Part shown: positions 1 through 64,000 of the stretch, one piece after another
How positions within the stretch are numbered: the first letter of the stretch is position 1
Layout: every line of letters begins with the position of its first letter
Origin: Lachnospiraceae bacterium
GTDB taxonomy: Bacteria > Bacillota > Clostridia > Lachnospirales > Lachnospiraceae
Direction: 5' to 3'
DNA length: 64,000 nucleotides
Assembly (NCBI GenBank): GCA_022794255.1
Contig: JAAWEL010000018.1
Coordinates: forward strand, 1-64,000
Translations under genes and position numbers: made by a program
The notes under the pieces: model-generated
Seen by the model: the letters and a program-made list of their open reading frames with translations, nothing else
Told to the model about the DNA's origin: nothing
The model's database searches: none

Positions 1-23
1 AATTCCTTCGGGAATTTTTTTTT
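1..23 (+). terminator. Rho-independent terminator at window edge
   Basis: Six-base stem AATTCC/GGAATT closed by a TTCG tetraloop and followed by nine T residues. It must end a transcript that enters from the left of the window. The stem may extend beyond base 1, so the hairpin may be truncated. Confidence 0.75.
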
Positions 24-63
24 ATCACCATATGCGGCGGAAACAGATAATAAAAGAAGTCAC

Positions 64-142
64 GCGGGTGTGGCGGACTGGCAGACGCACCAGCCTTAGG
101 AGCTGGCGGGTAACCGTGCAGGTTCAAGTCCTGTCACCCGCA
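64..142 (+). tRNA. tRNA-Leu (anticodon UAG)
   Basis: Acceptor arms GCGGGTG and CACCCGC pair over seven bases and are followed by discriminator A. The anticodon stem CCAGC/GCTGG encloses the loop CTTAGGA, giving anticodon TAG (Leu, CUA codons). A class II variable arm follows, then the T arm with TTCAAGT. The 3' CCA is not encoded. The next tRNA begins only 3 bases downstream, so the two are one transcript. Confidence 0.95.
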
Positions 143-145
143 TCT

Positions 146-217
146 TGGGCTATAGCCAAGCGGTAAGGCACAGGACTTTGACTCCTGCAGTCGCTGGTTC
201 GAATCCAGCTAGCCCAG
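146..217 (+). tRNA. tRNA-Gln (anticodon UUG)
   Basis: 72-nt cloverleaf with acceptor TGGGCTA/TAGCCCA and discriminator G. The anticodon loop ACTTTGA carries TTG, which reads Gln CAA. The T loop is TTCGAAT. CCA is not encoded. It is transcribed with the preceding tRNA-Leu and ends at the strong terminator just downstream. Confidence 0.95.
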
Positions 218-221
218 TTTG

Positions 222-268
222 AAAAACCTGATAAATACGGTGTTTATACCGTATTTATCAGGTTTTTT
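222..268 (+). terminator. Terminator of the tRNA-Leu/tRNA-Gln transcript
   Basis: Long AT-rich inverted repeat (AACCTGATAAATACGGT against ACCGTATTTATCAGGTT) with a short loop and a run of T. It lies directly after tRNA-Gln and can also act on the opposite strand downstream of the LysR gene. Confidence 0.9.
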
Positions 269-297
269 GCATTGTACCCGGCGGTGGAGGGGAGAGA

Positions 298-1209
298 TCA
301 GGGAATCTGCCCAAGGGACAAGGTATGCTTTTCCGACAGATAATCAATGACTGCTTGCATCTGAGGGGAGAGCCATTTGTCATGGTGGTAGAGAAGCTGC
401 TTCCAGATGTCGATCTCAAAATCATTTATATGAAGATAACGGATAGAGCCGGATACGACAGCTTCCTTTGTCACATAGTCAGGGAGAAAGGATATACCCA
501 TTCCCTGCTCCACAAGGCGGCATATCAGGTCTGCGTTTCCGGTTTCCAGGACCGGATGGATTTCTAAGGAGAGGGAGGCCAGTTTTTCATCCATAATCCG
601 CCGGTAGCTCATCCCCTTTTCGGTGAGGAGAAAGGGATGAGCAGTCAGTTCCTTTAAGGAGAGGGATTTTCCCTTTGGAAGGGATATCCTGGTTCCTGCC
701 ACAAAATGAGCGCTGACTTTTTCCTCGCTGGCAATCCGGTAAGTCCGGTCATAGATATGCTTGTCAAGTGTGTATACCATATCCACTTCGTTCTGATTTA
801 AAAGACGGAACATTTCTTCTGTACTGGCGGAGATAATCTTCAGCGTGATTCCGGGAAACTGATTCCGGAACAAGAAAAAATCATCCTTTAAAAGCCAGCT
901 GCACAGAGAGTCGGCCATGGCAATGCGGATATGGCCGTGTACATCTGGCTTTTTGTGAAGCTGTCTTTCCAGTTCTTGAGTCAGTTGGCGGATCTGGTGG
1001 GCATATTCCAAAACCTCCCGTCCCTTTCCGGTCAGAGAGACGGTGTGATTGATCCGCTCGAAGAGTGGGAAGCCCAGGCTTTTTTCCATCTGCTGGATCT
1101 GAAAGGACACGGTGGATTGGGAATAGCCGGATTTTTCGGCAGCTCTGGTAAAACTGGAAAGCTCGGCAACCTGTATAAAAGTTTCCAGATTTTTTATGTC
1201 TATATGCAT
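298..1209 (-). CDS. LysR-family transcriptional regulator
   Basis: 303 aa. The N-terminal winged helix-turn-helix spans about residues 4-62, with typical features: an AAEKSGYSQSTVS recognition region and a LGFPLFER turn. A periplasmic-binding-protein-like effector domain follows (about 90-295). The reading frame stays open far upstream, but LysR proteins begin just before the HTH, so the ATG at 1209 is chosen; AAAGGAA lies about 16 bases upstream. The gene is divergent from the NSS symporter at 1350 with about 140 bp between the starts, the usual layout for a LysR protein that controls its neighbour. The effector is unknown. The symporter substrate (an amino acid or amine) is a guess for the ligand. 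Confidence 0.9.
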   Translation of the reverse strand: MHIDIKNLETFIQVAELSSFTRAAEKSGYSQSTVSFQIQQMEKSLGFPLFERINHTVSLTGKGREVLEYAHQIRQLTQELERQLHKKPDVHGHIRIAMADSLCSWLLKDDFFLFRNQFPGITLKIISASTEEMFRLLNQNEVDMVYTLDKHIYDRTYRIASEEKVSAHFVAGTRISLPKGKSLSLKELTAHPFLLTEKGMSYRRIMDEKLASLSLEIHPVLETGNADLICRLVEQGMGISFLPDYVTKEAVVSGSIRYLHINDFEIDIWKQLLYHHDKWLSPQMQAVIDYLSEKHTLSLGQIP

Positions 1210-1249
1210 ATAATCGAATTTTTCGTTCCTTTCTATTGGGATTATTAAT

Positions 1250-1278
1250 TTTACAAATGAATATCTGTAGTATATAGT
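1250..1278 (+). promoter_or_regulatory. Predicted sigma-A promoter for the NSS symporter
   Basis: TTTACA (1250-1255), 17-bp spacer, TATAGT (1273-1278), reading toward the symporter. It lies in the LysR/symporter divergent region, where a LysR activator would bind. A weaker ribosome site and the LysR start lie on the other side. Confidence 0.55.
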
Positions 1279-1349
1279 AAAAGAATAGAAATAGCAAGAA
1301 AACTGGTTTCGTTTGAAAAGGAATAATGGAATGGAGGAAGAGTGAACGT

Positions 1350-2711
1350 ATGAAAAAGGAAACCGGGGGTAAAGTGTCTGCAGGGCAGAAAGAGAAGGTT
1401 CATCAAAATGGCGGTTTTCAGAACTCCCTGGGATTTGTTCTTGCCTGTGTGGGCTCGGCGGTGGGCATGGGTAATATCTGGTTGTTTCCGTACCGTCTGG
1501 GGCAGTATGGCGGTGCGGCATTTTTGATCCCTTATTTTTTGTTTGTGGCATTGTTTGGATTGGTGGGACTTTCTGCAGAATTTGCCATTGGACGGCGGGC
1601 AGGTACCGGGACACTGGGCTCCTATGAATATTGCTGGAAAAGCCGGGGAAAAGGAAAACTTGGATACGCTTTGGGCTGGATTCCTCTTATGGGCTCTCTG
1701 GGGATTGCTATCGGCTATTCGGTGATTCTGGGGTGGGTTTTGCGCACCCTGGCAGCCGGAGTTACAGGAAAGCTGCTTTTGGTGGATCCGGGGAGCTTTT
1801 TCGGGGAGATATCCTCGGCCTTTGGCAATATCCCTTGTCATGGGGCTGTAGTGGTGCTTGCCTGTGTGCTTTTGATTGTGGGAGCCACAAAGGGGATCGA
1901 GAAGGTGAATAAGGTGCTGATGCCTGCTTTTTTCATTCTCTTTGTGATTCTTGCCGTGCGGGTGTTTTTTCTGGAAGGTTCAACAGATGGCTACCGCTTC
2001 CTTTTTATTCCAAAGTGGGAGTATCTGCTTCGGACAGACACCTGGGTGATGGCTATGGGACAGGCTTTTTTCTCCTTGTCCATTACTGGTTCCGGAATGA
2101 TTGTCTATGGTTCTTATTTGGGGAAAAATGAGGACATCCCAAAGGCATCGGTAAACACAGCGATTTTTGATACCCTGGCGGCAATGCTGGCAGGCCTGGC
2201 GATTATGCCGGCTGTGTTTGCATTTGGCATCGAGCCGGCCAGTGGACCGCCTCTGATGTTTATCACCCTGCCGCAGGTATTTGCCCAGATGCCGCTGGGG
2301 AATCTTTTTGCAGTGTTTTTCTTTGTCTCCGTGGCCTTTGCGGGGATTACCAGCCTGATTAATATGTTTGAAGCTGTATGTGAGTCCTGGCAGACCCGGT
2401 TTGGCATGTCACATTCGGCTATGGCAGCTGTGTGCGGGGTGGTGGCCTTTGGTGTGGGTGTGTTTATGGAGGATGGGGACAAGGTGGGAAAGTGGATGGA
2501 TTTTATCACCATTTTGGTGGTTCCCTTTGGAGCGCTCTTAGGAGCCATCTCTATCTATTATGTACTTGGCTGGAAGGAAATAAAGGAGGAGCTTTCCTGC
2601 GGCAGGAAAAAGCCGGTGGGAGCGTGGTTTGAAGGCCTGGGGAAATATGTGTATGTTCCTTTAGCTGTTTTTGTTTTTGTGCTGGGGATTGTGTATGGGG
2701 GAATTGGATGA
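1350..2711 (+). CDS. Neurotransmitter:sodium symporter (NSS/SNF) family transporter
   Basis: 453 aa integral membrane protein of the LeuT fold. The TM1 hallmark GSAVGMGNIW is at residues 35-44. About 11-12 hydrophobic segments follow, as usual for bacterial NSS proteins. It should import an amino acid or related amine with Na+. The Arg of the canonical WRFP motif after TM1 (extracellular gate of LeuT) is Leu here (WLFPYR), a variant shared, from memory, by some clostridial members. The ATG at 1350 is chosen over the one at 1326 because GGAGGAAG sits about 12 bases upstream of it, whereas the earlier ATG overlaps that ribosome site. The gene ends at a strong terminator and is probably controlled by the divergent LysR protein. 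Confidence 0.92.
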   Translation: MKKETGGKVSAGQKEKVHQNGGFQNSLGFVLACVGSAVGMGNIWLFPYRLGQYGGAAFLIPYFLFVALFGLVGLSAEFAIGRRAGTGTLGSYEYCWKSRGKGKLGYALGWIPLMGSLGIAIGYSVILGWVLRTLAAGVTGKLLLVDPGSFFGEISSAFGNIPCHGAVVVLACVLLIVGATKGIEKVNKVLMPAFFILFVILAVRVFFLEGSTDGYRFLFIPKWEYLLRTDTWVMAMGQAFFSLSITGSGMIVYGSYLGKNEDIPKASVNTAIFDTLAAMLAGLAIMPAVFAFGIEPASGPPLMFITLPQVFAQMPLGNLFAVFFFVSVAFAGITSLINMFEAVCESWQTRFGMSHSAMAAVCGVVAFGVGVFMEDGDKVGKWMDFITILVVPFGALLGAISIYYVLGWKEIKEELSCGRKKPVGAWFEGLGKYVYVPLAVFVFVLGIVYGGIG

Positions 2712-2730
2712 AAACGGTCAATGGATTTTT

Positions 2731-2770
2731 GGCGGGCGGCGATTGGTATAAGCTGCCCGCTGGTTTTTTA
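2731..2770 (+). terminator. Terminator after the NSS symporter
   Basis: GC-rich stem (GCGGGCGGC at 2732-2740 with GCTGCCCGC at 2752-2760) followed by GGTTTTTTA. It separates the convergent symporter and MBL hydrolase genes and overlaps the last bases of the latter. Confidence 0.75.
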
Positions 2771-3796
2771 TATTTTTCCCCAGTAAAGGGTTTCACCTGT
2801 CCATGTCCGGGAAATCTCTTTTTTATCATACAGGTACTCCAGACAGGAAAATGTCTTGGAGATAATCATTTTTGTCTGCATAATATCTTTCCAACCAAAT
2901 TCATCCTCCGCGCCGTAGGCTAAAAAAGCAACTTCCCGAATCGTCATGGGCTGGTTTTGCGATTGCACAATCTGACGGATTTTATCTAGCTTTTTTGTGT
3001 ATTTATCCAGGATATTTTCAGGAACCGTACCATCACAGCGGTAGGCTCTTTTGTGGGCAGGATGAATCATGTAGCCTTTGTAAAGGGCCTTAAAGTTTTC
3101 CAGAGACCGGAAATAATAATCCAAAAGATGCTCATCCGGGTAGGCGGTGCCTACAATGGGAACAATGCCGTCAATAAGCTGGTCTGCGGGAAAAACGAGA
3201 TGGTGTTCCTTATCGATTAGACCCATCTGTCCGTATGTGTGGCCTTTTAAATGGATAGCATTTAAATGGTAGTCTCCATAAGAAAACTTCATGCCGTCAC
3301 GAATGGGGATATACCGGTAGTTTTTTAATTCATTAAACATAGATTCCTTTGTTTCCTGCTGAATTTGGCGGTTCAGCTCCATAAAACGCTTCCAGAGAAC
3401 CGGGGTCTTTTCCTCTGTGATTCCTACAGTGGACAAAACATGAACCTGTTCCTCCATGGCTTGCGGATTGTTGTTATAGTACAGGCAGTCATAAAGATGG
3501 CGATCTTCCTCGGGATTCATGAAGATCCGGGCGCCCCGGTCTGCATAAAAATTGGCAAGACCTGTGTGATCATGGTGTTTGTGGGTGAGAAAAATATCCA
3601 GATCATCATAGCGGATCCGGTGCCGGATCAGAAGCTCGTCCATGATTTTCTTGTTTTCTTTTGTTCGATAGCCGGTGTCGATCATCAGGCTTCTGCAGCT
3701 GTCTTTTCCTGGAATCAGGAATATATTGATTATCGTGGAACGGCTGATGCCATTACACAGCTGGATCTGGAATAATCCGGGATAGATTTCAGTCAT
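2768..3796 (-). CDS. MBL-fold metallo-hydrolase
   Basis: 342 aa soluble metallo-beta-lactamase-fold enzyme. The dinuclear metal motif HxHxDH is seen as HKHHDH at residues 72-77, and later metal histidines are likely in HLKGHTYGQMG and in IHPAHKRAY. A C-terminal helical segment of about 100 residues resembles the winged-helix extension of clostridial glyoxalase II-like proteins (SdsA/LACTB2 type). The start is supported by AAGGAGG 12 bases upstream. The substrate cannot be told from sequence: thioesters such as S-lactoylglutathione analogues, or other esters, are possible. It stands alone, convergent with the symporter and divergent from the ABC exporter operon. Confidence 0.85.
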   Translation of the reverse strand: MTEIYPGLFQIQLCNGISRSTIINIFLIPGKDSCRSLMIDTGYRTKENKKIMDELLIRHRIRYDDLDIFLTHKHHDHTGLANFYADRGARIFMNPEEDRHLYDCLYYNNNPQAMEEQVHVLSTVGITEEKTPVLWKRFMELNRQIQQETKESMFNELKNYRYIPIRDGMKFSYGDYHLNAIHLKGHTYGQMGLIDKEHHLVFPADQLIDGIVPIVGTAYPDEHLLDYYFRSLENFKALYKGYMIHPAHKRAYRCDGTVPENILDKYTKKLDKIRQIVQSQNQPMTIREVAFLAYGAEDEFGWKDIMQTKMIISKTFSCLEYLYDKKEISRTWTGETLYWGKI

Positions 3797-3976
3797 GGTA
3801 TTGGTTGGCCTCCTTGAACATAAGGGCAGCCTTATTGCGGCCGCCGCAGGTAGACGGAAATGCTGTTTTCGCTACGATTATAGCAGCTTTTTCGGGGGAA
3901 GTAAAATATAAATTAGCCTGGAGAAAGGGATTTTAGATGTATTCCGGCGAAATATGATGGAGCCACAGAAAAACCA

Positions 3977-4004
3977 TTGCTTTTTGCGGCTTTTAAGGTA
4001 AAAT
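3977..4004 (+). promoter_or_regulatory. Predicted promoter for the ABC exporter operon
   Basis: TTGCTT (3977-3982), 16-bp spacer, TAAAAT (3999-4004), upstream of the GTG start at 4044. Between promoter and gene an 11-bp direct repeat GGATGAGCCTG occurs at 4014-4024 and 4034-4044; the second copy provides the purine-rich ribosome site. Confidence 0.45.
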
Positions 4005-4043
4005 GAATATAAAGGATGAGCCTGACAAAGAGAGGATGAGCCT

Positions 4044-5807
4044 GTGAAGAAAATATTTATTTACTATTTAAGACCGTTTTATCTGCGGATGGTCTGGGGA
4101 TTTGTTATAAAATTTGCCGGCACGCTGATGGATCTGCTTTTGCCGTGGGCGTTAGCTTATATGATTGATACGGTGATTCCCGCCAATGGAAGGCGGGAAA
4201 TTCTCTTGTGGGGGATTTTTATGCTGGTCTGCTCCCTTCTTGCAGTGACTTTCAGCGTGGTGGCTAACCGGATGGCATCCCGGGTGGCTGGGGATGCCAT
4301 CTATGTGATCCGGCGAGATCTGTTTGCCAAGGTGATGATCCTGTCGGACCGACAGGTGGATGAGCTGACCCGCCCGTCCCTGATCTCCCGTCTGACTGCA
4401 GACACTTATAATGTTCATCAGATGCTTGGCCGCGTTCAGCGTTTGGGAGTACGGGCCCCGATTTTATTGATCGGGGGAATTGCGATGACCTTGATGCTGG
4501 ACAGAGCGCTGGCCGGGGTTTTGCTGACAACTCTGCCGCTTTTGACTTTGGTAGTAGTGATTGTGTCAAAAAGCAGCATCCCTTTATATGGAAAGCTTCA
4601 GGAAAGTCTGGACCAGTTTGTACGTCTGGTGCGGGAGGATATTGGAGGCATTCGGGTGATTAAGGCTCTGTCCCGGGAGGACTATGAGCGCCAAAGATTT
4701 GCCAGAATTAACCGGGAGGTTGTCAAGCGGGAGAAGAAAGCCGCCATGACAGCCTCTGTCACCAGTCCGGCTATGAATGTTCTTCTTAATCTGGGACTGG
4801 TGGCGGTGATTGTGGTGGGAGCGGTGCGGGTAAACAGGGGAGAGACTGAAGTGGGAAAGATTCTGGCCTTTATGACGTATTTCACGATTATTTTAAATGC
4901 GCTTCTCTCTATTTCACGCATGTTTGTTGTTTTGTCCAAAGCGGCGGCATCTGCAGCACGGATTGGAGAGGTGCTGGATGGAAGGGACGAGAAGGTGTGG
5001 GAACGGATAAAAATGCCTGAGGAGGAAAAGCAGTGCCTGCCGGCTAAAGAGGGTCCGGTACCACATATTGTTTTCGAACATGTGTCATTTTCCTATAATA
5101 AAATCGCAGACAATCTCAATGATATCAGTTTTTCGCTGAAGCATGGGGAGACATTGGGGATCATCGGTTCCACCGGTTCCGGAAAAACTACGGTGGTCAA
5201 TCTTTTGATGGGCTTTTACAATGTTGATAAGGGAAGGATCCGAATAGATGGTCAGGATATCCGCACCATGGATTTGTCCCGGCTGCGCCGCCGTTTTGGG
5301 GCGGTTTTCCAGAATGATGTGTTGTTTGCAGGGGGGATTTATGAAAACATTGATATGGGACGGAAGCTTAAAAGAGAGCAGGTGAGGCAGGCGGTGAAAC
5401 ACGCAAGGGCAGAGGATTTTGTGGAGGAGAAAGGAGGAATCGGGGAAAAGCTGGATATACGGGGCGCCAATTTAAGCGGAGGGCAGAAACAGAGGCTGCT
5501 GATCGCCAGGGCCCTGGCTGGCTGCCCGGAAATTTTGATTTTGGATGATTCCTCCAGCGCCCTGGATTATCGGACAGACGCTGCTCTGCGAAAAGAGCTG
5601 AGGGAGCATTTTTTTAGTACTACCTGCATTATTATTGCCCAGAGAATCAGCTCTGTCATGGGGGCGGACCAAATCCTGGTGTTGGAGGAGGGCAGAATGG
5701 TGGGCTATGGAACCCATCAGGAGCTGGCTGAGAGCTGTGGCATTTATCAGGAGATCAGCCGTTCCCAGTTGGGAATCGGGGAGGAGGAAGTGTGTAGTGC
5801 ATCATAG
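4044..5807 (+). CDS. ABC exporter half-transporter, subunit with degenerate ATPase site
   Basis: 587 aa, GTG start. An N-terminal six-helix exporter domain (about 1-310) is followed by a nucleotide-binding domain. Walker A GSTGSGKTT is near residue 374, the signature LSGGQ is intact near 476, and Walker B is ILILDDSSSALD near 497. The catalytic Glu after Walker B is Asp, and the switch His is Gln (IIAQRISS, near 532). Both changes mark the degenerate-site subunit of heterodimeric multidrug exporters (BmrC/BmrD, LmrC/D and TM287/288 type). The partner gene overlaps by 11 bp. Substrate unknown: drug, peptide or lipid. Confidence 0.92.
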   Translation: MKKIFIYYLRPFYLRMVWGFVIKFAGTLMDLLLPWALAYMIDTVIPANGRREILLWGIFMLVCSLLAVTFSVVANRMASRVAGDAIYVIRRDLFAKVMILSDRQVDELTRPSLISRLTADTYNVHQMLGRVQRLGVRAPILLIGGIAMTLMLDRALAGVLLTTLPLLTLVVVIVSKSSIPLYGKLQESLDQFVRLVREDIGGIRVIKALSREDYERQRFARINREVVKREKKAAMTASVTSPAMNVLLNLGLVAVIVVGAVRVNRGETEVGKILAFMTYFTIILNALLSISRMFVVLSKAAASAARIGEVLDGRDEKVWERIKMPEEEKQCLPAKEGPVPHIVFEHVSFSYNKIADNLNDISFSLKHGETLGIIGSTGSGKTTVVNLLMGFYNVDKGRIRIDGQDIRTMDLSRLRRRFGAVFQNDVLFAGGIYENIDMGRKLKREQVRQAVKHARAEDFVEEKGGIGEKLDIRGANLSGGQKQRLLIARALAGCPEILILDDSSSALDYRTDAALRKELREHFFSTTCIIIAQRISSVMGADQILVLEEGRMVGYGTHQELAESCGIYQEISRSQLGIGEEEVCSAS

Positions 5808-7620
5808 CAGAAGTGAGGGGGCAGATGTGAGAGGGCCGGCTTTCCGATATCTGATGAAGCAACGGGGGACCTTGCGGCGGATGGCAGGTTATCTTCTGCG
5901 GGAGAGGCGGCTTTTGTTCCTGGGATTTTTTATGACGGCTATCAGCAATTCTTTAGCTCTTTTAGGACCTCTTTTGTCCGGGTATGCAGTGGATGCCATA
6001 GAGCCTGGGATCGGGCAGGTGGATTTTGAGCGGGTGTTTTTCTATGCCAGGTGGATGGTTATATTCTATGTCCTGTCCGCCATGCTGTCCTATGGATTGT
6101 CGGTATTAATGGTGACAGTAAGCCGAAGAGTGGTCAGAAGAATGCGTGAGGATGTGTTTGACCGGCTTTTATCTCTGCCAGTGGCCTATTTTGACCGTCA
6201 TCCTGCCGGGGATGTGATCAGCCGGATCTCCTATGACATTGATGTAGTAAATGAATCTCTTTCCAGCGATTTGATTCAGATGCTGACCACAGTGATCACT
6301 GTGGTTGGGGCCTTGCTGATGATGATTGTCATTTCCCCGTATTTGGTGCTGGTGTTTTGCTTTACGGTGCCATTGTCTGCTTGCATTACCAGGTTCATCA
6401 CCAGCCGGACCCGTCCCTTGTACCGGGCCCGCTCCAGAGCACTGGGGCGGCTCAATGGATTTGCGGAGGAGAAGGTAACAGGGCAAAAGACCATCAAAGC
6501 TTATTGTGGAGAGGAGATGGCAAAGGAACAGTTTGCGCAAATGAACCGGGAGGCGGTAGAGGCCTACTATAAGGCTGAGTACTACGGAAGTACCGTGGGG
6601 CCAATGGTGAATTTTATCAATAATCTGTCTTTGTCCCTGATTAGTGTTTTTGGAGCTTTTTTGTATCTTTTAGGAAGGATGAGGTTGGGGCAAATCTCTT
6701 CCTTTGTGCTGTATTCCAGGAAGTTTTCCGGGCCGATCAATGAGCTGGCCAACATTGTCAGCGATCTCCAGTCAGCGGTGGCGGCGGCAGAGCGGGTGTT
6801 TGGCCTGATGGATGAGCTGCCGGAGGAGGTGTCCGAAACTAATACACAGACAAACACTGGTGAGAGCGGCACGGAACAGAAGAAAAGGGATATTCGCGGC
6901 AGTGTGGAGCTGTCTCATGTGAATTTTGGATATGAGCCGGGGCAGATGGTTTTGGAGGATTTTTCCCTGCAGGTATGCCCTGGGGAGATGGTGGCTATTG
7001 CAGGACCTACAGGGGCAGGAAAGACCACCTTTATCAATCTGCTAATGCGGTTTTATGAACCTTTGTCTGGAAAAATTCTGGTGGATGAAAGAGATATCCA
7101 GGAGCTTGGCAGAAGAGAGCTTCGGGGATGCTATGCCATGGTTTTACAGGACACCTGGCTGTTTCATGGCACTATTTATGAGAATTTATCATATGGTCGG
7201 GAGAATGTGAGCCGGGAGGAAGTGATCGAGGCTGCAAAGGCGGCCCGGATCCATACCTTTATTATGCAGCTGCCTGATGGGTACGACACTGTGCTGCAGG
7301 AGGACGGGGCGAATATTTCCAAAGGACAAAAGCAGCTTCTGACGATTGCCCGGGCCATGCTGCAGGATTGCCGGATGGTTATACTGGATGAGGCCACCTC
7401 CAATGTGGATACCCGGACTGAGATTCAGATTCAGCAGGCCATGAGCCAGCTGATGAAGGGAAAAACCTGTTTTATTATTGCCCACCGCCTGTCCACCATA
7501 AGAAATGCAGACCGGATTCTTGTGGTAGATCGGGGAAAAGTGGTGGAGCAGGGAAAGCATAAGGAGCTTATGGAGAAAAAGGGGATTTATTATCAGATGC
7601 ATGAAGCGCAGAAAATGTAA
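5797..7620 (+). CDS. ABC exporter half-transporter, catalytic partner subunit
   Basis: 607 aa if it starts at the GTG at 5797, which lies 6 bases after GAGGAGGAAG and overlaps the previous gene by 11 bp; the frame is open further upstream but that part is only a shadow of the first gene. Six-helix exporter domain, then a nucleotide-binding domain: Walker A GPTGAGKTT (about 403), Walker B MVILDEATSN with the catalytic Glu (about 528), and switch His in IIAHRLST (about 561). The signature is ISKGQ instead of LSGGQ (about 507). It complements the first subunit exactly: the functional site uses this Walker A/B with the partner's LSGGQ, and the degenerate site the reverse. No T-run terminator is obvious before the convergent DMT gene. 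Confidence 0.92.
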   Translation: MHHSRSEGADVRGPAFRYLMKQRGTLRRMAGYLLRERRLLFLGFFMTAISNSLALLGPLLSGYAVDAIEPGIGQVDFERVFFYARWMVIFYVLSAMLSYGLSVLMVTVSRRVVRRMREDVFDRLLSLPVAYFDRHPAGDVISRISYDIDVVNESLSSDLIQMLTTVITVVGALLMMIVISPYLVLVFCFTVPLSACITRFITSRTRPLYRARSRALGRLNGFAEEKVTGQKTIKAYCGEEMAKEQFAQMNREAVEAYYKAEYYGSTVGPMVNFINNLSLSLISVFGAFLYLLGRMRLGQISSFVLYSRKFSGPINELANIVSDLQSAVAAAERVFGLMDELPEEVSETNTQTNTGESGTEQKKRDIRGSVELSHVNFGYEPGQMVLEDFSLQVCPGEMVAIAGPTGAGKTTFINLLMRFYEPLSGKILVDERDIQELGRRELRGCYAMVLQDTWLFHGTIYENLSYGRENVSREEVIEAAKAARIHTFIMQLPDGYDTVLQEDGANISKGQKQLLTIARAMLQDCRMVILDEATSNVDTRTEIQIQQAMSQLMKGKTCFIIAHRLSTIRNADRILVVDRGKVVEQGKHKELMEKKGIYYQMHEAQKM

Positions 7621-7642
7621 ATAAGATCCCCCTTGCATTCCT

Positions 7643-8536
7643 CTATTTTGCAGCGGCTTTTTTTAACTGGAGTCCTATGAGCCCTGTAACAAACATCACG
7701 GTTCCGGCAACAATATAGAAACTGACTGTTTCGTGGAAGAACAGCACACCCCAAAGAATCGCAAAGATTACCATGGTGCTTTGAAGAACCGGTACCATGT
7801 AAAAGGGGACCAGTAAAATGGCGCGGGCATTTAAGTAGAAGCCGATTCCAGTGATAAAGCCAAACATCAATATCCCTGCAATACAGCCTAAATCAGGCCG
7901 AATGTTAGAAAGCTCACCGCCAGACACGGCCGGAAACAGGGGAAGGAATGCCAGGATGCCGGACAAGGTGAAGATGGATAGGTTGCTGTCAATAATATCC
8001 ATCTGATCGGCAATCATTTTCTGGGACAACACATGGCAGCCGGCACATAGTCCGGAGAACACAAAAAGTCCTGTCAGAAGCATATTCTCCTGGAAAAAGA
8101 CTTCCAGAGACCGTCCGTTCCAGGAGATAAGCAACACTCCCATCACACACAAAAGGATGCAGAAAAGTTTTCTAAGAGGCAGCTTTTCCTTAAACAGAAA
8201 TACGCTGGACAAGGTAAGAAAGATCGTCTGTACCGGCTGTGTCACAATATTACCATAAGAGGGGCCGTGGGAGAGAGCGTAGTTTTCCGTCAGGTAGGCG
8301 GCCCACTTGACAATGGCTCCAAAGAAAATCCACCATATTACCGGCCTGGCGGTGGAGAGAAAGTCCTTAGGAAAGGGCTGCCGCTTGATGACTTTTAGCA
8401 GCAGGAGAAAGAATACCCCTATAAGAAAACGGAAAAAGGTTATAAAGGCAGGGCTGAAATAAGGGCTGGCCAGCTTGACGCAGGTGCCTCCAAAACTGAA
8501 CATCAAAGCGACACATAAAAGGTATACATATCCCAT
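7643..8536 (-). CDS. EamA/DMT-superfamily transporter
   Basis: About 297 aa with ten predicted transmembrane helices in two EamA repeats (about 1-135 and 150-290), typical of drug/metabolite transporters such as RhaT/YdcZ relatives. The ATG at 8536 is chosen because AGGAAA sits 7 bases upstream; an in-frame ATG at 8560 has no ribosome site. A TATACT -10-like hexamer lies on this strand at 8591-8596, with a poor -35. Substrate unknown. The gene is divergent from the TetR/RND operon, so it may share its regulators. Confidence 0.85.
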   Translation of the reverse strand: MGYVYLLCVALMFSFGGTCVKLASPYFSPAFITFFRFLIGVFFLLLLKVIKRQPFPKDFLSTARPVIWWIFFGAIVKWAAYLTENYALSHGPSYGNIVTQPVQTIFLTLSSVFLFKEKLPLRKLFCILLCVMGVLLISWNGRSLEVFFQENMLLTGLFVFSGLCAGCHVLSQKMIADQMDIIDSNLSIFTLSGILAFLPLFPAVSGGELSNIRPDLGCIAGILMFGFITGIGFYLNARAILLVPFYMVPVLQSTMVIFAILWGVLFFHETVSFYIVAGTVMFVTGLIGLQLKKAAAK

Positions 8537-8644
8537 GGAAGATTTCCTCGCTTTTCTCATTTTACTGTATTTGACAAAAAGGCTTGTAATAGTATAGCAT
8601 ATTTTGGCAGCAGATGGGAGAGTGGGAGCAGTGTTTCTTTCCGA

Positions 8645-8704
8645 TTGACAATATTTTTTTGCTGTGGTATTCTATGGAATATATTTAGATATTTTTCTAA
8701 ATAT
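8645..8704 (+). promoter_or_regulatory. Distal promoter of the efflux operon with ArsR-type operator
   Basis: TTGACA (8645-8650), 17-bp spacer, TATTCT (8668-8673). The predicted start falls next to a perfect 9-6-9 inverted repeat at 8681-8704 (arms ATATTTAGA and TCTAAATAT). The same 24 bases, reversed, form the presumed autoregulatory site of the SdpR-like gene at 51607-51630, where they also abut a -10 box. This is probably an ArsR-family repressor site. Confidence 0.65.
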
Positions 8705-8771
8705 TTAAATATATGTGATACTGAAGAGTATACATAATATGTTAAAAATTCTAAATTTTTTCTAACCTCTA

Positions 8772-8836
8772 TTGACAGTGTGACAGGGGGTCATTATAAT
8801 GAGTGACAAGGTGTCATGAAAAGTGACAGGGTGTCA
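8772..8836 (+). promoter_or_regulatory. Consensus promoter with three TetR-type operators
   Basis: Perfect sigma-A promoter: TTGACA (8772-8777), 17 bp, TATAAT (8795-8800). Three 13-bp sites of form TGACA-N3-TGTCA overlap it: 8781-8793 (one arm imperfect) between -35 and -10, 8804-8816 at the start site, and 8824-8836 just downstream. The next gene encodes a TetR-family protein, so autorepression of a strong promoter is the natural reading. The whole 8537-8917 stretch is otherwise non-coding. Confidence 0.75.
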
Positions 8837-8917
8837 TAATGCTTGGAGGAGCGATTACAGCTTGGCAGATAAGAAGGAGGAAATTCGAGTGCATCAAAGG
8901 GGAGAGGAGGAAAAAGA

Positions 8918-9616
8918 ATGCCTACAGAACGGTTTTACCGCTTGCCAGAGTCAAAGAGGCAGGCAATACGGGAGGCGGCGTTAAAGGAACTGGCCAGGGT
9001 TCCTTTTGACAAGGTTTCCATCAACCAGATTATACGCAATGCTGATATTTCCCGTGGAAGCTTTTATACTTATTTCATAGATAAACAGGATATGGTGGAG
9101 TTTTTGCTGAAGGATACCTTTGAGGAGATGCAGAAACTTTGCAAGGAGGAGTTAGACAGCAATGGCGGTGACTATTTTGCCATGGTGGAAAAAATGTTTG
9201 AATATTTTGTGGGAGAGCTGCAGAAAAATCAAAATATGGTCAGCATTGCCCGGAATATTTTTTCCAATAAAGATAATAATGAGCTGGTCGGGATGGCAAG
9301 ATGGCCCAGTCCTCACTGTGCCGCCATGCCTGGCAGTCCGGCCAGATGGATGATTGATAATCTGGATATAGATCGCTTTCGCCTGATGGATGTGGAAGAT
9401 TTTTCTTCTCTGGTGGTGTTGGCAATGTCCTCTCTGGCGGTTGCCTTAAAGCAGTATTATGAGCATCCCAAACAGCTAGAGGAGATAAGGAGGCTGTTTT
9501 TAAAGTCTTTGGATATTTTAAAGTACGGTTCTTATAAAAAAAATAAGGATGCCGGGAAAGAGCATTTCACGGCTGTGGAAAAAGATGAAAAAGTAAGAGG
9601 AGATGGCAATGAATAA
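8918..9616 (+). CDS. TetR/AcrR-family regulator of the RND efflux operon
   Basis: 232 aa. The N-terminal TetR HTH spans about residues 8-55 (pattern VSINQIIRNADISRGSFYTYF). The remaining helical region would bind a ligand. GGAGAGGAGG lies just ahead of the ATG. Its 3' end overlaps the membrane fusion protein gene by 8 bp, so it is the first gene of the efflux operon, and the three inverted repeats in its own promoter are its likely targets. The inducer is unknown; probably a pump substrate. The C-terminal ~20 residues are lysine/glutamate-rich and look like a flexible tail. Confidence 0.92.
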   Translation: MPTERFYRLPESKRQAIREAALKELARVPFDKVSINQIIRNADISRGSFYTYFIDKQDMVEFLLKDTFEEMQKLCKEELDSNGGDYFAMVEKMFEYFVGELQKNQNMVSIARNIFSNKDNNELVGMARWPSPHCAAMPGSPARWMIDNLDIDRFRLMDVEDFSSLVVLAMSSLAVALKQYYEHPKQLEEIRRLFLKSLDILKYGSYKKNKDAGKEHFTAVEKDEKVRGDGNE

Positions 9617-10721
9617 AGGAGTGATAATTGGAGGCGTTGTTGTTGTGGCTTTGGGAGCTGCTGTTGCGGTACCGCGTTTGATGAGGCCGAAGGCAGTTCT
9701 TGAGGAGGCGCCGGTGCCGGTGGTGGAGGTGGAGATGCCCCGGCCGGAAGATATTGTGCTGTACCGGAATTTGGTGGGTACAGTGGAGCCCTCTGATGTG
9801 GTGTACATATATCCCAAGGCAGCAGGGGAGATCACGGAGGTGTTTGTGAAAGCCGGTGATGTGGTGGCGGAAGGTCAGGCCATCTTAAGCATTGACACTA
9901 AGCAGGTGGATTCGGCCCGGCTTAGCATGGAGGCGGCCAAGACTGCTTTGGACAATGCCAATACCAATTTGGCGAGGCAGCAGGCGCTTTTTGCAGCCGG
10001 GGATATAGCCTCTGCAGCTTTTGAGCAGGCGGAGATGCAGGCCAAAAGCGCTAAGATTCAGTATGACCAGGCAAAGCTGAATTATGATTACCAGATGGAA
10101 TTCAGCCACATTACGGCTCCCATAGGCGGAGTAGTGGAGCAGTGTGATGTGGAGGTTCATGACAATGTGGCCCAGCAGTCTCTTCTGTGTGTGATTTCCG
10201 GCGAGGGAAGCAAGGCAGTCACCTTCTCTGTGACAGAAAAAGTGGTGGAACAGCTTCAGGTGGGAGCGCCTATGACGATAGAAAAAAATGGGAAGGAGTA
10301 TCAGGGAAGCATTACAGAGATCAGCAGTATGATTGATGCGGCCACCGGCCTTTTTAAGATCAAGGCCTCAGTGGAGAACGGAGATGCCCTGCCTACCGGC
10401 TCAGCGGTGAGCTTGTTTGTGATTTCGGACCGGGCGGATAATGCGATGAGTATTCCAGTGGACGCCATTTACTACTCTGGAGGGGATGCCTATGTATATA
10501 CCTATGACAAGGGGACAGTACACCATGTTGCAGTGGAGGTGGGGATCTATGATTCTGAGAGAGCTCAGATCCTGTCAGGAATCGGTGAGGATGATGAAGT
10601 GATCACCACATGGAGTTCAGAGCTTTCGGAAGGGGCCAAGGTGCAGGTTGCCAGCCAGGCTCCTGCTGGTGATAACGGGCAAGCGGCAGATAAACAGACA
10701 GAGAGTTCGTATGCAGAGTAG
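9609..10721 (+). CDS. RND efflux periplasmic-adaptor-like membrane fusion protein (HlyD/AcrA family)
   Basis: 370 aa. One N-terminal transmembrane anchor (about residues 4-22) is followed by a lipoyl/barrel-sandwich half (about 55-75), a coiled-coil hairpin (about 95-160, rich in A, Q, E and K), the second lipoyl half (ITAPIGGVVEQ), then beta-barrel and membrane-proximal domains. The ATG at 9609 is preferred to that at 9603 because AGGAG ends at 9602. It should couple the RND pump to the TolC-like proteins encoded downstream. In a single-membrane cell it would sit on the outer face of the cytoplasmic membrane. Confidence 0.92.
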   Translation: MNKGVIIGGVVVVALGAAVAVPRLMRPKAVLEEAPVPVVEVEMPRPEDIVLYRNLVGTVEPSDVVYIYPKAAGEITEVFVKAGDVVAEGQAILSIDTKQVDSARLSMEAAKTALDNANTNLARQQALFAAGDIASAAFEQAEMQAKSAKIQYDQAKLNYDYQMEFSHITAPIGGVVEQCDVEVHDNVAQQSLLCVISGEGSKAVTFSVTEKVVEQLQVGAPMTIEKNGKEYQGSITEISSMIDAATGLFKIKASVENGDALPTGSAVSLFVISDRADNAMSIPVDAIYYSGGDAYVYTYDKGTVHHVAVEVGIYDSERAQILSGIGEDDEVITTWSSELSEGAKVQVASQAPAGDNGQAADKQTESSYAE

Positions 10722-10733
10722 GAGGAAAAGGGT

Positions 10734-13700
10734 ATGGGTTTAACAAAATCAGTCCTCAAGCGGCCGGTTACAACGGTTTTGGTGGTACTGTGCCTGATTG
10801 TATTTGGCCTTCAGTCTGTGTTGTCGGCTAAAATGGAGCTTATGCCTACCATGGATATGCCCATGTTAATCATTGTCACGGTATATCCAGGGGCAAGCCC
10901 GGAGGATGTCAATGATCTGGTGACTACGGAGATTGAGGATAATATTGGTTCTTTAAGCGGCGTGGACGGGGTCCGGTCCATATCCATGGAAAATATGTCC
11001 ATGGTAGTTATTCAATATGATTACGGCAAGGACATTGATGATGCCTACGATGATCTGAAAAAGAAGATGGATGTGCTGGAGGCCAGTCTTCCTGATGATT
11101 GTCAGTCCCCAGTGGTGGTGGAGATGAATTTGGATGATATGGCATCGGTTTATCTGTCTGTGAATCATAAGACGGAACCAAATCTTTACAATTATGTTGA
11201 TAATAAGGTGGTTCCGGAACTGGAAAAGATTACCACTGTCACAGATGTGGATGTAAGCGGCGGCCAGGAGGAGTACATTAAAATCGAGTTGATTCCGGAA
11301 AAGCTTCAGCAATACCATCTAAATATGAATACGATTTCAACGGCTATTGGAAGTACCAACTTCACCTATCCGGCCGGAGATACGATTGTAGGTGGGCAGC
11401 AGCTGTCTGTGAGCGCCGGAATCGAATATGACACCATGGAGCTGTTAAAGCAGATTCCTATTTCTCTGGGAAATGGAAATTTGATTTATCTGGAGGATGT
11501 GGCCAATGTTCATACCTCCTTAGAGGAGGCCACCGGAGTGGCTCGCCATAATGGGAGAGACACGATTTCTTTAGGGGTTAAGAAGCAGCAGAGTGCCACA
11601 GCTATGGAGGTATCAAGGGAGGTTAGCAGGGTTATTGAGTCTCTTCAGGCTCAGGACGAGAATCTGGAGATTATAGTAGTGAATGACACCAGTGATTCCA
11701 TCCAGTCCTCCCTAAAGAGCGTGATGCAGACCATGGTGATGGCTGTGCTGGTGTCTATGGTGATTATTTTCTTGTTTTTTGGGGAGATCCGGGCATCGCT
11801 GATCGTGGGAACTTCCATTCCCATATCTATTTTGGCAGCGTTGATTTTGATGCAGACCATGGGCTTTACCTTAAATGTCATCACTTTGAGCAGTTTAGTT
11901 CTGGGTGTGGGTATGATGGTGGATAACTCTATTGTGGTGTTGGAGAGCTGTTTCCGTTCCACAAAAGGAAAGGGGATAGTAGGATACCGGGAGGCAGCTT
12001 TGGAGGGGAGCAGCATTGTACTTCAGTCCATTATCGGAGGTACAGCCACTACCTGTGTGGTGTTTCTCCCCCTGGCGCTTTTGGAAGGAATGACCGGCCA
12101 GATGTTTAAGCCATTGGGCTTTACGATTATTTTCTGCTTGGTTGCATCTCTGATCAGCGCTATGACCATCGTTCCTTTGTGCTACTGTGTGTTCCGTCCT
12201 CAGGAGAAAGACAGCTCACCGGCCGGATGGATTCTTTCAAAAATGCAGGATGGATACCGGAAAATGATGCAGGTGATCCTTCCGAAGAAGCTGGCAGTAG
12301 TGCTGCTTTCCGTGGTGATGTTGGGGATATCCATCTGGATGGCCACTCAGCTTCGCAAGGAGCTGATGGTGGCAGATGATACCGGCACCATCAGCATAAA
12401 CATTGACACCCGCCCTGGATTGCGAGTAGAGGAGACAGATAAGGTTTTCCGCCAGGTTGAGGCGATTGTGTCCCAGGATCCAGATTTGGAATCCTATATG
12501 CTGACTTCCGGCGGCAGCGGCATGAGTCTGGGGGGTGGCGGGGCCACTCTTACGGCTTATCTGTCAGATGATCGGAAGAGGGAGACAGACCAGGTTGTAA
12601 AAGAATGGAAACCCTTGATGAACCAGATTGCAGGTGCTAATATATCTGTATCAGCTTCCTCCTCCATGACCATGATGTCCGCTGCAAGCGGAGTGGAATA
12701 CATCCTTCAGAGCACTCAGTATGATGAGCTGAAGGAGGCTTCCGATCAGGTGGTGGATGAGCTGACGGAGCGCAGCGAGGTGACGAAGGTACACAGTACG
12801 CTGGAAAATGCGGCGCCGGTTGTTAAGGTGGATGTAGATGCGGTGAAGGCCAATGCAGAGAATATTACCCCCATGCAGATTGCAGGATCTGTCAACAGTA
12901 TTCTGAGCGGGGTGGAGGCTGCTACCCTGGAGGTAAACGGCGATGACATCCGTGTTATGGTAGAGTATCCGGATGACGAGTATGATACCATTGACAAGCT
13001 AAAGGGGATTGTCCTGACCAACAACTCCGGAGCTTCTGTGGCTCTGACGGATGTGGCAGATATTCACTTTAAGGACAGTCCGGCCACCATTATCCGCATG
13101 GACCGGCAGTACCAGGTGACGATCACCGGTGACTTGCAGACAGATGATGAGCGGCTGCAGGATGAGATAGAAAAACAGCTTTATGATGAGATTGTCTCAG
13201 GGCATATGAGTCCCACACTTTCCCGGGCTGTCAATAGCATGGACGAGGCTATGGCCAGAGAGTTCGGCAACCTGTTTGGGGCCATTGGCACAGCGGTATT
13301 TCTGGTGTTTGTGGTCATGGCAGCTCAGTTTGAATCACCGAAATTTTCCATTATGGTGATGACTACAATTCCCTTTGCCCTGATCGGGTCGTTTGGGCTT
13401 TTGTATCTGACAGACGTTCCCATCAGCATGGCCTCCCTGCTGGGCTTTCTGATGCTTACAGGGACTGTGGTAAACAATGGGATTCTTTATGTGGATACGG
13501 TGAATCAATACCGGCAGGAGATGGATATCCATACAGCTCTAATTGAGGCGGGAGCTACCCGTCTGAGGCCGATTCTCATGACTACTCTGACCACCATTGT
13601 GGCGATGATTCCCATGGCCATGGCATACGGCGACAGTGGGGAAAGCATGCAGGGCCTGGCCCTGGTGGATGTGGGGGGACTGATTGCATCTACAGTTCTG

Positions 13701-13775
13701 GCACTTCTTATGCTGCCGGGCTATTATCTGCTGATGAGCGGGCGAAGAAGGAAAAAAACTCCCAGCTATGATTGA
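10734..13775 (+). CDS. RND-family efflux pump (AcrB/MdtB/SwrC-like)
   Basis: 1013 aa with the usual RND layout: TM1, first large extracytoplasmic loop, TM2-7, second loop, TM8-12. TM4 reads GVGMMVDNSIVVLES near residue 393, so the first of the paired proton-relay Asp residues of AcrB is kept and the second is Asn. TM10 reads TGTVVNNGILYVD near 911, with Asn where AcrB has the relay Lys. Proton coupling may thus rest mainly on the TM4 Asp, or differ from AcrB. The gene begins 12 bp after the adaptor gene and overlaps the TolC-like reading frame only before that gene's chosen start. Likely exports lipophilic drugs or lipid-like compounds. Confidence 0.95.
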   Translation: MGLTKSVLKRPVTTVLVVLCLIVFGLQSVLSAKMELMPTMDMPMLIIVTVYPGASPEDVNDLVTTEIEDNIGSLSGVDGVRSISMENMSMVVIQYDYGKDIDDAYDDLKKKMDVLEASLPDDCQSPVVVEMNLDDMASVYLSVNHKTEPNLYNYVDNKVVPELEKITTVTDVDVSGGQEEYIKIELIPEKLQQYHLNMNTISTAIGSTNFTYPAGDTIVGGQQLSVSAGIEYDTMELLKQIPISLGNGNLIYLEDVANVHTSLEEATGVARHNGRDTISLGVKKQQSATAMEVSREVSRVIESLQAQDENLEIIVVNDTSDSIQSSLKSVMQTMVMAVLVSMVIIFLFFGEIRASLIVGTSIPISILAALILMQTMGFTLNVITLSSLVLGVGMMVDNSIVVLESCFRSTKGKGIVGYREAALEGSSIVLQSIIGGTATTCVVFLPLALLEGMTGQMFKPLGFTIIFCLVASLISAMTIVPLCYCVFRPQEKDSSPAGWILSKMQDGYRKMMQVILPKKLAVVLLSVVMLGISIWMATQLRKELMVADDTGTISINIDTRPGLRVEETDKVFRQVEAIVSQDPDLESYMLTSGGSGMSLGGGGATLTAYLSDDRKRETDQVVKEWKPLMNQIAGANISVSASSSMTMMSAASGVEYILQSTQYDELKEASDQVVDELTERSEVTKVHSTLENAAPVVKVDVDAVKANAENITPMQIAGSVNSILSGVEAATLEVNGDDIRVMVEYPDDEYDTIDKLKGIVLTNNSGASVALTDVADIHFKDSPATIIRMDRQYQVTITGDLQTDDERLQDEIEKQLYDEIVSGHMSPTLSRAVNSMDEAMAREFGNLFGAIGTAVFLVFVVMAAQFESPKFSIMVMTTIPFALIGSFGLLYLTDVPISMASLLGFLMLTGTVVNNGILYVDTVNQYRQEMDIHTALIEAGATRLRPILMTTLTTIVAMIPMAMAYGDSGESMQGLALVDVGGLIASTVLALLMLPGYYLLMSGRRRKKTPSYD

Positions 13776-13809
13776 CATTGGGAGATTTGAAGACGGAAAG
13801 GAGAAATGG

Positions 13810-14979
13810 ATGAGAAAATGGAAGCAGGCAGTTTCTCTTGCTGCAGCAGGTGCAATGTTTTTTGCCATGCCCAATGCTTCATTGGCGTCAAGTCCGGAGT
13901 TTTCCAGGACGGAAGAGGAGTGGGCCAGGCTAAGAGATGATGTGCTTGAATACGATGAGATTGAAGATCTGATTGCAGAATATAACGCCACGGTTCAGAC
14001 AAATCAGCTGGATTTAAACGAATTTAAAAAGAAATATGGGGATACCAAGGATGATGTGTCTGCCAAGTATCGGGACATGGCAAATGAGATTTATGCCAGT
14101 GTGGATTATCCGGATTCGGATGATCCTATGTACGGAATGGTAGTGAATTCGATGCTTATGGCTGAGATTCAGGCTAAAAATATGATGCAGCAGGCAGATG
14201 ATAACCTGGATGACAGCGAGATTATTTATCTGAATTACAAGCAGGCAGAAAAGACTCTTGTCACAGTGGCTCAGAGTAATATGATAAATTATGCAAAAGG
14301 CCAGCTGCAGCTTAGACAGGCAGAGGTGGCCCTCTTGCAGGCTCAGAGCGCCATGGCCAGCACCAATACAAGAAGGGCTAATGGTCTTGCCACACAGACA
14401 GAGGTGCTGAGCGCCCAGGAGGCACTGCTGACAGCCCAGAGGAGCGTGGAGTCGGCCCGATCCGGAATGGAGAATGTGCGGCAGAAACTTTTGGTAATGC
14501 TGGGGTGGCGGTTTGATGCCCGACCGGAGATCCGCCCGATTCCAAAGGCAGATCTGTCCAGGATTGGGGGGATGAATCCCCAGACAGATAAGGAGCAGGC
14601 CATAGAGAACAATTACACCAGAAAGGTCAATAAGAAAAAGCTTGCCAATGCTGCCAGCGATAATGTGATTCTTAGTCTGGAAAAAACCATTGCAGACAAT
14701 GAGCAAAAGATCGGCTCGTCTCTGGTGACGAATTATCAGAATGTGCTGACAGCAAAGCTGGCCTACGATCAGGCGGTAGCGGAGCTGGATGTGGAGAGCA
14801 GAAATCTTCATTCTCTTGAGGTAAACTTCCAGCAGGGAAATGCCAGCCGCATGCAGATGGAGAATCAGCAGTATGTGGTGCAGAATAAGCAGCTTGCTGT
14901 GGAGATTGCGGATTTGAATCTTTTTCAGACAATGGAAACTTATGACTGGGCAGTAAACGGGCTTGCCGGCACTTCATAG
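13810..14979 (+). CDS. TolC-like secreted coiled-coil protein 1
   Basis: 389 aa. A signal peptide covers about residues 1-28 (MRKWKQAVSLAA then hydrophobic, ending ALASS). The rest is almost all helix with long heptad-like A/Q/L-rich stretches, including ANGLATQTEVLSAQEALLTAQ, typical of the TolC/outer-membrane efflux protein repeat. The ATG at 13810 is used because AAAGGAG lies 6-7 bases upstream. The protein ends with ETYDWAVNGLAGTS, closely like its neighbour's ETYDWAVLGFATVSD, so the two are paralogues. No outer membrane is expected here, so a role in spanning the cell wall or assembling with the adaptor is inferred. Confidence 0.8.
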   Translation: MRKWKQAVSLAAAGAMFFAMPNASLASSPEFSRTEEEWARLRDDVLEYDEIEDLIAEYNATVQTNQLDLNEFKKKYGDTKDDVSAKYRDMANEIYASVDYPDSDDPMYGMVVNSMLMAEIQAKNMMQQADDNLDDSEIIYLNYKQAEKTLVTVAQSNMINYAKGQLQLRQAEVALLQAQSAMASTNTRRANGLATQTEVLSAQEALLTAQRSVESARSGMENVRQKLLVMLGWRFDARPEIRPIPKADLSRIGGMNPQTDKEQAIENNYTRKVNKKKLANAASDNVILSLEKTIADNEQKIGSSLVTNYQNVLTAKLAYDQAVAELDVESRNLHSLEVNFQQGNASRMQMENQQYVVQNKQLAVEIADLNLFQTMETYDWAVNGLAGTS

Positions 14980-15002
14980 CTGCACTGGGAAAAGGAGACG
15001 GA

Positions 15003-16217
15003 ATGAGCGAAAAGCAGGAAAAAGGAATACTGGCAGGGAAAATTGTGGCTGGTGCTTTGGCCATTGTTTTGCTGGGGCTGCCGGCTCTTTCGGCCCAGGC
15101 CGCCCCCACAGGGCCGGGGGCGGTACCAGACCCGGAGAAATATGATGCTGAAACCCTGAAAAGGCTTCAGGATAACCGAATTGAATATGATGAGATTCCA
15201 AACCTGGTCCATGAGTATAATCCGGATATTTCTAAAGCGTGGGAAATGTATATGGACACCCGGAAGGATTATGCCAGCATGGTCACAGAGCTGGAGAGTC
15301 AATACTGGACGGTAAAGCAGACGGCAGACGGGTATGTTACTGCGGGAAAGCTGATGGGAAGCCCTATGCTGGTGGCCACAGGACGTCAACTGGATAGGAC
15401 TTATCTTGGAGTTGTCCAGGGAATGCGGGATGTGGTAAACGAGTGGGGAACAAATCGCCAGGCCACCAGTGCGCTGCGGCGTGCGGAGCGACAGGTGGTG
15501 GCGGGGACTCAGAGCGCCATGATTGGCTATGAGACTATCCGGCAGAATATTGCCACCCTGGAAACTATGGTGTGGCTGTATGAGCAGCAGGCAGAGATGG
15601 CTGGACGGCAGACAGAGCTGGGGATGACTACGGATAACAACCTTGCCAGTGCAAATGCCAGTCTTTTAGGCGCCAGAACCCAGCTGGCTTCCCTGAGAGA
15701 TCAGCAGGAGAGTGTGCGGCGGACGCTTTGTATGCTTTTGGGCTTTGCCCCGGATTCTGAGCCGGAGATCTGCTCCATTCCGGAGTTTGATTTTACCAGG
15801 CTTGATGGAATGGATCTGGAAAAGGATACAATAAAGGCGATTGGCAATAATTATACACTCATTTCTCAGCGAACCTCAGCTAAGGGCAGTACAAATGGCC
15901 AAACGGCAGCCCGGAGCAGGATGATCGAGGAGGGGGACGATAAGCTGACCATTGAGATGCAGCGGTTGTACCAGGATGTCCTGGACAAAAAGGCTGCCTA
16001 CCAGGCAGCGAAGACCGGATATGAGGCAGCAGAGCTGAACCGGGCGGCTTGCGAGAGACAGTATGAGCTGGGGTTGCTGTCCCGGGTTCAGTATATCGGC
16101 ACCCAGATTTCTTATTATCAAAAGAAGGGGGAGAAGGAGGCAGCTAACTTAAGCCTTCTTCAGGCCATGGAGACCTATGACTGGGCAGTTTTAGGATTTG
16201 CAACTGTCAGTGACTGA
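15003..16217 (+). CDS. TolC-like secreted coiled-coil protein 2
   Basis: 404 aa, second TolC-like paralogue. The signal peptide is residues 1-36 (hydrophobic core AGALAIVLLGLPALSAQA, likely cleaved after AQA). The mature part starts with a Pro/Gly-rich segment and then long helices. It shares motifs with the first copy: EYDEI near the N-terminus, a (V/R)(R/Q)..L..MLG(W/F) block with R(P)EI.(P/S)IP, and a terminal METYDWAV. GAAAAGGAGAC precedes the ATG. The stop codon overlaps the stop of the convergent spoIIR by 11 bp. Together with the upstream genes it completes a tripartite-like efflux operon. Confidence 0.8.
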   Translation: MSEKQEKGILAGKIVAGALAIVLLGLPALSAQAAPTGPGAVPDPEKYDAETLKRLQDNRIEYDEIPNLVHEYNPDISKAWEMYMDTRKDYASMVTELESQYWTVKQTADGYVTAGKLMGSPMLVATGRQLDRTYLGVVQGMRDVVNEWGTNRQATSALRRAERQVVAGTQSAMIGYETIRQNIATLETMVWLYEQQAEMAGRQTELGMTTDNNLASANASLLGARTQLASLRDQQESVRRTLCMLLGFAPDSEPEICSIPEFDFTRLDGMDLEKDTIKAIGNNYTLISQRTSAKGSTNGQTAARSRMIEEGDDKLTIEMQRLYQDVLDKKAAYQAAKTGYEAAELNRAACERQYELGLLSRVQYIGTQISYYQKKGEKEAANLSLLQAMETYDWAVLGFATVSD

Positions 16218-16971
16218 CCGGAGAACAGGCAGACTCATATCTTTCAGGCTGATTTGAGCCGGCAAGGTTTTTGGAAGGCAGGTCCATGTCTGTGCTTTGT
16301 CCTAATTCAGGAAAAAACAGAAAACGAATTTTTATATCAGGACGGTTATCTTGAATGGCAAGATAATCGTCCTGTTTTAATTCTGTCTGAAGTATTTGGG
16401 TGCTTTCTGCGGGTACAGCGGTCAGAGTTTCATCTACAAAGCAAAACTGAGGATAAAGAACACACCACCAGTTATGCCCTTTCCCTTTTCCCAGAGTAAT
16501 CCGGGCAGCATCATAGTAGCCACAAGGAAAGACATAGGAGCCATAAGTACGGGTGGGGAAATAGCAGCTGGTAATTGGCTGTAAGGTTGCCTGATAATCA
16601 AAGCCTTGTTTTTTTAAATGTTTTTCAGCCAGGGCTTCGATTTCCTGCTTGTTTTCAGCCAGGCAGGCAATGGTTTCTCTTTTACCGGCGCCGGCGGGAA
16701 GGTGACTTTTCAAATAGTCTAAAATCAGACTGCGAACTTCCAGCTTCACCTTCTGGTCCTCCTTTTGGTCACTGTCAGCCAGGATGTGAAAGCGGAGAAT
16801 CGATGGGGACAATCGGGAAGCCAAGGCCTCTCTCTGATTTTGAAGCTGAATCTGTGTAAGTAAAAAGGCGAAGAGAAGACAACCCAGGGAAAGGGCTGCG
16901 CAGGCCTGCCAGGAAGCTCTCTTTCTGCTATCGGGACAATTTTTAGTGACATTTGTACAAGATTTTCTCAT
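16207..16971 (-). CDS. spoIIR: Stage II sporulation protein R
   Basis: 254 aa. The signalling protein made in the forespore that triggers SpoIIGA to process pro-sigma-E in the mother cell. An N-terminal membrane segment (about 24-43) precedes the SpoIIR domain. Family blocks are clear: LRFHILADSDQKEDQKVKL, then the YGSYVFPCGYYDAARITLG region, then GKGHNWWCVLYPQFCFVD. AGGAGAAC is upstream of the ATG. The last 25-30 residues are not conserved in the family and carry the antisense terminator of the efflux operon. Shows that the organism belongs to an endospore-forming lineage. Confidence 0.93.
   Translation of the reverse strand: MRKSCTNVTKNCPDSRKRASWQACAALSLGCLLFAFLLTQIQLQNQREALASRLSPSILRFHILADSDQKEDQKVKLEVRSLILDYLKSHLPAGAGKRETIACLAENKQEIEALAEKHLKKQGFDYQATLQPITSCYFPTRTYGSYVFPCGYYDAARITLGKGKGHNWWCVLYPQFCFVDETLTAVPAESTQILQTELKQDDYLAIQDNRPDIKIRFLFFPELGQSTDMDLPSKNLAGSNQPERYESACSPVSH
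16339..16382 (+). terminator. Terminator of the efflux operon, embedded in spoIIR
   Basis: 15-bp stem (AGGACGGTTATCTTG at 16339-16353, CAAGATAATCGTCCT at 16359-16373, one G-T pair) with a 5-base loop, then GTTTTAATT on the plus strand. It lies about 120 bp past the last efflux gene and inside the 3' part of the convergent spoIIR coding sequence. No other hairpin lies nearer to the efflux operon. Confidence 0.65.
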
Positions 16972-17070
16972 TTTTATGTTCTCCTAGAGATTGTTATGAA
17001 AAATATTTTGGTTTTTTTGATTCCACTTTCAATTATTGACAGATATGATATAATTAAACGTAATGATTTA

Positions 17071-17110
17071 GCGGTGCTTTTATCTATGAAAATCAACAAG
17101 AAAGCACCGT
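17071..17110 (+). other. Hairpin in the ddl leader
   Basis: GCGGTGCTTT (17071-17080) pairs with AAAGCACCGT (17101-17110) in nine of ten positions around a 20-nt loop, about 95 bp before ddl. There is no T-run, so it is not a standard terminator. A TATAAT-like hexamer at 17049-17054 lies upstream, without a well-placed -35. Confidence 0.35.
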
Positions 17111-17205
17111 GGAGCTGCTCAGAATTCCACAAACGTTTCCCATATTTTCTGGCGCTCCTCTTTTTATTTATCAAACAATTAAAAAATACTAGGAGGACCT
17201 CTTAA

Positions 17206-18273
17206 ATGTCAAAAAAAACCATCGCTGTTATATTCGGCGGCCAGTCATCAGAGCATATTGTTTCCTGTATGTCTGCTGCCAATGTAATTGATCAGATAGA
17301 CACTCTGCGTTACGAGCCTTTGTTAATCGGCATCACGGAAGCCGGCCACTGGCTGTACGCTGCATCCTCAAAGGACATCCGCTCCGGCGCCTGGAAGGAA
17401 AGTCAGGTGGAAGCAGTCATCTCCCCGGACGCCACAAAAAAATGTGTGATTTTGACAGAAAATGGTGAGAACCGTCAGGTGAAAATCGATGGAGCTTTCC
17501 CCATTCTCCATGGTCCTTATGGGGAGGATGGCACCATCCAGGGCCTTTTTGAGATGGCCCACATCCCTTATGTGGGCTGTGGTGTCTTGGCCTCGGCAGT
17601 TTCCATGGATAAGCTGTATACCAAGATGATTGTCAGCACTCTGGGAATCCGCCAGGCGGCCTATGTCCCGGTGCTTGTATGGAAGCTTAAAAAAGATCCA
17701 GAGTCCGTTATCCGCCAGGTAGAAGAAAGCTTTCCCTACCCGGTGTTTGTAAAGCCAGCCAATGCCGGATCTTCCCGGGGAATCACCAAGGCAGAAAACC
17801 GTCAGCAACTGATGGAAGGCCTTGAGGAGGCCGCCAGCCATGACAGTAAGCTTCTGGTGGAGGAAGCCATTGTGGGCCATGAGGTTGAGTGTGCTGTCTT
17901 AGGTGGCGGAGATAAGCCGGTTCTGTCTTCTGGTGTAGGGGAGATATTGGCAGCAGCGGAATTCTACGATTTTGATGCCAAATATTTTAATGAGGAATCC
18001 CGTACAGTGCTTGATCCCGATCTGCCGGGAGATTCAGCTGAACAGGTAAGAAAAGCAGCAGAGAGAATCTTTAATGCAGTGGATGGCTATGGTCTGGCGC
18101 GGGTGGATTTTTTTGTAAAAGAGAACGGGGAAATCGTATTTAATGAGATCAACACGATTCCCGGCTTTACGGCAATCAGCATGTATCCCATGCTGTGGGA
18201 GGCCCGGGGCCTGTCTAAGCGTATCCTGATTGACAGGCTTATTCAGATGGCATTTGAGAGAAAATCCCGATAG
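17206..18273 (+). CDS. ddl: D-alanine--D-alanine ligase
   Basis: 355 aa ATP-grasp enzyme that joins two D-Ala for the peptidoglycan stem. N-terminal GGQSSEH block (residues 11-17), PYGEDGTIQGLFEMAHIPYVGCG, FVKPANAGSSRG ATP-binding region, and the metal site FNEINTIPGFT. The omega-loop region FYDFDAKY carries the Tyr typical of D-Ala-D-Ala ligases, so nothing suggests a VanA-type D-lactate enzyme. Strong ribosome site AGGAGGACC. Followed 45 bp later by murI, so cell-wall D-amino-acid supply is grouped. Confidence 0.95.
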   Translation: MSKKTIAVIFGGQSSEHIVSCMSAANVIDQIDTLRYEPLLIGITEAGHWLYAASSKDIRSGAWKESQVEAVISPDATKKCVILTENGENRQVKIDGAFPILHGPYGEDGTIQGLFEMAHIPYVGCGVLASAVSMDKLYTKMIVSTLGIRQAAYVPVLVWKLKKDPESVIRQVEESFPYPVFVKPANAGSSRGITKAENRQQLMEGLEEAASHDSKLLVEEAIVGHEVECAVLGGGDKPVLSSGVGEILAAAEFYDFDAKYFNEESRTVLDPDLPGDSAEQVRKAAERIFNAVDGYGLARVDFFVKENGEIVFNEINTIPGFTAISMYPMLWEARGLSKRILIDRLIQMAFERKSR

Positions 18274-18318
18274 AGGCTGCATGGATGAGCAATGGAAAAA
18301 CAGGAGAGGACAAAAGTG

Positions 18319-19134
18319 ATGGACAGAAATGCACCAGTGGGGGTGTTTGATTCCGGTGTCGGAGGTCTGACCGTGGCCCGGGAGATCATGCGCCAGCTCC
18401 CGGAGGAAAGAATCATATATTTCGGCGACACGGCCAGACTGCCCTATGGGAGCAAATCAAGAGACACGGTAATCCGCTATTCCCGGCAGATTATTCGCTT
18501 TTTGCGCACTATGGATGTGAAGGCGATTGTGATTGCCTGTAATACTGCCAGTTCCTATGCCCTAGAGACTGTACAGGCAGAGACAGATATCCCTGTGATC
18601 GGCGTGATTAATGCCGGCGCCAGAACGGCTGTCAAATCCACGCATAATGGAAAGATCGGGGTGATCGGCACGGAGGGAACCATAGGCAGCGGGATTTATA
18701 CAGAGGTGATGAGGAAGATGCGGCCGGACATTAAGGTATACGGCAAGTCCTGTCCGCTGTTTGTGCCTTTGGTGGAGGAAGGACTTTTGCACGATTCAGT
18801 CACAGATGAAATTGCCTCCCGGTATTTGAGCGAGCTGAAGGGGAAATATATTGATACCCTGGTGCTGGGATGTACGCATTATCCTTTGCTGCGCTCCACT
18901 CTGCGCCGGTTGATGGGGGAAGAGGTGACCTTGGTCAATCCTGCCTACGAGACGGCCCTGGAACTTAGAAGTCTGCTCAGGCAGCAGAAGCTGGACCGGC
19001 CGGAATCGTCTTTGGAGGAAGAAAAATATCAGTTTTTTGTCAGTGATCTGGCGGAGAAATTCACCAGCTTTGCAACAGCAATTCTTCCCGGTCAGGTAAA
19101 AGAGACCAGAAAGATTCACATTGAGGAATACTGA
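18319..19134 (+). CDS. murI: Glutamate racemase
   Basis: 271 aa. Makes D-glutamate for peptidoglycan. N-terminal VFDSGVGGLTV and FGDTARLPYG blocks are classic, and the two catalytic cysteines are C74 (IACNTASS) and C185 (LGCTHYPLL). The ATG at 18319 is chosen because GGAGAGGA sits 8 bases upstream; an in-frame ATG at 18292 lacks a good site. Follows ddl and precedes a DUF1934 gene by 22 bp, probably one operon ending at 19643. Confidence 0.95.
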   Translation: MDRNAPVGVFDSGVGGLTVAREIMRQLPEERIIYFGDTARLPYGSKSRDTVIRYSRQIIRFLRTMDVKAIVIACNTASSYALETVQAETDIPVIGVINAGARTAVKSTHNGKIGVIGTEGTIGSGIYTEVMRKMRPDIKVYGKSCPLFVPLVEEGLLHDSVTDEIASRYLSELKGKYIDTLVLGCTHYPLLRSTLRRLMGEEVTLVNPAYETALELRSLLRQQKLDRPESSLEEEKYQFFVSDLAEKFTSFATAILPGQVKETRKIHIEEY

Positions 19135-19156
19135 CTAAACACAGGGGGATGAGCAT

Positions 19157-19597
19157 ATGACAAGAGATGTACTGATTCGGATCAGTGGATTGCAGGCCCT
19201 GGATGGTGAGAGCAATGACGTGGAAGTTATCACCACCGGAGATTATTTCTGCAAAAACGGAAAGCATTATCTGGTTTATGAGGAAATGATGGAAGGCTTT
19301 GAAGGAAAGGTTCGCAATACTGTGAAGATTACACCAGATATGCTGGATATCCGCAAACGGGGAATTATCGGAACTCACATGGTCTTTGAATTGGATAAAA
19401 AAAGCCAGACCCGGTATGCAACTCCTTTAGGGGACATGGTTGTGGAGCTGAACACCACGCGGATTCGTCTGAAAGAAGGAGAGGACACCCTGAAGGTGAC
19501 GGTGGATTATTCTCTGGGAATTAACTACCAGCATGTGTCAGACTGCAGTATTACTATGGATATTTGCTCCAGGCAGAAGGCAAAGCTGCAGCTGTAG
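19157..19597 (+). CDS. DUF1934 (YwiB-like) beta-barrel protein
   Basis: 146 aa small soluble protein of the DUF1934/YwiB family, a predicted lipocalin-like beta barrel. Repeating beta-strand pattern with LVYEEMMEGFEGKVRNTVKI, MVFELDKK and the C-terminal LGINYQHVSDCSITMDI. A GGGGGATGAG site precedes the ATG. The function is not known. It follows ddl and murI and ends just before a bidirectional terminator. Confidence 0.85.
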   Translation: MTRDVLIRISGLQALDGESNDVEVITTGDYFCKNGKHYLVYEEMMEGFEGKVRNTVKITPDMLDIRKRGIIGTHMVFELDKKSQTRYATPLGDMVVELNTTRIRLKEGEDTLKVTVDYSLGINYQHVSDCSITMDICSRQKAKLQL

Positions 19598-19611
19598 CTC
19601 TGCAGGGAACC

Positions 19612-19643
19612 AAAAACGGATTCTCCCGGGAGAATCCGTTTTT
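19612..19643. terminator. Bidirectional terminator
   Basis: Perfect 16-bp palindrome-type hairpin: AAAAACGGATTCTCCC paired with GGGAGAATCCGTTTTT. It lies between the convergent DUF1934 and small membrane protein genes and has A and T runs on both sides, so it should serve both. Confidence 0.92.
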
Positions 19644-19662
19644 AATGGATTTGACAATCCGA

Positions 19663-20178
19663 TCATTTACTCTTTTTGCCTTTTTCCTTATTGGCTTTGC
19701 CGCCTTTGTTTTCACTTTTCTTTGGGCTGTCGTCCTTTTTGAATCGTGCAAAAAATCCTTTTTTCTTTGGTGGTGCCACTACAGAGCCGCCGCGGACGCT
19801 CTTGATATCGGTTATGTAGATCCCGCTGATCACAACTTTAGCTTCCGCTTTTACCGGCAGCATGGCAAAAACCCGCTCGTCTGCCATCAGTGTCATAACC
19901 CTGGGGCCGACCTTGGCTTTTACAACAGGAACCTTCGCCCACCGCATATACCTGGGAGTTTGTTCATAGACCATCTTGGGAAGCCCGGCATCCCGGATTT
20001 TCATTTTCTTCTTATCAATAACAAGCATGGACACGGTCTGTTTTGCTGCCTCTAGCAGGGCCTGCTGTTCAACCTGGCGCTTTTCCAGCTTCCTTCCCAA
20101 AAAATAGAGGACAGCCAGCACGATCACCGCAATGACCAGAATTGCCAGCAACACGTTTAAAACGGTGGACATTGTCAT
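19663..20178 (-). CDS. Small membrane protein with basic tail, unrecognised family
   Basis: 171 aa. A single N-terminal transmembrane helix (about residues 5-25, LNVLLAILVIAVIVLAVLYFLG) is followed by a cytoplasmic region of beta character (KVPVVKAKVGPRVMTLMADERVFAMLPVKAEAKV) and a very Lys-rich C-terminal tail. The ATG at 20178 is chosen because TGGAGGTATTCC is 10-12 bases upstream; upstream extension is unlikely. The gene is divergent from rpoB. I do not recognise the family. Its anchored beta domain and basic tail could bind nucleic acid or membranes, but this is only speculation. Confidence 0.75.
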   Translation of the reverse strand: MTMSTVLNVLLAILVIAVIVLAVLYFLGRKLEKRQVEQQALLEAAKQTVSMLVIDKKKMKIRDAGLPKMVYEQTPRYMRWAKVPVVKAKVGPRVMTLMADERVFAMLPVKAEAKVVISGIYITDIKSVRGGSVVAPPKKKGFFARFKKDDSPKKSENKGGKANKEKGKKSK

Positions 20179-20289
20179 GGGGAATACCTCCAATATGCTC
20201 TTTAAGTTGGGCAGACCTATCGGAACAGCAGATAAAAGTCTGCCTTGACAGTATATCATTTTTTTAAAGATTTTGCAAGAAGAAAAAAC

Positions 20290-20318
20290 TTGACACCTTG
20301 ACAGGGCTATGCTATTAT
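20290..20318 (+). promoter_or_regulatory. rpoBC promoter
   Basis: TTGACA (20290-20295), 17-bp spacer, TATTAT (20313-20318), about 85 bp before rpoB. A second TTGACA lies at 20299-20304 within the spacer. The promoter makes rpoBC independent of any ribosomal protein genes. Confidence 0.75.
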
Positions 20319-20401
20319 GGAATGTGCTCTATTGTGGCATCATGGGCCTTTTGCGCCCTGAAAGCGCCGCAAAATCGAATATATAACAGGGGTGAACGTC
20401 A

Positions 20402-23400
20402 ATGGAGAAAAGCAGAATGCGCCCGGTGTCGGCCGGGAAAAGCGTTAGAATGAGCTTCTCAAGGCAGAAAGAAGTTCTTGAGATGCCGAACCTGATTGAG
20501 ATTCAAAAGGTCTCCTATCAGTGGTTCCTGGATGAAGGCCTGAAGGAAGTGTTTGAAGATATCTCCCCGATCTCTGATTTTGCCGGGCATCTGAGTCTGG
20601 AATTTGTGGATTTTACCTTATGCAGAGATAAAGTTAAATACTCAATCGAGGAATGTAAAGAACGCGATGCCACTTACGCGGCGCCTTTGGAGGTGCGGGT
20701 AAGGCTTTACAATAAGGATAAAGAAGAGATCAATGAGCATATGATCTTTATGGGTGACCTTCCGCTTATGACTGATACCGGCTCCTTTGTCATCAATGGG
20801 GCAGAGCGGGTTATTGTCAGCCAGCTGGTGCGCTCCCCTGGTATCTACTATGGTATTGGACATGACAAGGTCGGTAAGGAGCTGTATACCTGCACGGTGA
20901 TTCCCAACCGGGGTGCATGGCTGGAATATGAGACCGATTCCAATGATATTTTTTACGTCCGTGTGGACCGTACCCGGAAGGTGCCGGTGACGGTTTTGAT
21001 TCGTGCTTTAGGTTATGGCACCAATGCGGAGATTTTGGAACTGTTTGGGGAAGAGCCAAAGCTTCTGGCAAGCTTTGGGAAGGATACCTCTGACAACTAT
21101 CAGGATGGCCTTTTGGAGCTGTACAAAAAGATCCGTCCCGGTGAGCCGTTGTCAGTGGACAGTGCGGAGAGCCTGCTCAACAGTATGTTTTTTGATCCCC
21201 GGCGCTATGATCTGGCCAAGGTGGGCCGATACAAATTCAATAAAAAGCTGCATTTTAAAAACCGCTTAAAGGGTCAGACCCTGGCAGAGAATGTGGTGGA
21301 CACAGACACGGGTGAGGTTCTGGCAGAAGCGGGGGCTGTTCTGGATAAGGATTTGGCAGAGGCGATTCAGAATGCAGGGATTCCTTTTGTGTATATCCAG
21401 GGGCCGGACCGCAATTACAAGGTTCTGTCCAATATGATGGTGGATCTGGCAAAATATGCGGATTTTGATCCGGAGGAAGCCGGGATTACAGAGTTAGTAT
21501 ATTACCCGGTATTAAAAACTATTCTGGAAGAAGCTGGCGGGGATAAGGCAAAGTTTAAGGAATTGGTACACCGCAATGCAGGGGAACTGATTCCCAAGCA
21601 TATTACCAAAGAAGATATTCTTGCCTCTATTAATTATAATATGCATCTGGAAGGTGCTATTGGCACTGCGGATGATATTGACCATTTGGGCAACCGGCGG
21701 ATTCGTGCTGTTGGCGAGCTTTTGCAGAATCAGTACCGGATTGGTTTGTCCCGTATGGAGCGGGTGGTCCGTGAGCGTATGACCACACAGGATATGGATG
21801 GAATTACCCCTCAGTCCCTGATCAACATTAAGCCGGTGACAGCTGCTGTGAAGGAGTTTTTCGGAAGCTCCCAGCTGTCTCAGTTTATGGATCAGAACAA
21901 CCCGTTAGCAGAGCTGACCCATAAAAGGCGTCTGTCTGCTCTGGGGCCTGGTGGTCTGTCCAGAGAGCGGGCTGGATTTGAGGTGCGGGACGTTCATTAC
22001 ACTCATTACGGCAGAATGTGTCCCATTGAGACGCCTGAAGGTCCCAATATTGGTCTGATCAATTCCCTGGCTACCTATGCCCGGGTGAATCAGTATGGAT
22101 TTATTGAAGCTCCTTACCGGGTGGTGGATAAGACGGACCGGATGAATCCGGTGGTTACGGATGAGGTGGTGTATCTCACTGCTGATGAGGAGGACAATTT
22201 TATTGTGGCTCAGGCGAACGAGCCTTTGGATGAGAAGGGCCATTTCCTGAGAAATAATGTTTCCGGTCGTTTTAAGGAGGAGACATCTGCATTCCAGAAA
22301 AATACGATTGATTTGATGGACGTTTCACCGAAGATGGTGTTTTCTGTGGCTACATCCATGATTCCTTTCCTGGAGAATGATGATGCCAACCGTGCTCTAA
22401 TGGGATCGAACATGCAGCGTCAGGCTGTGCCGCTTCTGACTACGGAGGCTCCTGTGGTGGGTACCGGGATTGAAGCAAAGGCAGCTGTGGACTCCGGCGT
22501 GTGTGTGCTGGCCCGTCACGCAGGTGTGGTGGAGCGTTCCGCCAGTAATGAAATTATTATACGCAGAGATGATAATGGAAGCCGCGAGGCTTATCATCTG
22601 ACCAAGTTTAAGAGAAGTAATCAGTCCAACTGCTATAACCAGAAGCCGATTGTCTATAAAGGAGATCATGTGGCGGCGGGAGATGTGATCGCGGATGGTC
22701 CCTCCACGCAAAACGGAGAGATCGCATTAGGCAAGAATCCTCTGATCGGGTTTATGACCTGGGAGGGCTACAACTATGAGGATGCGGTACTGCTTTCTGA
22801 GCGTCTGGTGCGGGAGGATGTGTATACATCGGTTCATATCGAGGAATATGAGGCAGAGGCCCGTGACACCAAGCTAGGACCGGAGGAGATCACCCGGGAT
22901 GTGCCGGGAGTAGGCGATGACGCCTTAAAGGATCTGGATGAGAGAGGAATTATCCGGATCGGGGCAGAGGTGCGTGCCGGAGATATTCTGGTAGGCAAGG
23001 TGACTCCCAAGGGCGAGACAGAGCTGACTGCGGAAGAGCGTCTTTTGCGGGCTATTTTTGGTGAGAAAGCCAGAGAAGTCCGTGATACCTCTTTGAAGGT
23101 GCCTCACGGCGCTTATGGTATTATTGTAGATGCCAAGGTATTTACCAGGGAGAACGGGGATGAGCTGTCTCCTGGCGTTAATGAGACAGTTCGCATCTAT
23201 ATTGCTCAGAAGCGTAAGATTTCTGTGGGAGACAAGATGGCCGGACGTCACGGTAATAAGGGTGTGGTTTCCCGGGTGCTTCCGGTGGAAGATATGCCGT
23301 TTCTGCCAAATGGACGTCCGCTGGATATTGTGCTCAATCCTCTGGGTGTGCCGTCCCGAATGAATATTGGGCAGGTTTTGGAGATTCATTTAAGCCTTGC

Positions 23401-24271
23401 GTCCAAGGCACTTGGCTTTAATATTGCAACCCCGGTCTTTGACGGAGCGGATGAGAATGACATTATGGACACTTTAAGCCTGGCCAATGACTATGTTAAT
23501 TTGTCCTGGGAGGAATTTTACGAGAAGCATAAGGATACGGTAAAGCCGGGGGTTATGGACTATCTGGGAGCTCATCTGGAACACAGAGAATTGTGGAAGG
23601 GTGTGGAGATCAACCGGGACGGTAAGGTGCGTTTGCGGGATGGCCGTACCGGAGAATATTTTGACAGCCCGGTTACCATTGGTCACATGCATTATTTAAA
23701 ATTGCACCATCTGGTAGATGATAAGATCCATGCCCGTTCCACCGGACCATATTCTCTTGTCACGCAGCAGCCTTTAGGTGGTAAGGCACAGTTTGGAGGA
23801 CAGCGTTTTGGTGAGATGGAGGTATGGGCGTTGGAGGCCTATGGCGCTTCCTATACACTCCAGGAGATTCTGACAGTGAAGTCGGACGATGTGGTAGGGC
23901 GTGTCAAGACATATGAGGCGATCATCAAGGGCGAGAATATTCCTGAGTCAGGGATTCCTGAGTCCTTTAAGGTACTTCTTAAGGAATTGCAGTCACTTTG
24001 CCTGGATGTGCGGGTACTGCGAGATGACAATACAGAGGTGGAGATCGGGGAGAATATTGATTACAGTGATACCGATCTGCGCTCTATCATAGAGGGAGAC
24101 CGAAGTTACAATCAGGAGGAGTCCTTTGGCACTTATGGTTATCAGAAGCAGGAGTTCTCTGACGGAGAGCTGGTGGATGTGGATGGCCAGGACGAAGGAG
24201 ATGATGACAGCGAATTTGATGATTTTGATGATGATTCCGATTTCGATGACTCTTCTGATGATATGCTGTAA
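20402..24271 (+). CDS. rpoB: DNA-directed RNA polymerase subunit beta
   Basis: 1289 aa, full length. All core blocks are present. The rifampicin pocket (about residues 488-519, [17 protein letters not shown] then [13 protein letters not shown]) has wild-type Asp, His and Ser at the usual resistance positions, so rifampicin sensitivity is predicted. The C-terminus carries a strongly acidic extension of about 30 residues, mostly Asp, Ser and Phe, beyond the last conserved block. It is preceded by its own promoter and by a divergent unrelated gene, not by rplL. Confidence 0.98.
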
Positions 24272-24401
24272 CAATTCAGCCGGCGGAGGCAGGTAAGGAG
24301 ATGTCCCGCCTGAATTGTCACGATATGTTGGATTAGGGTAACAGCTCCGGCATCGGAACTGTTGTGATTTAGGAACTCAAAAATAGAGAGGAGTATCGCT
24401 C

Positions 24402-27400
24402 ATGCCAGAGACAAATGAAACTTATCAGCCGTTGACATTTGATGCCATCAAGATTGGCCTGGCTTCTCCGGAGAAGATTCTGGAGTGGTCCCATGGCGAG
24501 GTGAAAAAGCCGGAGACGATTAACTACCGGACACTGAAGCCGGAGCGGGACGGTCTTTTCTGTGAGAGGATCTTTGGGCCCAGTAAAGACTGGGAATGTC
24601 ACTGCGGTAAATACAAAAAGATCCGCTATAAGGGTGTGATCTGTGACCGGTGCGGTGTTGAAGTGACCAAAGCCAGCGTCCGGAGAGAGCGGATCGGCCA
24701 TATTGACCTGGCGGCTCCTGTATCCCATATTTGGTATTTTAAGGGTATCCCCAGCCGGATGGGGCTGATTCTGGACATCTCTCCCCGGATATTGGAGAAG
24801 GTTTTGTATTTTGCATCCTATATTGTTTTGGATAAGGGCCAGACCAGTCTGCAGTATAAGCAGGTCCTCTCAGAGAAGGAGTACCGGGAGGAGCTGGAAA
24901 AGTGGGGCTATGGTGCATTCCGCGTGGGAATGGGAGCGGAGGCAGTGTTAGAGCTTCTGCGGGCTATTGATTTAGAGAAAGAGTCAGAGAGTCTGCGAAA
25001 GGAGCTTCGTGATTCCAGCGGGCAGAAGCGGGCCAGGATTATCAAGAGGCTGGAGGTTGTGGAGGCGTTTCGCAATTCAGGAAACAAGCCGGAATGGATG
25101 ATTATGACAGTGATTCCGGTGATCCCGCCGGATATCCGTCCCATGGTACAGTTGGATGGCGGCCGTTTTGCCACATCCGATCTGAATGATCTGTACAGAA
25201 GAATTATCAACCGGAACAACCGTCTGGCCAGGCTTCTGGAACTGGGCGCACCGGATATTATTGTCCGCAATGAGAAGCGGATGCTGCAGGAGGCAGTGGA
25301 TGCTTTGATTGATAACGGAAGGCGGGGCCGACCAGTGACAGGACCAGGCAACCGGGCATTAAAGTCTATCTCTGACATGCTCAAGGGTAAGCAGGGGCGG
25401 TTCCGTCAGAATCTGTTAGGCAAACGGGTGGACTATTCCGGGCGTTCTGTTATTGTGGTAGGGCCAGAATTAAAGATCTACCAGTGTGGTTTGCCAAAGG
25501 AAATGGCCATTGAGCTGTTTAAACCCTTTGTGATGAAAGAGCTGGTGCAGAATGGTACAGCCCACAATATTAAGAGTGCCAAGAAGATGGTGGAGCGCCT
25601 TCAGTCAGAGGTGTGGGATGTGCTGGAGGAGGTTATCAAGGAGCATCCGGTGATGCTAAACCGGGCGCCTACTCTGCACAGACTGGGTATCCAGGCGTTT
25701 GAGCCGATTCTGGTGGAGGGTAAGGCTATCAAGCTTCATCCTCTGGTATGTACGGCTTTTAATGCAGACTTTGACGGAGACCAGATGGCAGTCCACCTGC
25801 CGCTGTCAGTGGAGGCTCAGGCTGAGTGCCGGTTCCTTCTGCTGTCTCCCAATAATTTGCTGAAGCCTTCCGATGGCGGTCTGGTAGCAGTTCCGTCTCA
25901 GGATATGGTGCTGGGAATTTATTATCTGACTCAGGAGCGTCCTGGAAGCCAGGGAGAAGGAAAGGCATTTAAGAGCGTCAATGAGGCAATTCTTGCCTAT
26001 GAGAACGGTGTGGTCACGCTCCATTCCAAGATCAAAGCCCGGGTGGAAAAGACCATGGAGGACGGTACTGTAAAGACTGGCATTGTGGAATCCACAGTGG
26101 GGCGTTTTATTTTCAATGAGATTGTTCCTCAGGATCTGGGGTTTGTGGACCGGACCCAGGAGGAGAATATGCTGAAGCTGGAGGTGGATTTCCATGTTGG
26201 CAAAAAGCAGCTGAAGCAGATTTTGGAGAAAGTGTTTAATGTTCATGGTGCCACACAGACGGCCATCACTCTGGATGATATTAAGGCAATTGGATATAAA
26301 TATTCTACCAGGGCTGCCATGACGGTTTCTATTTCTGATATGACGGTTCCTGCTTCCAAGCCTCAATTGATAGCAGATGCCCAGGCAACGGTAGATCAGA
26401 TTGCCAAGAACTACCGCCGTGGTTTGATTACGGAGGCAGAGCGCTACAAAGAGGTTATTGATACTTGGAAGGATACGGATGATCAGTTGACTCATGATCT
26501 GCTCAGCGGTCTGGATAAATATAATAATATTTATATGATGGCCGACTCTGGGGCCCGTGGTTCTGACAAGCAGATCAAGCAGCTGGCAGGTATGCGCGGA
26601 CTGATGGCAGATACTACCGGCCATACCATTGAGTTGCCGATCAAGTCCAATTTCCGTGAGGGACTGGATGTATTGGAGTACTTCATTTCCGCCCACGGGG
26701 CAAGAAAGGGGTTGTCGGATACTGCCTTGCGTACAGCAGACTCTGGTTATCTGACCCGCCGTTTAGTGGATGTGTCCCAGGATCTGATTATCCGGGAGGT
26801 GGATTGCTGCGAGGGCAGAGATATTCCATTTATGGATATCAAGGCTTTTGCTGATGGCGATGAGACGATTGAGGACCTTCAGGAGCGTTTGACCGGGCGG
26901 TATATTGCAGAGACTATTGTTGATCCGGATACCGGGGAGGTAGTGGTAAAGGCCAATCATATGTGTACACCGAAACGCGCGGCAGCAGTTATGCGGGTTT
27001 TGGAGAAGCAGGGAAGAGATTCTGTTAAGATCCGCACGGTTCTTACCTGTAAGTCCCATGTAGGTGTGTGTGCCAAGTGCTATGGAGCGAATATGGCAAC
27101 GGGCCAGCCGGTCCAGGTGGGTGAGGCAGTAGGGATTATTGCGGCCCAGTCTATCGGGGAGCCGGGGACTCAGCTGACAATGCGTACTTTCCATACAGGT
27201 GGTGTGGCAGGCGGTGATATCACTCAGGGTCTTCCCCGTGTGGAGGAGCTGTTTGAGGCCAGAAAGCCCAAAGGTCTGGCGATTATCTCTGAGTTTGGCG
27301 GCGTTGTGACTATCAAAGACACCAAGAAGAAACGTGAAATCGTTGTGACAGACACAGAGACCGGTAATTCCAAGACTTATCTGATCCCCTATGGATCACG

Positions 27401-28136
27401 GATGAAGGTTCAGGATGAGCAGGTGATTGAGGCAGGTGATGAGCTGACAGAAGGAAGTGTCAATCCCCATGATATCTTAAAGATCAAAGGTGTCAGGGCT
27501 GTGCAGGATTATATGATCCGGGAGGTGCAGCGGGTATACCGCCTTCAGGGTGTGGAGATCAATGACAAGCATGTGGAGATGATCGTCCATCAGATGTTAA
27601 AAAAGATCAAGATTGAAGAGAGCGGTGACAGTAATGTGCTTCCGGGAACCTCTATGGATGTGCTGGATTTCAATGAGATGAATGAGGCGCTGATTGCAGA
27701 TGGAAAGATTCCAGCAGAGGGAAAACAGGTGATGTTAGGTATTACCAAAGCTTCTCTGGCCACAGATTCCTTCTTGTCAGCGGCATCCTTCCAGGAGACC
27801 ACAAAGGTCCTGACAGAGGCGGCTATCAATGGGAAGGTAGATCATCTGATTGGGCTTAAGGAGAATGTTTTGATTGGTAAGTTGATTCCTGCCGGTACAG
27901 GAATGAAAATGTATCGGTCGGTGAAGCTGGATACAGATTTTGCCATGGATGATGAGATTATTCTGGGGGATGATGAGGACATCATTCTGACAGGAGAAGA
28001 GGGCATCATGGAAGAGGCTCCGGAGGTTTTTGGCATTGATGAGAACGAGGAGCTTGATGATCTGACTGATTTGGAGGATACAGACAGAGGCGATGAGCCA
28101 AAGGACAATACTGTGTCAGAAGAGGATGAAGAATGA
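24402..28136 (+). CDS. rpoC: DNA-directed RNA polymerase subunit beta'
   Basis: 1244 aa. Zinc site 1 begins at C66 ([20 protein letters not shown]), and the catalytic Mg motif [12 protein letters not shown] starts at residue 453. A second zinc site is formed by Cys in DCCEG and [11 protein letters not shown]. The C-terminal ~45 residues are acidic ([15 protein letters not shown]), echoing the tail of RpoB. AGAGAGGAG precedes the ATG. The 130-bp gap after rpoB has no clear terminator, so the genes are cotranscribed. Confidence 0.98.
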
Positions 28137-28176
28137 CAGCCCTGAAAGAATCTGAAATTACAAATCAATGATGCAG

Positions 28177-28225
28177 AGTCCCCTGTGGTTTGAAGCCGCA
28201 GGGGGCTTGTATTACATTTTTTTGG
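28177..28225 (+). terminator. rpoBC terminator
   Basis: Stem GTCCCCTGTGG with CCGCAGGGGGC around a TTTGAAG loop (28179-28206), then a T-rich tract ending in TTTTTTT at about 28218. Confidence 0.75.
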
Positions 28226-28282
28226 TATGGTACAAGTTAGGCGGCTTAGGGTAAGCCCAGGGAATGGCAAAGGGGAACAGCT

Positions 28283-28816
28283 ATGATACAGGAAGCAGCG
28301 AAGTTTGCGACAAAGGCACATGAGGGGATGCTGCGCAAAGGCGGTAAGATGCCATATATTTATCATCCAATGGAGGTGGCGCTGCTGGTCTCACGGATGA
28401 CAAAGGATGAAGAGGTGATTGCTGCAGCGTATTTGCATGATGTGTTGGAGGATACAGCAGTGACCGCGCAGGAGCTGAGACAGATGTTTGGAGAGCGGGT
28501 TTTATCATTGGTTCAGGCGGAGACTGAGGATAAGTCTCTGACTTGGGAGGAGCGAAAGGCTCACACGATCCAACATCTGGGAAATGCATCTTATGAGGTA
28601 AAGATCTTGACGTTGGCGGACAAGCTGAGCAATATGCGGGCTACGGCACGAGATTATCTGTGCATGGGTGATGCGTTGTGGGCCCGGTTTAATGAGAAGA
28701 GAAAGGATTGTCATAGGTGGTACGCCAAAGGGATTCTGGATGGATTGCGGGATATGGAGGAATATCCGGAATATCAGGAGTACAAAGATTTATATCAGTT
28801 TGTTTTTGGGGCTTGA
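28283..28816 (+). CDS. HD-domain hydrolase, (p)ppGpp-hydrolase (MESH1/SpoT-HD) like
   Basis: 177 aa stand-alone HD domain. H28 (YIYHPMEVA), H52-D53 and E56-D57 (YLHDVLEDT) match the metal and catalytic motifs of SpoT/MESH1-type (p)ppGpp hydrolases, and LTLADKLSNMRA with a later Arg/Lys-rich stretch fits the same fold. There is no synthetase, TGS or ACT domain. It could hydrolyse alarmones or a related nucleotide. It is the first gene after rpoBC, beyond a terminator, and its stop overlaps the promoter of the next gene. Confidence 0.85.
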   Translation: MIQEAAKFATKAHEGMLRKGGKMPYIYHPMEVALLVSRMTKDEEVIAAAYLHDVLEDTAVTAQELRQMFGERVLSLVQAETEDKSLTWEERKAHTIQHLGNASYEVKILTLADKLSNMRATARDYLCMGDALWARFNEKRKDCHRWYAKGILDGLRDMEEYPEYQEYKDLYQFVFGA

Positions 28817-28841
28817 AATTTCAGGCTCCTTTTTGTATAAT
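28813..28841 (+). promoter_or_regulatory. Promoter with long leader before the 29067 gene
   Basis: TTGAAA (28813-28818), 17 bp, TATAAT (28836-28841). The -35 overlaps the HD gene stop codon. The predicted leader is about 220 nt and contains a small hairpin (ACAGGAAA/TTTCCTGT, about 28851-28869). I recognise no known riboswitch in it. Confidence 0.6.
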
Positions 28842-29066
28842 TAAAGCCAGACAGGAAAAGTGTTTCCTGTTTGTTTCCCGGTGCCGGGTCTCGGCAGGGA
28901 TCTTTGGAAGCTGACTAATTCTTGGTCGGTAGTCCCATGTAGGTTATTTGAGGGTTTTAAAGAAAAGTGTATTTTCGGAGTCTTTTCACGGCTGATTTTC
29001 AGAGTATCTATTTTATTAACCGGAAAAAGATTTCGGGAATCAGGCAAAATGAAAAGGAGGTTTTAT

Positions 29067-30137
29067 TTGAGAAAGGATTTGACGGAAAGCGGAAAGAAAA
29101 CAGAGAAAAAGCAGCAAAAAAACCGGACGATTCAGCTTTTCTGGTGGACGGGGGTGATTCTGATTCAGATGATAGTGGTGGAAAAACTGGATGTGTATGC
29201 CATGATCAGACAGGATACAGGCAGAATGACGGAAGATTGGGAGAATATGGCCATGGATGGGACGGAAGGGATCACGATCCGATCCGACAGCTTTGCAGAT
29301 CCGGGCAGCTGCCCGATTCCGGAAAGCATATATACCACATCAGAGGGAGATGTGTACCGGCTTCTGTCTTGGGAGGTGGAAGCGATTCAGGTTCCGGATA
29401 AAAGCTTTCCTGTAGAGAGGGAGGAGATTATTGGTCCGGCAGAGGGGATTACACAGCTTCCTGAAAATATTCTGGTAGAGGTACAAGAAGGCGGGAAGAC
29501 GGAGGCGGTTTCCTGTCATCTGAAAGAAAAGACAATCATTAGAGAAGCGTGGCAGGATGGTTTTCAGTTTCCGGTGATTTTTCACAGATACCAAGCAGGC
29601 TCTTATTGGCTGGGAGATCATCTGATTTTTGGGGAAGGGGAAAAGCCCCGGTTAGCTGAGTGCGAGGAACTTCTTTTAAGAGAGATCGGTGTGTCACCTG
29701 AGGACTATCAGATTTTGGATTTTGAGTGGGATGGGGAGGCTTATGCGGATGATACAGGGGAGCTTTGCCGTAATGGGGTTGCCTCTGGCAAGAAGCGAAT
29801 GAGGGATTATCGTGTCTTGTATGCAGGTATGGCTCAATTTCCGGAATATCGCTTGTGGAGGACAGTGGCAGTCTATGAGAAGGAGGTGTCTGAGACGGAT
29901 TCGCAGGAGATAAAAGGAGAGCCGGAGCCGGAAGTTGTGGAGATCAGGGAGACAAAGCCGGCGGCTGCTGCAATGGAAGTACCGTTCACTCTGTGGGAAC
30001 GAATCAGGAGGACCTTGTTGGTGACGGTTGCCATAGGTGCTTTTTTGTTTTTCGGGGGATTGATTGGTCTTGGTGTGGTTTGGCTTGTTCGGGTGTTTAA
30101 GCCTTATGGAGCAGGGAGGAATGAAAAGAAACGGTGA
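29067..30137 (+). CDS. Bitopic/two-TM membrane protein, unrecognised family
   Basis: 356 aa if it starts at the TTG at 29067, which has an ideal AAAAGGAGG six bases upstream; an in-frame ATG at 29049 (362 aa) overlaps that site. A transmembrane helix near residues 23-40 (IQLFWWTGVILIQMIVV) is followed by about 260 residues outside the membrane, rich in Glu and beta-forming segments, a Glu/Pro linker, and a second helix close to the C-terminus (TLLVTVAIGAFLFFGGLIG) with a short basic tail. No motif ties it to a family I know. Acidic composition differs from its neighbours. Confidence 0.7.
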   Translation: MRKDLTESGKKTEKKQQKNRTIQLFWWTGVILIQMIVVEKLDVYAMIRQDTGRMTEDWENMAMDGTEGITIRSDSFADPGSCPIPESIYTTSEGDVYRLLSWEVEAIQVPDKSFPVEREEIIGPAEGITQLPENILVEVQEGGKTEAVSCHLKEKTIIREAWQDGFQFPVIFHRYQAGSYWLGDHLIFGEGEKPRLAECEELLLREIGVSPEDYQILDFEWDGEAYADDTGELCRNGVASGKKRMRDYRVLYAGMAQFPEYRLWRTVAVYEKEVSETDSQEIKGEPEPEVVEIRETKPAAAAMEVPFTLWERIRRTLLVTVAIGAFLFFGGLIGLGVVWLVRVFKPYGAGRNEKKR

Positions 30138-30219
30138 TTATTCGTTGTGTTTTTTAAGATAATAGGGTAAGATATTAAGAAAATAATATATATTTAACAA
30201 AGAAAAAGGAGACAGAGAT

Positions 30220-30579
30220 ATGATTTTTATTGAATACCCCAAATGCAGCACTTGTCAGAAAGCAAAGAAATGGTTAGATGCCCATGAGATTACTTATGAG
30301 GATCGCCACATTGTAGAGAAGAATCCTACCGTAGATGAACTGAAACAGTGGATTGACCGCTCCGGGATGGAGGTGAAACGATTTTTTAACACCAGCGGGA
30401 TGAAGTATAAGGAGCTGGGGCTGAAGGACAAACTTCCGGAGATGAAAGAAGAGGATAAGATCCTTCTTTTAGCCAGTGACGGGATGCTGGTAAAACGTCC
30501 TTTGGCAGTGACGGAGAACAGAGTTTTGGTGGGGTTTAAGGAGAAAGAATGGGAGGTGCTTCTGAATGGGGCCTTATGA
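30220..30579 (+). CDS. ArsC/Spx-family thioredoxin-fold protein
   Basis: 119 aa. Thioredoxin-like fold with CSTC at residues 9-12 (CxxC), YPKCSTCQKAKKWLDAHEI near the start and KRPLAVTENRVLVGFKEKEW near the end, matching the arsenate reductase-like YffB/Spx/MgsR group. The RPL motif around the Arg is conserved. It is more likely a small redox protein or Spx-like regulator than a true arsenate reductase, since no ars genes are nearby. AAAAAGGAGAC precedes the ATG. The next short gene overlaps its 3' end by 14 bp. Confidence 0.85.
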   Translation: MIFIEYPKCSTCQKAKKWLDAHEITYEDRHIVEKNPTVDELKQWIDRSGMEVKRFFNTSGMKYKELGLKDKLPEMKEEDKILLLASDGMLVKRPLAVTENRVLVGFKEKEWEVLLNGAL

Positions 30580-30739
30580 GTATATCGTGGAGCAGATTGA
30601 CGGTGATTATGCGCGGTTGCGGAGAGTTGACACAGAAGATGGAGAGCTAAAGCTTGTAGCCCGTGCCCTTTTACCAGAGGATATTGAGGAAGGAACGCGG
30701 CTGTGGTATGAATTGTTTGAGTATTCAGTTATTGACTGA
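30566..30739 (+). CDS. DUF3006-like small protein
   Basis: 57 aa, begins ATGGGGCCTTATGAG inside the end of the ArsC-like gene with GGGAGGTG about 8 bases ahead. The pattern YIVEQIDGDYARLRRVD then ALLPEDIEEGTRLWYEL matches DUF3006 proteins (an acidic DRIEGDYAV-type opening and an LP..EGD-type ending). The function of that family is unknown. Translational coupling to the upstream gene is likely. Confidence 0.7.
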   Translation: MGPYEYIVEQIDGDYARLRRVDTEDGELKLVARALLPEDIEEGTRLWYELFEYSVID

Positions 30740-30747
30740 TTAAACAG

Positions 30748-30785
30748 GGCAGGTGGTTTGTCAGACCATCTGCCTTATAAAAATA
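30748..30785. terminator. Terminator between convergent genes
   Basis: GGCAGGTGGT (30748-30757) pairs with ACCATCTGCC (30765-30774) over ten positions; a T/A-rich tail follows (TTATAAAAATATTTT). Lies between the DUF3006-like gene and the Ca2+-ATPase, and could serve both. Confidence 0.6.
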
Positions 30786-30789
30786 TTTT

Positions 30790-33408
30790 CTAGTTTAGTG
30801 CTTCCCGCAAGGTTTTTACAGCCTGGATCACAGCTGTGGGAATCAGTGCAAAGATCAGGATTGTGAGAAGCTGGCTGATGTTTAAATCAGCCACGGCAAA
30901 CAGTACCTGCAAACCGGGAAGAAATAATACAGAGGTCAGCAACACAATTCCTGCCTCAAAGGCCATAATGCTCCATAGATTTCCCCAAAATCCAAGGCGC
31001 AGGATGGAATGTTCACTTCGGCAGTTAAAGCCATGAAGCAGCCGGGCAAGAGTCAGGGTAGAGAAGGCCATTGTGCTGGCTGTCCCTGCGCCTCCTGTAT
31101 CAAGGCCTAAGTGAAAAGCCGCCATGGTACAGATGGAGATCAAAAGCCCCTGAAAAACGATACTGAGAAGAAAGGCGCCAGTGAGAATTCCTTCATGGGG
31201 ATCTCTGGGAGACTGATCTAGCAGACCGTCCTCCTGAGGCTCCATGCCGATGGCAATGGCAGGAAGTGAATCTGTCAACAGATTGATAAACAAAAGATGG
31301 ACCGGTGCGAAGGGCATGGGAAGGGCCATCAGGGAAGTGTAGAGCACACTGAAGATGCCAGCCATATTGCCGGACAGAAGAAACTGTATTGCATGGCGGA
31401 TGTTGCGGTATACATTTCTTCCATTGGCCACAGCTTTGATAATGGTGGCAAAGTTGTCATCTGTCAGGATCATGGATGCGGCATCCTTAGACACTTCTGT
31501 TCCGGTGATCCCCATGGCGACACCAATATCTGCCTTTTTAAGGGCAGGGGCATCATTAACCCCGTCTCCAGTCATTGCTACAATGTGGCCTCTGGACTGC
31601 CATGCATTGACAATGCGGATTTTATGCTGAGGGGAGACCCGGGCATAAACGGAAATCCGATTTAAGCTTTGAACAAGCTGCTTATCATCCATGGAATCCA
31701 ATTCCGAGCCAGTGACAGCCATATCTCCTTTTCGGAACAGGCCGATTTTTTCTGCCACTGCAGTGGCTGTAATCTTATGGTCACCAGTGATCATTACCGG
31801 GCGTATACCGGCGCGGCGGGCATTGGCCACAGCGGTCCGTGATTCCACCCGGGGGGGATCCATCATAGCCGTCATACCCAGGAAAACGTAATCCGTTTCC
31901 AGGCTGGTATCACAGTGATGATTTTCCTCTGTTTCCCGATAGGCCATAGCCAGAACCCGGAGACCCTGGGAGGACCAACGCTGGTTTTGCTCCAGGAACT
32001 GTTGCCTTAAAGGACCAGTGAGAGGCCGGGCTCCAGCTGTCGTCAGAAATTTTGAGGATTTTTCAATTAATATATCCGGGGCACCTTTGGAAAAAAGGAT
32101 TGTTCGGTCATTAATCTGGTGCAGGGTGCTCATCTGCTTCCTGGACGAGTCAAAGGGCAATTCTCCTAAACGGGGCAGCTCACGGCGCAGAAGAGGAATA
32201 TCCATGCCGGCCATCTGGCCCATTTCCAGCAGGGCAGACTCGGTAGGGTCTCCAAGCTGCTGACTGGAGGCAGATGGTTCGGGTGGGAGGGCATCGTTGG
32301 CAAGAACGGCGGCATAGAGCAGATACCGGTGAACCGGGTGGAATGGGTTTAGGCAATGAGGGGAGAAAATCTGGTTATCTGTGAAGATTTCCTGGACACT
32401 CATTCGGTTCTGGGTAAGAGTGCCTGTTTTGTCAGAACAGATTACAGACACACATCCAAGGCTTTCCACAGCTTTTAAATCCTTTATGATGGCGTGTTCT
32501 TTTGCCATGCGCTGGGTCCCCATTGCCTGGACAATCGTTACAATTGAGCCAAGGGCCTCAGGAATAGCAGCCACCGCCAGAGCTACTGCAAACATTAATG
32601 ATTCTAGCAGAGGAGTTTTCCTGTACAGGCTTAAGACAAACACCAATGCACAGATGAAGAGAATCATGACGGCTAGGCGGCTGCCAAATTGATCAAGACT
32701 TATCTGCAGAGGAGTCTTTTTTTCTTCTGTATCATTCATAAGAGAGGCTATTTTCCCGATTTCCGTATTCATACCAGTGGCTGTGACCACAGCGATTCCC
32801 CGTCCGTTCGTTATGAGAGAACCAGAAAAGATCATATTGCTCTGATCAGCTGGCTGTAACTGGTTGCCGTCAAGGACAGTGGTCTGTTTTTCTACATTAT
32901 CGGATTCTCCTGTGAGGGAGCTTTCGTTTACCATAAGATTATGACATTCTAAAAGCCTGCCGTCAGCCACTGCCAGATCTCCGGCTTCCAGCAAAAGAAT
33001 ATCTCCTGGTACTACCTGGGCAGAGGAGATTTCCAATGTCTGGCTGTCCCGAAGTACCCGCGCAGCCGGGGAGGAGAGAGCTTTTAAGCTGTCTAAAGAT
33101 TTTTGTGCTTTTTGGTGCTGGACCGTGCCAAGGACAGCGTTAAGCGTTATTACTGCGAAGATTACAATGGTGCTTTCTACATTGTCTGAGATCATGGAAA
33201 TTACAGCAGCGATGATCAGGATGATGACCAGAAGATCCTGAAACTGCTCTAAAAATATTTGCCATGCCTTTTTATGTACCTGCTCTTTGAGCGCATTTTC
33301 TCCTGTTTGCTCCAGGATAAGCTTTGCCTGGCGGGATGTAAGGCCGTTTTCTGATGAATGCATTTGCTCTAAAACCTTTTCCCCGGGAGTCTGATACCAG
33401 TGATTCAT
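30790..33408 (-). CDS. P2-type Ca2+-transporting ATPase
   Basis: 872 aa. Order: N-terminal cation ATPase segment, M1-M2, actuator domain with LTGES (VNESSLTGESDNV), M3-M4, phosphorylation motif DKTGTLTQNRM, nucleotide domain, hinge TGDGVNDAPALKKADIG, then M5-M10. M4 reads VAAIPEALGSIV, which keeps the site II Glu of SERCA. M6 reads FINLLTDSLPA and retains Asn, Thr and Asp. M5 reads LSGNMAGIF, where SERCA has Glu771 this protein has Gly, so only one Ca2+ site is probably intact, as in the Listeria enzyme LMCA1. Exports Ca2+ from the cytoplasm. Confidence 0.9.
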   Translation of the reverse strand: MNHWYQTPGEKVLEQMHSSENGLTSRQAKLILEQTGENALKEQVHKKAWQIFLEQFQDLLVIILIIAAVISMISDNVESTIVIFAVITLNAVLGTVQHQKAQKSLDSLKALSSPAARVLRDSQTLEISSAQVVPGDILLLEAGDLAVADGRLLECHNLMVNESSLTGESDNVEKQTTVLDGNQLQPADQSNMIFSGSLITNGRGIAVVTATGMNTEIGKIASLMNDTEEKKTPLQISLDQFGSRLAVMILFICALVFVLSLYRKTPLLESLMFAVALAVAAIPEALGSIVTIVQAMGTQRMAKEHAIIKDLKAVESLGCVSVICSDKTGTLTQNRMSVQEIFTDNQIFSPHCLNPFHPVHRYLLYAAVLANDALPPEPSASSQQLGDPTESALLEMGQMAGMDIPLLRRELPRLGELPFDSSRKQMSTLHQINDRTILFSKGAPDILIEKSSKFLTTAGARPLTGPLRQQFLEQNQRWSSQGLRVLAMAYRETEENHHCDTSLETDYVFLGMTAMMDPPRVESRTAVANARRAGIRPVMITGDHKITATAVAEKIGLFRKGDMAVTGSELDSMDDKQLVQSLNRISVYARVSPQHKIRIVNAWQSRGHIVAMTGDGVNDAPALKKADIGVAMGITGTEVSKDAASMILTDDNFATIIKAVANGRNVYRNIRHAIQFLLSGNMAGIFSVLYTSLMALPMPFAPVHLLFINLLTDSLPAIAIGMEPQEDGLLDQSPRDPHEGILTGAFLLSIVFQGLLISICTMAAFHLGLDTGGAGTASTMAFSTLTLARLLHGFNCRSEHSILRLGFWGNLWSIMAFEAGIVLLTSVLFLPGLQVLFAVADLNISQLLTILIFALIPTAVIQAVKTLREALN

Positions 33409-33458
33409 GCTGTGCTCCTCTCCTGTCAGAAGATTGGACTTTATATTAATGTATGAAC

Positions 33459-33512
33459 GAAAAAAGACCTTTCATACATGAAAACATGCTTCAGCATGAA
33501 AAGTCTTTTTAC
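33459..33512 (-). terminator. Hairpin terminator of trpS
   Basis: On the minus strand, AAAAAGACTTTTCAT pairs with ATGAAAGGTCTTTTTT, with one bulged or mismatched position and an inner CATG..CATG stem. It lies 50 bp past the end of trpS and just ahead of the Ca2+-ATPase. Confidence 0.55.
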
Positions 33513-33565
33513 TGTTTATACAGTAGTTTTCTGACAAGTGGGGCGGGCAATGCCTTCGGAAGATT

Positions 33566-34570
33566 TTAGCGAACCCGTTCCGGGAAACCGATCTTCTTTT
33601 GAACTTTCCGCAGGGTTTTGTTGGAGAAATACTGAGCCTTTTCTGCATTATTCTTGATGATGCTGTTTAAGTAATCCTTGTTTTTGCTCAGATCATCAAA
33701 ACGGTCCTGCAGCGGCTTTAGCACAGAGACCACAGCCTCACCTACGGCTGTCTTGAAATCGCCGTAGCCTTTGCCGTCAAACTCTTTTTCTGTCTCTGCA
33801 GGGGTCTTGCCGGTGCAGGCGCAGTAAATATCAATCAGATTGTGGATGCCTGGCTGTTCGTCACAATAGCGCACACAGGCCTCAGAATCTGTGACAGCCC
33901 GCTTGAATTTGCGCATAATGGTATCCGGATCATCCATTAAATAAATGCTGGCATTGGGGTTTTCATCAGACTTGGACATTTTTTTGGCCGGATCCTGAAG
34001 GCTCATGATCTTGGCGCCCACTTTGCCGATATAGGCTTCTGGTATGGTGAAAACATCACCATAAATAGCATTGAAGCGCTGGGCAATGTCCCGGGTGATC
34101 TCCAAATGCTGCATCTGATCAATCCCCACAGGAACCACATCCGACTGATACAGCAGAATGTCGGCAGCCATAAGCACCGGGTAGGTAAAAAGCCCGGCAT
34201 TGATGTTATCAGCATGCTTAGCAGCCTTGTCCTTGAACTGGGTCATCCGGTTTAACTCTCCCATATAGGTAAAACAGTTGAGAATCCATGCAAGCTCTGC
34301 GTGGCCGCTGACATGAGACTGGTAATAAATACAATTTTTCTCAGGATCCAGTCCAGCAGCGATGTAAAGTGTCAGAAGAGTGCGGGCCCGCTTGCGCAGT
34401 TCTGCCGGATCCTGGCGGATAGTGATGGAGTGCATGTCCACAACTCCGTAAAAGGTTTCGTATTCATCAGCAATGCTGACCCAGTTTTTTAAGGCGCCTA
34501 AATAGTTTCCAAGAGTCAGATTGCCAGTTGCCTGCATACCGCTGAACAGTACTTTTTTTCCATCTAACAT
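33566..34570 (-). CDS. trpS: Tryptophan--tRNA ligase
   Basis: 334 aa class I aminoacyl-tRNA synthetase. The HIGH-type motif is seen as TLGNYLGAL near residue 18-26 and the KMSKS motif as KKMSKSDENPNASI near 193. FTYPVLMAADILLYQSDVVPVGIDQ is typical of TrpRS. Length matches the family. AAGGAGAAA precedes the ATG. It sits between a response regulator and the Ca2+-ATPase without a functional link. Confidence 0.97.
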   Translation of the reverse strand: MLDGKKVLFSGMQATGNLTLGNYLGALKNWVSIADEYETFYGVVDMHSITIRQDPAELRKRARTLLTLYIAAGLDPEKNCIYYQSHVSGHAELAWILNCFTYMGELNRMTQFKDKAAKHADNINAGLFTYPVLMAADILLYQSDVVPVGIDQMQHLEITRDIAQRFNAIYGDVFTIPEAYIGKVGAKIMSLQDPAKKMSKSDENPNASIYLMDDPDTIMRKFKRAVTDSEACVRYCDEQPGIHNLIDIYCACTGKTPAETEKEFDGKGYGDFKTAVGEAVVSVLKPLQDRFDDLSKNKDYLNSIIKNNAEKAQYFSNKTLRKVQKKIGFPERVR

Positions 34571-34639
34571 AATTGTTTTCTCCTTAATTTCAATGAAATA
34601 AGTGTATCACCGGGAAATGGAAATGTCAACAAAGGGGAT

Positions 34640-35326
34640 TCAGGGGGAAAAGCGGTATCCCAGCCCCCGGACTGTGACAATGTGCTGAGGCTTTTGCCGG
34701 TTGCTTTCAATCTTGCTCCGCAGCCGGTTGATGTAGACCATGATGGCATTGTCATCGATTGCCACCTGGGTGCCCCAGACCTGCTCATAGATCATTTCCT
34801 TTGTATACACCTGGCCCGGATGCTGCAAAAACAGAAGCATCAGGGCAGCCTCTCTGGTGGACAAAACCAGCTCCTCCTGGTCTTTATAAAAGCGCATGGT
34901 AGAATAGTGGTAGGTAAAGGGTCCGCATTCCAGTACATCCGGATTTTTTAGGATCAGATCCCGGTTGCGGCGGATCAGGGCTTTGACCTTGGCTCCTAAC
35001 ACTACCGGCCGGAATGGTTTGGTAATATAGTCATCAGCTCCTACAGACAGGCCATAGAGGGAATCATAGTCTTCGTTTCGTCCACTGACAATCATGACAG
35101 GGGTCTTGATGCCCTGTCTGCGCAGATGTTTGATAACTTCAAAGCCTTCCATGTCCTCTAGCGTCACGTCCATCAAAATCAGGTCGTAGGTATTTTGGGA
35201 TAATAGCTTCAGAGCATCTGCACCGCTGCTGGCAGTGGTGGCCTCCATCTCATTGCTGTGCATAACCTTTTCCAGAAGCTTGCGGATTGCAGGGTCGTCA
35301 TCGACTATCAAGATTTTGTCTGCCAT
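34640..35326 (-). CDS. OmpR-family response regulator
   Basis: 228 aa. Receiver domain residues 1-120 with acidic pair D9-D11, phospho-acceptor D53 (LILMDVTLED), and Lys in YITKPFRP. A C-terminal winged helix follows (about 130-226, ending VRGLGYRFSP). Divergently placed from the hybrid histidine kinase at 35503, its most likely partner; the CitMHS transporter gene downstream of the kinase is then a likely target. Confidence 0.93.
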   Translation of the reverse strand: MADKILIVDDDPAIRKLLEKVMHSNEMEATTASSGADALKLLSQNTYDLILMDVTLEDMEGFEVIKHLRRQGIKTPVMIVSGRNEDYDSLYGLSVGADDYITKPFRPVVLGAKVKALIRRNRDLILKNPDVLECGPFTYHYSTMRFYKDQEELVLSTREAALMLLFLQHPGQVYTKEMIYEQVWGTQVAIDDNAIMVYINRLRSKIESNRQKPQHIVTVRGLGYRFSP

Positions 35327-35502
35327 AGGTGAATGTCTCCGTTTAAAAGATTATTCTGGTGAAAATTGTGAATCGATGTTGAAAATATTATAGTATTAAG
35401 GTAATCTTTAGTCAATAGAGGGGTGAGACAATATTCTTTGCAATGAATTTTTTAGGTGTAAAAAGCGGAAGCAGAAAGGAAACTACCGGGAGAGGCGAAT
35501 GG

Positions 35503-37830
35503 ATGGAAAAGAGAGGTTCCTGGTATTTGTGGTGGGGCGACATGAGGGAAAACAAAGGGTTCTGGACAGTGAAACGGGTTTTGTCCGTGATTCTGGTGGT
35601 TGTGTTGGCGGCTGCAGTCAGTATAGGCATTGGTATCTGGGGGGAATATAGGGATTCGGTGATTGACACCCAGAAAAAACAGCTGTTGCTTACTGTGCAG
35701 AGTATGAGCGAGAGTATGGAGGTGTTTATTGAGGAATATTCGGCAGATCTGGAGGGGCTTTATAAAGCGGCAGGGCTTGGGCAAAAGATGAAAGAGAAGA
35801 ATGGGGATCTGCTGAAGGATTATGTGGATACTCACAGTACCTTTGTGAAGGATGTGATAGTGGAAAACAGGGACGGGACGATTCTTAAGAGTATGAGAAA
35901 TGTGAAGATCAGCCGTATCTGCTCTTCCAGCAGCATGAGGGATGGAAAAAAACTGGAGCTGGCAGAGATGGAAAGCGGAGAGATGAGCCTGATTCTGCAG
36001 ATGGGGTTTCCGGATGGGGCCACTGCTTCTGTCATTCTTGATCTGGAGCGATATTATCAGACCTTGCTTCGAGGGCTTCAGGTGGGAACTAACGGATATA
36101 TGGTGCTTAAGGATAAGGAGGGGATTATTCTGATGCACCCGGAGCGGGCCCAGTGGGGGATAGAGATCATTAGCGGGCGTATGGAGATGTATGAGGATTT
36201 GGATTTGAAAAGCCTGGAAACCATGATTGCCCATCAGAGGCAGGGAAACACAGGGGTGGAGGAGTATTATTCTTATTGGTGGACGGAGCCTGGCTATCCC
36301 CGGGTGCGCAAAATCAGCGCCTATTGCCCGGTCCGTCTGGGGGATGATTTTCTGATACTGAGCGCAGTGATGGATTATGATGATATCTATATTCCAGTGG
36401 CAAAGGGAGTATTGCAACTGGTGCTTTTGTTTCTGGTGTTTTTTCTGATTATGGTGGCTATGGCATGGTATATTGTACGAATGATGCTGCAAAAGCAGCG
36501 AGATTCGGAACAGATAGCTTATTTGACAGAGCTCAACCGTATTCTGGAGGAAATGCACCGAAGCGAGGAGACCATTGCCCATCAGCAGCGTCTGCAGATC
36601 ATGGGGACCATGACAGGAGGGATTGCCCATGAATTTAATAATCTTCTGACTCCGATTATGGGATATGCAGACCTCCTTTTGATGGATTTTGAGGAGGGGT
36701 CAGAGCAGTATGACAATGCCATGGAGATCTATGAGGCTGCAGAGAAGGCAAAGGAGATCATTCAGCAGATTTCCTCCCTGAGCAGGAAAAATATGGAGAC
36801 TGCCTACAAAAATACAAAGGGTATCCGGATTCTGACCCGGGCTTTAAAGATGGTGCGCTCGGTCTGCCCCTCTCATATTCATTTCATAGAAGATATCCGT
36901 CTGGGGGAAGAGAATGTGCTGTGCAATGAAACTCAGATCAACCAGGTGATTCTCAATGTCTGTGTCAATGGAATCCATGCCATGGATCATCAGGATGGAC
37001 AGCTAATGGTTCGGTCATGGGCTGCAAAACGAGAGCAGCTATCCTCCCAAATTCCGTCCGGAAAGGTTTTGTCGCCTCTTTCAGAGAACTGGGACCATTA
37101 TGTTTGTATTGAGATCCGAGATAATGGCTGTGGGATGAGTCGTGAAGTGATGAATCAGATATTCGATCCGTTTTTTACCACAAAAAAGGGAGGCAAAGGG
37201 ACGGGGCTGGGGCTGGCTTTAGTGGAGCAGATTATAAATTCTCACAAGGGAAGTCTCTGGGTGGAGAGTGAGCTGGGAAAGGGAAGTGCATTCTTTATCT
37301 GCCTGCCGGTTAATGAACAGGGGGATGGCAGGCTGGAGATCACAGAGAATGACAGCGCAGGAAAAGCGGGTGATTTATCAGAGGGATATTTCAATCAGGT
37401 TTCAGAGCTGAAGCTGCTGGTCGTGGACGACAATCCTAAGGTGCTGCGCCTTTTGGAAAAGGATGGGGCCAGGATTAAAATATCCATGGAGTGCCGGATG
37501 AGCTTTGAGGAGGCCCGAAGGGCATTAGAGAAGCTGGCAGGGGAAAAGCAGAACGGGCAAAAGGGATGTGAACAGGAGAAGGGTGAGCAGATCAGGTATT
37601 TTGACGCTCTGATAGCAGATCAGGAGATATCTGGGAAAAGTGCGGTGGATTTTTGCATGTCTATTCAGGGAAAGTATCCAAATATGATAAAAATCGTGAT
37701 GGCGGACCAGATCACCAGAGAGCTGGTGGAGGCAAAGCAGCATAAGCTTGTGGATGCATATGTTGACAAACCGGTTTCTATCTCATCCATATTAAAAACA
37801 TTAAAGGAAGTCAGTGCTTCATTGCATTAA
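35503..37830 (+). CDS. Sensor histidine kinase with C-terminal receiver
   Basis: 775 aa from the ATG at 35503 (GGGAGAGG 7 bases ahead; upstream in-frame starts at 35443 are possible). TM1 near residues 24-50, an extracytoplasmic sensor of about 250 residues that looks like a dCache domain (YMVLKDKEGIILMHPE), TM2 near 305-330, then a kinase core. Phospho-accepting His is H376 in GTMTGGIAHEFNN, the N box is near 484, G1 DNGCGMS near 541. The C-terminal receiver (637-775) has the acceptor Asp 706 in LIADQEISG and Lys 756 in VDKPVS. Probable citrate or dicarboxylate-like sensor judging from the neighbour; inference only. Confidence 0.9.
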   Translation: MEKRGSWYLWWGDMRENKGFWTVKRVLSVILVVVLAAAVSIGIGIWGEYRDSVIDTQKKQLLLTVQSMSESMEVFIEEYSADLEGLYKAAGLGQKMKEKNGDLLKDYVDTHSTFVKDVIVENRDGTILKSMRNVKISRICSSSSMRDGKKLELAEMESGEMSLILQMGFPDGATASVILDLERYYQTLLRGLQVGTNGYMVLKDKEGIILMHPERAQWGIEIISGRMEMYEDLDLKSLETMIAHQRQGNTGVEEYYSYWWTEPGYPRVRKISAYCPVRLGDDFLILSAVMDYDDIYIPVAKGVLQLVLLFLVFFLIMVAMAWYIVRMMLQKQRDSEQIAYLTELNRILEEMHRSEETIAHQQRLQIMGTMTGGIAHEFNNLLTPIMGYADLLLMDFEEGSEQYDNAMEIYEAAEKAKEIIQQISSLSRKNMETAYKNTKGIRILTRALKMVRSVCPSHIHFIEDIRLGEENVLCNETQINQVILNVCVNGIHAMDHQDGQLMVRSWAAKREQLSSQIPSGKVLSPLSENWDHYVCIEIRDNGCGMSREVMNQIFDPFFTTKKGGKGTGLGLALVEQIINSHKGSLWVESELGKGSAFFICLPVNEQGDGRLEITENDSAGKAGDLSEGYFNQVSELKLLVVDDNPKVLRLLEKDGARIKISMECRMSFEEARRALEKLAGEKQNGQKGCEQEKGEQIRYFDALIADQEISGKSAVDFCMSIQGKYPNMIKIVMADQITRELVEAKQHKLVDAYVDKPVSISSILKTLKEVSASLH

Positions 37831-37990
37831 TTCTTAAGTGAAAGCAGTTATACTTTGGATGTATCTTAACAAACTGTAAGGAAAGGATTACAGAAAATTC
37901 AGGAAATGCCATGATGGCTGTAAGCTTTGCAGGCTATACTCTCTCCATAGGAAAAACAAGAAAAGAGATCAACCAGGAGGAGGGAACATC

Positions 37991-39328
37991 ATGAATGAAA
38001 CTATGCTTGCACTATTAGGATTTGCAACCATCATCATGATCATTGTGCTATTGTTGAGAAATGTGACTGTGCCTGCAATTGCATTTATCGGGGTGTCCAC
38101 AGTCACTGCACTGATTTTGGTGCTGACTGGGACCTTTACCATTGGGGAGATGGGGGATTTTATTTCCGCAGGTGTTAAGGGGGTCCACTCCACAGCTGCA
38201 CTGTTTATTTTTTCCGTATTATTTTTTGGCATTATGTCAGATGTGGGGATGTTTGACAGGATTATTAATGCATTGATGAAGCGAGTGGGAAATAATGTGG
38301 TCGGCGTTGCTTTTATGACCTGTATCATTGCCATGATCGGTCATCTGGATGGTGGCGGAGCCTCTACCTTCCTGATCACGATTCCTGCCATGCTTCCAGT
38401 GTATAAGAGACTGAAAATGCGTCCCACCACCCTGCTGCTGATCTGTGTGACTGCCATGGGAGTTATGAATCTGCTTCCCTGGGGTGGTCCGACCATGCGC
38501 TCTGCCTCCGTGTTGGAGATCGATGCCAATGTGTTGTGGATGAAGCTTTTGCCTATGCAGATTGTAGGAATCGGGATCGCACTGTTTACCGCTTTTTTCT
38601 GGGGGACGGTGGAGAAGAAGCGTGGCGCTGGTGAGAACAGTACACTGGCCATGGATGAAATGGAAGAGTCGGAGGAGTTAGCAGAGGCTTTTGCCTCCAA
38701 CGACCTGGCCAGACCGAAGCTGTTTGTCTTTAATGTAGTGTGGACTTTGTGTGTTATTGTGGCATTAATATTCCTTGATGTGCCGTCTTATTATACCTTT
38801 ATGATCGGTTGTGTGGCGGCGCTGTTAGTCAATTATCCAGGGGCAAAGCTGCAGGGAAAGATTATTAAATCTCATGCAGGTCCGGCCCTTACCATGGCGT
38901 CCACAATCCTTGCCGCCGGAGTGTTTTTAGGAGTGCTTGAGGACAGTGAGATTATGAATCATATGGCAACCGTTCTGGCCTCCTTTATTCCTCAGTCCAT
39001 GGGACGCTTCCTGCCGCTGATTATCGGTGTTATGTCCGTGCCGCTGACTTTGCTGTTTTGTACTGACTCTTATTTTTATGGCCTTCTCCCAGTGCTTATT
39101 GGTGTAGGCAATCAGTTTGGTGTTGACCCGGCCCATACGGCCATTACCATGGTGGTGTGCCGCAACTGTGCCACCTTTATCAGCCCGGTAGTACCTGCCA
39201 CCTTCCTTGGAGTTGGTCTGGCAGGGGTGGAGATCAAGGATCACATCAAGAGTTGCTTCTTCTGGATCTGGGGTGTGAGCATTGTCTGTCTGTTTGCAGG
39301 GCTGGTGTTGGGAGTATTGACTTTTTAA
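37991..39328 (+). CDS. CitMHS-family citrate/organic acid transporter
   Basis: 445 aa integral membrane protein with about 12 hydrophobic segments. Blocks GHLDGGGASTFLITIPAMLP, MNLLPWGGPTMRSASVL and LLFCTDSYFYGLLPVL fit the CitMHS (metal-citrate/proton symporter) family. The loop near residues 210-235 is acidic. AGGAGGAGGG precedes the ATG. It lies directly after the hybrid histidine kinase and ends at a strong terminator, so it is likely controlled by that two-component pair. The substrate could be citrate, gluconate-like acids or another carboxylate. Confidence 0.9.
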   Translation: MNETMLALLGFATIIMIIVLLLRNVTVPAIAFIGVSTVTALILVLTGTFTIGEMGDFISAGVKGVHSTAALFIFSVLFFGIMSDVGMFDRIINALMKRVGNNVVGVAFMTCIIAMIGHLDGGGASTFLITIPAMLPVYKRLKMRPTTLLLICVTAMGVMNLLPWGGPTMRSASVLEIDANVLWMKLLPMQIVGIGIALFTAFFWGTVEKKRGAGENSTLAMDEMEESEELAEAFASNDLARPKLFVFNVVWTLCVIVALIFLDVPSYYTFMIGCVAALLVNYPGAKLQGKIIKSHAGPALTMASTILAAGVFLGVLEDSEIMNHMATVLASFIPQSMGRFLPLIIGVMSVPLTLLFCTDSYFYGLLPVLIGVGNQFGVDPAHTAITMVVCRNCATFISPVVPATFLGVGLAGVEIKDHIKSCFFWIWGVSIVCLFAGLVLGVLTF

Positions 39329-39346
39329 AAACACATAAATCAGTAA

Positions 39347-39392
39347 GAAAACCCCGGCAGGTCTTATAAAAAATGAGACTGCCGGGGTTTTT
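39347..39392 (+). terminator. Terminator after the CitMHS gene
   Basis: AAAACCCCGGCAG (39348-39360) pairs with CTGCCGGGGTTTTT (39379-39392) around an A/T-rich loop. Also usable on the minus strand after the amidase gene. Confidence 0.9.
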
Positions 39393-39438
39393 GACATTTC
39401 CTGGATAAAATAAATTGTATGTAAAATTAAAGCAAATT

Positions 39439-40239
39439 TTATTTCATCGCCTTTTTCACATCCTTTTTAAACTGCTTCCAGGCATCTTCATTTTCCACAT
39501 AATACTTGGGGCAGTTTTTGCCATTGACGTCATAGTGGCGGATCAGGTCCTTGGAGGTCAGATCCAGTTCCTTGCAGAGCCAGGCAGTGAGGCGGACCAG
39601 GGAATCATAGGTAGGCTGACTGAATTTGCCAGAGTCATCCGGATGGCATACCTCGATGGCCAGAGTGTCAAAGTTGCGGGAGTTGCTGGCATAGGTGATT
39701 TCACTTATAGGGATACACTGAATGATTTCCCCCTCCAGGCCTACAATAAAGTGGCTCCCACCTACCGTGCCAGGCTGCTGCGGATCCTGATCGGCCAGAT
39801 TATCGAAATAACGGCGGTTAGCCTCCGCTGATGATTCGGTATTTGCCACATAGTGAATGACAAGATTATTAACCTGCTTTAAGGTTACATCAGGCCGAGA
39901 GAACAGATTTTTCCGGATAAAATTCTGTTCCACCCAGGAGGGCATCTGGATGTCTCTCAGATTGATTGTATAGGGCCGTTCATAGCCCCAGAGATAGTAG
40001 CCAATGCCAATGCCGGCTGTGGCGCCGATTGCCAGAGCCAGCAGAGGGGCAGCAGCTTTTGCCATAAGAAAAACGGTTCTTTTCTGCCTGGTTTTGGCTG
40101 AAGAGCGGCGGGAACGGTCTTTGGGATACGGGAGAACCTGGTCCTCTTTACCCCTGCCTGAGGGATTGATCTGACGAATTTTTTCATAGTCCTTCTCAAA
40201 AATATCATCGCTTCTTTTCTTGTCTTTTCTGCTTCTCAT
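39439..40239 (-). CDS. N-acetylmuramoyl-L-alanine amidase (Amidase_2) with membrane anchor
   Basis: 266 aa. A basic cytoplasmic head of about 55 residues, a transmembrane helix (about 58-80, APLLALAIGATAGIGIGYYLWG), then an Amidase_2 domain. Zinc ligands are visible as the His in LVIHYVAN, the His in LIRHYDVNG, and the Cys in GKNCPKYY, with the catalytic-type Glu in LAIEVCHPDD. It should cut the amide between MurNAc and L-Ala. The ATG at 40239 has AAGGAG at a good distance; upstream extension of the frame lacks support. It is divergent from the L,D-transpeptidase gene, a functional neighbour. Confidence 0.88.
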   Translation of the reverse strand: MRSRKDKKRSDDIFEKDYEKIRQINPSGRGKEDQVLPYPKDRSRRSSAKTRQKRTVFLMAKAAAPLLALAIGATAGIGIGYYLWGYERPYTINLRDIQMPSWVEQNFIRKNLFSRPDVTLKQVNNLVIHYVANTESSAEANRRYFDNLADQDPQQPGTVGGSHFIVGLEGEIIQCIPISEITYASNSRNFDTLAIEVCHPDDSGKFSQPTYDSLVRLTAWLCKELDLTSKDLIRHYDVNGKNCPKYYVENEDAWKQFKKDVKKAMK

Positions 40240-40449
40240 TATGTACTCCTTGTGGCTGTCTGTAATTCTATTTTTAAGATTATTCATCAATGATATGTTT
40301 CTTTCTAAAAATATAGCACTTTTTTGAGGGAAAAACAAGTTCCTGCCTTTTCTGCTTGTAAATGTCTGTGTACTTGTTATATAATAATCATTAACTGTGC
40401 CAGTGCAGGTCATCGGCACCGGAAATAATACGGAGGGCAGCTTCAGGTT

Positions 40450-42414
40450 ATGAATGATAAAAAAGGGGTACAGAACACAACGGGGAAAAATGAAAATGCC
40501 GGGAAGAAGGCTGGTCAATCGCCTGCCGGCGGCAAGAAATTAGAAAAAGGAAAGGGGGCAAAAAAGGCAGCTGTCATTGCAGCGGCTGTTTCCTGTGGAT
40601 TTTTGGTATCTGCAGCGGCTGCATATACATATTTAAGCCTGCAGTATCGGGATACCTTTTTTCCCAATACGGTTATTAACGGTCTCGATGCTTCCGGAAA
40701 GACCGTAGATCAGGTAAAGCAGATGATCGATGACGGGATGGAATCCTATACGCTGATTTTGGAGGAGCGGGGCGGGAAGGAGGAGCAGATCCACGGCGAG
40801 GATATCGGCCTTCATCCGGAGTATGACGGCTCTTTGGAGCAGCTTTTAGAGGAGCAGGAGCCATTGCGCTGGGGCCTTCATTTGATGGAAGGCTCTGAGC
40901 ATACAATAGAGACCATGATTGCTTATGATGAAGAACAGCTGGATAAGGCAGTAAATGGTTTGGAATGCATGGATGAGAGCAAAACGGAGCTTCCAAAGGA
41001 CGCATACCTTTCCTCCTATCAGGATGGGGTTGGATATGAGATTATTCCTGAAGAAGGAGGAACCCGAGTGGTGCCTGAGAAGGTTCGCCAAAGTGTAGCG
41101 GATGCTATTGTGAATCTGAAGGACAGTATTTCGCTGGATGAAGAAGGAGCTTACGCGAGAGCACAGATCACGGCGGAAAATCCGGAGCTGGTGGCTCAGG
41201 CAAAGAAGTGGAATGAATGGGTTAACGTGACAGTGGCCTATCATTTCGGAGATCATACAGAGGAGCTTAATGGAGATACGATCCATACCTGGATGACCGA
41301 GGATGAGGAAGGTGGTCTTTTACTGGACGAGGATAAGGTGGCAGAATATGTGGACCAGCTGGCAAAGACTTACGACACGGCATACCAGCCTAAAACGCTG
41401 AAAACTGCTTATGGGGATACAGTGACCATCACTGGTGGAAATTATGGCTGGCGGATCAACCGAAAAGCGGAGGCAGCTGCGCTCTCAGAGATCATCCGTT
41501 CAGGAAAAAGTCAGGAACGGGAGCCGGTATATTCCCAGACCGCCGCTTCCCGTGGAGAGAAAGATTATGGAAATACCTATGTGGAGATTAATTTATCTGC
41601 TCAGCATTTGTATTATTATGTGGATGGACAGCTTTTGGTGGAATCGGATTTTGTGTCCGGAAATGAAGCCCGTGGCATGAGCACGCCAGCGGGAGCGTTT
41701 CCTTTGACATATAAGCAGCGCAATGCCACACTGCGGGGACAGGGGTATGCTACACCAGTATCCTATTGGATGCCCTTTAACGGGGGGATTGGGATGCATG
41801 ATGCGAGTTGGAGAGGCAGTTTTGGCGGCAGGATTTATAAGACGAATGGATCCCATGGCTGTATCAACCTGCCAGCTTCTGTGGCTAAAACCATCTATGA
41901 AAATATATCCTCTGGTATTCCGGTGCTTTGCTATCATTTGGATGGAACAAACGGAGGAAAGACCTCTTCTCCCACGCAGAAGAGGACTGCATCTGCGGCT
42001 CCGGCCGCCCCGGCGCCAACGGCGCCAGCAGCCGTACCACCGGTAAACCCTGCACTGACAGATGGGGATCCCACTGCAGAGACAGTGCCGGGGACTGGGG
42101 AGAGCCTGGCAACTCCTGTGACAGATGGAGAAAATCCAGTAACAGGAGAAGCTGGCGGCAGTCCTTCAGGGGAGACCAATATAGCCAGTGAGGAGAATCC
42201 ATCTGTTGAAACACCAGCGGCGGTTCCTGTGGAACAGCCGGGTACTCCTACTATGCAGGACAGTCCTTCAAATGTGGTGGTGTCAGACCAGGGAGCAGGA
42301 AGTAATTCTGGCCCGGGAGTCCAGGAAACGCCAGGTACGCCTTCCGGGCAGGAAGGACCTGGAGGCCAGGGAGATGGAAATGATTCAGGGGTTGTGGAAG
42401 CCCCAGGTGCATGA
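40450..42414 (+). CDS. L,D-transpeptidase (YkuD) with peptidoglycan-binding and Pro/Ala/Gly-rich tail
   Basis: 654 aa. Lys-rich cytoplasmic head, transmembrane helix (about 41-60), two PG-binding-4/VanW-like regions (about 75-370, with the NYGWRINR motif), YkuD domain about 378-495, then about 150 residues rich in Pro, Ala, Thr, Gly and Glu. Catalytic residues are in HGCINLP: H469 and C471, with an upstream His in GMHDAS. The enzyme makes 3-3 cross-links or attaches proteins to peptidoglycan. The tail is low complexity and probably wall-spanning. A terminator follows. Length is above the family average because of the tail. Confidence 0.9.
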   Translation: MNDKKGVQNTTGKNENAGKKAGQSPAGGKKLEKGKGAKKAAVIAAAVSCGFLVSAAAAYTYLSLQYRDTFFPNTVINGLDASGKTVDQVKQMIDDGMESYTLILEERGGKEEQIHGEDIGLHPEYDGSLEQLLEEQEPLRWGLHLMEGSEHTIETMIAYDEEQLDKAVNGLECMDESKTELPKDAYLSSYQDGVGYEIIPEEGGTRVVPEKVRQSVADAIVNLKDSISLDEEGAYARAQITAENPELVAQAKKWNEWVNVTVAYHFGDHTEELNGDTIHTWMTEDEEGGLLLDEDKVAEYVDQLAKTYDTAYQPKTLKTAYGDTVTITGGNYGWRINRKAEAAALSEIIRSGKSQEREPVYSQTAASRGEKDYGNTYVEINLSAQHLYYYVDGQLLVESDFVSGNEARGMSTPAGAFPLTYKQRNATLRGQGYATPVSYWMPFNGGIGMHDASWRGSFGGRIYKTNGSHGCINLPASVAKTIYENISSGIPVLCYHLDGTNGGKTSSPTQKRTASAAPAAPAPTAPAAVPPVNPALTDGDPTAETVPGTGESLATPVTDGENPVTGEAGGSPSGETNIASEENPSVETPAAVPVEQPGTPTMQDSPSNVVVSDQGAGSNSGPGVQETPGTPSGQEGPGGQGDGNDSGVVEAPGA

Positions 42415-42425
42415 TGGAATAAGGA

Positions 42426-42468
42426 AATACCGGCCGGATACAGCAATTCGTATCCGGCCGGTATTTTG
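42426..42468 (+). terminator. Terminator after the L,D-transpeptidase gene
   Basis: AATACCGGCCGGATA (42427-42441) pairs with TATCCGGCCGGTATT (42451-42465), with a nine-base loop, then TTTGC. Also faces the convergent uxaC. Confidence 0.85.
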
Positions 42469-42550
42469 CTGGAGCGCCTGACGGCGCACATTATTTGCAA
42501 TCAATCAACCAGCAACCACAGTTCCACAAACATTTAACTTTATCAGATCA

Positions 42551-43954
42551 TTAAAGATTAAATCCAAAATATTTTACAGCATTGTTGTAGCAGATACCTT
42601 CCACAATCTGCTTCAGAACCTTCTGGTCATCCGGATATTCTCCGTTTTCGACCCATCCGCCTAACAGCTCACAAAGAATCCGCCGGAAATACTCATGTCT
42701 GGTATAGGAGAGAAAGCTTCTGGAGTCGGTCAGCATTCCGATAAAGTTTCCCAGGCAGCCTAAGTTGGCCAGGCTGGTCATCTGAGCAGTCATGCCCTGC
42801 TTATGGTCATTGAACCACCATGCGGATCCCTGCTGCAGCTTGCCTGCAGTCTCCGGACCCTGGAAGCAGCCTAAAATAGTACCAATGGAGGCATCATCAT
42901 TGGGATTCAAGGAGTAGATGATGGTCTTGGGAATCTCATTGGTGGCGCTTAAGGCATTGAGGAAGTCGGCCATTTGTGCAGAAGGAGCATAATTGTTGAT
43001 ACAGTCAAAACCAGTATCTGGTCCAAGTTGCCGGAACATATAGGCATTGTTATCCCGTTTACAGCCATAGTGGAGCTGCATAGCCCAGCCTAAACGATTG
43101 TACTGTTTAGCTACGAACAGCATAAATGCGGTCTTATATTTTAACTCCTCCTCCTTTTGAATGGCTTCTCCTGCCAGGGCTTTTGTGATAATGGCGTCAA
43201 TTTCTTCATCAGAGGCCGGAGTATACATCACATATTCCAGGGCATGATCAGACACCCGGCAGCCCATGGAGTGAAAGAAATCCAGGCGGTTTTTCAGAGC
43301 ATCTTTAAGGGTGGCGAAATCCTTAATGACAATACCGCTGATCTGGGACAGCTGAGCAATATAGTTAGCATAATCCGGCTTCTCCACATTGTTGGCCTTA
43401 TCTGGTCTCCAGGCAGGAAGCACCTGCACATCAAAGGTCGGATCCTCTGCAATCTTTTTGTGCCATTCCAGAGAGTCTATTGGGTCATCGGTTGTACATA
43501 CAAGGGTTACATTGGAGACCTTGATCAGACTGCGGACGGTCCATTTATTTTGAAGCTGTTCATTGCACAGCTTCCATACCTCCTCGGCTGTATCACCGCA
43601 GAGGTGGCCTTTGTAGCCAAAGTAGCGCTGCAGCTCCAAATGGCTCCAGTGATACAAAGGATTACCGATCAGTTTTTCCAGAGTCTCAGCCCATTTCTGG
43701 AATTTTTCCCGGTCAGTGGCATCGCCGGTGATATATTTTTCTTCCACACCATTGGAGCGCATCTGACGCCATTTGTAGTGGTCGCCACCTAACCACACCT
43801 GAGTAATATTTTCAAAGCGGCGGTCTTCGGCAATTTCCCGGGGATTGATATGGCAGTGGTAGTCCAGAATTGGCATCTGCTCGGCGTAATCGTGGAACAG
43901 TTTTTTCGATGCTTCGGTTGATAACAGGAAATCCTTGTCCATAAATGCTTTCAT
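42551..43954 (-). CDS. uxaC: Glucuronate isomerase (uronate isomerase)
   Basis: 467 aa amidohydrolase-fold isomerase that converts D-glucuronate to fructuronate and D-galacturonate to tagaturonate. Recognised by LDYHCHINPREIAEDRRFENI near residue 30-50, YHWSHLELQRYFG, the LVCTTDDPIDSLEWH block and MQLHYGCKRDNN. Length is typical. AGGAGGATCATCCC precedes the ATG. It lies 18 bp after the LacI gene in the same operon, and is followed by no other uronate gene on this strand. Confidence 0.97.
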   Translation of the reverse strand: MKAFMDKDFLLSTEASKKLFHDYAEQMPILDYHCHINPREIAEDRRFENITQVWLGGDHYKWRQMRSNGVEEKYITGDATDREKFQKWAETLEKLIGNPLYHWSHLELQRYFGYKGHLCGDTAEEVWKLCNEQLQNKWTVRSLIKVSNVTLVCTTDDPIDSLEWHKKIAEDPTFDVQVLPAWRPDKANNVEKPDYANYIAQLSQISGIVIKDFATLKDALKNRLDFFHSMGCRVSDHALEYVMYTPASDEEIDAIITKALAGEAIQKEEELKYKTAFMLFVAKQYNRLGWAMQLHYGCKRDNNAYMFRQLGPDTGFDCINNYAPSAQMADFLNALSATNEIPKTIIYSLNPNDDASIGTILGCFQGPETAGKLQQGSAWWFNDHKQGMTAQMTSLANLGCLGNFIGMLTDSRSFLSYTRHEYFRRILCELLGGWVENGEYPDDQKVLKQIVEGICYNNAVKYFGFNL

Positions 43955-43972
43955 TGGGATGATCCTCCTTGA

Positions 43973-44974
43973 TTAAAATTTAGTGGTTGCTCTTTTTATC
44001 AAATCGGCGGCAATAGTAGTCCGGCTGGGGACATTGCTGCCGTTGAAAACACCCATAAGCGTGTTGATGGTGGTGGTGCATAAGGCCTCGATCTTGCTGT
44101 CAATGGAAGTGAGTTCCGGGTCTGTGCAGATGGCATAGCTGGAATTATTGTAGCCAATGATGCTAAGCTCATCAGGAATGCTTCTGCCTGTAGCGTGGGC
44201 ATATTTGACAGCCCCCACAGCCAGGGTATCATCCGAGGCCAGAACCGCGTCAAAGGGGAGACCTTTGGAGTGAAGATGCATAAACAGATCACGGGCTGCC
44301 AGAATATCTTTGGGGCATTGATAAATATATTCCTCCCGAACGGGAAGTCCGCATCCGCGCAGTGCATCCTGGTATCCGTTGAGCTTGCCGGCTCCGCTGT
44401 AGGACCGACTGGTGTACAGATAGAGAATGTTGCGGCAGCCGGAGACAATCAGCTTGCTGGCAGCATTGTGAGTGGCCAGACGGTCATCACAGAGGGTAGA
44501 ATATATATTCTCCCCTTCCAGCCATCCATTAACCAGCATTATGGGAAGCTCTTTGGCCGCTTCCATAATATAATCATTCTCTTTGGGCTTCGGTTCGATA
44601 AACTTAGAACCGGCCAGAATAATAGCATCAACCTTTTTGGAGCGAAGCAGGTCAAAGTACTTTTGTTTGGTCTCCAAAGAGCTGCCGGTGCAACACAAAA
44701 TAGAGTCATAGCCATGACTCCTCAGCCCTTGTTCCAGGTAGTAGATGGCGTGGGCCAGGTAAGGGTCGGAAGAATCGGAACACATAATGCCAATGGTCTG
44801 TATGGAGCCAAGTCCCAGGCCACGGGCAAATACATTGGGAGTGTAGCCCAGCTCATTCATAACTTCCAGCACCAGAGCCCGGGTTCGTTCGCTGACATTG
44901 GGGCTGCCATTGAGGACGCGGGATACGGTGGCAATGGAAACACCGGCTTTTCTTGAGACATCGTAAATATTCAT
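43973..44974 (-). CDS. LacI-family regulator of hexuronate genes
   Basis: 333 aa. HTH at residues 2-24 (YDVSRKAGVSIATVSRVLNG), hinge, then the sugar-binding core (about 60-330) of the periplasmic-binding type. It is the first gene of the uxaC operon. Two identical 14-bp TGTAAG-TG-CTTACA sites lie in the divergent control region, one after its own -10 box and one after that of uxaA, so it should repress both directions. The inducer is probably a uronate or its isomer. Confidence 0.93.
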   Translation of the reverse strand: MNIYDVSRKAGVSIATVSRVLNGSPNVSERTRALVLEVMNELGYTPNVFARGLGLGSIQTIGIMCSDSSDPYLAHAIYYLEQGLRSHGYDSILCCTGSSLETKQKYFDLLRSKKVDAIILAGSKFIEPKPKENDYIMEAAKELPIMLVNGWLEGENIYSTLCDDRLATHNAASKLIVSGCRNILYLYTSRSYSGAGKLNGYQDALRGCGLPVREEYIYQCPKDILAARDLFMHLHSKGLPFDAVLASDDTLAVGAVKYAHATGRSIPDELSIIGYNNSSYAICTDPELTSIDSKIEALCTTTINTLMGVFNGSNVPSRTTIAADLIKRATTKF

Positions 44975-44991
44975 TGACCCGTCCTCCTTTC

Positions 44992-45005
44992 TGTAAGTGC
45001 TTACA
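44992..45005. promoter_or_regulatory. LacI-type operator 1
   Basis: TGTAAG-TG-CTTACA inverted repeat, about 11 bp downstream of the lacI/uxaC -10 box. Identical to operator 2 at 45130-45143, including three flanking bases ATC. Confidence 0.8.
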
Positions 45006-45015
45006 ATCTATTTTC

Positions 45016-45044
45016 ATTATACCCATCCTGGGGAAATAATGCAA
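45016..45044 (-). promoter_or_regulatory. Promoter of lacI-uxaC
   Basis: On the minus strand TTGCAT (45039-45044), 17-bp spacer, TATAAT (45016-45021). Operator 1 lies at its start site. Confidence 0.75.
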
Positions 45045-45097
45045 GTAATTTATTGTCTGATTCAGACAGAAGTTCAAATATTTTCCTTAATTTATAC

Positions 45098-45126
45098 TTG
45101 ACTTATGCACAAGGATTCTGTAAAAT
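45098..45126 (+). promoter_or_regulatory. Promoter of uxaA
   Basis: TTGACT (45098-45103), 17 bp, TAAAAT (45121-45126). The start site falls in operator 2. Confidence 0.7.
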
Positions 45127-45129
45127 AAA

Positions 45130-45143
45130 TGTAAGTGCTTACA
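45130..45143. promoter_or_regulatory. LacI-type operator 2
   Basis: Second exact copy of TGTAAG-TG-CTTACA, 3 bp after the uxaA -10 box, so binding would block initiation. Confidence 0.8.
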
Positions 45144-45168
45144 ATCACCCGAAATAAGGAGAGAGGTC

Positions 45169-46650
45169 ATGCAGGATTTTATCAGGATTCATGAAGATGA
45201 CAATGTGGCAGTGGCGCTTCGTCCCATTGCTGCAGGAGAACAGATCATGGTGGGAAAGTTTTCGGTCACTGCGCTAGAGGAGATCCCTCAGGGACATAAG
45301 TTTGCTTTAAAAGAGATCCAGGCCGGTGAGCCGGTGATCAAGTATGGATTTCGCATTGGCATTGCCAGGGAGGCGATCTGTGCAGGTGGCTGGGTACACG
45401 TACACAATCTAAAGACAGCTCTGGGAGAGCTTCTCACCTATGAATATGAACCGGTGACATCAGCTCTTGAGGAGTCGGAACATGCCTGGTTTGAAGGGTA
45501 TCGCCGGGCGGATGGCAAAGTGGGGGTCCGCAATGAGATTTGGATTATTCCCACAGTGGGCTGTGTCAATTCCATTGCTAAAGCACTGGAGAAGAAGGCT
45601 CAGAAGTTTGTATCTGGAACCGTGGAGGAGGTGATTGCATTTCCTCATCCCTACGGATGCTCTCAGATGGGAGATGACCAGGAGAATACCCGCATTGTGC
45701 TGGCGGATATGATTCATCATCCCAATGCGGGAGGTGTGTTGGTGCTGGGGCTGGGGTGTGAGAATAGCAATATACCGGTTTTAAAAGAATATATCGGGGA
45801 ATACGATGAACAGCGGGTAAAGTTTTTACAATGTCAGGATGTGGAAGATGAGCAGGGGGAGGCTATGAGGCTTTTAGAAGAGCTTTCCGTATATGCAGGA
45901 GCTTTCCGCCGGGAGAGGATAGATGCCAGCGAGTTGATTATTGGCATGAAGTGTGGCGGTTCGGATGGCCTGTCCGGCATTACAGCCAATCCGGTGGTAG
46001 GTGCATTTTCTGATCTTTTGATTTCTAAGGGCGGAACCACGATTCTTACAGAGGTTCCGGAGATGTTCGGCGCGGAGACTATTTTAATGAACCGCTGTGA
46101 GACCCCGGAGCTTTTTGAAAAGACAGTTTCTCTGATTAATGATTTTAAGAATTATTTTACCAGCCACAATCAGACGATCTATGAGAATCCTTCCCCAGGG
46201 AACAAAAAAGGCGGGATTTCCACTTTGGAGGACAAGTCTTTAGGCTGCACTCAGAAGTCCGGCAGCGCACCAGTAAAAGGTGTTCTGGCTTACGGTGAGC
46301 AGGTAAAGGATAAAGGTCTGAACCTTCTTTCTGCACCGGGCAATGATCTGGTGGCTTCCACAGCGCTGGCTGTTTCAGGTGCCCATATTGTGTTGTTTAC
46401 TACCGGGCGGGGAACTCCCTTTGCATCGCCAGTTCCCACAGTAAAGATTTCCAGCAATTCCAGGATGGCAGGCCACAAGGACAACTGGATTGATTTTAAT
46501 GCAGGCCGTATGGTGGAAGATAGGTCGAAGGAAGAGCTGGCCAAGGAGCTGTTTGACTATGTGTTGGCAGTAGCTTCCGGAAAAAAGGTAAAAGCAGAAG
46601 AAGCAGGCTTTCATGACATGGCAATCTTTAAACAGGGGGTTACTCTGTAA
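45169..46650 (+). CDS. uxaA: Altronate dehydratase
   Basis: 493 aa. Dehydrates D-altronate to 2-keto-3-deoxygluconate. An N-terminal SAF domain of about 75 residues (IRIHEDDNVAVALRP) is followed by the catalytic dehydratase region: GVRNEIWIIPTVGCVN, HPYGCSQMGDD, GMKCGGSDGLSGITANP, and SAPGNDLVASTALAVSGAH. Length and order fit UxaA/GarD-type enzymes. First gene right of the divergent LacI-controlled region. AAGGAGAGAGG is upstream of the ATG. No altronate oxidoreductase (UxaB) is seen in the window. Confidence 0.95.
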   Translation: MQDFIRIHEDDNVAVALRPIAAGEQIMVGKFSVTALEEIPQGHKFALKEIQAGEPVIKYGFRIGIAREAICAGGWVHVHNLKTALGELLTYEYEPVTSALEESEHAWFEGYRRADGKVGVRNEIWIIPTVGCVNSIAKALEKKAQKFVSGTVEEVIAFPHPYGCSQMGDDQENTRIVLADMIHHPNAGGVLVLGLGCENSNIPVLKEYIGEYDEQRVKFLQCQDVEDEQGEAMRLLEELSVYAGAFRRERIDASELIIGMKCGGSDGLSGITANPVVGAFSDLLISKGGTTILTEVPEMFGAETILMNRCETPELFEKTVSLINDFKNYFTSHNQTIYENPSPGNKKGGISTLEDKSLGCTQKSGSAPVKGVLAYGEQVKDKGLNLLSAPGNDLVASTALAVSGAHIVLFTTGRGTPFASPVPTVKISSNSRMAGHKDNWIDFNAGRMVEDRSKEELAKELFDYVLAVASGKKVKAEEAGFHDMAIFKQGVTL

Positions 46651-46711
46651 GAAGCAAAATGCCTGCCGGGCAGTGCTTTTTAGAGCTTAAGATGGAAGGA
46701 CATATGGGCAT

Positions 46712-47470
46712 ATGAAGCTGAATCGAACGACTCAGAGAACCGTGGAAATACTGAAGCTGGTATCGAAAAATCCGGAAGGAACGACCCTGGACGAGATCTG
46801 CGAGAAGCTGCTGCTACCCAAAACCAGTGCCTATGATATTGTGACCACCTTGGCTGAGATGGGGATGGTCAATGTGGACAAGGGGGTACGCCAGCGCTAT
46901 ACCATTGGCCTTACTGCTTACCGGATCGGGGTGAATTACACCAACAATCTGGATTTTATCAGCAAGATTGAGCCAGAGCTGCGAAGCTTTGCAAAAAAGC
47001 TTGGAAAAACGGTTTTTTTTGGTGTTCGTTCCGACCATGAGGTGGTGTATATCTGCAAGTCCGAGCCAGAGAATCCGATTATCACCACAGCAACCGTGGG
47101 CTCCAAGAATCCCATTTACTGCACTTCTCTGGGAAAGGCGATTTTGGCTTACAGTGATGAGGAGACAAGACGGCAGGTAGGCGGGCGGATTCGCTTCCGC
47201 AAAAAGACGGAAAATACAATCGCTGACAAGGAATCTCTGGAGGCAGAATTGGACAAAGTAAGAAGGCAGGGATATGCACTGGATGCCAGAGAGCTGGAGG
47301 ATCATATGGAGTGCGTGGGTGCTCCGGTATTTGGCGCTGATGGGAATGTTCTGGGAGCGATCAGTGCATCCAGTCTTTATAAGCCTACGGAGGATTATGA
47401 ACTGTTGGGTGAGATGGTGGCAGAGAAAGCAATGGAGCTTTCAAAGCTTCTGGGGTATCTGGACTTCTGA
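46712..47470 (+). CDS. IclR-family regulator (KdgR-like)
   Basis: 252 aa. N-terminal winged HTH (about 1-65, TLDEICEKLLLPKTSAYDIV) and C-terminal effector domain (about 75-250, with ARELEDHMECVGAPVFGADG). Located between uxaA and the KDPG aldolase/kinase genes, as for KdgR proteins that respond to 2-keto-3-deoxygluconate. Candidate sites lie in the promoter at 47591-47623. GGAAGGAC lies 10 bases before the ATG. Confidence 0.92.
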   Translation: MKLNRTTQRTVEILKLVSKNPEGTTLDEICEKLLLPKTSAYDIVTTLAEMGMVNVDKGVRQRYTIGLTAYRIGVNYTNNLDFISKIEPELRSFAKKLGKTVFFGVRSDHEVVYICKSEPENPIITTATVGSKNPIYCTSLGKAILAYSDEETRRQVGGRIRFRKKTENTIADKESLEAELDKVRRQGYALDARELEDHMECVGAPVFGADGNVLGAISASSLYKPTEDYELLGEMVAEKAMELSKLLGYLDF

Positions 47471-47548
47471 CAGAAAAGAGGAAGGGCTTTGCTTGTCTGC
47501 ATAGTTCTTAAAAAGGCTTAAAAAGATTGAAAATAAAGGATTTTACTG

Positions 47549-47577
47549 TTGACAAACAGGAAGCGAACTATTAATAT
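47549..47577 (+). promoter_or_regulatory. Promoter of the eda-kdgK operon
   Basis: TTGACA (47549-47554), 17-bp spacer, TAATAT (47572-47577), about 70 bp before the aldolase start. Confidence 0.75.
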
Positions 47578-47590
47578 GTAATTATAATAA

Positions 47591-47623
47591 TTCGTATTTG
47601 TGAAGGGCATTCGCATATACGAA
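47591..47623. promoter_or_regulatory. Candidate IclR-type operator region
   Basis: TTCGTAT at 47591-47597 and a near palindrome TTCG-CATATA-CGAA at 47610-47623, whose right part ATACGAA is the complement of the first motif. The positions are just after the predicted start site, right for a repressor such as the neighbouring IclR protein. Confidence 0.45.
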
Positions 47624-47646
47624 CTTAAAGAAAAGGAGAAGAAGCT

Positions 47647-48300
47647 ATGAAAAAGGAACAGGTTCTGGCAAGGATGAAAGAGGATTGTCTGGTAGCTGTT
47701 GTGCGTGCCAAGGACATGGAGCAGGGGGAGAAAGTGGTTGACGCTATCATTGCAGGCGGAATCAACTTCATCGAGATTACCATGACTATGGATGAGGGGA
47801 ATCCAGTCGATTTTATTGCTGCCATGGCAAAGAAGTACAAAGGCAATGACAAGGTGGTCATTGGTGCAGGCACCGTATTAGATCCGGAGACAGCAAGGGC
47901 TGTCATTTTGGCAGGCGCTAATTATGTGGTTAGTCCGGGTCTCAATGTAGATACCATCCGGCTGTGCAACCGTTATCGTGTTCCGATGCTGCCGGGGGTT
48001 ATGACTCCCACAGAAGCGATCACAGCTTTGGAGGCAGGCTGTGACATTATCAAGATTTTTCCGGGTAATATTGTGGGGCCAGCAGCGATCAGCTCCTTCA
48101 AAGGCCCTCTTCCCCAGGGTGAGTTTATGCCTTCCGGTGGTGTGGACGTGGACAATGTGGACAAATGGATCAAGGCAGGTGCCTATGCGGTGGGCACCGG
48201 CAGCAGCCTGACTAAGGGAGCCAAGACCGGAGACTTCGCAGCAGTTACTGCCAAGGCAAAGGAGTTTGTGGAGGCTGTGGCTGCCGCCCGGGCAAAATAA
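47647..48300 (+). CDS. eda: 2-keto-3-deoxy-6-phosphogluconate aldolase (bifunctional KDPG/KHG aldolase)
   Basis: 217 aa. Cleaves KDPG to pyruvate and glyceraldehyde-3-phosphate. TIM-barrel features: GGINFIEITMTM with the catalytic Glu, VIGAGTVLDPETA, and the Schiff-base Lys in CDIIKIFPGN. Typical size. AAAGGAGAAG precedes the ATG. First gene of a short operon with two PfkB kinases. Confidence 0.95.
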   Translation: MKKEQVLARMKEDCLVAVVRAKDMEQGEKVVDAIIAGGINFIEITMTMDEGNPVDFIAAMAKKYKGNDKVVIGAGTVLDPETARAVILAGANYVVSPGLNVDTIRLCNRYRVPMLPGVMTPTEAITALEAGCDIIKIFPGNIVGPAAISSFKGPLPQGEFMPSGGVDVDNVDKWIKAGAYAVGTGSSLTKGAKTGDFAAVTAKAKEFVEAVAAARAK

Positions 48301-48357
48301 ATCAGAAAAAGATAAATACAAAAGGAAATCAATATAAAGAATAAGGAGAATAAAACA

Positions 48358-49389
48358 ATGGCAAAAGTAGTAACCATGGGTGAGATCATGTTAAGGCTGT
48401 CCACCCCGGGCAATGAAAAGTTTATCCAGGCAGACGAATTTGATGTGAACTATGGCGGCGGCGAGGCCAATGTAGCGGTGTCTCTGGCAAACTATGGCCA
48501 TGATGTTGAGTTTGTGACTGCGATTCCGGCCAATCCGATTGGAGACTGTGCCGTGGCTGCTTTGAGAAAATATAATGTCGGAACAAAGTTTATCTCCCGA
48601 AGCGGTGACAGACTGGGTATCTATTTTCTGGAAACTGGCTCGGCTATGAGAGCTTCCAATGTGGTTTATGACCGGGCCAATTCGGCTATTGCCTGTGCAA
48701 CTGCAGACAAGTTTGACTTTGATGCCATTTTTAAGGATGCAGACTGGTTCCATTTTACTGGCATTACCCCAGCTGTGTCCGATCTGGCTGCAGAGGTTAC
48801 AGAGGCCGCCTGTAAGGCAGCCAAGGCTCACGGTGTGACAGTATCCGTGGATTTGAACTTTCGTAAAAAGCTGTGGTCTTCCGAGAAGGCTCAGAAGGTA
48901 ATGACTAACCTGATGCAGTATGTGGATGTTTGTATTGGCAACGAGGAGGATGCGGAGAAGGTTTTGGGCTTTAAGCCGGGAAAAACCGATGTTACTTCCG
49001 GAGAGCTGGAGTTGGCCGGATATGTGGATATCTTTAATCAGATGGTGGACAAGTTCAATTTTAAGTATGTGATCAGTTCTCTGCGGGAGAGCTATTCAGC
49101 TTCCAACAACGGATGGTCCGCATGTATTATGGATGGAAAGACCCGCGAGTTTTACCATTCCAGAAAATATTCCATCACTCCCATTGTGGACCGTGTGGGC
49201 GGCGGCGATTCCTTTGCGGCAGGCTTGATCTGTGGATTGTTGGATGAAAAGGATATGAAAGGTGCTCTGGAATATGCTGTGGCTGCTTCTGCCTTAAAAC
49301 ATACCATTCCAGGAGACTTTAATCTGGTTACCCGGGCTGATGTGGAGAGCCTGGCAGGCGGCGATGGTTCTGGCCGTGTACAGAGATAA
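48358..49389 (+). CDS. kdgK: 2-keto-3-deoxygluconate kinase (PfkB family)
   Basis: 343 aa ribokinase-fold enzyme. N-terminal GEIMLRLSTPGNEKFIQAD with YGGGEANVAVSLA is very like KDG kinases, and the C-terminal anion hole/catalytic motif is VGGGDSFAAGL. It phosphorylates KDG to KDPG, the substrate of the aldolase encoded 57 bp upstream. AAGGAGAA precedes the ATG. A hairpin separates it from a second PfkB gene. Confidence 0.92.
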   Translation: MAKVVTMGEIMLRLSTPGNEKFIQADEFDVNYGGGEANVAVSLANYGHDVEFVTAIPANPIGDCAVAALRKYNVGTKFISRSGDRLGIYFLETGSAMRASNVVYDRANSAIACATADKFDFDAIFKDADWFHFTGITPAVSDLAAEVTEAACKAAKAHGVTVSVDLNFRKKLWSSEKAQKVMTNLMQYVDVCIGNEEDAEKVLGFKPGKTDVTSGELELAGYVDIFNQMVDKFNFKYVISSLRESYSASNNGWSACIMDGKTREFYHSRKYSITPIVDRVGGGDSFAAGLICGLLDEKDMKGALEYAVAASALKHTIPGDFNLVTRADVESLAGGDGSGRVQR

Positions 49390-49404
49390 AATAACAGGGG
49401 TGAG

Positions 49405-49439
49405 ATGGCTAATTTCTGACAGAGGAATTAGCCATTTTA
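49405..49439 (+). terminator. Hairpin between the two PfkB kinase genes
   Basis: ATGGCTAATT (49405-49414) pairs with AATTAGCCAT (49426-49435) and is followed by TTTA. Short T-run, so probably partial termination that lowers expression of the second kinase. Confidence 0.6.
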
Positions 49440-49486
49440 TCTATGGAAAAGATTGATACAAATTTCACATAGGAAAGGGGAAGGAA

Positions 49487-50518
49487 ATGGAAAAAAACAA
49501 GAAAAATTTTGATTTGCTTACCTTTGGACAGGTTCTGCTTCGTCTTTCACCGCCCAATAATGAGCGGCTGGTGCGGGGGGATACTTTTGTGAAACAGGTG
49601 GGAGGAGCGGAGTTAAACGTGGCAGTGGGCGTTGCCCTTTTAGGGCTTCATACTGGAATCATTTCCCGTCTGCCATCCCATGATCTGGGAGCTTTTATGA
49701 AAGGGAAGATCCGTTCCTACGGAGTCAGCGATGATTATTTTATCTATGACAATTCTCCAAGTGCCCGGGTAGGTATCTACTATTATGAGGATGGGGCATA
49801 TCCCAGAAAGCCGAAGGTAATCTATGACCGGTCAGGCAGCTCATTCTACTCGCTGAAGATTGATGAGGTTCCGGAGGCGGCTTATCGGTCTACCCGCTGC
49901 TTCCATACCAGTGGGATTACCCTGGCCCTAAGCCCTCAGCTGCGGGAGACGGCTGTTGAGATGATCCGGCGATTTAAGGAAGCAGGGGCATTGGTATCCT
50001 TTGATGTGAACTTCAGAGGGAATCTGTGGACTGGAGCAGAGGCCAAGGAGTGTATTGAGAAGATTCTGCCCTATGTGGATATTTTCTTCTGTTCTGAGGA
50101 TACGGCACGGCTGACATTTTTAAAGACTGGGACTGCCAAAGAGATGATGAAAAGCTTTACAGAGGAGTACCCGATCTCGATTGTGGCTTCAACTCAGAGG
50201 GTTGTGCATAGTCCGAAGCGTCATACTTTTGGCTCTGTGATTTATGATGCGAAGAAGGATACCTATCATGAGGAGGAGCCTTACCGGGATATCGAGGTGG
50301 TGGACCGGATTGGAAGTGGTGATGCTTATATTTCAGGAGCTCTCTACGGACTTTTATCCAGTGATTTTGACTGTGACAGGGCAATGCAGTACGGCAATGC
50401 CACCAGTGCCGTGAAGAATACCATTCCGGGGGATCTGCCTTCATCGAATTTGGAGGAGATTGATACGATTATCAAAGCTCATAATCAGAAGGGGCCTCAG
50501 CTAGAGATGGCCAGGTAA
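49487..50518 (+). CDS. Second PfkB-family sugar kinase, KdgK-like
   Basis: 343 aa, same length as the first kinase and similar in plan: FGQVLLRLSPPNNERLVRGD, VGGAELNVAVG and catalytic motif RIGSGDAYISG. Divergence from the first copy is large outside these blocks, so it may act on another keto-acid or sugar. AGGAAAGGGGAAGG precedes the ATG. Followed by a strong terminator. Whether it is a true KDG kinase cannot be decided from sequence. Confidence 0.88.
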   Translation: MEKNKKNFDLLTFGQVLLRLSPPNNERLVRGDTFVKQVGGAELNVAVGVALLGLHTGIISRLPSHDLGAFMKGKIRSYGVSDDYFIYDNSPSARVGIYYYEDGAYPRKPKVIYDRSGSSFYSLKIDEVPEAAYRSTRCFHTSGITLALSPQLRETAVEMIRRFKEAGALVSFDVNFRGNLWTGAEAKECIEKILPYVDIFFCSEDTARLTFLKTGTAKEMMKSFTEEYPISIVASTQRVVHSPKRHTFGSVIYDAKKDTYHEEEPYRDIEVVDRIGSGDAYISGALYGLLSSDFDCDRAMQYGNATSAVKNTIPGDLPSSNLEEIDTIIKAHNQKGPQLEMAR

Positions 50519-50618
50519 GATTCTGGTTAACCAGATGGTTGGGATTAGAGGAAACCAGAGGGAATGTCAGCTACGGGAAATAAAGGCTGCTGAACATAAG
50601 GAGAAGCAGTCTGGTTTG

Positions 50619-50651
50619 AAAAGGCAATGCCATACGGCATCGCCTTTTTTA
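50619..50651 (+). terminator. Terminator of the eda-kdgK operon
   Basis: AAAAGGC-ATGCC paired with GGCAT-GCCTTTTTT over a TA-rich loop; six T residues follow. Confidence 0.8.
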
Positions 50652-50663
50652 CATTATGATCGT

Positions 50664-51311
50664 TTATTCTTTAGATTCCTTTTGCCACCAGAGCCAGGAT
50701 GCTAGGATGACAATAAAGGTAGAGACAAATACCAGTACAATAAGAAGGACCACGGTGATGGAATCCGGAAGAATAAGAGCGGATAGCAGAAGAAGGATTC
50801 CACATACAGCATATAATTTTCCGCCCAGCCGGTGCGTTTTTCTCCAAACCTGGTCACTGCTTAAGGTCCAGGGCGTTTTGATGCCCATATAGAAGTTGCT
50901 TTGCACTTTGGGCATATAGTTGCCGATCAAAAGAAACATGAAAGCCAGCATGAAAAAGATGATTTTGGCGGTGTGGAGTTGTCCGGGGAAAAAGCTTTCC
51001 CGGAGAATGATCCCCGTGACAACTGCCAAAAAAAGCTGCATTCCAATACAAAAACTGTCATAAAAGCCGCTGAATTTCTGATAATTGTTTCGCCTGGGAT
51101 CCATGTGGGGGGTTAAGTCAAGCAGAACAGCAAACAGAGGATGCATGCCGGCAAGGAGCCAGATATTGAATTTCGCCCCATAGCTGGAAATCCCGTTAAT
51201 ACCCCAGTGGGTGGGAATTTGTTCTGGAAGTCTGGGATAGAGGCAGGCAACCACTGCGATTACCACAACAGCAATGGCATAGTTTAAAATTCTCAAATAC
51301 TTATTTTTCAT
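50664..51311 (-). CDS. SdpI-family membrane protein
   Basis: 215 aa with about six transmembrane helices and the DUF1648/SdpI pattern: LPEQIPTHWGINGISSYG near residues 27-45 and NYMPKVQSNFYMGIKTPWTLSS with WRKTHRLGG later. In Bacillus, SdpI protects against the SdpC toxin and sequesters SdpR. The start lies 11 bp inside the end of the upstream ArsR gene, so the two are translationally coupled. No sdpABC toxin genes are in the window; an immunity role is inferred only by homology. Confidence 0.88.
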   Translation of the reverse strand: MKNKYLRILNYAIAVVVIAVVACLYPRLPEQIPTHWGINGISSYGAKFNIWLLAGMHPLFAVLLDLTPHMDPRRNNYQKFSGFYDSFCIGMQLFLAVVTGIILRESFFPGQLHTAKIIFFMLAFMFLLIGNYMPKVQSNFYMGIKTPWTLSSDQVWRKTHRLGGKLYAVCGILLLLSALILPDSITVVLLIVLVFVSTFIVILASWLWWQKESKE

Positions 51312-51582
51312 TGTATGATTCTCCTTTCAGTGACAAAATCCAATTCAGAACATCATCCAAAACGGAACTGTTTAAGTAATAATAAATATATTTTCCCTTC
51401 TTTTCATCATCAATTACCCCGGCATTTTTTAAAATGGAGAGGTGATGAGAAATGCTGGCACCAGTCATGCTAAAATGTTTTACGATTTCCCCGGCAGTTA
51501 ACGGATGCCCCCCCCGGAGAAGATTTAAAATTTCCCGGCGGGTAGGGTCGGAAAGGGCTTTAAAGGTATCGGCAAATCCCAT
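51301..51582 (-). CDS. SdpR-like ArsR-family repressor
   Basis: 93 aa winged helix: FKALSDPTRREILNLLRGG at the start, then helix-turn-helix TAGEIVKHFSMTGASISHHLSIL, then beta-wing KKGKYIYYYL. No ArsR metal-binding Cys pair is present, as in SdpR. GGAGGCTCTT precedes the ATG. Its own promoter carries the 24-bp inverted repeat at 51607-51630, which also occurs before the RND efflux operon, so it is probably its operator. Confidence 0.92.
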   Translation of the reverse strand: MGFADTFKALSDPTRREILNLLRGGHPLTAGEIVKHFSMTGASISHHLSILKNAGVIDDEKKGKYIYYYLNSSVLDDVLNWILSLKGESYNEK

Positions 51583-51606
51583 AAGAGCCTCCTGTTTTTA
51601 TATTAG

Positions 51607-51659
51607 ATATTTAGAAAAATATCTAAATATAAAATAGCACTAATCCCGAAAAAAATCAA
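51607..51659 (-). promoter_or_regulatory. sdpRI promoter with ArsR-type operator
   Basis: On the minus strand TTGATT (51654-51659), 17 bp, TATTTT (51631-51636). Next to the -10 box is a 9-6-9 inverted repeat (51607-51630, arms ATATTTAGA and TCTAAATAT), identical over 24 bp to 8681-8704. A further single arm ATATTTAGA is at 51666-51674 on the plus strand. Confidence 0.7.
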
Positions 51660-51791
51660 CAGGAAATATTTAGAACTGTATGTTTTTCTTGCAGGGCCCG
51701 GCAGAATTTGATAAAATTTTTTTATTGAACCATAAAATATCCGTCTTGGGCCGTATAGTAGATACAAGGCCAGGACAGAGAGGACACCAGG

Positions 51792-52316
51792 ATGAATGAC
51801 CAGCAATTTGAAAGGAATATTGGTCGTATCTGCAGAAATGATAAAGAAGGACTTCGGGAGATTTATGAGGATTATTGCCCTCTGATCTATTCCGTTGTCC
51901 AGGATATTCTGGGGAGCCGGGAGGATTCGGAGGATGTAACTTCTGATTTTTTTATCCGTCTCTGGGATATTGCAGATACATATCGGCCTGGAAAGGGCCA
52001 TCGGGCGTGGCTGATCACTATTGCCCGCAACTTAGCCATTGATTATCTGCGAAAGCGGAAAAAGGAGAGCCTTACTGCAGAGATTCCGGATTATCTGCAG
52101 GCAGGGGAAGATTCCTGCGAGGAGCTGTTGTGTCAAAAGCTTGGCCTTGAACAGGCATTGATGATTTTGAAGGAGGAAGAAAGGCAGATTGTTAATCTGA
52201 AAATTATGGGAGAGCTGACCTTCCGGGAGATTGCCTCGGTTCTTAAAAAACCACAGGGAACCGTGGCATGGTGTTACCGGACGGCGATTCGGAAGTTAAG
52301 GGAGGTGCAGCTGTGA
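51792..52316 (+). CDS. ECF-type RNA polymerase sigma factor
   Basis: 174 aa with region 2 (about 25-95, DVTSDFFIRLWDIADTYRPGKG and AWLITIARNLAIDYLRKRKK) and region 4 (about 115-170, ending TFREIASVLKKPQGTVAWCYRTAIRKLRE). Typical group IV (ECF) length. The stop overlaps the start of the anti-sigma-like gene by one base. Together with the membrane protein and VWA lipoprotein genes it makes a sigma/anti-sigma/effector operon. Targets unknown, perhaps this operon itself. Confidence 0.92.
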   Translation: MNDQQFERNIGRICRNDKEGLREIYEDYCPLIYSVVQDILGSREDSEDVTSDFFIRLWDIADTYRPGKGHRAWLITIARNLAIDYLRKRKKESLTAEIPDYLQAGEDSCEELLCQKLGLEQALMILKEEERQIVNLKIMGELTFREIASVLKKPQGTVAWCYRTAIRKLREVQL

Positions 52317-53377
52317 TGGACGAAAAACGACTAAAACAGGAATATAGGAACTTGAGACAGCAGGCGGCACCGGATCTGTGGGATAGGATTGAGAGCAGCT
52401 TAAAGGATCATCCAGAGCGAGTGAGAGAAGAGCTTTTCATGGAAAAGGAGCAGCCAGTCAGGAGATTGGAAGAAGGGAAAAAGAGGGCAGGAAGAAAGCT
52501 TTATGGTATGGCGGCAATAGCAGCGGCAATGCTGGCGCTTATGGTGACTGTCCCCAGGATGACAAAAGAAAAAGGCATGGGGGCAGGCAATGCCGTTCCG
52601 GAAGCGAACCAGGAATTTATGGCAGCAGCAACCACAGACCATTTGGAAGCAGTTCAGGAAACAGCGGTGGATGCAGGTTCTGGAATGAGCGGGGCCAAAA
52701 GCCAGGAGAGAGAGAATGCAGTCTGTGCAAAAGTGCAGGAAGAATCGGGAGAGATGGGAGAGAATATGCTCCTGCCCGGAAAGAGTGATGGATTGCCAGA
52801 GGGCGTGATAGATTACCAGCAGCTGCAGCTGGCGGCCTATCAGCCGATAACGGTTCCGGAAAATGCCCTGACAATACCTGAGGATTTCCAATACTTTTCC
52901 GAGGCGATTTTAAAGGATACACAGCTTTTGTGCGGAGGGACGGTTACTGGTGTGTCATTGGAGGAGGATTCTTCTGGAAGAGCAGTTAAAGTGGTCTACG
53001 AGATGAGTCTGAATCAGGTGTACTATGCGGAGGATTATACCACAGGCATGGACCAAATCATTGTGAAAAGTCCCATTGTTAAAACGGATGGAGATGAAGT
53101 GTATATCCTTTATCAGCTGCAGCAGGGGGGAACCTATCTTTTACCCCTTTGGAGGCAGGAGGGAGAGTGGGAGCTTTTATATCCCTTTGCTCCCCAGATT
53201 CAGGTGACAGGAGATGGGGCGTATCTGTTCCATTCCGGCTATGCCAGCCTGGTAAATGACACAACGGATGTGGTTCTTGGCAGCCAGGAGGGAGAGAATG
53301 ACTACTATTATGACCGGATGGTTCTCAGGTATGATGAGGATTTTATTTCTGATCTGCTGACATTAGTCGGACATTAA
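52316..53377 (+). CDS. Anti-sigma factor-like membrane protein
   Basis: 353 aa. Cytoplasmic N-terminal region (about 1-65), a transmembrane helix near residues 64-82 (LYGMAAIAAAMLALMVTVP) and an extracytoplasmic domain of about 260 residues. Start overlaps the sigma stop (TGATG) with GGAGGTG just upstream, and the N-terminal DLWDRIESSLK block fits an anti-sigma binding region. There is no ZAS zinc motif (HxxxCxxC). Function is inferred from gene order. Confidence 0.75.
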   Translation: MDEKRLKQEYRNLRQQAAPDLWDRIESSLKDHPERVREELFMEKEQPVRRLEEGKKRAGRKLYGMAAIAAAMLALMVTVPRMTKEKGMGAGNAVPEANQEFMAAATTDHLEAVQETAVDAGSGMSGAKSQERENAVCAKVQEESGEMGENMLLPGKSDGLPEGVIDYQQLQLAAYQPITVPENALTIPEDFQYFSEAILKDTQLLCGGTVTGVSLEEDSSGRAVKVVYEMSLNQVYYAEDYTTGMDQIIVKSPIVKTDGDEVYILYQLQQGGTYLLPLWRQEGEWELLYPFAPQIQVTGDGAYLFHSGYASLVNDTTDVVLGSQEGENDYYYDRMVLRYDEDFISDLLTLVGH

Positions 53378-53407
53378 GTCAGGCACTGCAATGGGAGGAA
53401 GGTTTAT

Positions 53408-55132
53408 ATGCATGCCCTCATCTGGGCAGTGAGAGGAATGAGGAAAATTATGAAAAATTCAAGTAGAATATTAAGGGGAATCTGTATAACCGTGGCAGCG
53501 ACTATGTTAAGCGGCTGCGGGGCAGGAGCTTCCAGAACTTCCGGCGCGGCAGCCGCGACCACGGCGGCAGCGGCCACGGCAGCAGAGACAGAAGCTCCGG
53601 CCGAAGTTTCCTATGGTTTTGAAGGGGTTGCAGAGGAAAGCATGGAATATGACAGTACTGTCCCGGCACCTGCCGGCGTACCCCGCAGCAGAAGGATTTC
53701 CGGAAAATATCAGGCGGCTTATGTTCAGGAGAATTTTAACGCAGAGGAATACAGCTACATTTCAGAGAATGGATATAAAAATGTGGCAGAGGATCCCTTG
53801 TCCACTTTCTCTGTGGATGTGGATACTGCCTCTTATGGAAACATACGGCGGATGCTTCAGGAAGGCAGCTCCATTCCGGCAGATGCTGTGCGGATAGAAG
53901 AGATGATCAACTACTTCCATTATGATTATCCCAAGCCGGAGGGAGAAGAGCCCTTTTCTGTGACAACGGAATATACGGATTGTCCGTGGAATGAGGAACA
54001 CAGGCTTCTGATGATCGGGCTGCAGGCAAAAAAGATTGATTTTGATAACCGCCCTTTGTCTAATCTTGTGTTTTTGCTGGATGTGTCTGGCTCCATGTAT
54101 TCGGATGATAAGCTTCCTCTGGTACAGAAGGCATTTGCCATGTTGGTGGATAACTTAGACCAAAGGGACCGGGTGTCCATTGTTACCTATGCTGGCTATG
54201 AATCTGTGGTTTTGGATGGAGTGCCAGGTAACAAGAAGAGAAAGATTGTGGCAGCACTCCAGGATCTGGAGGCAGGAGGTTTTACAGCAGGGGAGGCGGG
54301 GATTGAGAAGGCCTATGAGTTGGCGGAGAAGAATTTTATTCCCGGGGGAAATAACCGGGTGATTCTTGCCACAGACGGGGATTTGAATGTGGGAATCAGC
54401 AGCGAAAGTGGCCTTATCCGGCTGATAAAAGAGAAGAAAAAGAGCGGTGTCCATCTGTCCGTGTTAGGAGTAGGCACAGGCAATATTAAGGATAATAAGA
54501 TGGAGGCTCTGGCAGACAATGGAAACGGCAATTACAATTATCTTGACAGTCTGTATGAGGCAAAGAAGGTGCTGGTAGATGAGATGGGTGGTACCTTGAT
54601 CACAGTGGCAAAGGATGTTAAGATCCAGGTGGAGTTCAATCCGGAATATGTGGCAGGCTACCGGCTGGTGGGATACGAAAACCGTCTGCTGAGAAACGAG
54701 GACTTTAATAATGACCGGGTGGATGCAGGAGAGATCGGAGCCGGGCACACAGTCACTGCACTGTATGAGATTATCCCAGGCGGAGCCGGTGGGCAGACGC
54801 TAAAGTATCAAACCAGCCCAAAGTTGTCTGGGAGCTCAGAGCTTTTGAATGTGAGCTTGCGCTATAAAGCTCCCAATGGAGATAAGAGCAAGCTTATGGA
54901 GCATCCGGTGGAGGCAGACAGCTATTGTGAAAATATGTCGGAGGATCTGATGTTTGCATCAGCAGTAGCGGAATTTGGTATGGTGCTCAGAGACAGTGAG
55001 AATCGGGGAAGTGCTACCCTTAAGAGTGTGATGGAGCTAGCAGAGTCCTGCGTACATGCAGATTCTGATGATTATCGGAAGGAATTTCTTGAGCTGGTAC
55101 AGCTGGCAGATCGGAGAGAAGGAGGAGAATAA
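53408..55132 (+). CDS. VWA-domain lipoprotein (YfbK/Ywmc-like)
   Basis: 574 aa. The signal sequence ends in a lipobox LSGC with the lipidated Cys near residue 37; an Ala/Thr/Glu linker of about 25 residues follows. Then a YfbK-like N-domain (NPLSTFSVDVDTASYGNIRR-type block and EEMINYFHYDYP), a von Willebrand A domain with MIDAS DVSGSM at D225 and a TDGDLNVG motif, and a C-terminal DUF3520-like domain. Faces the outside of the membrane. GGGAGGAAGG is 7 bases ahead of the ATG. It is third in the sigma/anti-sigma operon. Ligand unknown. Confidence 0.9.
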   Translation: MHALIWAVRGMRKIMKNSSRILRGICITVAATMLSGCGAGASRTSGAAAATTAAAATAAETEAPAEVSYGFEGVAEESMEYDSTVPAPAGVPRSRRISGKYQAAYVQENFNAEEYSYISENGYKNVAEDPLSTFSVDVDTASYGNIRRMLQEGSSIPADAVRIEEMINYFHYDYPKPEGEEPFSVTTEYTDCPWNEEHRLLMIGLQAKKIDFDNRPLSNLVFLLDVSGSMYSDDKLPLVQKAFAMLVDNLDQRDRVSIVTYAGYESVVLDGVPGNKKRKIVAALQDLEAGGFTAGEAGIEKAYELAEKNFIPGGNNRVILATDGDLNVGISSESGLIRLIKEKKKSGVHLSVLGVGTGNIKDNKMEALADNGNGNYNYLDSLYEAKKVLVDEMGGTLITVAKDVKIQVEFNPEYVAGYRLVGYENRLLRNEDFNNDRVDAGEIGAGHTVTALYEIIPGGAGGQTLKYQTSPKLSGSSELLNVSLRYKAPNGDKSKLMEHPVEADSYCENMSEDLMFASAVAEFGMVLRDSENRGSATLKSVMELAESCVHADSDDYRKEFLELVQLADRREGGE

Positions 55133-55207
55133 AAGCACACAATATTCCGGTTGTGAACAATCCAGGAAGAATGGTGTTTGCTTTTGACATTGAGACAGAG
55201 TATATTG

Positions 55208-55240
55208 AGGGTGACAGGGAATACTTCCTGTCACCCTTTC
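55208..55240 (+). terminator. Terminator after the VWA lipoprotein gene
   Basis: GAGGGTGACAGG (55208-55219) with CCTGTCACCCTTTC around GAATACTT, ending in TTTC repeats. Lies 76 bp after the stop codon. The rest of 55241-55437 shows only a partly matching hairpin and a possible 18-codon peptide at 55379-55435. Confidence 0.8.
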
Positions 55241-55437
55241 TTTCTTTTATATAAGCAATTGATATGCCAGAAGAAAAAAGGCTTTTATTCTTTCGTGAAC
55301 ACATCACAGAATAAAGAAAAGCAGAGACAGGGTTTTTGGCTAAAAAGGGAGGTAACAAGGAGGTTGCACGCTCACACAATGGGACTCTGGAAACGGCAGT
55401 TTTGTTTGTGTTTTTGTGTACTTGTCCGAAGGTAGTT

Positions 55438-56307
55438 ATGGCAACGAGAGAGATTAAGAATCCGGTTTTAAGGAAATTGGCAGAGTATGGATTGATTACC
55501 CTGAGTATTTGGATCATGGTAATCGGGATTTATTTTTTTAAGTTTCCCAACAATTTTGCTTTTGGGGGAGTAACCGGCTTCTCCACGGTGATTGCCAGAA
55601 TGACCGGGTGGTCTGCTGGTGATTTCACTTTTTTTGTCAACACAGCACTTCTGGTGGTAGGCTTTTTATTTCTTGGCACAGATGTGGGAGTTAAGACGGT
55701 TTATGCAAGCATGCTGATGTCTTTTAGTCTTTCAGCGCTGGAACGTTTGTATCCCCTTGGAGGGCCTTTGACTCAGGAACCTTTGCTGGAGCTGATCTTT
55801 GCTATCTTTTGTCCTGGCTTTGGGTCAGCTGTGTTGTTTAACATTGGGGCATCCAGCGGGGGAACGGATATTGTGGCTATGATTTTAAAAAAGCATACGA
55901 GCATGAATATTGGCAGTGCTCTTCTTTTAGTGGATCTGACCTCTGTGGTAATGGCATTTTTTGTGTTTGGGCCCACTACCGGATTGTTTTCCAGCCTGGG
56001 CCTGATGGCAAAGTCACTGGTCATTGATGATGTGATTGAAAATATGAACCTGTGTAAATGCTTTAATATTATCTGTGATGATCCTGGACCTATCTGTGAT
56101 TTTATCATCAATGAGCTCCACAGAAGCGCCACCACCTACAAGGCAGAGGGGGCGTTTACCCATCACAATAAAACGGTGATTATGACAACCATGAAGCGGG
56201 TGCAGGCTATCAAACTGCGAAATTATATCCGGAAGGTGGAGCCCACAGCGTTTATCCTCATCTCCAATTCCAGTGAGATTATCGGGAAGGGATTTTTGAC
56301 CAGTTAG
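55438..56307 (+). CDS. YitT-family membrane protein (DUF161/DUF2179)
   Basis: 289 aa. N-terminal half with five or six transmembrane helices (WIMVIGIYFFKFPNNFAFGGVTG and GASSGGTDIVAMIL), and a C-terminal cytoplasmic DUF2179 domain (RSATTYKAEGAFTHHNKTVIMT). The YitT family's role is unknown. The ATG at 55438 is chosen with GAAGG 8 bases ahead; upstream in-frame sequence is unlike the family. A small possible leader peptide ends 2 bp before this ATG. Confidence 0.9.
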   Translation: MATREIKNPVLRKLAEYGLITLSIWIMVIGIYFFKFPNNFAFGGVTGFSTVIARMTGWSAGDFTFFVNTALLVVGFLFLGTDVGVKTVYASMLMSFSLSALERLYPLGGPLTQEPLLELIFAIFCPGFGSAVLFNIGASSGGTDIVAMILKKHTSMNIGSALLLVDLTSVVMAFFVFGPTTGLFSSLGLMAKSLVIDDVIENMNLCKCFNIICDDPGPICDFIINELHRSATTYKAEGAFTHHNKTVIMTTMKRVQAIKLRNYIRKVEPTAFILISNSSEIIGKGFLTS

Positions 56308-56346
56308 TGCAATGCTATTTGATAATATGTGAAACAAAACGATGCG

Positions 56347-56391
56347 ATGCCGGTGAAGAACAGGAAGAATGTTTTACACCGGCATTTTTAA
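56347..56391 (+). terminator. Terminator after the YitT gene
   Basis: ATGCCGGTG (56347-56355) pairs with CACCGGCAT (56377-56385), with a 21-base loop, then TTTTTA. Confidence 0.7.
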
Positions 56392-56510
56392 AGATAAGAT
56401 AACAGTCAGACAAAATTAAATAAGGTTCAGGACAGATGTGGCGGACTTTTGATTTCCTGCATATAGTAGAGTATCGAGTGAACATATCGGATTATATGAG
56501 GGGGATTACT

Positions 56511-57311
56511 ATGGAGCAGGAGCGGCTAATGCCATCAGCAGCCCAGCAGGAATATATAAAGAGAGAACAATTTCATAAAGGGAAAGTGACAGTAATCCGA
56601 GTAATGCTTCTGGTGCTGCTGCTTTCAGTGTGGGAACTCTGTACACAATTGGAAATTATTGATGATTTTATTTTCAGCTCTCCTTCCAGGGTGTTTTTTT
56701 GTTTTTGGGGAATGGTTCGGGACGGAAGCATTTTTGCACATATTGGTATTACACTTTTTGAGACGGTTGTAAGCTTTGGACTGGTGGTAATATTGGGGCT
56801 TTTGGCGGCGGTGGTGCTCTGGTCCAGCCGCAGTGTCTCGGAGGTGATGGAACCTTACCTGGTGATGCTAAACAGCTTACCCAAGTCGGCCCTGGCCCCT
56901 ATGCTGATTGTCTGGCTGGGCAACCATGTGCATACCATTGTGGTGGCAGCGGTGTCTGTAGCGGTGTTCGGTTCAATACTGACCCTGCATAATGGATTTG
57001 CGTCTATGGATGAAGATAAGATCAAGCTGATCCGCTCTCTGGGGGGAACCAGGAAGGATGTGCTGACAAAGGTATTGCTTCCCGGATCTGTACCGTTAAT
57101 CATCAGTAATATGAAGGTAAATATCGGGCTGTGCCTGGTAGGGGTGATTATTGGGGAGTTTCTGGCGGCGCAGAGAGGGCTGGGGTATTTGATTATTTAT
57201 GGGAGCCAGGTGTTTAAGCTGGATTTGGTGATGATGAGTATTGTAATTCTCTGCATCCTTTCTGCTGGCTTGTATCAGGGGATCACCTGGATGGAGAAAA
57301 AGGTATCCTGA
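56511..57311 (+). CDS. ABC transporter permease (SsuC/TauC/NrtB-like)
   Basis: 266 aa with about six transmembrane helices, and the cytoplasmic EAA-type loop SLGGTRKDVLTKVLLPGSVP near residues 188-206. Typical of nitrate/sulfonate/taurine importers. The ATG at 56511 has GAGGGGGAT upstream; the first 25 residues of the longer frame are not conserved. The matching ATPase is encoded about 4.8 kb away on the opposite strand (61349-62149), across the CooS operon. No substrate-binding protein gene is in the window. A bidirectional terminator follows. Confidence 0.88.
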   Translation: MEQERLMPSAAQQEYIKREQFHKGKVTVIRVMLLVLLLSVWELCTQLEIIDDFIFSSPSRVFFCFWGMVRDGSIFAHIGITLFETVVSFGLVVILGLLAAVVLWSSRSVSEVMEPYLVMLNSLPKSALAPMLIVWLGNHVHTIVVAAVSVAVFGSILTLHNGFASMDEDKIKLIRSLGGTRKDVLTKVLLPGSVPLIISNMKVNIGLCLVGVIIGEFLAAQRGLGYLIIYGSQVFKLDLVMMSIVILCILSAGLYQGITWMEKKVS

Positions 57312-57354
57312 AAAAATCTTCCGAATAGCTGTAATGGCTTTCGGAAGATTTTTC
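57311..57354. terminator. Bidirectional terminator between permease and CooS operon
   Basis: AAAAAATCTTCCGAA pairs with TTCGGAAGATTTTT around a 14-nt loop. It ends the plus-strand permease gene and the minus-strand cooS operon. Confidence 0.85.
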
Positions 57355-57391
57355 TTGTGACATATCTGGCTATCTGGCGCTCACATCTGTA

Positions 57392-58618
57392 TCAGTTGAT
57401 ATTCCACTCATACTTGCCTTTGGCCCCTGTCTGGTAGAAATCGGCATAGCTGATGCTGAAAATATCTTTATTTATTTTGCTTATATCGATCTGATTTTTG
57501 ATCAGGTACTGCCAATGGCCGGCATTTGCGATATTGCCCTGCAATAAGATGCCCTGTACTTTTCCATCTCTTAAGATAACCCGTTTATATTGGGACCGGT
57601 CTTCCCTGATCCGGATTTCGTCCCCCTCCTCCTCTCGGATTCTTCCCACACAGAGAGTGACAAGCCCGAAGAAATTGATGGTATTTTTCATGGCATAGGT
57701 ATCGGTATAATCGACTTTTTGGCCGCACATATTTTTTCCGGCGATCCGTCCCTGATCAGCAGCATTGGGCCAGATTCCGGACAGGCCGGTAATATCCCCG
57801 GCAGCATATATGTCATCCACAGAGGTTTTCATGGAAGCGTCCACGGTGATACCTCTGTCACAGACAATGCCGCTGCTATCTAAAAAGGCCAGAGACGGGC
57901 GGACGCCAGCAGCAACGATAATAAGATCACAGGCAATCGCCTCCCCATTATCCAGAACAACCTGACGGATTTTTTTATCTGATTCACAAAGAGCCTGAGA
58001 TGCTTTTCTTTCAAGAACAAAGCGGACACCGGCCTTCTCAAAAGCTTCCTGATAAGCATTGGCAGCGTGAGCATCTAGTTGAACAGGGAGAATCCGGTCA
58101 GCCATTTCTACCACAGTCAGTCTTTTTCCTCTTTCCAACAGACCATAGGCAGCATCCAGTCCCACCAGGCCAGAGCCAATAACCAATATATTTTGCGCTT
58201 GTTTAGCTTCTTTTACGATAGCCTGTGCATCGGAAAGATTTCTTAGTCCATATACATTAGAGGCCTTTCTCAGCTCTCCCACAGGGGGGATAAAGCTATC
58301 TGCACCGGCAGCAATGAGCAGCTTATCATAGGAGACAGCTTCTTTTGTGTCCAGCAAAATTTGCTTTTGATCCGGCTGGATTTTTTCAACCCGAACTCCG
58401 TTTCTCCATTGAACCTTGTATTTGGAAAAGAAATCATTTTCGGTAAAATCCAGTCCTTTTTCTGTTCGTTCCCCGGCAATATATTTGTGGAGCATACAGC
58501 GGGAATGGACATGCGTGTCAACGGAGACCATCAGGATTTCTCCAGCAGGATCCTGCTTCCGGATAGCTTTTGCTGCTTCCACGCCAGCTACACCGGCACC
58601 AATGATCACATATTTCAT
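57392..58618 (-). CDS. FAD-dependent NAD(P) oxidoreductase of the CooS operon
   Basis: 408 aa pyridine nucleotide-disulfide oxidoreductase-like enzyme. FAD-binding GAGVAGVEAA near residue 7, second Rossmann motif GSGLVGLDAAY near 148, and the AAGD motif (DDIYAAGDITG) near 275. No redox-active CxxC of the thioredoxin reductase type is seen. It starts 3 bp after the ferredoxin gene, so it is the last gene of the cooS-cooF operon and should pass electrons between ferredoxin and NAD(P). Similar gene triplets exist with divergent CODH genes in other clostridia, as I recall. Confidence 0.9.
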   Translation of the reverse strand: MKYVIIGAGVAGVEAAKAIRKQDPAGEILMVSVDTHVHSRCMLHKYIAGERTEKGLDFTENDFFSKYKVQWRNGVRVEKIQPDQKQILLDTKEAVSYDKLLIAAGADSFIPPVGELRKASNVYGLRNLSDAQAIVKEAKQAQNILVIGSGLVGLDAAYGLLERGKRLTVVEMADRILPVQLDAHAANAYQEAFEKAGVRFVLERKASQALCESDKKIRQVVLDNGEAIACDLIIVAAGVRPSLAFLDSSGIVCDRGITVDASMKTSVDDIYAAGDITGLSGIWPNAADQGRIAGKNMCGQKVDYTDTYAMKNTINFFGLVTLCVGRIREEEGDEIRIREDRSQYKRVILRDGKVQGILLQGNIANAGHWQYLIKNQIDISKINKDIFSISYADFYQTGAKGKYEWNIN

Positions 58619-58621
58619 TGT

Positions 58622-59068
58622 TTACACCTCCTCCACACGAATTGCCTTTTTGGGGCAGGCTTTGACACAAGAGGGTTCGCCGCCTGCATCTGCACAAAAA
58701 TCGCATTTAATGATCTTGCTTTTTGTCACTGTGTCTGGTTTTGGGACACCGAAGGGACAGTTCATGACGCACATAAAGCAGGAGCCGCACCGGTTCTCCT
58801 GATATAGCACATGGCCGCTTTCCGGGTCCTTATATAGGGCTCCGCTCATACAGGATTTGACACATTCCGGATCATCGCAATGGCGGCAGAAGAGTGGACG
58901 GTATTGTCCTTTCTCATCCTTCAGGATAAAATTCCGGGATTCATTTTCCGGATCTGTCAGATCCAGATCGTAGATGGTTCCCTTTGTTTTTCGGTGTGCC
59001 TGCATACAGGCGGCAGAACAGTTCTTACAACCATCACATTTGTCGTATTCGATGATGATGCGTTTCAT
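58622..59068 (-). CDS. cooF: CooF-like 4x[4Fe-4S] ferredoxin
   Basis: 148 aa. Four Cys clusters: C11-x2-C14-x2-C17-x3-C21, then FCRHCDDPECVKSC, CGSCFMCVMNCPFG, and CDFCADAGGEPSCVKAC, giving four cubanes like the CooF/HycB/DmsB electron carrier family. The ATG at 59068 is used, as AAGGGG lies 8 bases ahead; a GTG three codons earlier is possible. It would carry electrons between CooS and the flavin oxidoreductase downstream. Genes abut closely (16 bp from cooS). Confidence 0.92.
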   Translation of the reverse strand: MKRIIIEYDKCDGCKNCSAACMQAHRKTKGTIYDLDLTDPENESRNFILKDEKGQYRPLFCRHCDDPECVKSCMSGALYKDPESGHVLYQENRCGSCFMCVMNCPFGVPKPDTVTKSKIIKCDFCADAGGEPSCVKACPKKAIRVEEV

Positions 59069-59083
59069 ATTCCCCACCCCTTT

Positions 59084-60967
59084 CTATATCTGAAGTCCCT
59101 GACGCTTTTCCAGAATGATTTGTTCTAAAATGTCGGCAGACTCACGGGCATTTCCATTGATGATAACCTGGCCGCCAGTCAGAGATTTCATATCTTCTGT
59201 GAGGACCTGTATGGCAACCTTGCTTCCTGTTACAAAGGGAGGCAGCCCTAAATGGAGAGGCAGTCCTAAGGCCAGTCCGTAGCAACCGTCTGCCAGAGCC
59301 TGTTCTTCCAGCCACTGAGCAGCAGAGAGGACCAAGGGAAGTTCAGGCAAATCTACCTTCAAAGCCTCAGCCAGTTCAGTAGCCACGATTTCCAGGCGGC
59401 CGATAGCCAGACAGGGACCGAAGTTTAATACAGGAGGGATTCCCAGCTTTTCGCAGATAGCCCGCAGCTTCGGTCCGGCGTATTTGGCCGCCTCCGGAGT
59501 CATAAGCCCGCAGTTTTCAATACCGCCGGAGGAGCAGCCTGCTGTCAGCACAATAATATCTCTTGCTATCAGTTCTTTTACCAGATCTACAGTTAATACA
59601 TCATGGCCTCCGGCTGTTAAGTTGGAACAGCCCACCACCCCGGCTACACCTTTGATGTCCCCGGAGGTGATCAGATCGATCAGAGGTTGCCAGCTTCCAC
59701 CCAGGAATTTCTTTAAGGATATCTCGCTAACTCCGGTGAGCGTGTTGTCATTGCCGTGGTCTGGCATCAGGTTCAAGGAAACGCTACCCCGGCGCTCCTG
59801 GTAGGCAGCTATGATCTCATCAATAATCTCATCAGTCACTGCCGGGCGGTTCTCAAAATCAAATTCCTTTAGCTGAGCATTGGCCTTTTTTGCCACATTG
59901 TCAATACAGATTTGTTTGATCTTTAACTTATCGCAGATCGGCTCAATTCCCGGAAGGGTGCAGTTAAACTCAGAGATCACCGCATCGATTCCTCCGGTTG
60001 CCAGAATGGCCTCGCTGGTATAATTGTTGCCTGCATGGCCATCAAAGATTTCTGTGTAGTGGGCGCCGCGAAGCTGCAGATCCTGTCCCACACAGGTACA
60101 GCCTACCAGCTTAAATCCTTTTGCCCCGGCCTTTTTTGCCTTTTCCTTTATATCCTCATCAATCAGGCGATCCTGCAGGAAGGTGAACATGGAGTGCTGA
60201 TGGCCGGTGATCATGATATTTATGTAATCCGGATCAATGACTCGCAGTCCTACGGGAGCAAAGCGAATCTTTGGCTCACCCAGCACGATATCATTTAAAA
60301 GATTTGTCAGCACCAGACCATGAATCCCTGTGGAGATACCCAGCTTTAAGCAGTCTAAAAGCATATTGACCGGATCGGAATTTAAGTTGGTGGAGCATTT
60401 CACAACACCATGAAACACCTCGGATTTAGCGCCTCCAGGCAGAATACCGAGCTCCTTCCACTTTTTATAGCGGGGGGCATAGGAGAGCTTTTCGGTCAGC
60501 TCCATCTTTTCATATTCCGGCAAATACAGATCCCGCAGTACAGCGTCAGCCACAGCCTCTGCCCGCTTGTGGAGATCCTCCTCCTCAATGCCAAACAGGG
60601 ATGCCAGACGGTTTAAGGTGTTGATGCCTTTGATCTCGCCGCCTGTTTTTGCCACATTCTTAACGTTACGTGCTGTGTTTTCCACTACATGGATGTAGCA
60701 GCCGGAGCCGGAGGCTACGGCCCGCAGAAGATTTCTGGTGACAATGGTGTCTGCATTGGCGCCGCAGATTCCCCGGGGGGATTCCGGTGTGATTCGGCAA
60801 GGACCGTTAGCGCACAGGCGGCAGCAGACACCCTGAAGCCCGAAAGCGCACTTGGTACTCTGACTTTCTACCCGATGGTGGGAGGTTTCCATGGGGAGTG
60901 AGGCAATGTAGCCTTCCAAGGGCTTGTCTGCGCTTTTGCAGGTGTTGCATCCATAACATTGATTCAT
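59084..60967 (-). CDS. cooS: Divergent anaerobic CODH catalytic subunit (CooS-like, possibly non-CO enzyme)
   Basis: 627 aa. D- and B-cluster Cys are kept (C40, C48, C49, C52, C57, C68), plus an extra N-terminal CxxCxxC (C4, C7, C10). All six C-cluster ligands of C. hydrogenoformans CODH-II can be aligned: H256, C292, C336, C447, C478, C519. Second-shell residues differ: the catalytic His of the proton channel (H93 in CODH-II) is Y91, further channel His are replaced (VVENTAR region), and the Lys that holds CO2 (K563) is Q556 (LEEQALAD). GSCVDN around the last Cys is GPCLAI. CO oxidation in the normal way is doubtful; a different Fe-S cluster or reaction may apply. AAAGGAGG precedes the ATG. 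Confidence 0.88.
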   Translation of the reverse strand: MNQCYGCNTCKSADKPLEGYIASLPMETSHHRVESQSTKCAFGLQGVCCRLCANGPCRITPESPRGICGANADTIVTRNLLRAVASGSGCYIHVVENTARNVKNVAKTGGEIKGINTLNRLASLFGIEEEDLHKRAEAVADAVLRDLYLPEYEKMELTEKLSYAPRYKKWKELGILPGGAKSEVFHGVVKCSTNLNSDPVNMLLDCLKLGISTGIHGLVLTNLLNDIVLGEPKIRFAPVGLRVIDPDYINIMITGHQHSMFTFLQDRLIDEDIKEKAKKAGAKGFKLVGCTCVGQDLQLRGAHYTEIFDGHAGNNYTSEAILATGGIDAVISEFNCTLPGIEPICDKLKIKQICIDNVAKKANAQLKEFDFENRPAVTDEIIDEIIAAYQERRGSVSLNLMPDHGNDNTLTGVSEISLKKFLGGSWQPLIDLITSGDIKGVAGVVGCSNLTAGGHDVLTVDLVKELIARDIIVLTAGCSSGGIENCGLMTPEAAKYAGPKLRAICEKLGIPPVLNFGPCLAIGRLEIVATELAEALKVDLPELPLVLSAAQWLEEQALADGCYGLALGLPLHLGLPPFVTGSKVAIQVLTEDMKSLTGGQVIINGNARESADILEQIILEKRQGLQI

Positions 60968-61016
60968 TGTAATACCTCCTTTAGATATGTGGTATTTTGG
61001 TGTATCCATTTCAACC

Positions 61017-61102
61017 GTCAGTATATTTATATTCTGACAAATACCAGTTCTTGAAACTATGAAAAATTTCTCATAAGTAGTTGGAAAAAAATTTGAGAAA
61101 TT
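61017..61102 (-). promoter_or_regulatory. Control region of the cooS operon
   Basis: Upstream of cooS lie two dyad elements. A 22-bp near-palindrome at 61017-61038 (GTCAG at one end, CTGAC at the other, A/T-rich middle that on the minus strand contains a TATACT -10-like hexamer). A 9-20-9 inverted repeat at 61065-61073 and 61094-61102 (AATTTCTCA / TGAGAAATT). No good -35 was identified. The remaining 60968-61300 shows nothing coding. Confidence 0.5.
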
Positions 61103-61299
61103 AAAAGGATAAGTTAAATTTTACTATAAACGAGAAAGAATTTCAACAAAAATTGGCAATGTTGGAGAGAAAGGAAACTGTTGCCGTGAATCCAGGAGAG
61201 AACGTTTTCCAAAAGCGGTGACATGGGCCGATCTTTCCTTTTTGAACGAGGTATTATGGGAAGTAAAAATGGTTGGTGAAAAACAAATTTCACTTTAAT

Positions 61300-61342
61300 A
61301 TATTAAAGGGGGGCGCCTGTCCGTTTTGGGACAGCTTCCCCC
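61300..61342 (-). terminator. Terminator of the ABC ATPase gene
   Basis: On the minus strand GGGGG-CTGTCC pairs with GGACAG-CCCCC (three-base internal mismatches), then TTTAATA. It lies between the ATPase gene and the cooS promoter region. Confidence 0.7.
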
Positions 61343-61348
61343 TGTTTT

Positions 61349-62149
61349 TTACCTGTCTGTTTCTTCAGAAGGAAGATCCTCCTGCAGCATTTTCCACACC
61401 TGATTAAAATATAAAGAAAATTCCCGGGCATTCCTGCGCTTTAAAGGGCTGTTATATTCTGGAGGAAAATCGACCGGCAGTATAGCCTTAATCCGGCCGG
61501 GACGGCTAGAGAAAATGATGATCCGGTCCGCTACACTGATGGCCTCTGATAAATCATGGGTGATAAGAATCGCAGTTTTACCAGTGCTGCGGATGATGCT
61601 GCTGATATCATCACACACAGATAGCCGTGTCTGATAATCCAGGGCGGAAAAGGGCTCATCTAAGAGAAGCAGGTCCGGTTTCAGGGCAAGAGTACGAATC
61701 AGTGCGGCTCTCTGACGCATGCCTCCAGACAGCTCAGAGGGGCGGGCTGTCTCAAAGCCTCCTAAGCCGTAGGTATGCAGCATGTGGGACAGCTCCTGAC
61801 GGGATTGCGGATTAAGTTTTTTTTGAATTTCCAGCCCCAGAGCCGTATTGTCATAGATACTCCTCCACTCAAACAAGTGATCCCTCTGGAGCATATAACC
61901 GATTTTGGTATGCTCGTTTTCAGAACCTTCACCAATAGGAATGTCATCCAAAAGAATGGAACCTTCCTCTGGCTTTATAAGACCACAGAGAAGAGAGAGA
62001 AGAGTGGACTTGCCGCAGCCGGAAGGGCCGACAACAGCAAGAAATTCCCCGGCAAAAACAGTGAAGGATATATGGGAAAGGGCCGGGGTCTCTCCGTCCG
62101 GTGAGTGATAGGAATAGCTGACCTCACAGACCTTTAGTTTTTGGTTCAT
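61349..62149 (-). CDS. ABC transporter ATP-binding protein (SsuB/TauB/NrtD-like)
   Basis: 266 aa. Walker A GPSGCGKSTL near residue 42, Q-loop region YMLQRDHLFEW, signature LSGGMRQR near 138, Walker B LLLLDEPFSALD near 158, switch His in ILITHDLSEA. This is the nitrate/sulfonate/taurine group. AAGGAGGTACCC precedes the ATG at 62149, and the longer frame upstream is not ATPase-like. Partner of the permease at 56511. A separate transcript on the minus strand. Confidence 0.93.
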   Translation of the reverse strand: MNQKLKVCEVSYSYHSPDGETPALSHISFTVFAGEFLAVVGPSGCGKSTLLSLLCGLIKPEEGSILLDDIPIGEGSENEHTKIGYMLQRDHLFEWRSIYDNTALGLEIQKKLNPQSRQELSHMLHTYGLGGFETARPSELSGGMRQRAALIRTLALKPDLLLLDEPFSALDYQTRLSVCDDISSIIRSTGKTAILITHDLSEAISVADRIIIFSSRPGRIKAILPVDFPPEYNSPLKRRNAREFSLYFNQVWKMLQEDLPSEETDR

Positions 62150-62247
62150 GGGTACCTCCTTAAAAGGATTATATTCTATGATATGAGAAGGAAAAGACAG
62201 GGGTGTTAGCAGGAGAACAGCAGAGATGAGGAAACGGAGGAACATAA

Positions 62248-62275
62248 CAAAAAGGCTGTCTCCTTTGACAGCCAT
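62248..62275 (-). terminator. Terminator of the first XRE-like gene
   Basis: Minus-strand GGCTGTC (62267-62273 complement) pairs with GACAGCC around AAAGGA, then five T. Lies between xre-like gene 1 and the ABC ATPase gene. Confidence 0.75.
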
Positions 62276-62328
62276 CGAAGGTGAGATAAACATGAGTGAC
62301 AACCGAAGTTTTAAAAATTTTCAGAATC

Positions 62329-62547
62329 CTATTCATCTTCCGGTTCGTCAGGGAGAAATTGAAAAATATCATTGGGAGTACACTGAAGAATCTGACATAG
62401 CTTTTCCAAATTGTCATACTGGATGGAACGGGTTTCATTGTTTACCATTTTATTAAAGTTTTGATAGCTTAAGCCAATTCTTTTGTGCAGCCAGTATTTA
62501 GTAAGCCTTCTCTCCTGCAGGATTTCCAGCACGCGCAGACGAAGCAT
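62329..62547 (-). CDS. XRE-family helix-turn-helix protein 1
   Basis: 72 aa Cro/CI-type HTH. RRLTKYWLHKRIGLSYQNFNKMVN forms the HTH, and IQYDNLEKLCQILQCTPNDIFQF is the usual C-terminal half. GGAGG lies 10 bases ahead of the ATG. It has a weaker-conserved neighbour copy at 62705-62905. Target and partner unknown. No toxin gene is next to it. Confidence 0.85.
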   Translation of the reverse strand: MLRLRVLEILQERRLTKYWLHKRIGLSYQNFNKMVNNETRSIQYDNLEKLCQILQCTPNDIFQFLPDEPEDE

Positions 62548-62704
62548 TGATACATACCTCCATGTCTCATTTATACATGAGATGATACAATATTTTTCAA
62601 AGCTTTATAAATAACCTGAAAATTGGCTAATAATTAAGTTATCTAATGAAAACGTGCAAACAGAGCTAGTTCATGACAGGCTAAATATGGTCCCTGATAT
62701 CAGG

Positions 62705-62905
62705 TCATATATTACTTGGATTTATACTGCCAGGGGAGTATTGGAGAATCTGAAACAGTTTTTGCAATTGATCGGATGGATCCGGCAATTGTTCCTTGTT
62801 TCCTGTGACTTTGAAATTTTGATTGTAAAGGCTGGTTTTTTTGTATAGACAATATTGAATCAGGCGTCTTTTTCTTTGTGTTTCAAAAGCTTGTAGACAA
62901 GTCAT
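62705..62905 (-). CDS. XRE-like protein 2, diverged copy
   Basis: 66 aa. Begins MTCLQAFETQRKRRLIQYCL after an excellent GAGGAGG site. Aligns with the neighbour copy at (R)RL, QNF and QLQKLFQILQYSP but has lost the usual HTH spacing residues (KVTGNKEQLPDPSDQ replaces KMVNNETRSIQYDN). The frame is open to a normal stop, so it is not plainly broken. It could be a decaying duplicate or a competitor of the first protein that no longer binds DNA. Confidence 0.55.
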   Translation of the reverse strand: MTCLQAFETQRKRRLIQYCLYKKTSLYNQNFKVTGNKEQLPDPSDQLQKLFQILQYSPGSINPSNI

Positions 62906-63094
62906 GAATAAACCTCCTCTATAATTTATTGATGTACTTGGATAATATAGTATTTCCACGATTTTTATAACTAATGTATCTATTATCTAATGAAAATATT
63001 GGACAATCCTTTTATAAAAATGCTCAAAACCACAATAGTGTATCTGTCCCATTATCCATAAGTTTCCTTGTCCACTGCGTGTGCGCTTTCCTAA

Positions 63095-63123
63095 TTGAAA
63101 CTCCTGCAATATTATGGTAAACT
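63095..63123 (+). promoter_or_regulatory. Promoter of mscL
   Basis: TTGAAA (63095-63100), 17-bp spacer, TAAACT (63118-63123), about 48 bp before the mscL start. Confidence 0.65.
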
Positions 63124-63170
63124 TAAGGATGTGATTTAATCAAGAAAATGGAAAATACAGGAGGTACTAC

Positions 63171-63578
63171 ATGAAAAAGTTCATGGAAGAATTCCGGGCA
63201 TTTGCCCTGCGGGGAAATGTGATGGACATGGCTATAGGTGTGATTATCGGAGGTGCGTTTTCCGGGATCGTTACATCCCTGACGGATAATTTTATCAATC
63301 CGATTTTGAATATTTGCACCGGCCATGCAAGGTACACATTGCAGGATGCAGCTGGCTTTGTGTCAGCGTTTTTGTCTTCTGTGGTAAATTTCATTATTAT
63401 GGCATTTATTTTATTTTGCCTTATGAAGGTGGTTAATAAAGCAGCGGGATTGGGAAAGAGGAAGCCGGAGGTGCCAGCCGCTCCCACAACAAAACTTTGT
63501 CCATTTTGCAAGAGCGAGATTCCCTTAGAGGCAACCCGCTGTAAATACTGCACCTCTCAGCTGAGCCAGGAGGTTTAA
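63171..63578 (+). CDS. mscL: Large-conductance mechanosensitive channel with C-terminal zinc ribbon
   Basis: 135 aa. Classic MscL N-terminus FMEEFRAFALRGNVMDMAIG, then two transmembrane helices (about 18-45 and 65-88), and the loop with the NPIL motif. Opens under hypo-osmotic shock. Beyond the usual end is a short linker and a zinc-ribbon: C110-x2-C113 and C124-x2-C127 (KLCPFCKSEIPLE, TRCKYC). The canonical C-terminal helical bundle is replaced by this domain. AGGAGGTACT precedes the ATG. Confidence 0.93.
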   Translation: MKKFMEEFRAFALRGNVMDMAIGVIIGGAFSGIVTSLTDNFINPILNICTGHARYTLQDAAGFVSAFLSSVVNFIIMAFILFCLMKVVNKAAGLGKRKPEVPAAPTTKLCPFCKSEIPLEATRCKYCTSQLSQEV

Positions 63579-63625
63579 AAGCAAGATGATTTACGCGAGC
63601 TAGGGGGAAAAGGCAGGAAGGACAG

Positions 63626-64000
63626 ATGGAACTGGCGCTGGTTACAGTTGAAAAGATAACGGAGATGTTCTTAATTATGCTGGCTGGGGCGGCGGCATTC
63701 CGCTGGAAGATCCTGGACAGTGCCTCAAATAAAAAAATGTCAGGATTGTTGTTGAAGGTTATCTCCCCTGCCATGCTTTTCATGGCTTACCAAATTGAAT
63801 TTGAGGGAGAACGGCTGAGGGGACTTTTGGTGACAATGGCATTGTCCATGGCCAGCTTTGCGTGGACGATTATTCTGGTGAATCGATGGATTCCCTTAAA
63901 AAAGCATGAAGATGCTGCGATAGAGCAGATGGCGACAATCTATGCCAACTGTGGCTTTATCGGCATTCCGTTAATCAATGGGATCCTGGGAATAGAGGGT
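63626..64000 (+). CDS. AEC-family transporter (auxin efflux carrier-like), partial
   Basis: First 125 codons only; the gene runs off the window. N-terminal part with four hydrophobic stretches, MFLIMLAGAAAFRWKILD and a YANCGFIGIPLINGIL motif that is typical of the AEC family. GGAAGGAC precedes the ATG, 47 bp after mscL. Probable organic acid or amino acid exporter; the substrate cannot be inferred from this part. Confidence 0.85.
   Translation, partial: MELALVTVEKITEMFLIMLAGAAAFRWKILDSASNKKMSGLLLKVISPAMLFMAYQIEFEGERLRGLLVTMALSMASFAWTIILVNRWIPLKKHEDAAIEQMATIYANCGFIGIPLINGILGIEG

Follow-up and report, generated by a model that had tools for sequence, protein, structure and literature searches.

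The locus considered here lies in a 64,000-nucleotide stretch of DNA (the window) and encodes a CooS-like protein in which the ligands of a C-cluster are combined with substitutions at residues of the usual CO chemistry. It raises the question of whether such a protein can act on CO. The original prediction had answered in the negative: Tyr91 and Gln556 were read as a loss of CO chemistry, and kinship with Carboxydothermus hydrogenoformans CODH-V was proposed, with nitrogen oxides or hydroxylamine as possible substrates.

We began from the protein itself. The gene starts at ATG 60967, just 5' of which stands AAAGGAGG, a strong ribosome site. Its product scores 748.5 bits against NCBIfam TIGR01702 (cut-off 478, hence 270 bits above), matches Pfam Prismane at E 1.5e-143 and finds its best solved CODH in 6t7j (E 3e-103, residues 26-625), a near full-length match indicating that the likeness is not due to chance. 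The HCP family profile TIGR01703 yields 27.9 bits, below its cut-off of 360.8. A position-by-position check places all six C-cluster ligands (H256, C292, C336, C447, C478 and C519) in register, and the alignment finds Tyr91, Gln556 and the GPCLAI loop, with no His at 91 and no Lys at 556; the N-terminal CxxCxxC (C4, C7 and C10), whose positions were checked singly, is also present. On all these residues the original prediction was right. We take Tyr91 and Gln556 to correspond to His93 and Lys563 of C. hydrogenoformans CODH-II. The cysteines of the D-cluster (C40, C48) and the B-cluster (C49, C52, C57, C68) are likewise intact. Across a 27-row alignment C7 and C10 are invariant and C4 is conserved in at least 90%; some other relatives have fewer N-terminal cysteines. 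A further residue, Glu554, two positions ahead of Gln556, did not figure in the original list.

Table. Features of the cooS locus in the window.
Feature	Coordinates	Strand	Basis or remark
cooS, clade C (group C-1) CODH-like catalytic subunit	59084..60967	minus	627 aa
CxxCxxC (C4, C7, C10), may supply further Fe-S ligands	60938..60958	minus	alignment
C40, C48, C49, C52, C57, C68, D-/B-cluster cysteines, type II D-cluster	60764..60850	minus	pattern as described in PMC6344411
Tyr91 codon (position is His in His/Lys CODHs)	60695..60697	minus	
H256, C-cluster ligand	60200..60202	minus	
C292, first Cys of the C-cluster (CODH-V types have Glu)	60092..60094	minus	
C336, C-cluster ligand	59960..59962	minus	
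C447, C-cluster ligand	59627..59629	minus	
C478, C-cluster ligand	59534..59536	minus	
C519 within GPCLAI, C-cluster ligand	59411..59413	minus	
Glu554, where PMC6344411 places the hybrid-cluster Glu of HCP	59306..59308	minus	
Gln556 codon (Lys in 58/58 CooS outside the clade)	59300..59302	minus	
cooF, ferredoxin-like Fe-S protein	58622..59068	minus	profile matches; neighbour in relatives
fnor, FAD/NAD(P) oxidoreductase	57392..58618	minus	profile matches; neighbour in relatives
Possible sigma-A promoter TTGAAA-17-TAAAAT of cooS-cooF-fnor	61118..61146	minus	by eye, putative

The residues were then compared across the 155 CooS proteins left after removal of ORFs shorter than 550 aa, of two duplicate entries and of copies of the window gene itself. 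The 97 proteins at least 56% identical to the window CooS keep the six ligands (97/97), Tyr91 (97/97) and Gln556 (96/97), the sole exception at 556 being a Pro in a truncated MAG ORF (L021). All of the remaining 58 carry Lys at the 556 position and none carries the Tyr/Gln pair; their 91 position is His in 20, Tyr in 34 and Asn in 4. The Tyr/Lys sequences divide into 22 with Glu for the first Cys, as in CODH-V, and 12 others; 4 are Asn/Lys; and beside 17 His/Lys sequences stand 3 more in which Asp takes the place of the second Cys. Position 554 is Glu in every Tyr/Gln row (96/96) and every Tyr/Lys row (34/34); among the 17 His/Lys rows 94% have Ser. In a phylum sample, 36 of 398 genomes match CooS at E 1e-120 or better, and these fall into 19 with an identity of at least 57% (the window's included, one partial) and 17 with no more than 42%.

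Phylogeny gives the same division. The Tyr/Gln rows form a single clade of 19 rows in a 48-row tree (support 100/100, the bootstrap value being 100), itself a hand-picked subset of a 100-row tree in which, with close relatives thinned to 15 of 79, the clade comprises 35 rows (SH-aLRT 100). Both trees were built with the few diagnostic columns included, and their named clade C anchor is the CooS of Thermoanaerobacter kivui. The published signature of clade C group C-1 (Table 2 of PMC6344411) combines Tyr/Gln, a type II D-cluster, an N-terminal Cys motif and retained ligands, and the group is linked to an FNOR, CooF and an NsrR/IscR-like regulator (PMC6344411). Compared with this definition, the window CooS is by its sequence signature a clade C CODH of structural group C-1, and thus adds a member to a group already on record. 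Among host-associated CODHs three clades are said to predominate, clade C being one of them (PMC8776680).

The same data bear on the kinship with CODH-V (7b7q, group D-1). Under midpoint rooting the clade that adjoins the Tyr/Gln clade is indeed the one with 7b7q. In alignment and trees, however, 7b7q has a Glu ligand and the Lys and belongs to a separate clade with 22 sampled sequences, whereas the window CooS keeps C292, has Gln556, carries a type II rather than a type III D-cluster and stands in a clade apart. With ligands and tree both against it, we rejected the kinship. The functional counterpart of this idea, a hybrid-cluster enzyme of CODH-V/HCP type acting on hydroxylamine or nitrogen oxides, is in our judgement distinctly unlikely. 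It draws on the adjoining position of clades C and D and on Tyr91 and Glu554, which are common to clade-D-like sequences and, according to PMC6344411, the HCP site. An AlphaFold model also ranks 7b7q first among structures, at a mean pLDDT of only 64.6 from a shallow 27-row alignment and below 50 over the active-site stretch 547-571, so the model serves only to confirm the fold. The Rrf2-type regulator of relatives and the missing CooC (both described below), together with the retained Glu554, could indirectly favour a nitrogen-oxide or hydroxylamine substrate. Yet the first Cys is kept and the Lys absent in all 97 relatives, the opposite of CODH-V on both counts, and the Cys295-to-Glu exchange is called a probable prerequisite for the hybrid cluster (PMC9311411). 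For CODH-V itself, the available text of that study describes NO reductase activity as undetected and hydroxylamine reductase activity as only slow (PMC9311411).

The reading of Tyr91 and Gln556 as a loss of CO chemistry can be set against T. kivui CooS. We identified this protein (L174) by the primers published in PMC8683389: it matches the target part of all 12 cooS-locus primers, one only over 16 bases; two of the 12 match a second locus (L173) as well, and both acsA primers match a third (L176). T. kivui CooS has all six ligands, the Tyr (CYVHH), the Gln (PQWLEEQ) and GPCLSIG. It is 51-52% identical to the window CooS and, together with L173, branches deepest within the Tyr/Gln clade; as TKV_c08080 it is also assigned to clade C by PMC13056359. 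In extract of CO-grown cells, CO:MV activity is reported to fall from 178.6 U/mg to 14.9 when cooS is deleted and to stand at 76.9 U/mg in the complemented strain, and CooS is credited with most CO oxidation in CO-grown cells (PMC8683389). Over 5 days on CO in complex medium the parent grew and the mutant did not, nor did the mutant grow in a sustained way in mineral medium, and the purified complex CooSF1 showed 13.9 U/mg (PMC8683389).

Several points qualify these reports. AcsAB surpasses CooSF1 in activity 15-fold with MV and 231-fold with ferredoxin, and crude extract too is far more active (PMC8683389), making trace contamination by AcsAB or poor metal loading conceivable. Glucose-grown deletion cells equal the parent, and the mutant regrew after 7 days in complex medium (PMC8683389). 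Moreover, PMC13056359 withholds a conclusion on clade C activity because the T. kivui enzyme might stem from an evolved strain. The His-tagged protein was produced in strain DSM 2030 (PMC8683389), and the five mutations common to three independent CO-adapted isolates exclude cooS (PMC12056078); these two observations weaken the caveat but do not remove it. The available text of PMC8683389 leaves the origin of the cloned cooS template unstated. Wild-type T. kivui also grew on CO after Ech2 overexpression, in an isolate that bore 21 mutations, and cooS is down-regulated in the CO-adapted strain CO-1 (PMC12056078).

Since T. kivui CooS carries the same substitutions and is reported to be CO-active, Tyr/Gln alone is no proof of lost activity; if these reports hold, a CooS with this pair can act on CO. 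The window protein thus shares a clade with an enzyme of reported CO oxidation, as far as one deep-branching member can establish this, and the original prediction does not stand on this point. Words for the Tyr/Gln residues are absent from the main texts of PMC13056359 and PMC8683389, as is kivui from the available text of PMC6344411, and a library search likewise returned no published Tyr/Gln comparison for the reportedly CO-active T. kivui CooS.

We next considered the partners of the enzyme. The original prediction had placed a divergent CODH in one chain with CooF and a flavin NAD(P) oxidoreductase, and this arrangement is widely conserved: among the best 80 of 252 relatives (77-93% identity), tblastn finds CooF downstream of cooS in 80/80 loci and FNOR in 78/80, and FNOR is missing from none of the 76 of these loci that have 1.5 kb of downstream sequence. 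In the window the cooF stop and the fnor start are 3 bp apart; the cooF ORF is listed from GTG 59077, and by eye ATG 59068 is the likelier start. CooF and FNOR form a single reading frame in two relatives (L006 and L009), which supports direct transfer between them. Their best NCBIfam resemblance is to PadI/PadH of an NADH-linked dehydrogenase, both below cut-off. An Rfam scan of positions 52000-64000 gave no match at the gathering threshold. The locus is flanked by ABC transporter genes, which we rejected as functional partners: among 81 loci, close ATPase/permease homologues lie near cooS only in the window, L003 and L012, which share a chromosomal site, with other genes intervening in L003.

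This conservation speaks to the suggestion, made for clades C and D in PMC13056359, of a redox sensor without significant catalysis. Regulator genes as neighbours would suit such a sensor, but the active-site residues are invariant and almost all close loci have CooF and FNOR next to cooS, both of which argue for catalysis, and we consider a sensor highly improbable. The reach of this argument is limited by 20 more distant loci (L114-L131, L173 and L174, with flanks of ~1.5 kb), where CooF is found in 13 and FNOR in only 11.

The genome of the window (G000; 3.42 Mb, 86.8% complete) gives further context. A prismane-family search matches once, the match being cooS, so that no second CODH or HCP was found; acetyl-CoA synthase (ACS; PF03598) gave no match, nor did CooC at E 1e-8. 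We extended this search to 200 genomes of the window's family, counting as clade C any CooS of at least 55% identity and as strong any ACS match at E <1e-60, and setting aside 13 weak ACS matches (E 5e-4 to 4e-10, frames of ~240-270 aa). Clade C CooS occurs in 18/200 genomes and a strong ACS match in 22/200; ACS is present in 9 of the 18 carriers versus 13 of the 182 others, a co-occurrence above expectation (Fisher p 1.2e-5). None of the 9 carriers without strong ACS, the window's included, has a second CODH-sized prismane (judged by length), and 5 of them have no other prismane whatever. A CooC homologue at least 54% identical to T. kivui CooC2 is found in all 9 ACS-bearing carriers and in 0/9 of the others. 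One carrier without strong ACS (G559) is untidy, with a weak ACS-profile match (E 8.6e-7) and a 33% CooC-like match ~1 kb away.

The co-occurrence with ACS would fit a partner that reduces CO2, either to provide CO or as an outlet for electrons, a role that we consider very unlikely here: half of the carriers (9/18) have no strong ACS match, and energetics favour electron transfer from CO to NAD(P)+, the reduction of CO2 by NAD(P)H being uphill unless a low-potential donor takes part. The role was proposed for Clostridium autoethanogenum CooS1, where an acsA knock-out with intact cooS1 and cooS2 shows no CO oxidation and produces extra CO, and disruption of cooS1 impairs growth on CO and improves it on H2/CO2 (PMC4895105).

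The distribution of CooC concerns the metal content of the active site. CODHs produced without CooC can be Ni-poor or inactive, and the need for it varies between CODHs (PMC6006190; titles of 6t7j and 6onc). With no close CooC found in its genome, the window enzyme may be either Ni-loaded or Ni-free. One could imagine two metal states, namely a Ni-free or Ni-poor, NAD(P)H-driven stress reductase where CooC is missing and a Ni-loaded CO oxidiser where it is present, as in T. kivui. The scheme would apply to family members without ACS, second CODH and CooC, in which a Cys-ligated centre with Tyr91, Glu554 and Gln556 might be intermediate between C-cluster and hybrid cluster. We consider it quite unlikely; if true, one sequence type would have two metal states and two functions, set by a maturase.

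Regulation in relatives offers another perspective. Upstream of cooS, an Rrf2-type regulator is present in 44 of the best 80 of 252 relatives, 75 of which have >600 bp of upstream sequence, and in 16 members of the more distant set of 20; the regulator protein of L022 scores 103.9 bits with PF02082. Upstream regions were scanned with GACTRWWWYAGTC, an IscR-type-1-like consensus. With at most 2 mismatches within 300 bp, the sequence is found in 37/81 regions versus ~7% of mononucleotide shuffles, the site having first been spotted by eye in these same sequences, which come from non-independent relatives. At up to 3 mismatches the count is 55/81 versus 46-49% of shuffles, hence weak. By an ORF-based neighbour count, the site is of similar frequency in regions without an adjacent Rrf2 gene (17/40) and with one (20/41). 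The window locus has no adjacent Rrf2 gene, with one weak Rrf2 match elsewhere in the genome, and no IscR-like operator in the 300 bp upstream of cooS (up to 2 mismatches). A dyad at 61017-61038 (GTCAG...CTGAC) was considered as an operator and set aside, a similar dyad being present in only 1/81 upstream regions, the window's own.

According to the discussion in PMC6344411, O2 induces the C-1 genes of C. ljungdahlii and C. acetobutylicum. Together with the Rrf2-type regulator of relatives, this suggests a stress role that is not obviously explained by CO oxidation. CooS might then be an NAD(P)H-driven reductase of O2, peroxide or another oxidant that protects Fe-S enzymes, with electrons passing from FNOR through CooF to CooS, an active site that is possibly Ni-free and CO chemistry as a side activity. 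The regulator and the missing CooC in carriers without strong ACS keep this reading alive, and the IscR-like sequences at 2 mismatches are consistent with it. We nevertheless consider it unlikely, given that the window lacks both regulatory features, that the available text of the cited literature reports no such activity for a clade C enzyme and that growth on CO requires CooS in T. kivui (PMC8683389).

Taken together, the reading we prefer, and to which we assign an even chance of being correct, is that the window CooS is a CODH of clade C that can act on CO, is linked to NAD(P) and has a role that is so far hypothetical. Clade support, the C-1 signature, the reported activity of T. kivui CooS, the cooS1 knock-out, the CooF/FNOR neighbours with their fusions and PadI/PadH resemblance, and thermodynamics favour it. 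It is weakened by the failure of the C. autoethanogenum acsA knock-out to oxidise CO despite cooS1, by the distance of T. kivui CooS, which has CooC and lacks FNOR and the Cys motif, and by a window genome without a match for CooC or ACS. For the CO-competent enzyme we envisage a presumably dimeric CODH fold binding a C-cluster-type centre, probably with nickel, through all six normal ligands, with Tyr/Gln and Glu554 standing in for the usual proton and CO2-stabilising pair of His and Lys. Electrons would leave by the B and D clusters, enter CooF and from there reach FNOR with its FAD and finally NAD(P). The likeliest reaction would be a slow, reversible interconversion of CO and CO2; with no ACS found in the window genome, it may serve mainly CO oxidation to NAD(P)H rather than carbon fixation, the three proteins acting as a scavenging or redox-balancing module that is under Rrf2-type control in many relatives.

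The presence of Tyr/Gln in a reportedly CO-active enzyme suggests that the His/Lys pair may be dispensable in nature. The 9 of 18 sampled carriers without strong ACS and close CooC offer a setting that separates Ni-loaded from possibly Ni-free use. In gut surveys, counting clade C genes as CO utilisers hinges on their function.

Compared with known enzymes, the window CooS shares with CODH-II of C. hydrogenoformans (1su6; outside the tree) the fold and the six ligands, with GPCLAI in place of a GSCVDN-type loop. CooS-V (7b7q) resembles it in the CODH fold, Tyr at 91 and Glu at the 554 position, and differs by its Glu for the first Cys ligand, its retained Lys, its Fe/S/O hybrid cluster and its neighbouring clade. 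C. autoethanogenum CooS1, a group C-2 member according to PMC6344411, likewise has genes for an Fe-S protein and an oxidoreductase downstream (PMC4895105, PMC6344411); its Tyr/Gln is given by group definition alone rather than by its own sequence, and its host, unlike that of the window, is an acetogen with ACS. T. kivui CooS shares the active-site residues and the CooF neighbour and differs in having no N-terminal Cys motif and no FNOR within the fetched stretch, in a genome with CooC and, according to PMC8683389, ACS. The closest counterpart is group C-1 (Inoue et al., 2019; PMC6344411): although the window locus sits between ABC transporter genes and has no adjacent NsrR/IscR-like regulator, it has in common with this group the six ligands, Tyr/Gln, the type II D-cluster, the N-terminal Cys and the CooF/FNOR partners.

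Among the close relatives of the window's clade C CO dehydrogenase-like catalytic subunit CooS (the best 80 of 252 found), 44 of 80 carry a gene for an Rrf2-type regulator 5' of cooS, and at many loci IscR-like sequences are located 5' of cooS. The window's cooS leader holds an imperfect dyad, and nothing resembling it was found in the 80 other cooS upstream regions compared. The coordinates of these and other features are collected in the table below.

Features of the window and of loci of CooS relatives (L-numbers)
Feature	Location	Strand	Remarks
ECF-type sigma factor-like, probable anti-sigma-like and von Willebrand-type domain lipoprotein-like ORFs	window 51792-55132	+	consecutive; assigned by eye
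NitT/TauT-like ABC ATPase and permease	window 61349-62302 and 56436-57311	- and +	either side of cooS operon, opposite strands
Imperfect dyad GTCAGAATATAAATATACTGAC	window 61017-61038	-	cooS leader
Rrf2-type regulator, example	L022:5199-5594		upstream of cooS; Cys spacing CX4CX8C
Single ORF joining CooF and FNOR	L006:2258-4009		583 aa
Single ORF joining CooF and FNOR	L009:7891-9618		575 aa
Truncated CooS ORF	L021:3978-5858		561 aa; MAG; Pro at Gln556 position

A Pfam scan of eight ORFs from the window's ABC transporter/cooS stretch detected a substrate-binding protein in none of these eight. Close homologues of the NitT/TauT-like ATPase and permease also lie in the cooS neighbourhood of two relatives (L003 and L012). 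The ferredoxin-like CooF and the FAD/NAD(P) oxidoreductase FNOR are fused at two loci.

The truncation of the CooS ORF in L021 probably reflects either misassembly or gene decay. In G559, a genome of the window's family, a stretch of ~23 kb on contig C23 (~280-303 kb) contains clade C CooS together with a prismane of HCP size, a CooC-like gene (33% match) and a weak match to the acetyl-CoA synthase (ACS) profile.

Clade C cooS is also present in eight records whose titles name Spirochaetia, Spirochaetaceae or Treponema (L047, L048, L053, L055, L056, L067, L071 and L075). Because their CooS proteins are 78-80% identical to that of the window, these spirochaete-titled records suggest horizontal transfer of cooS.
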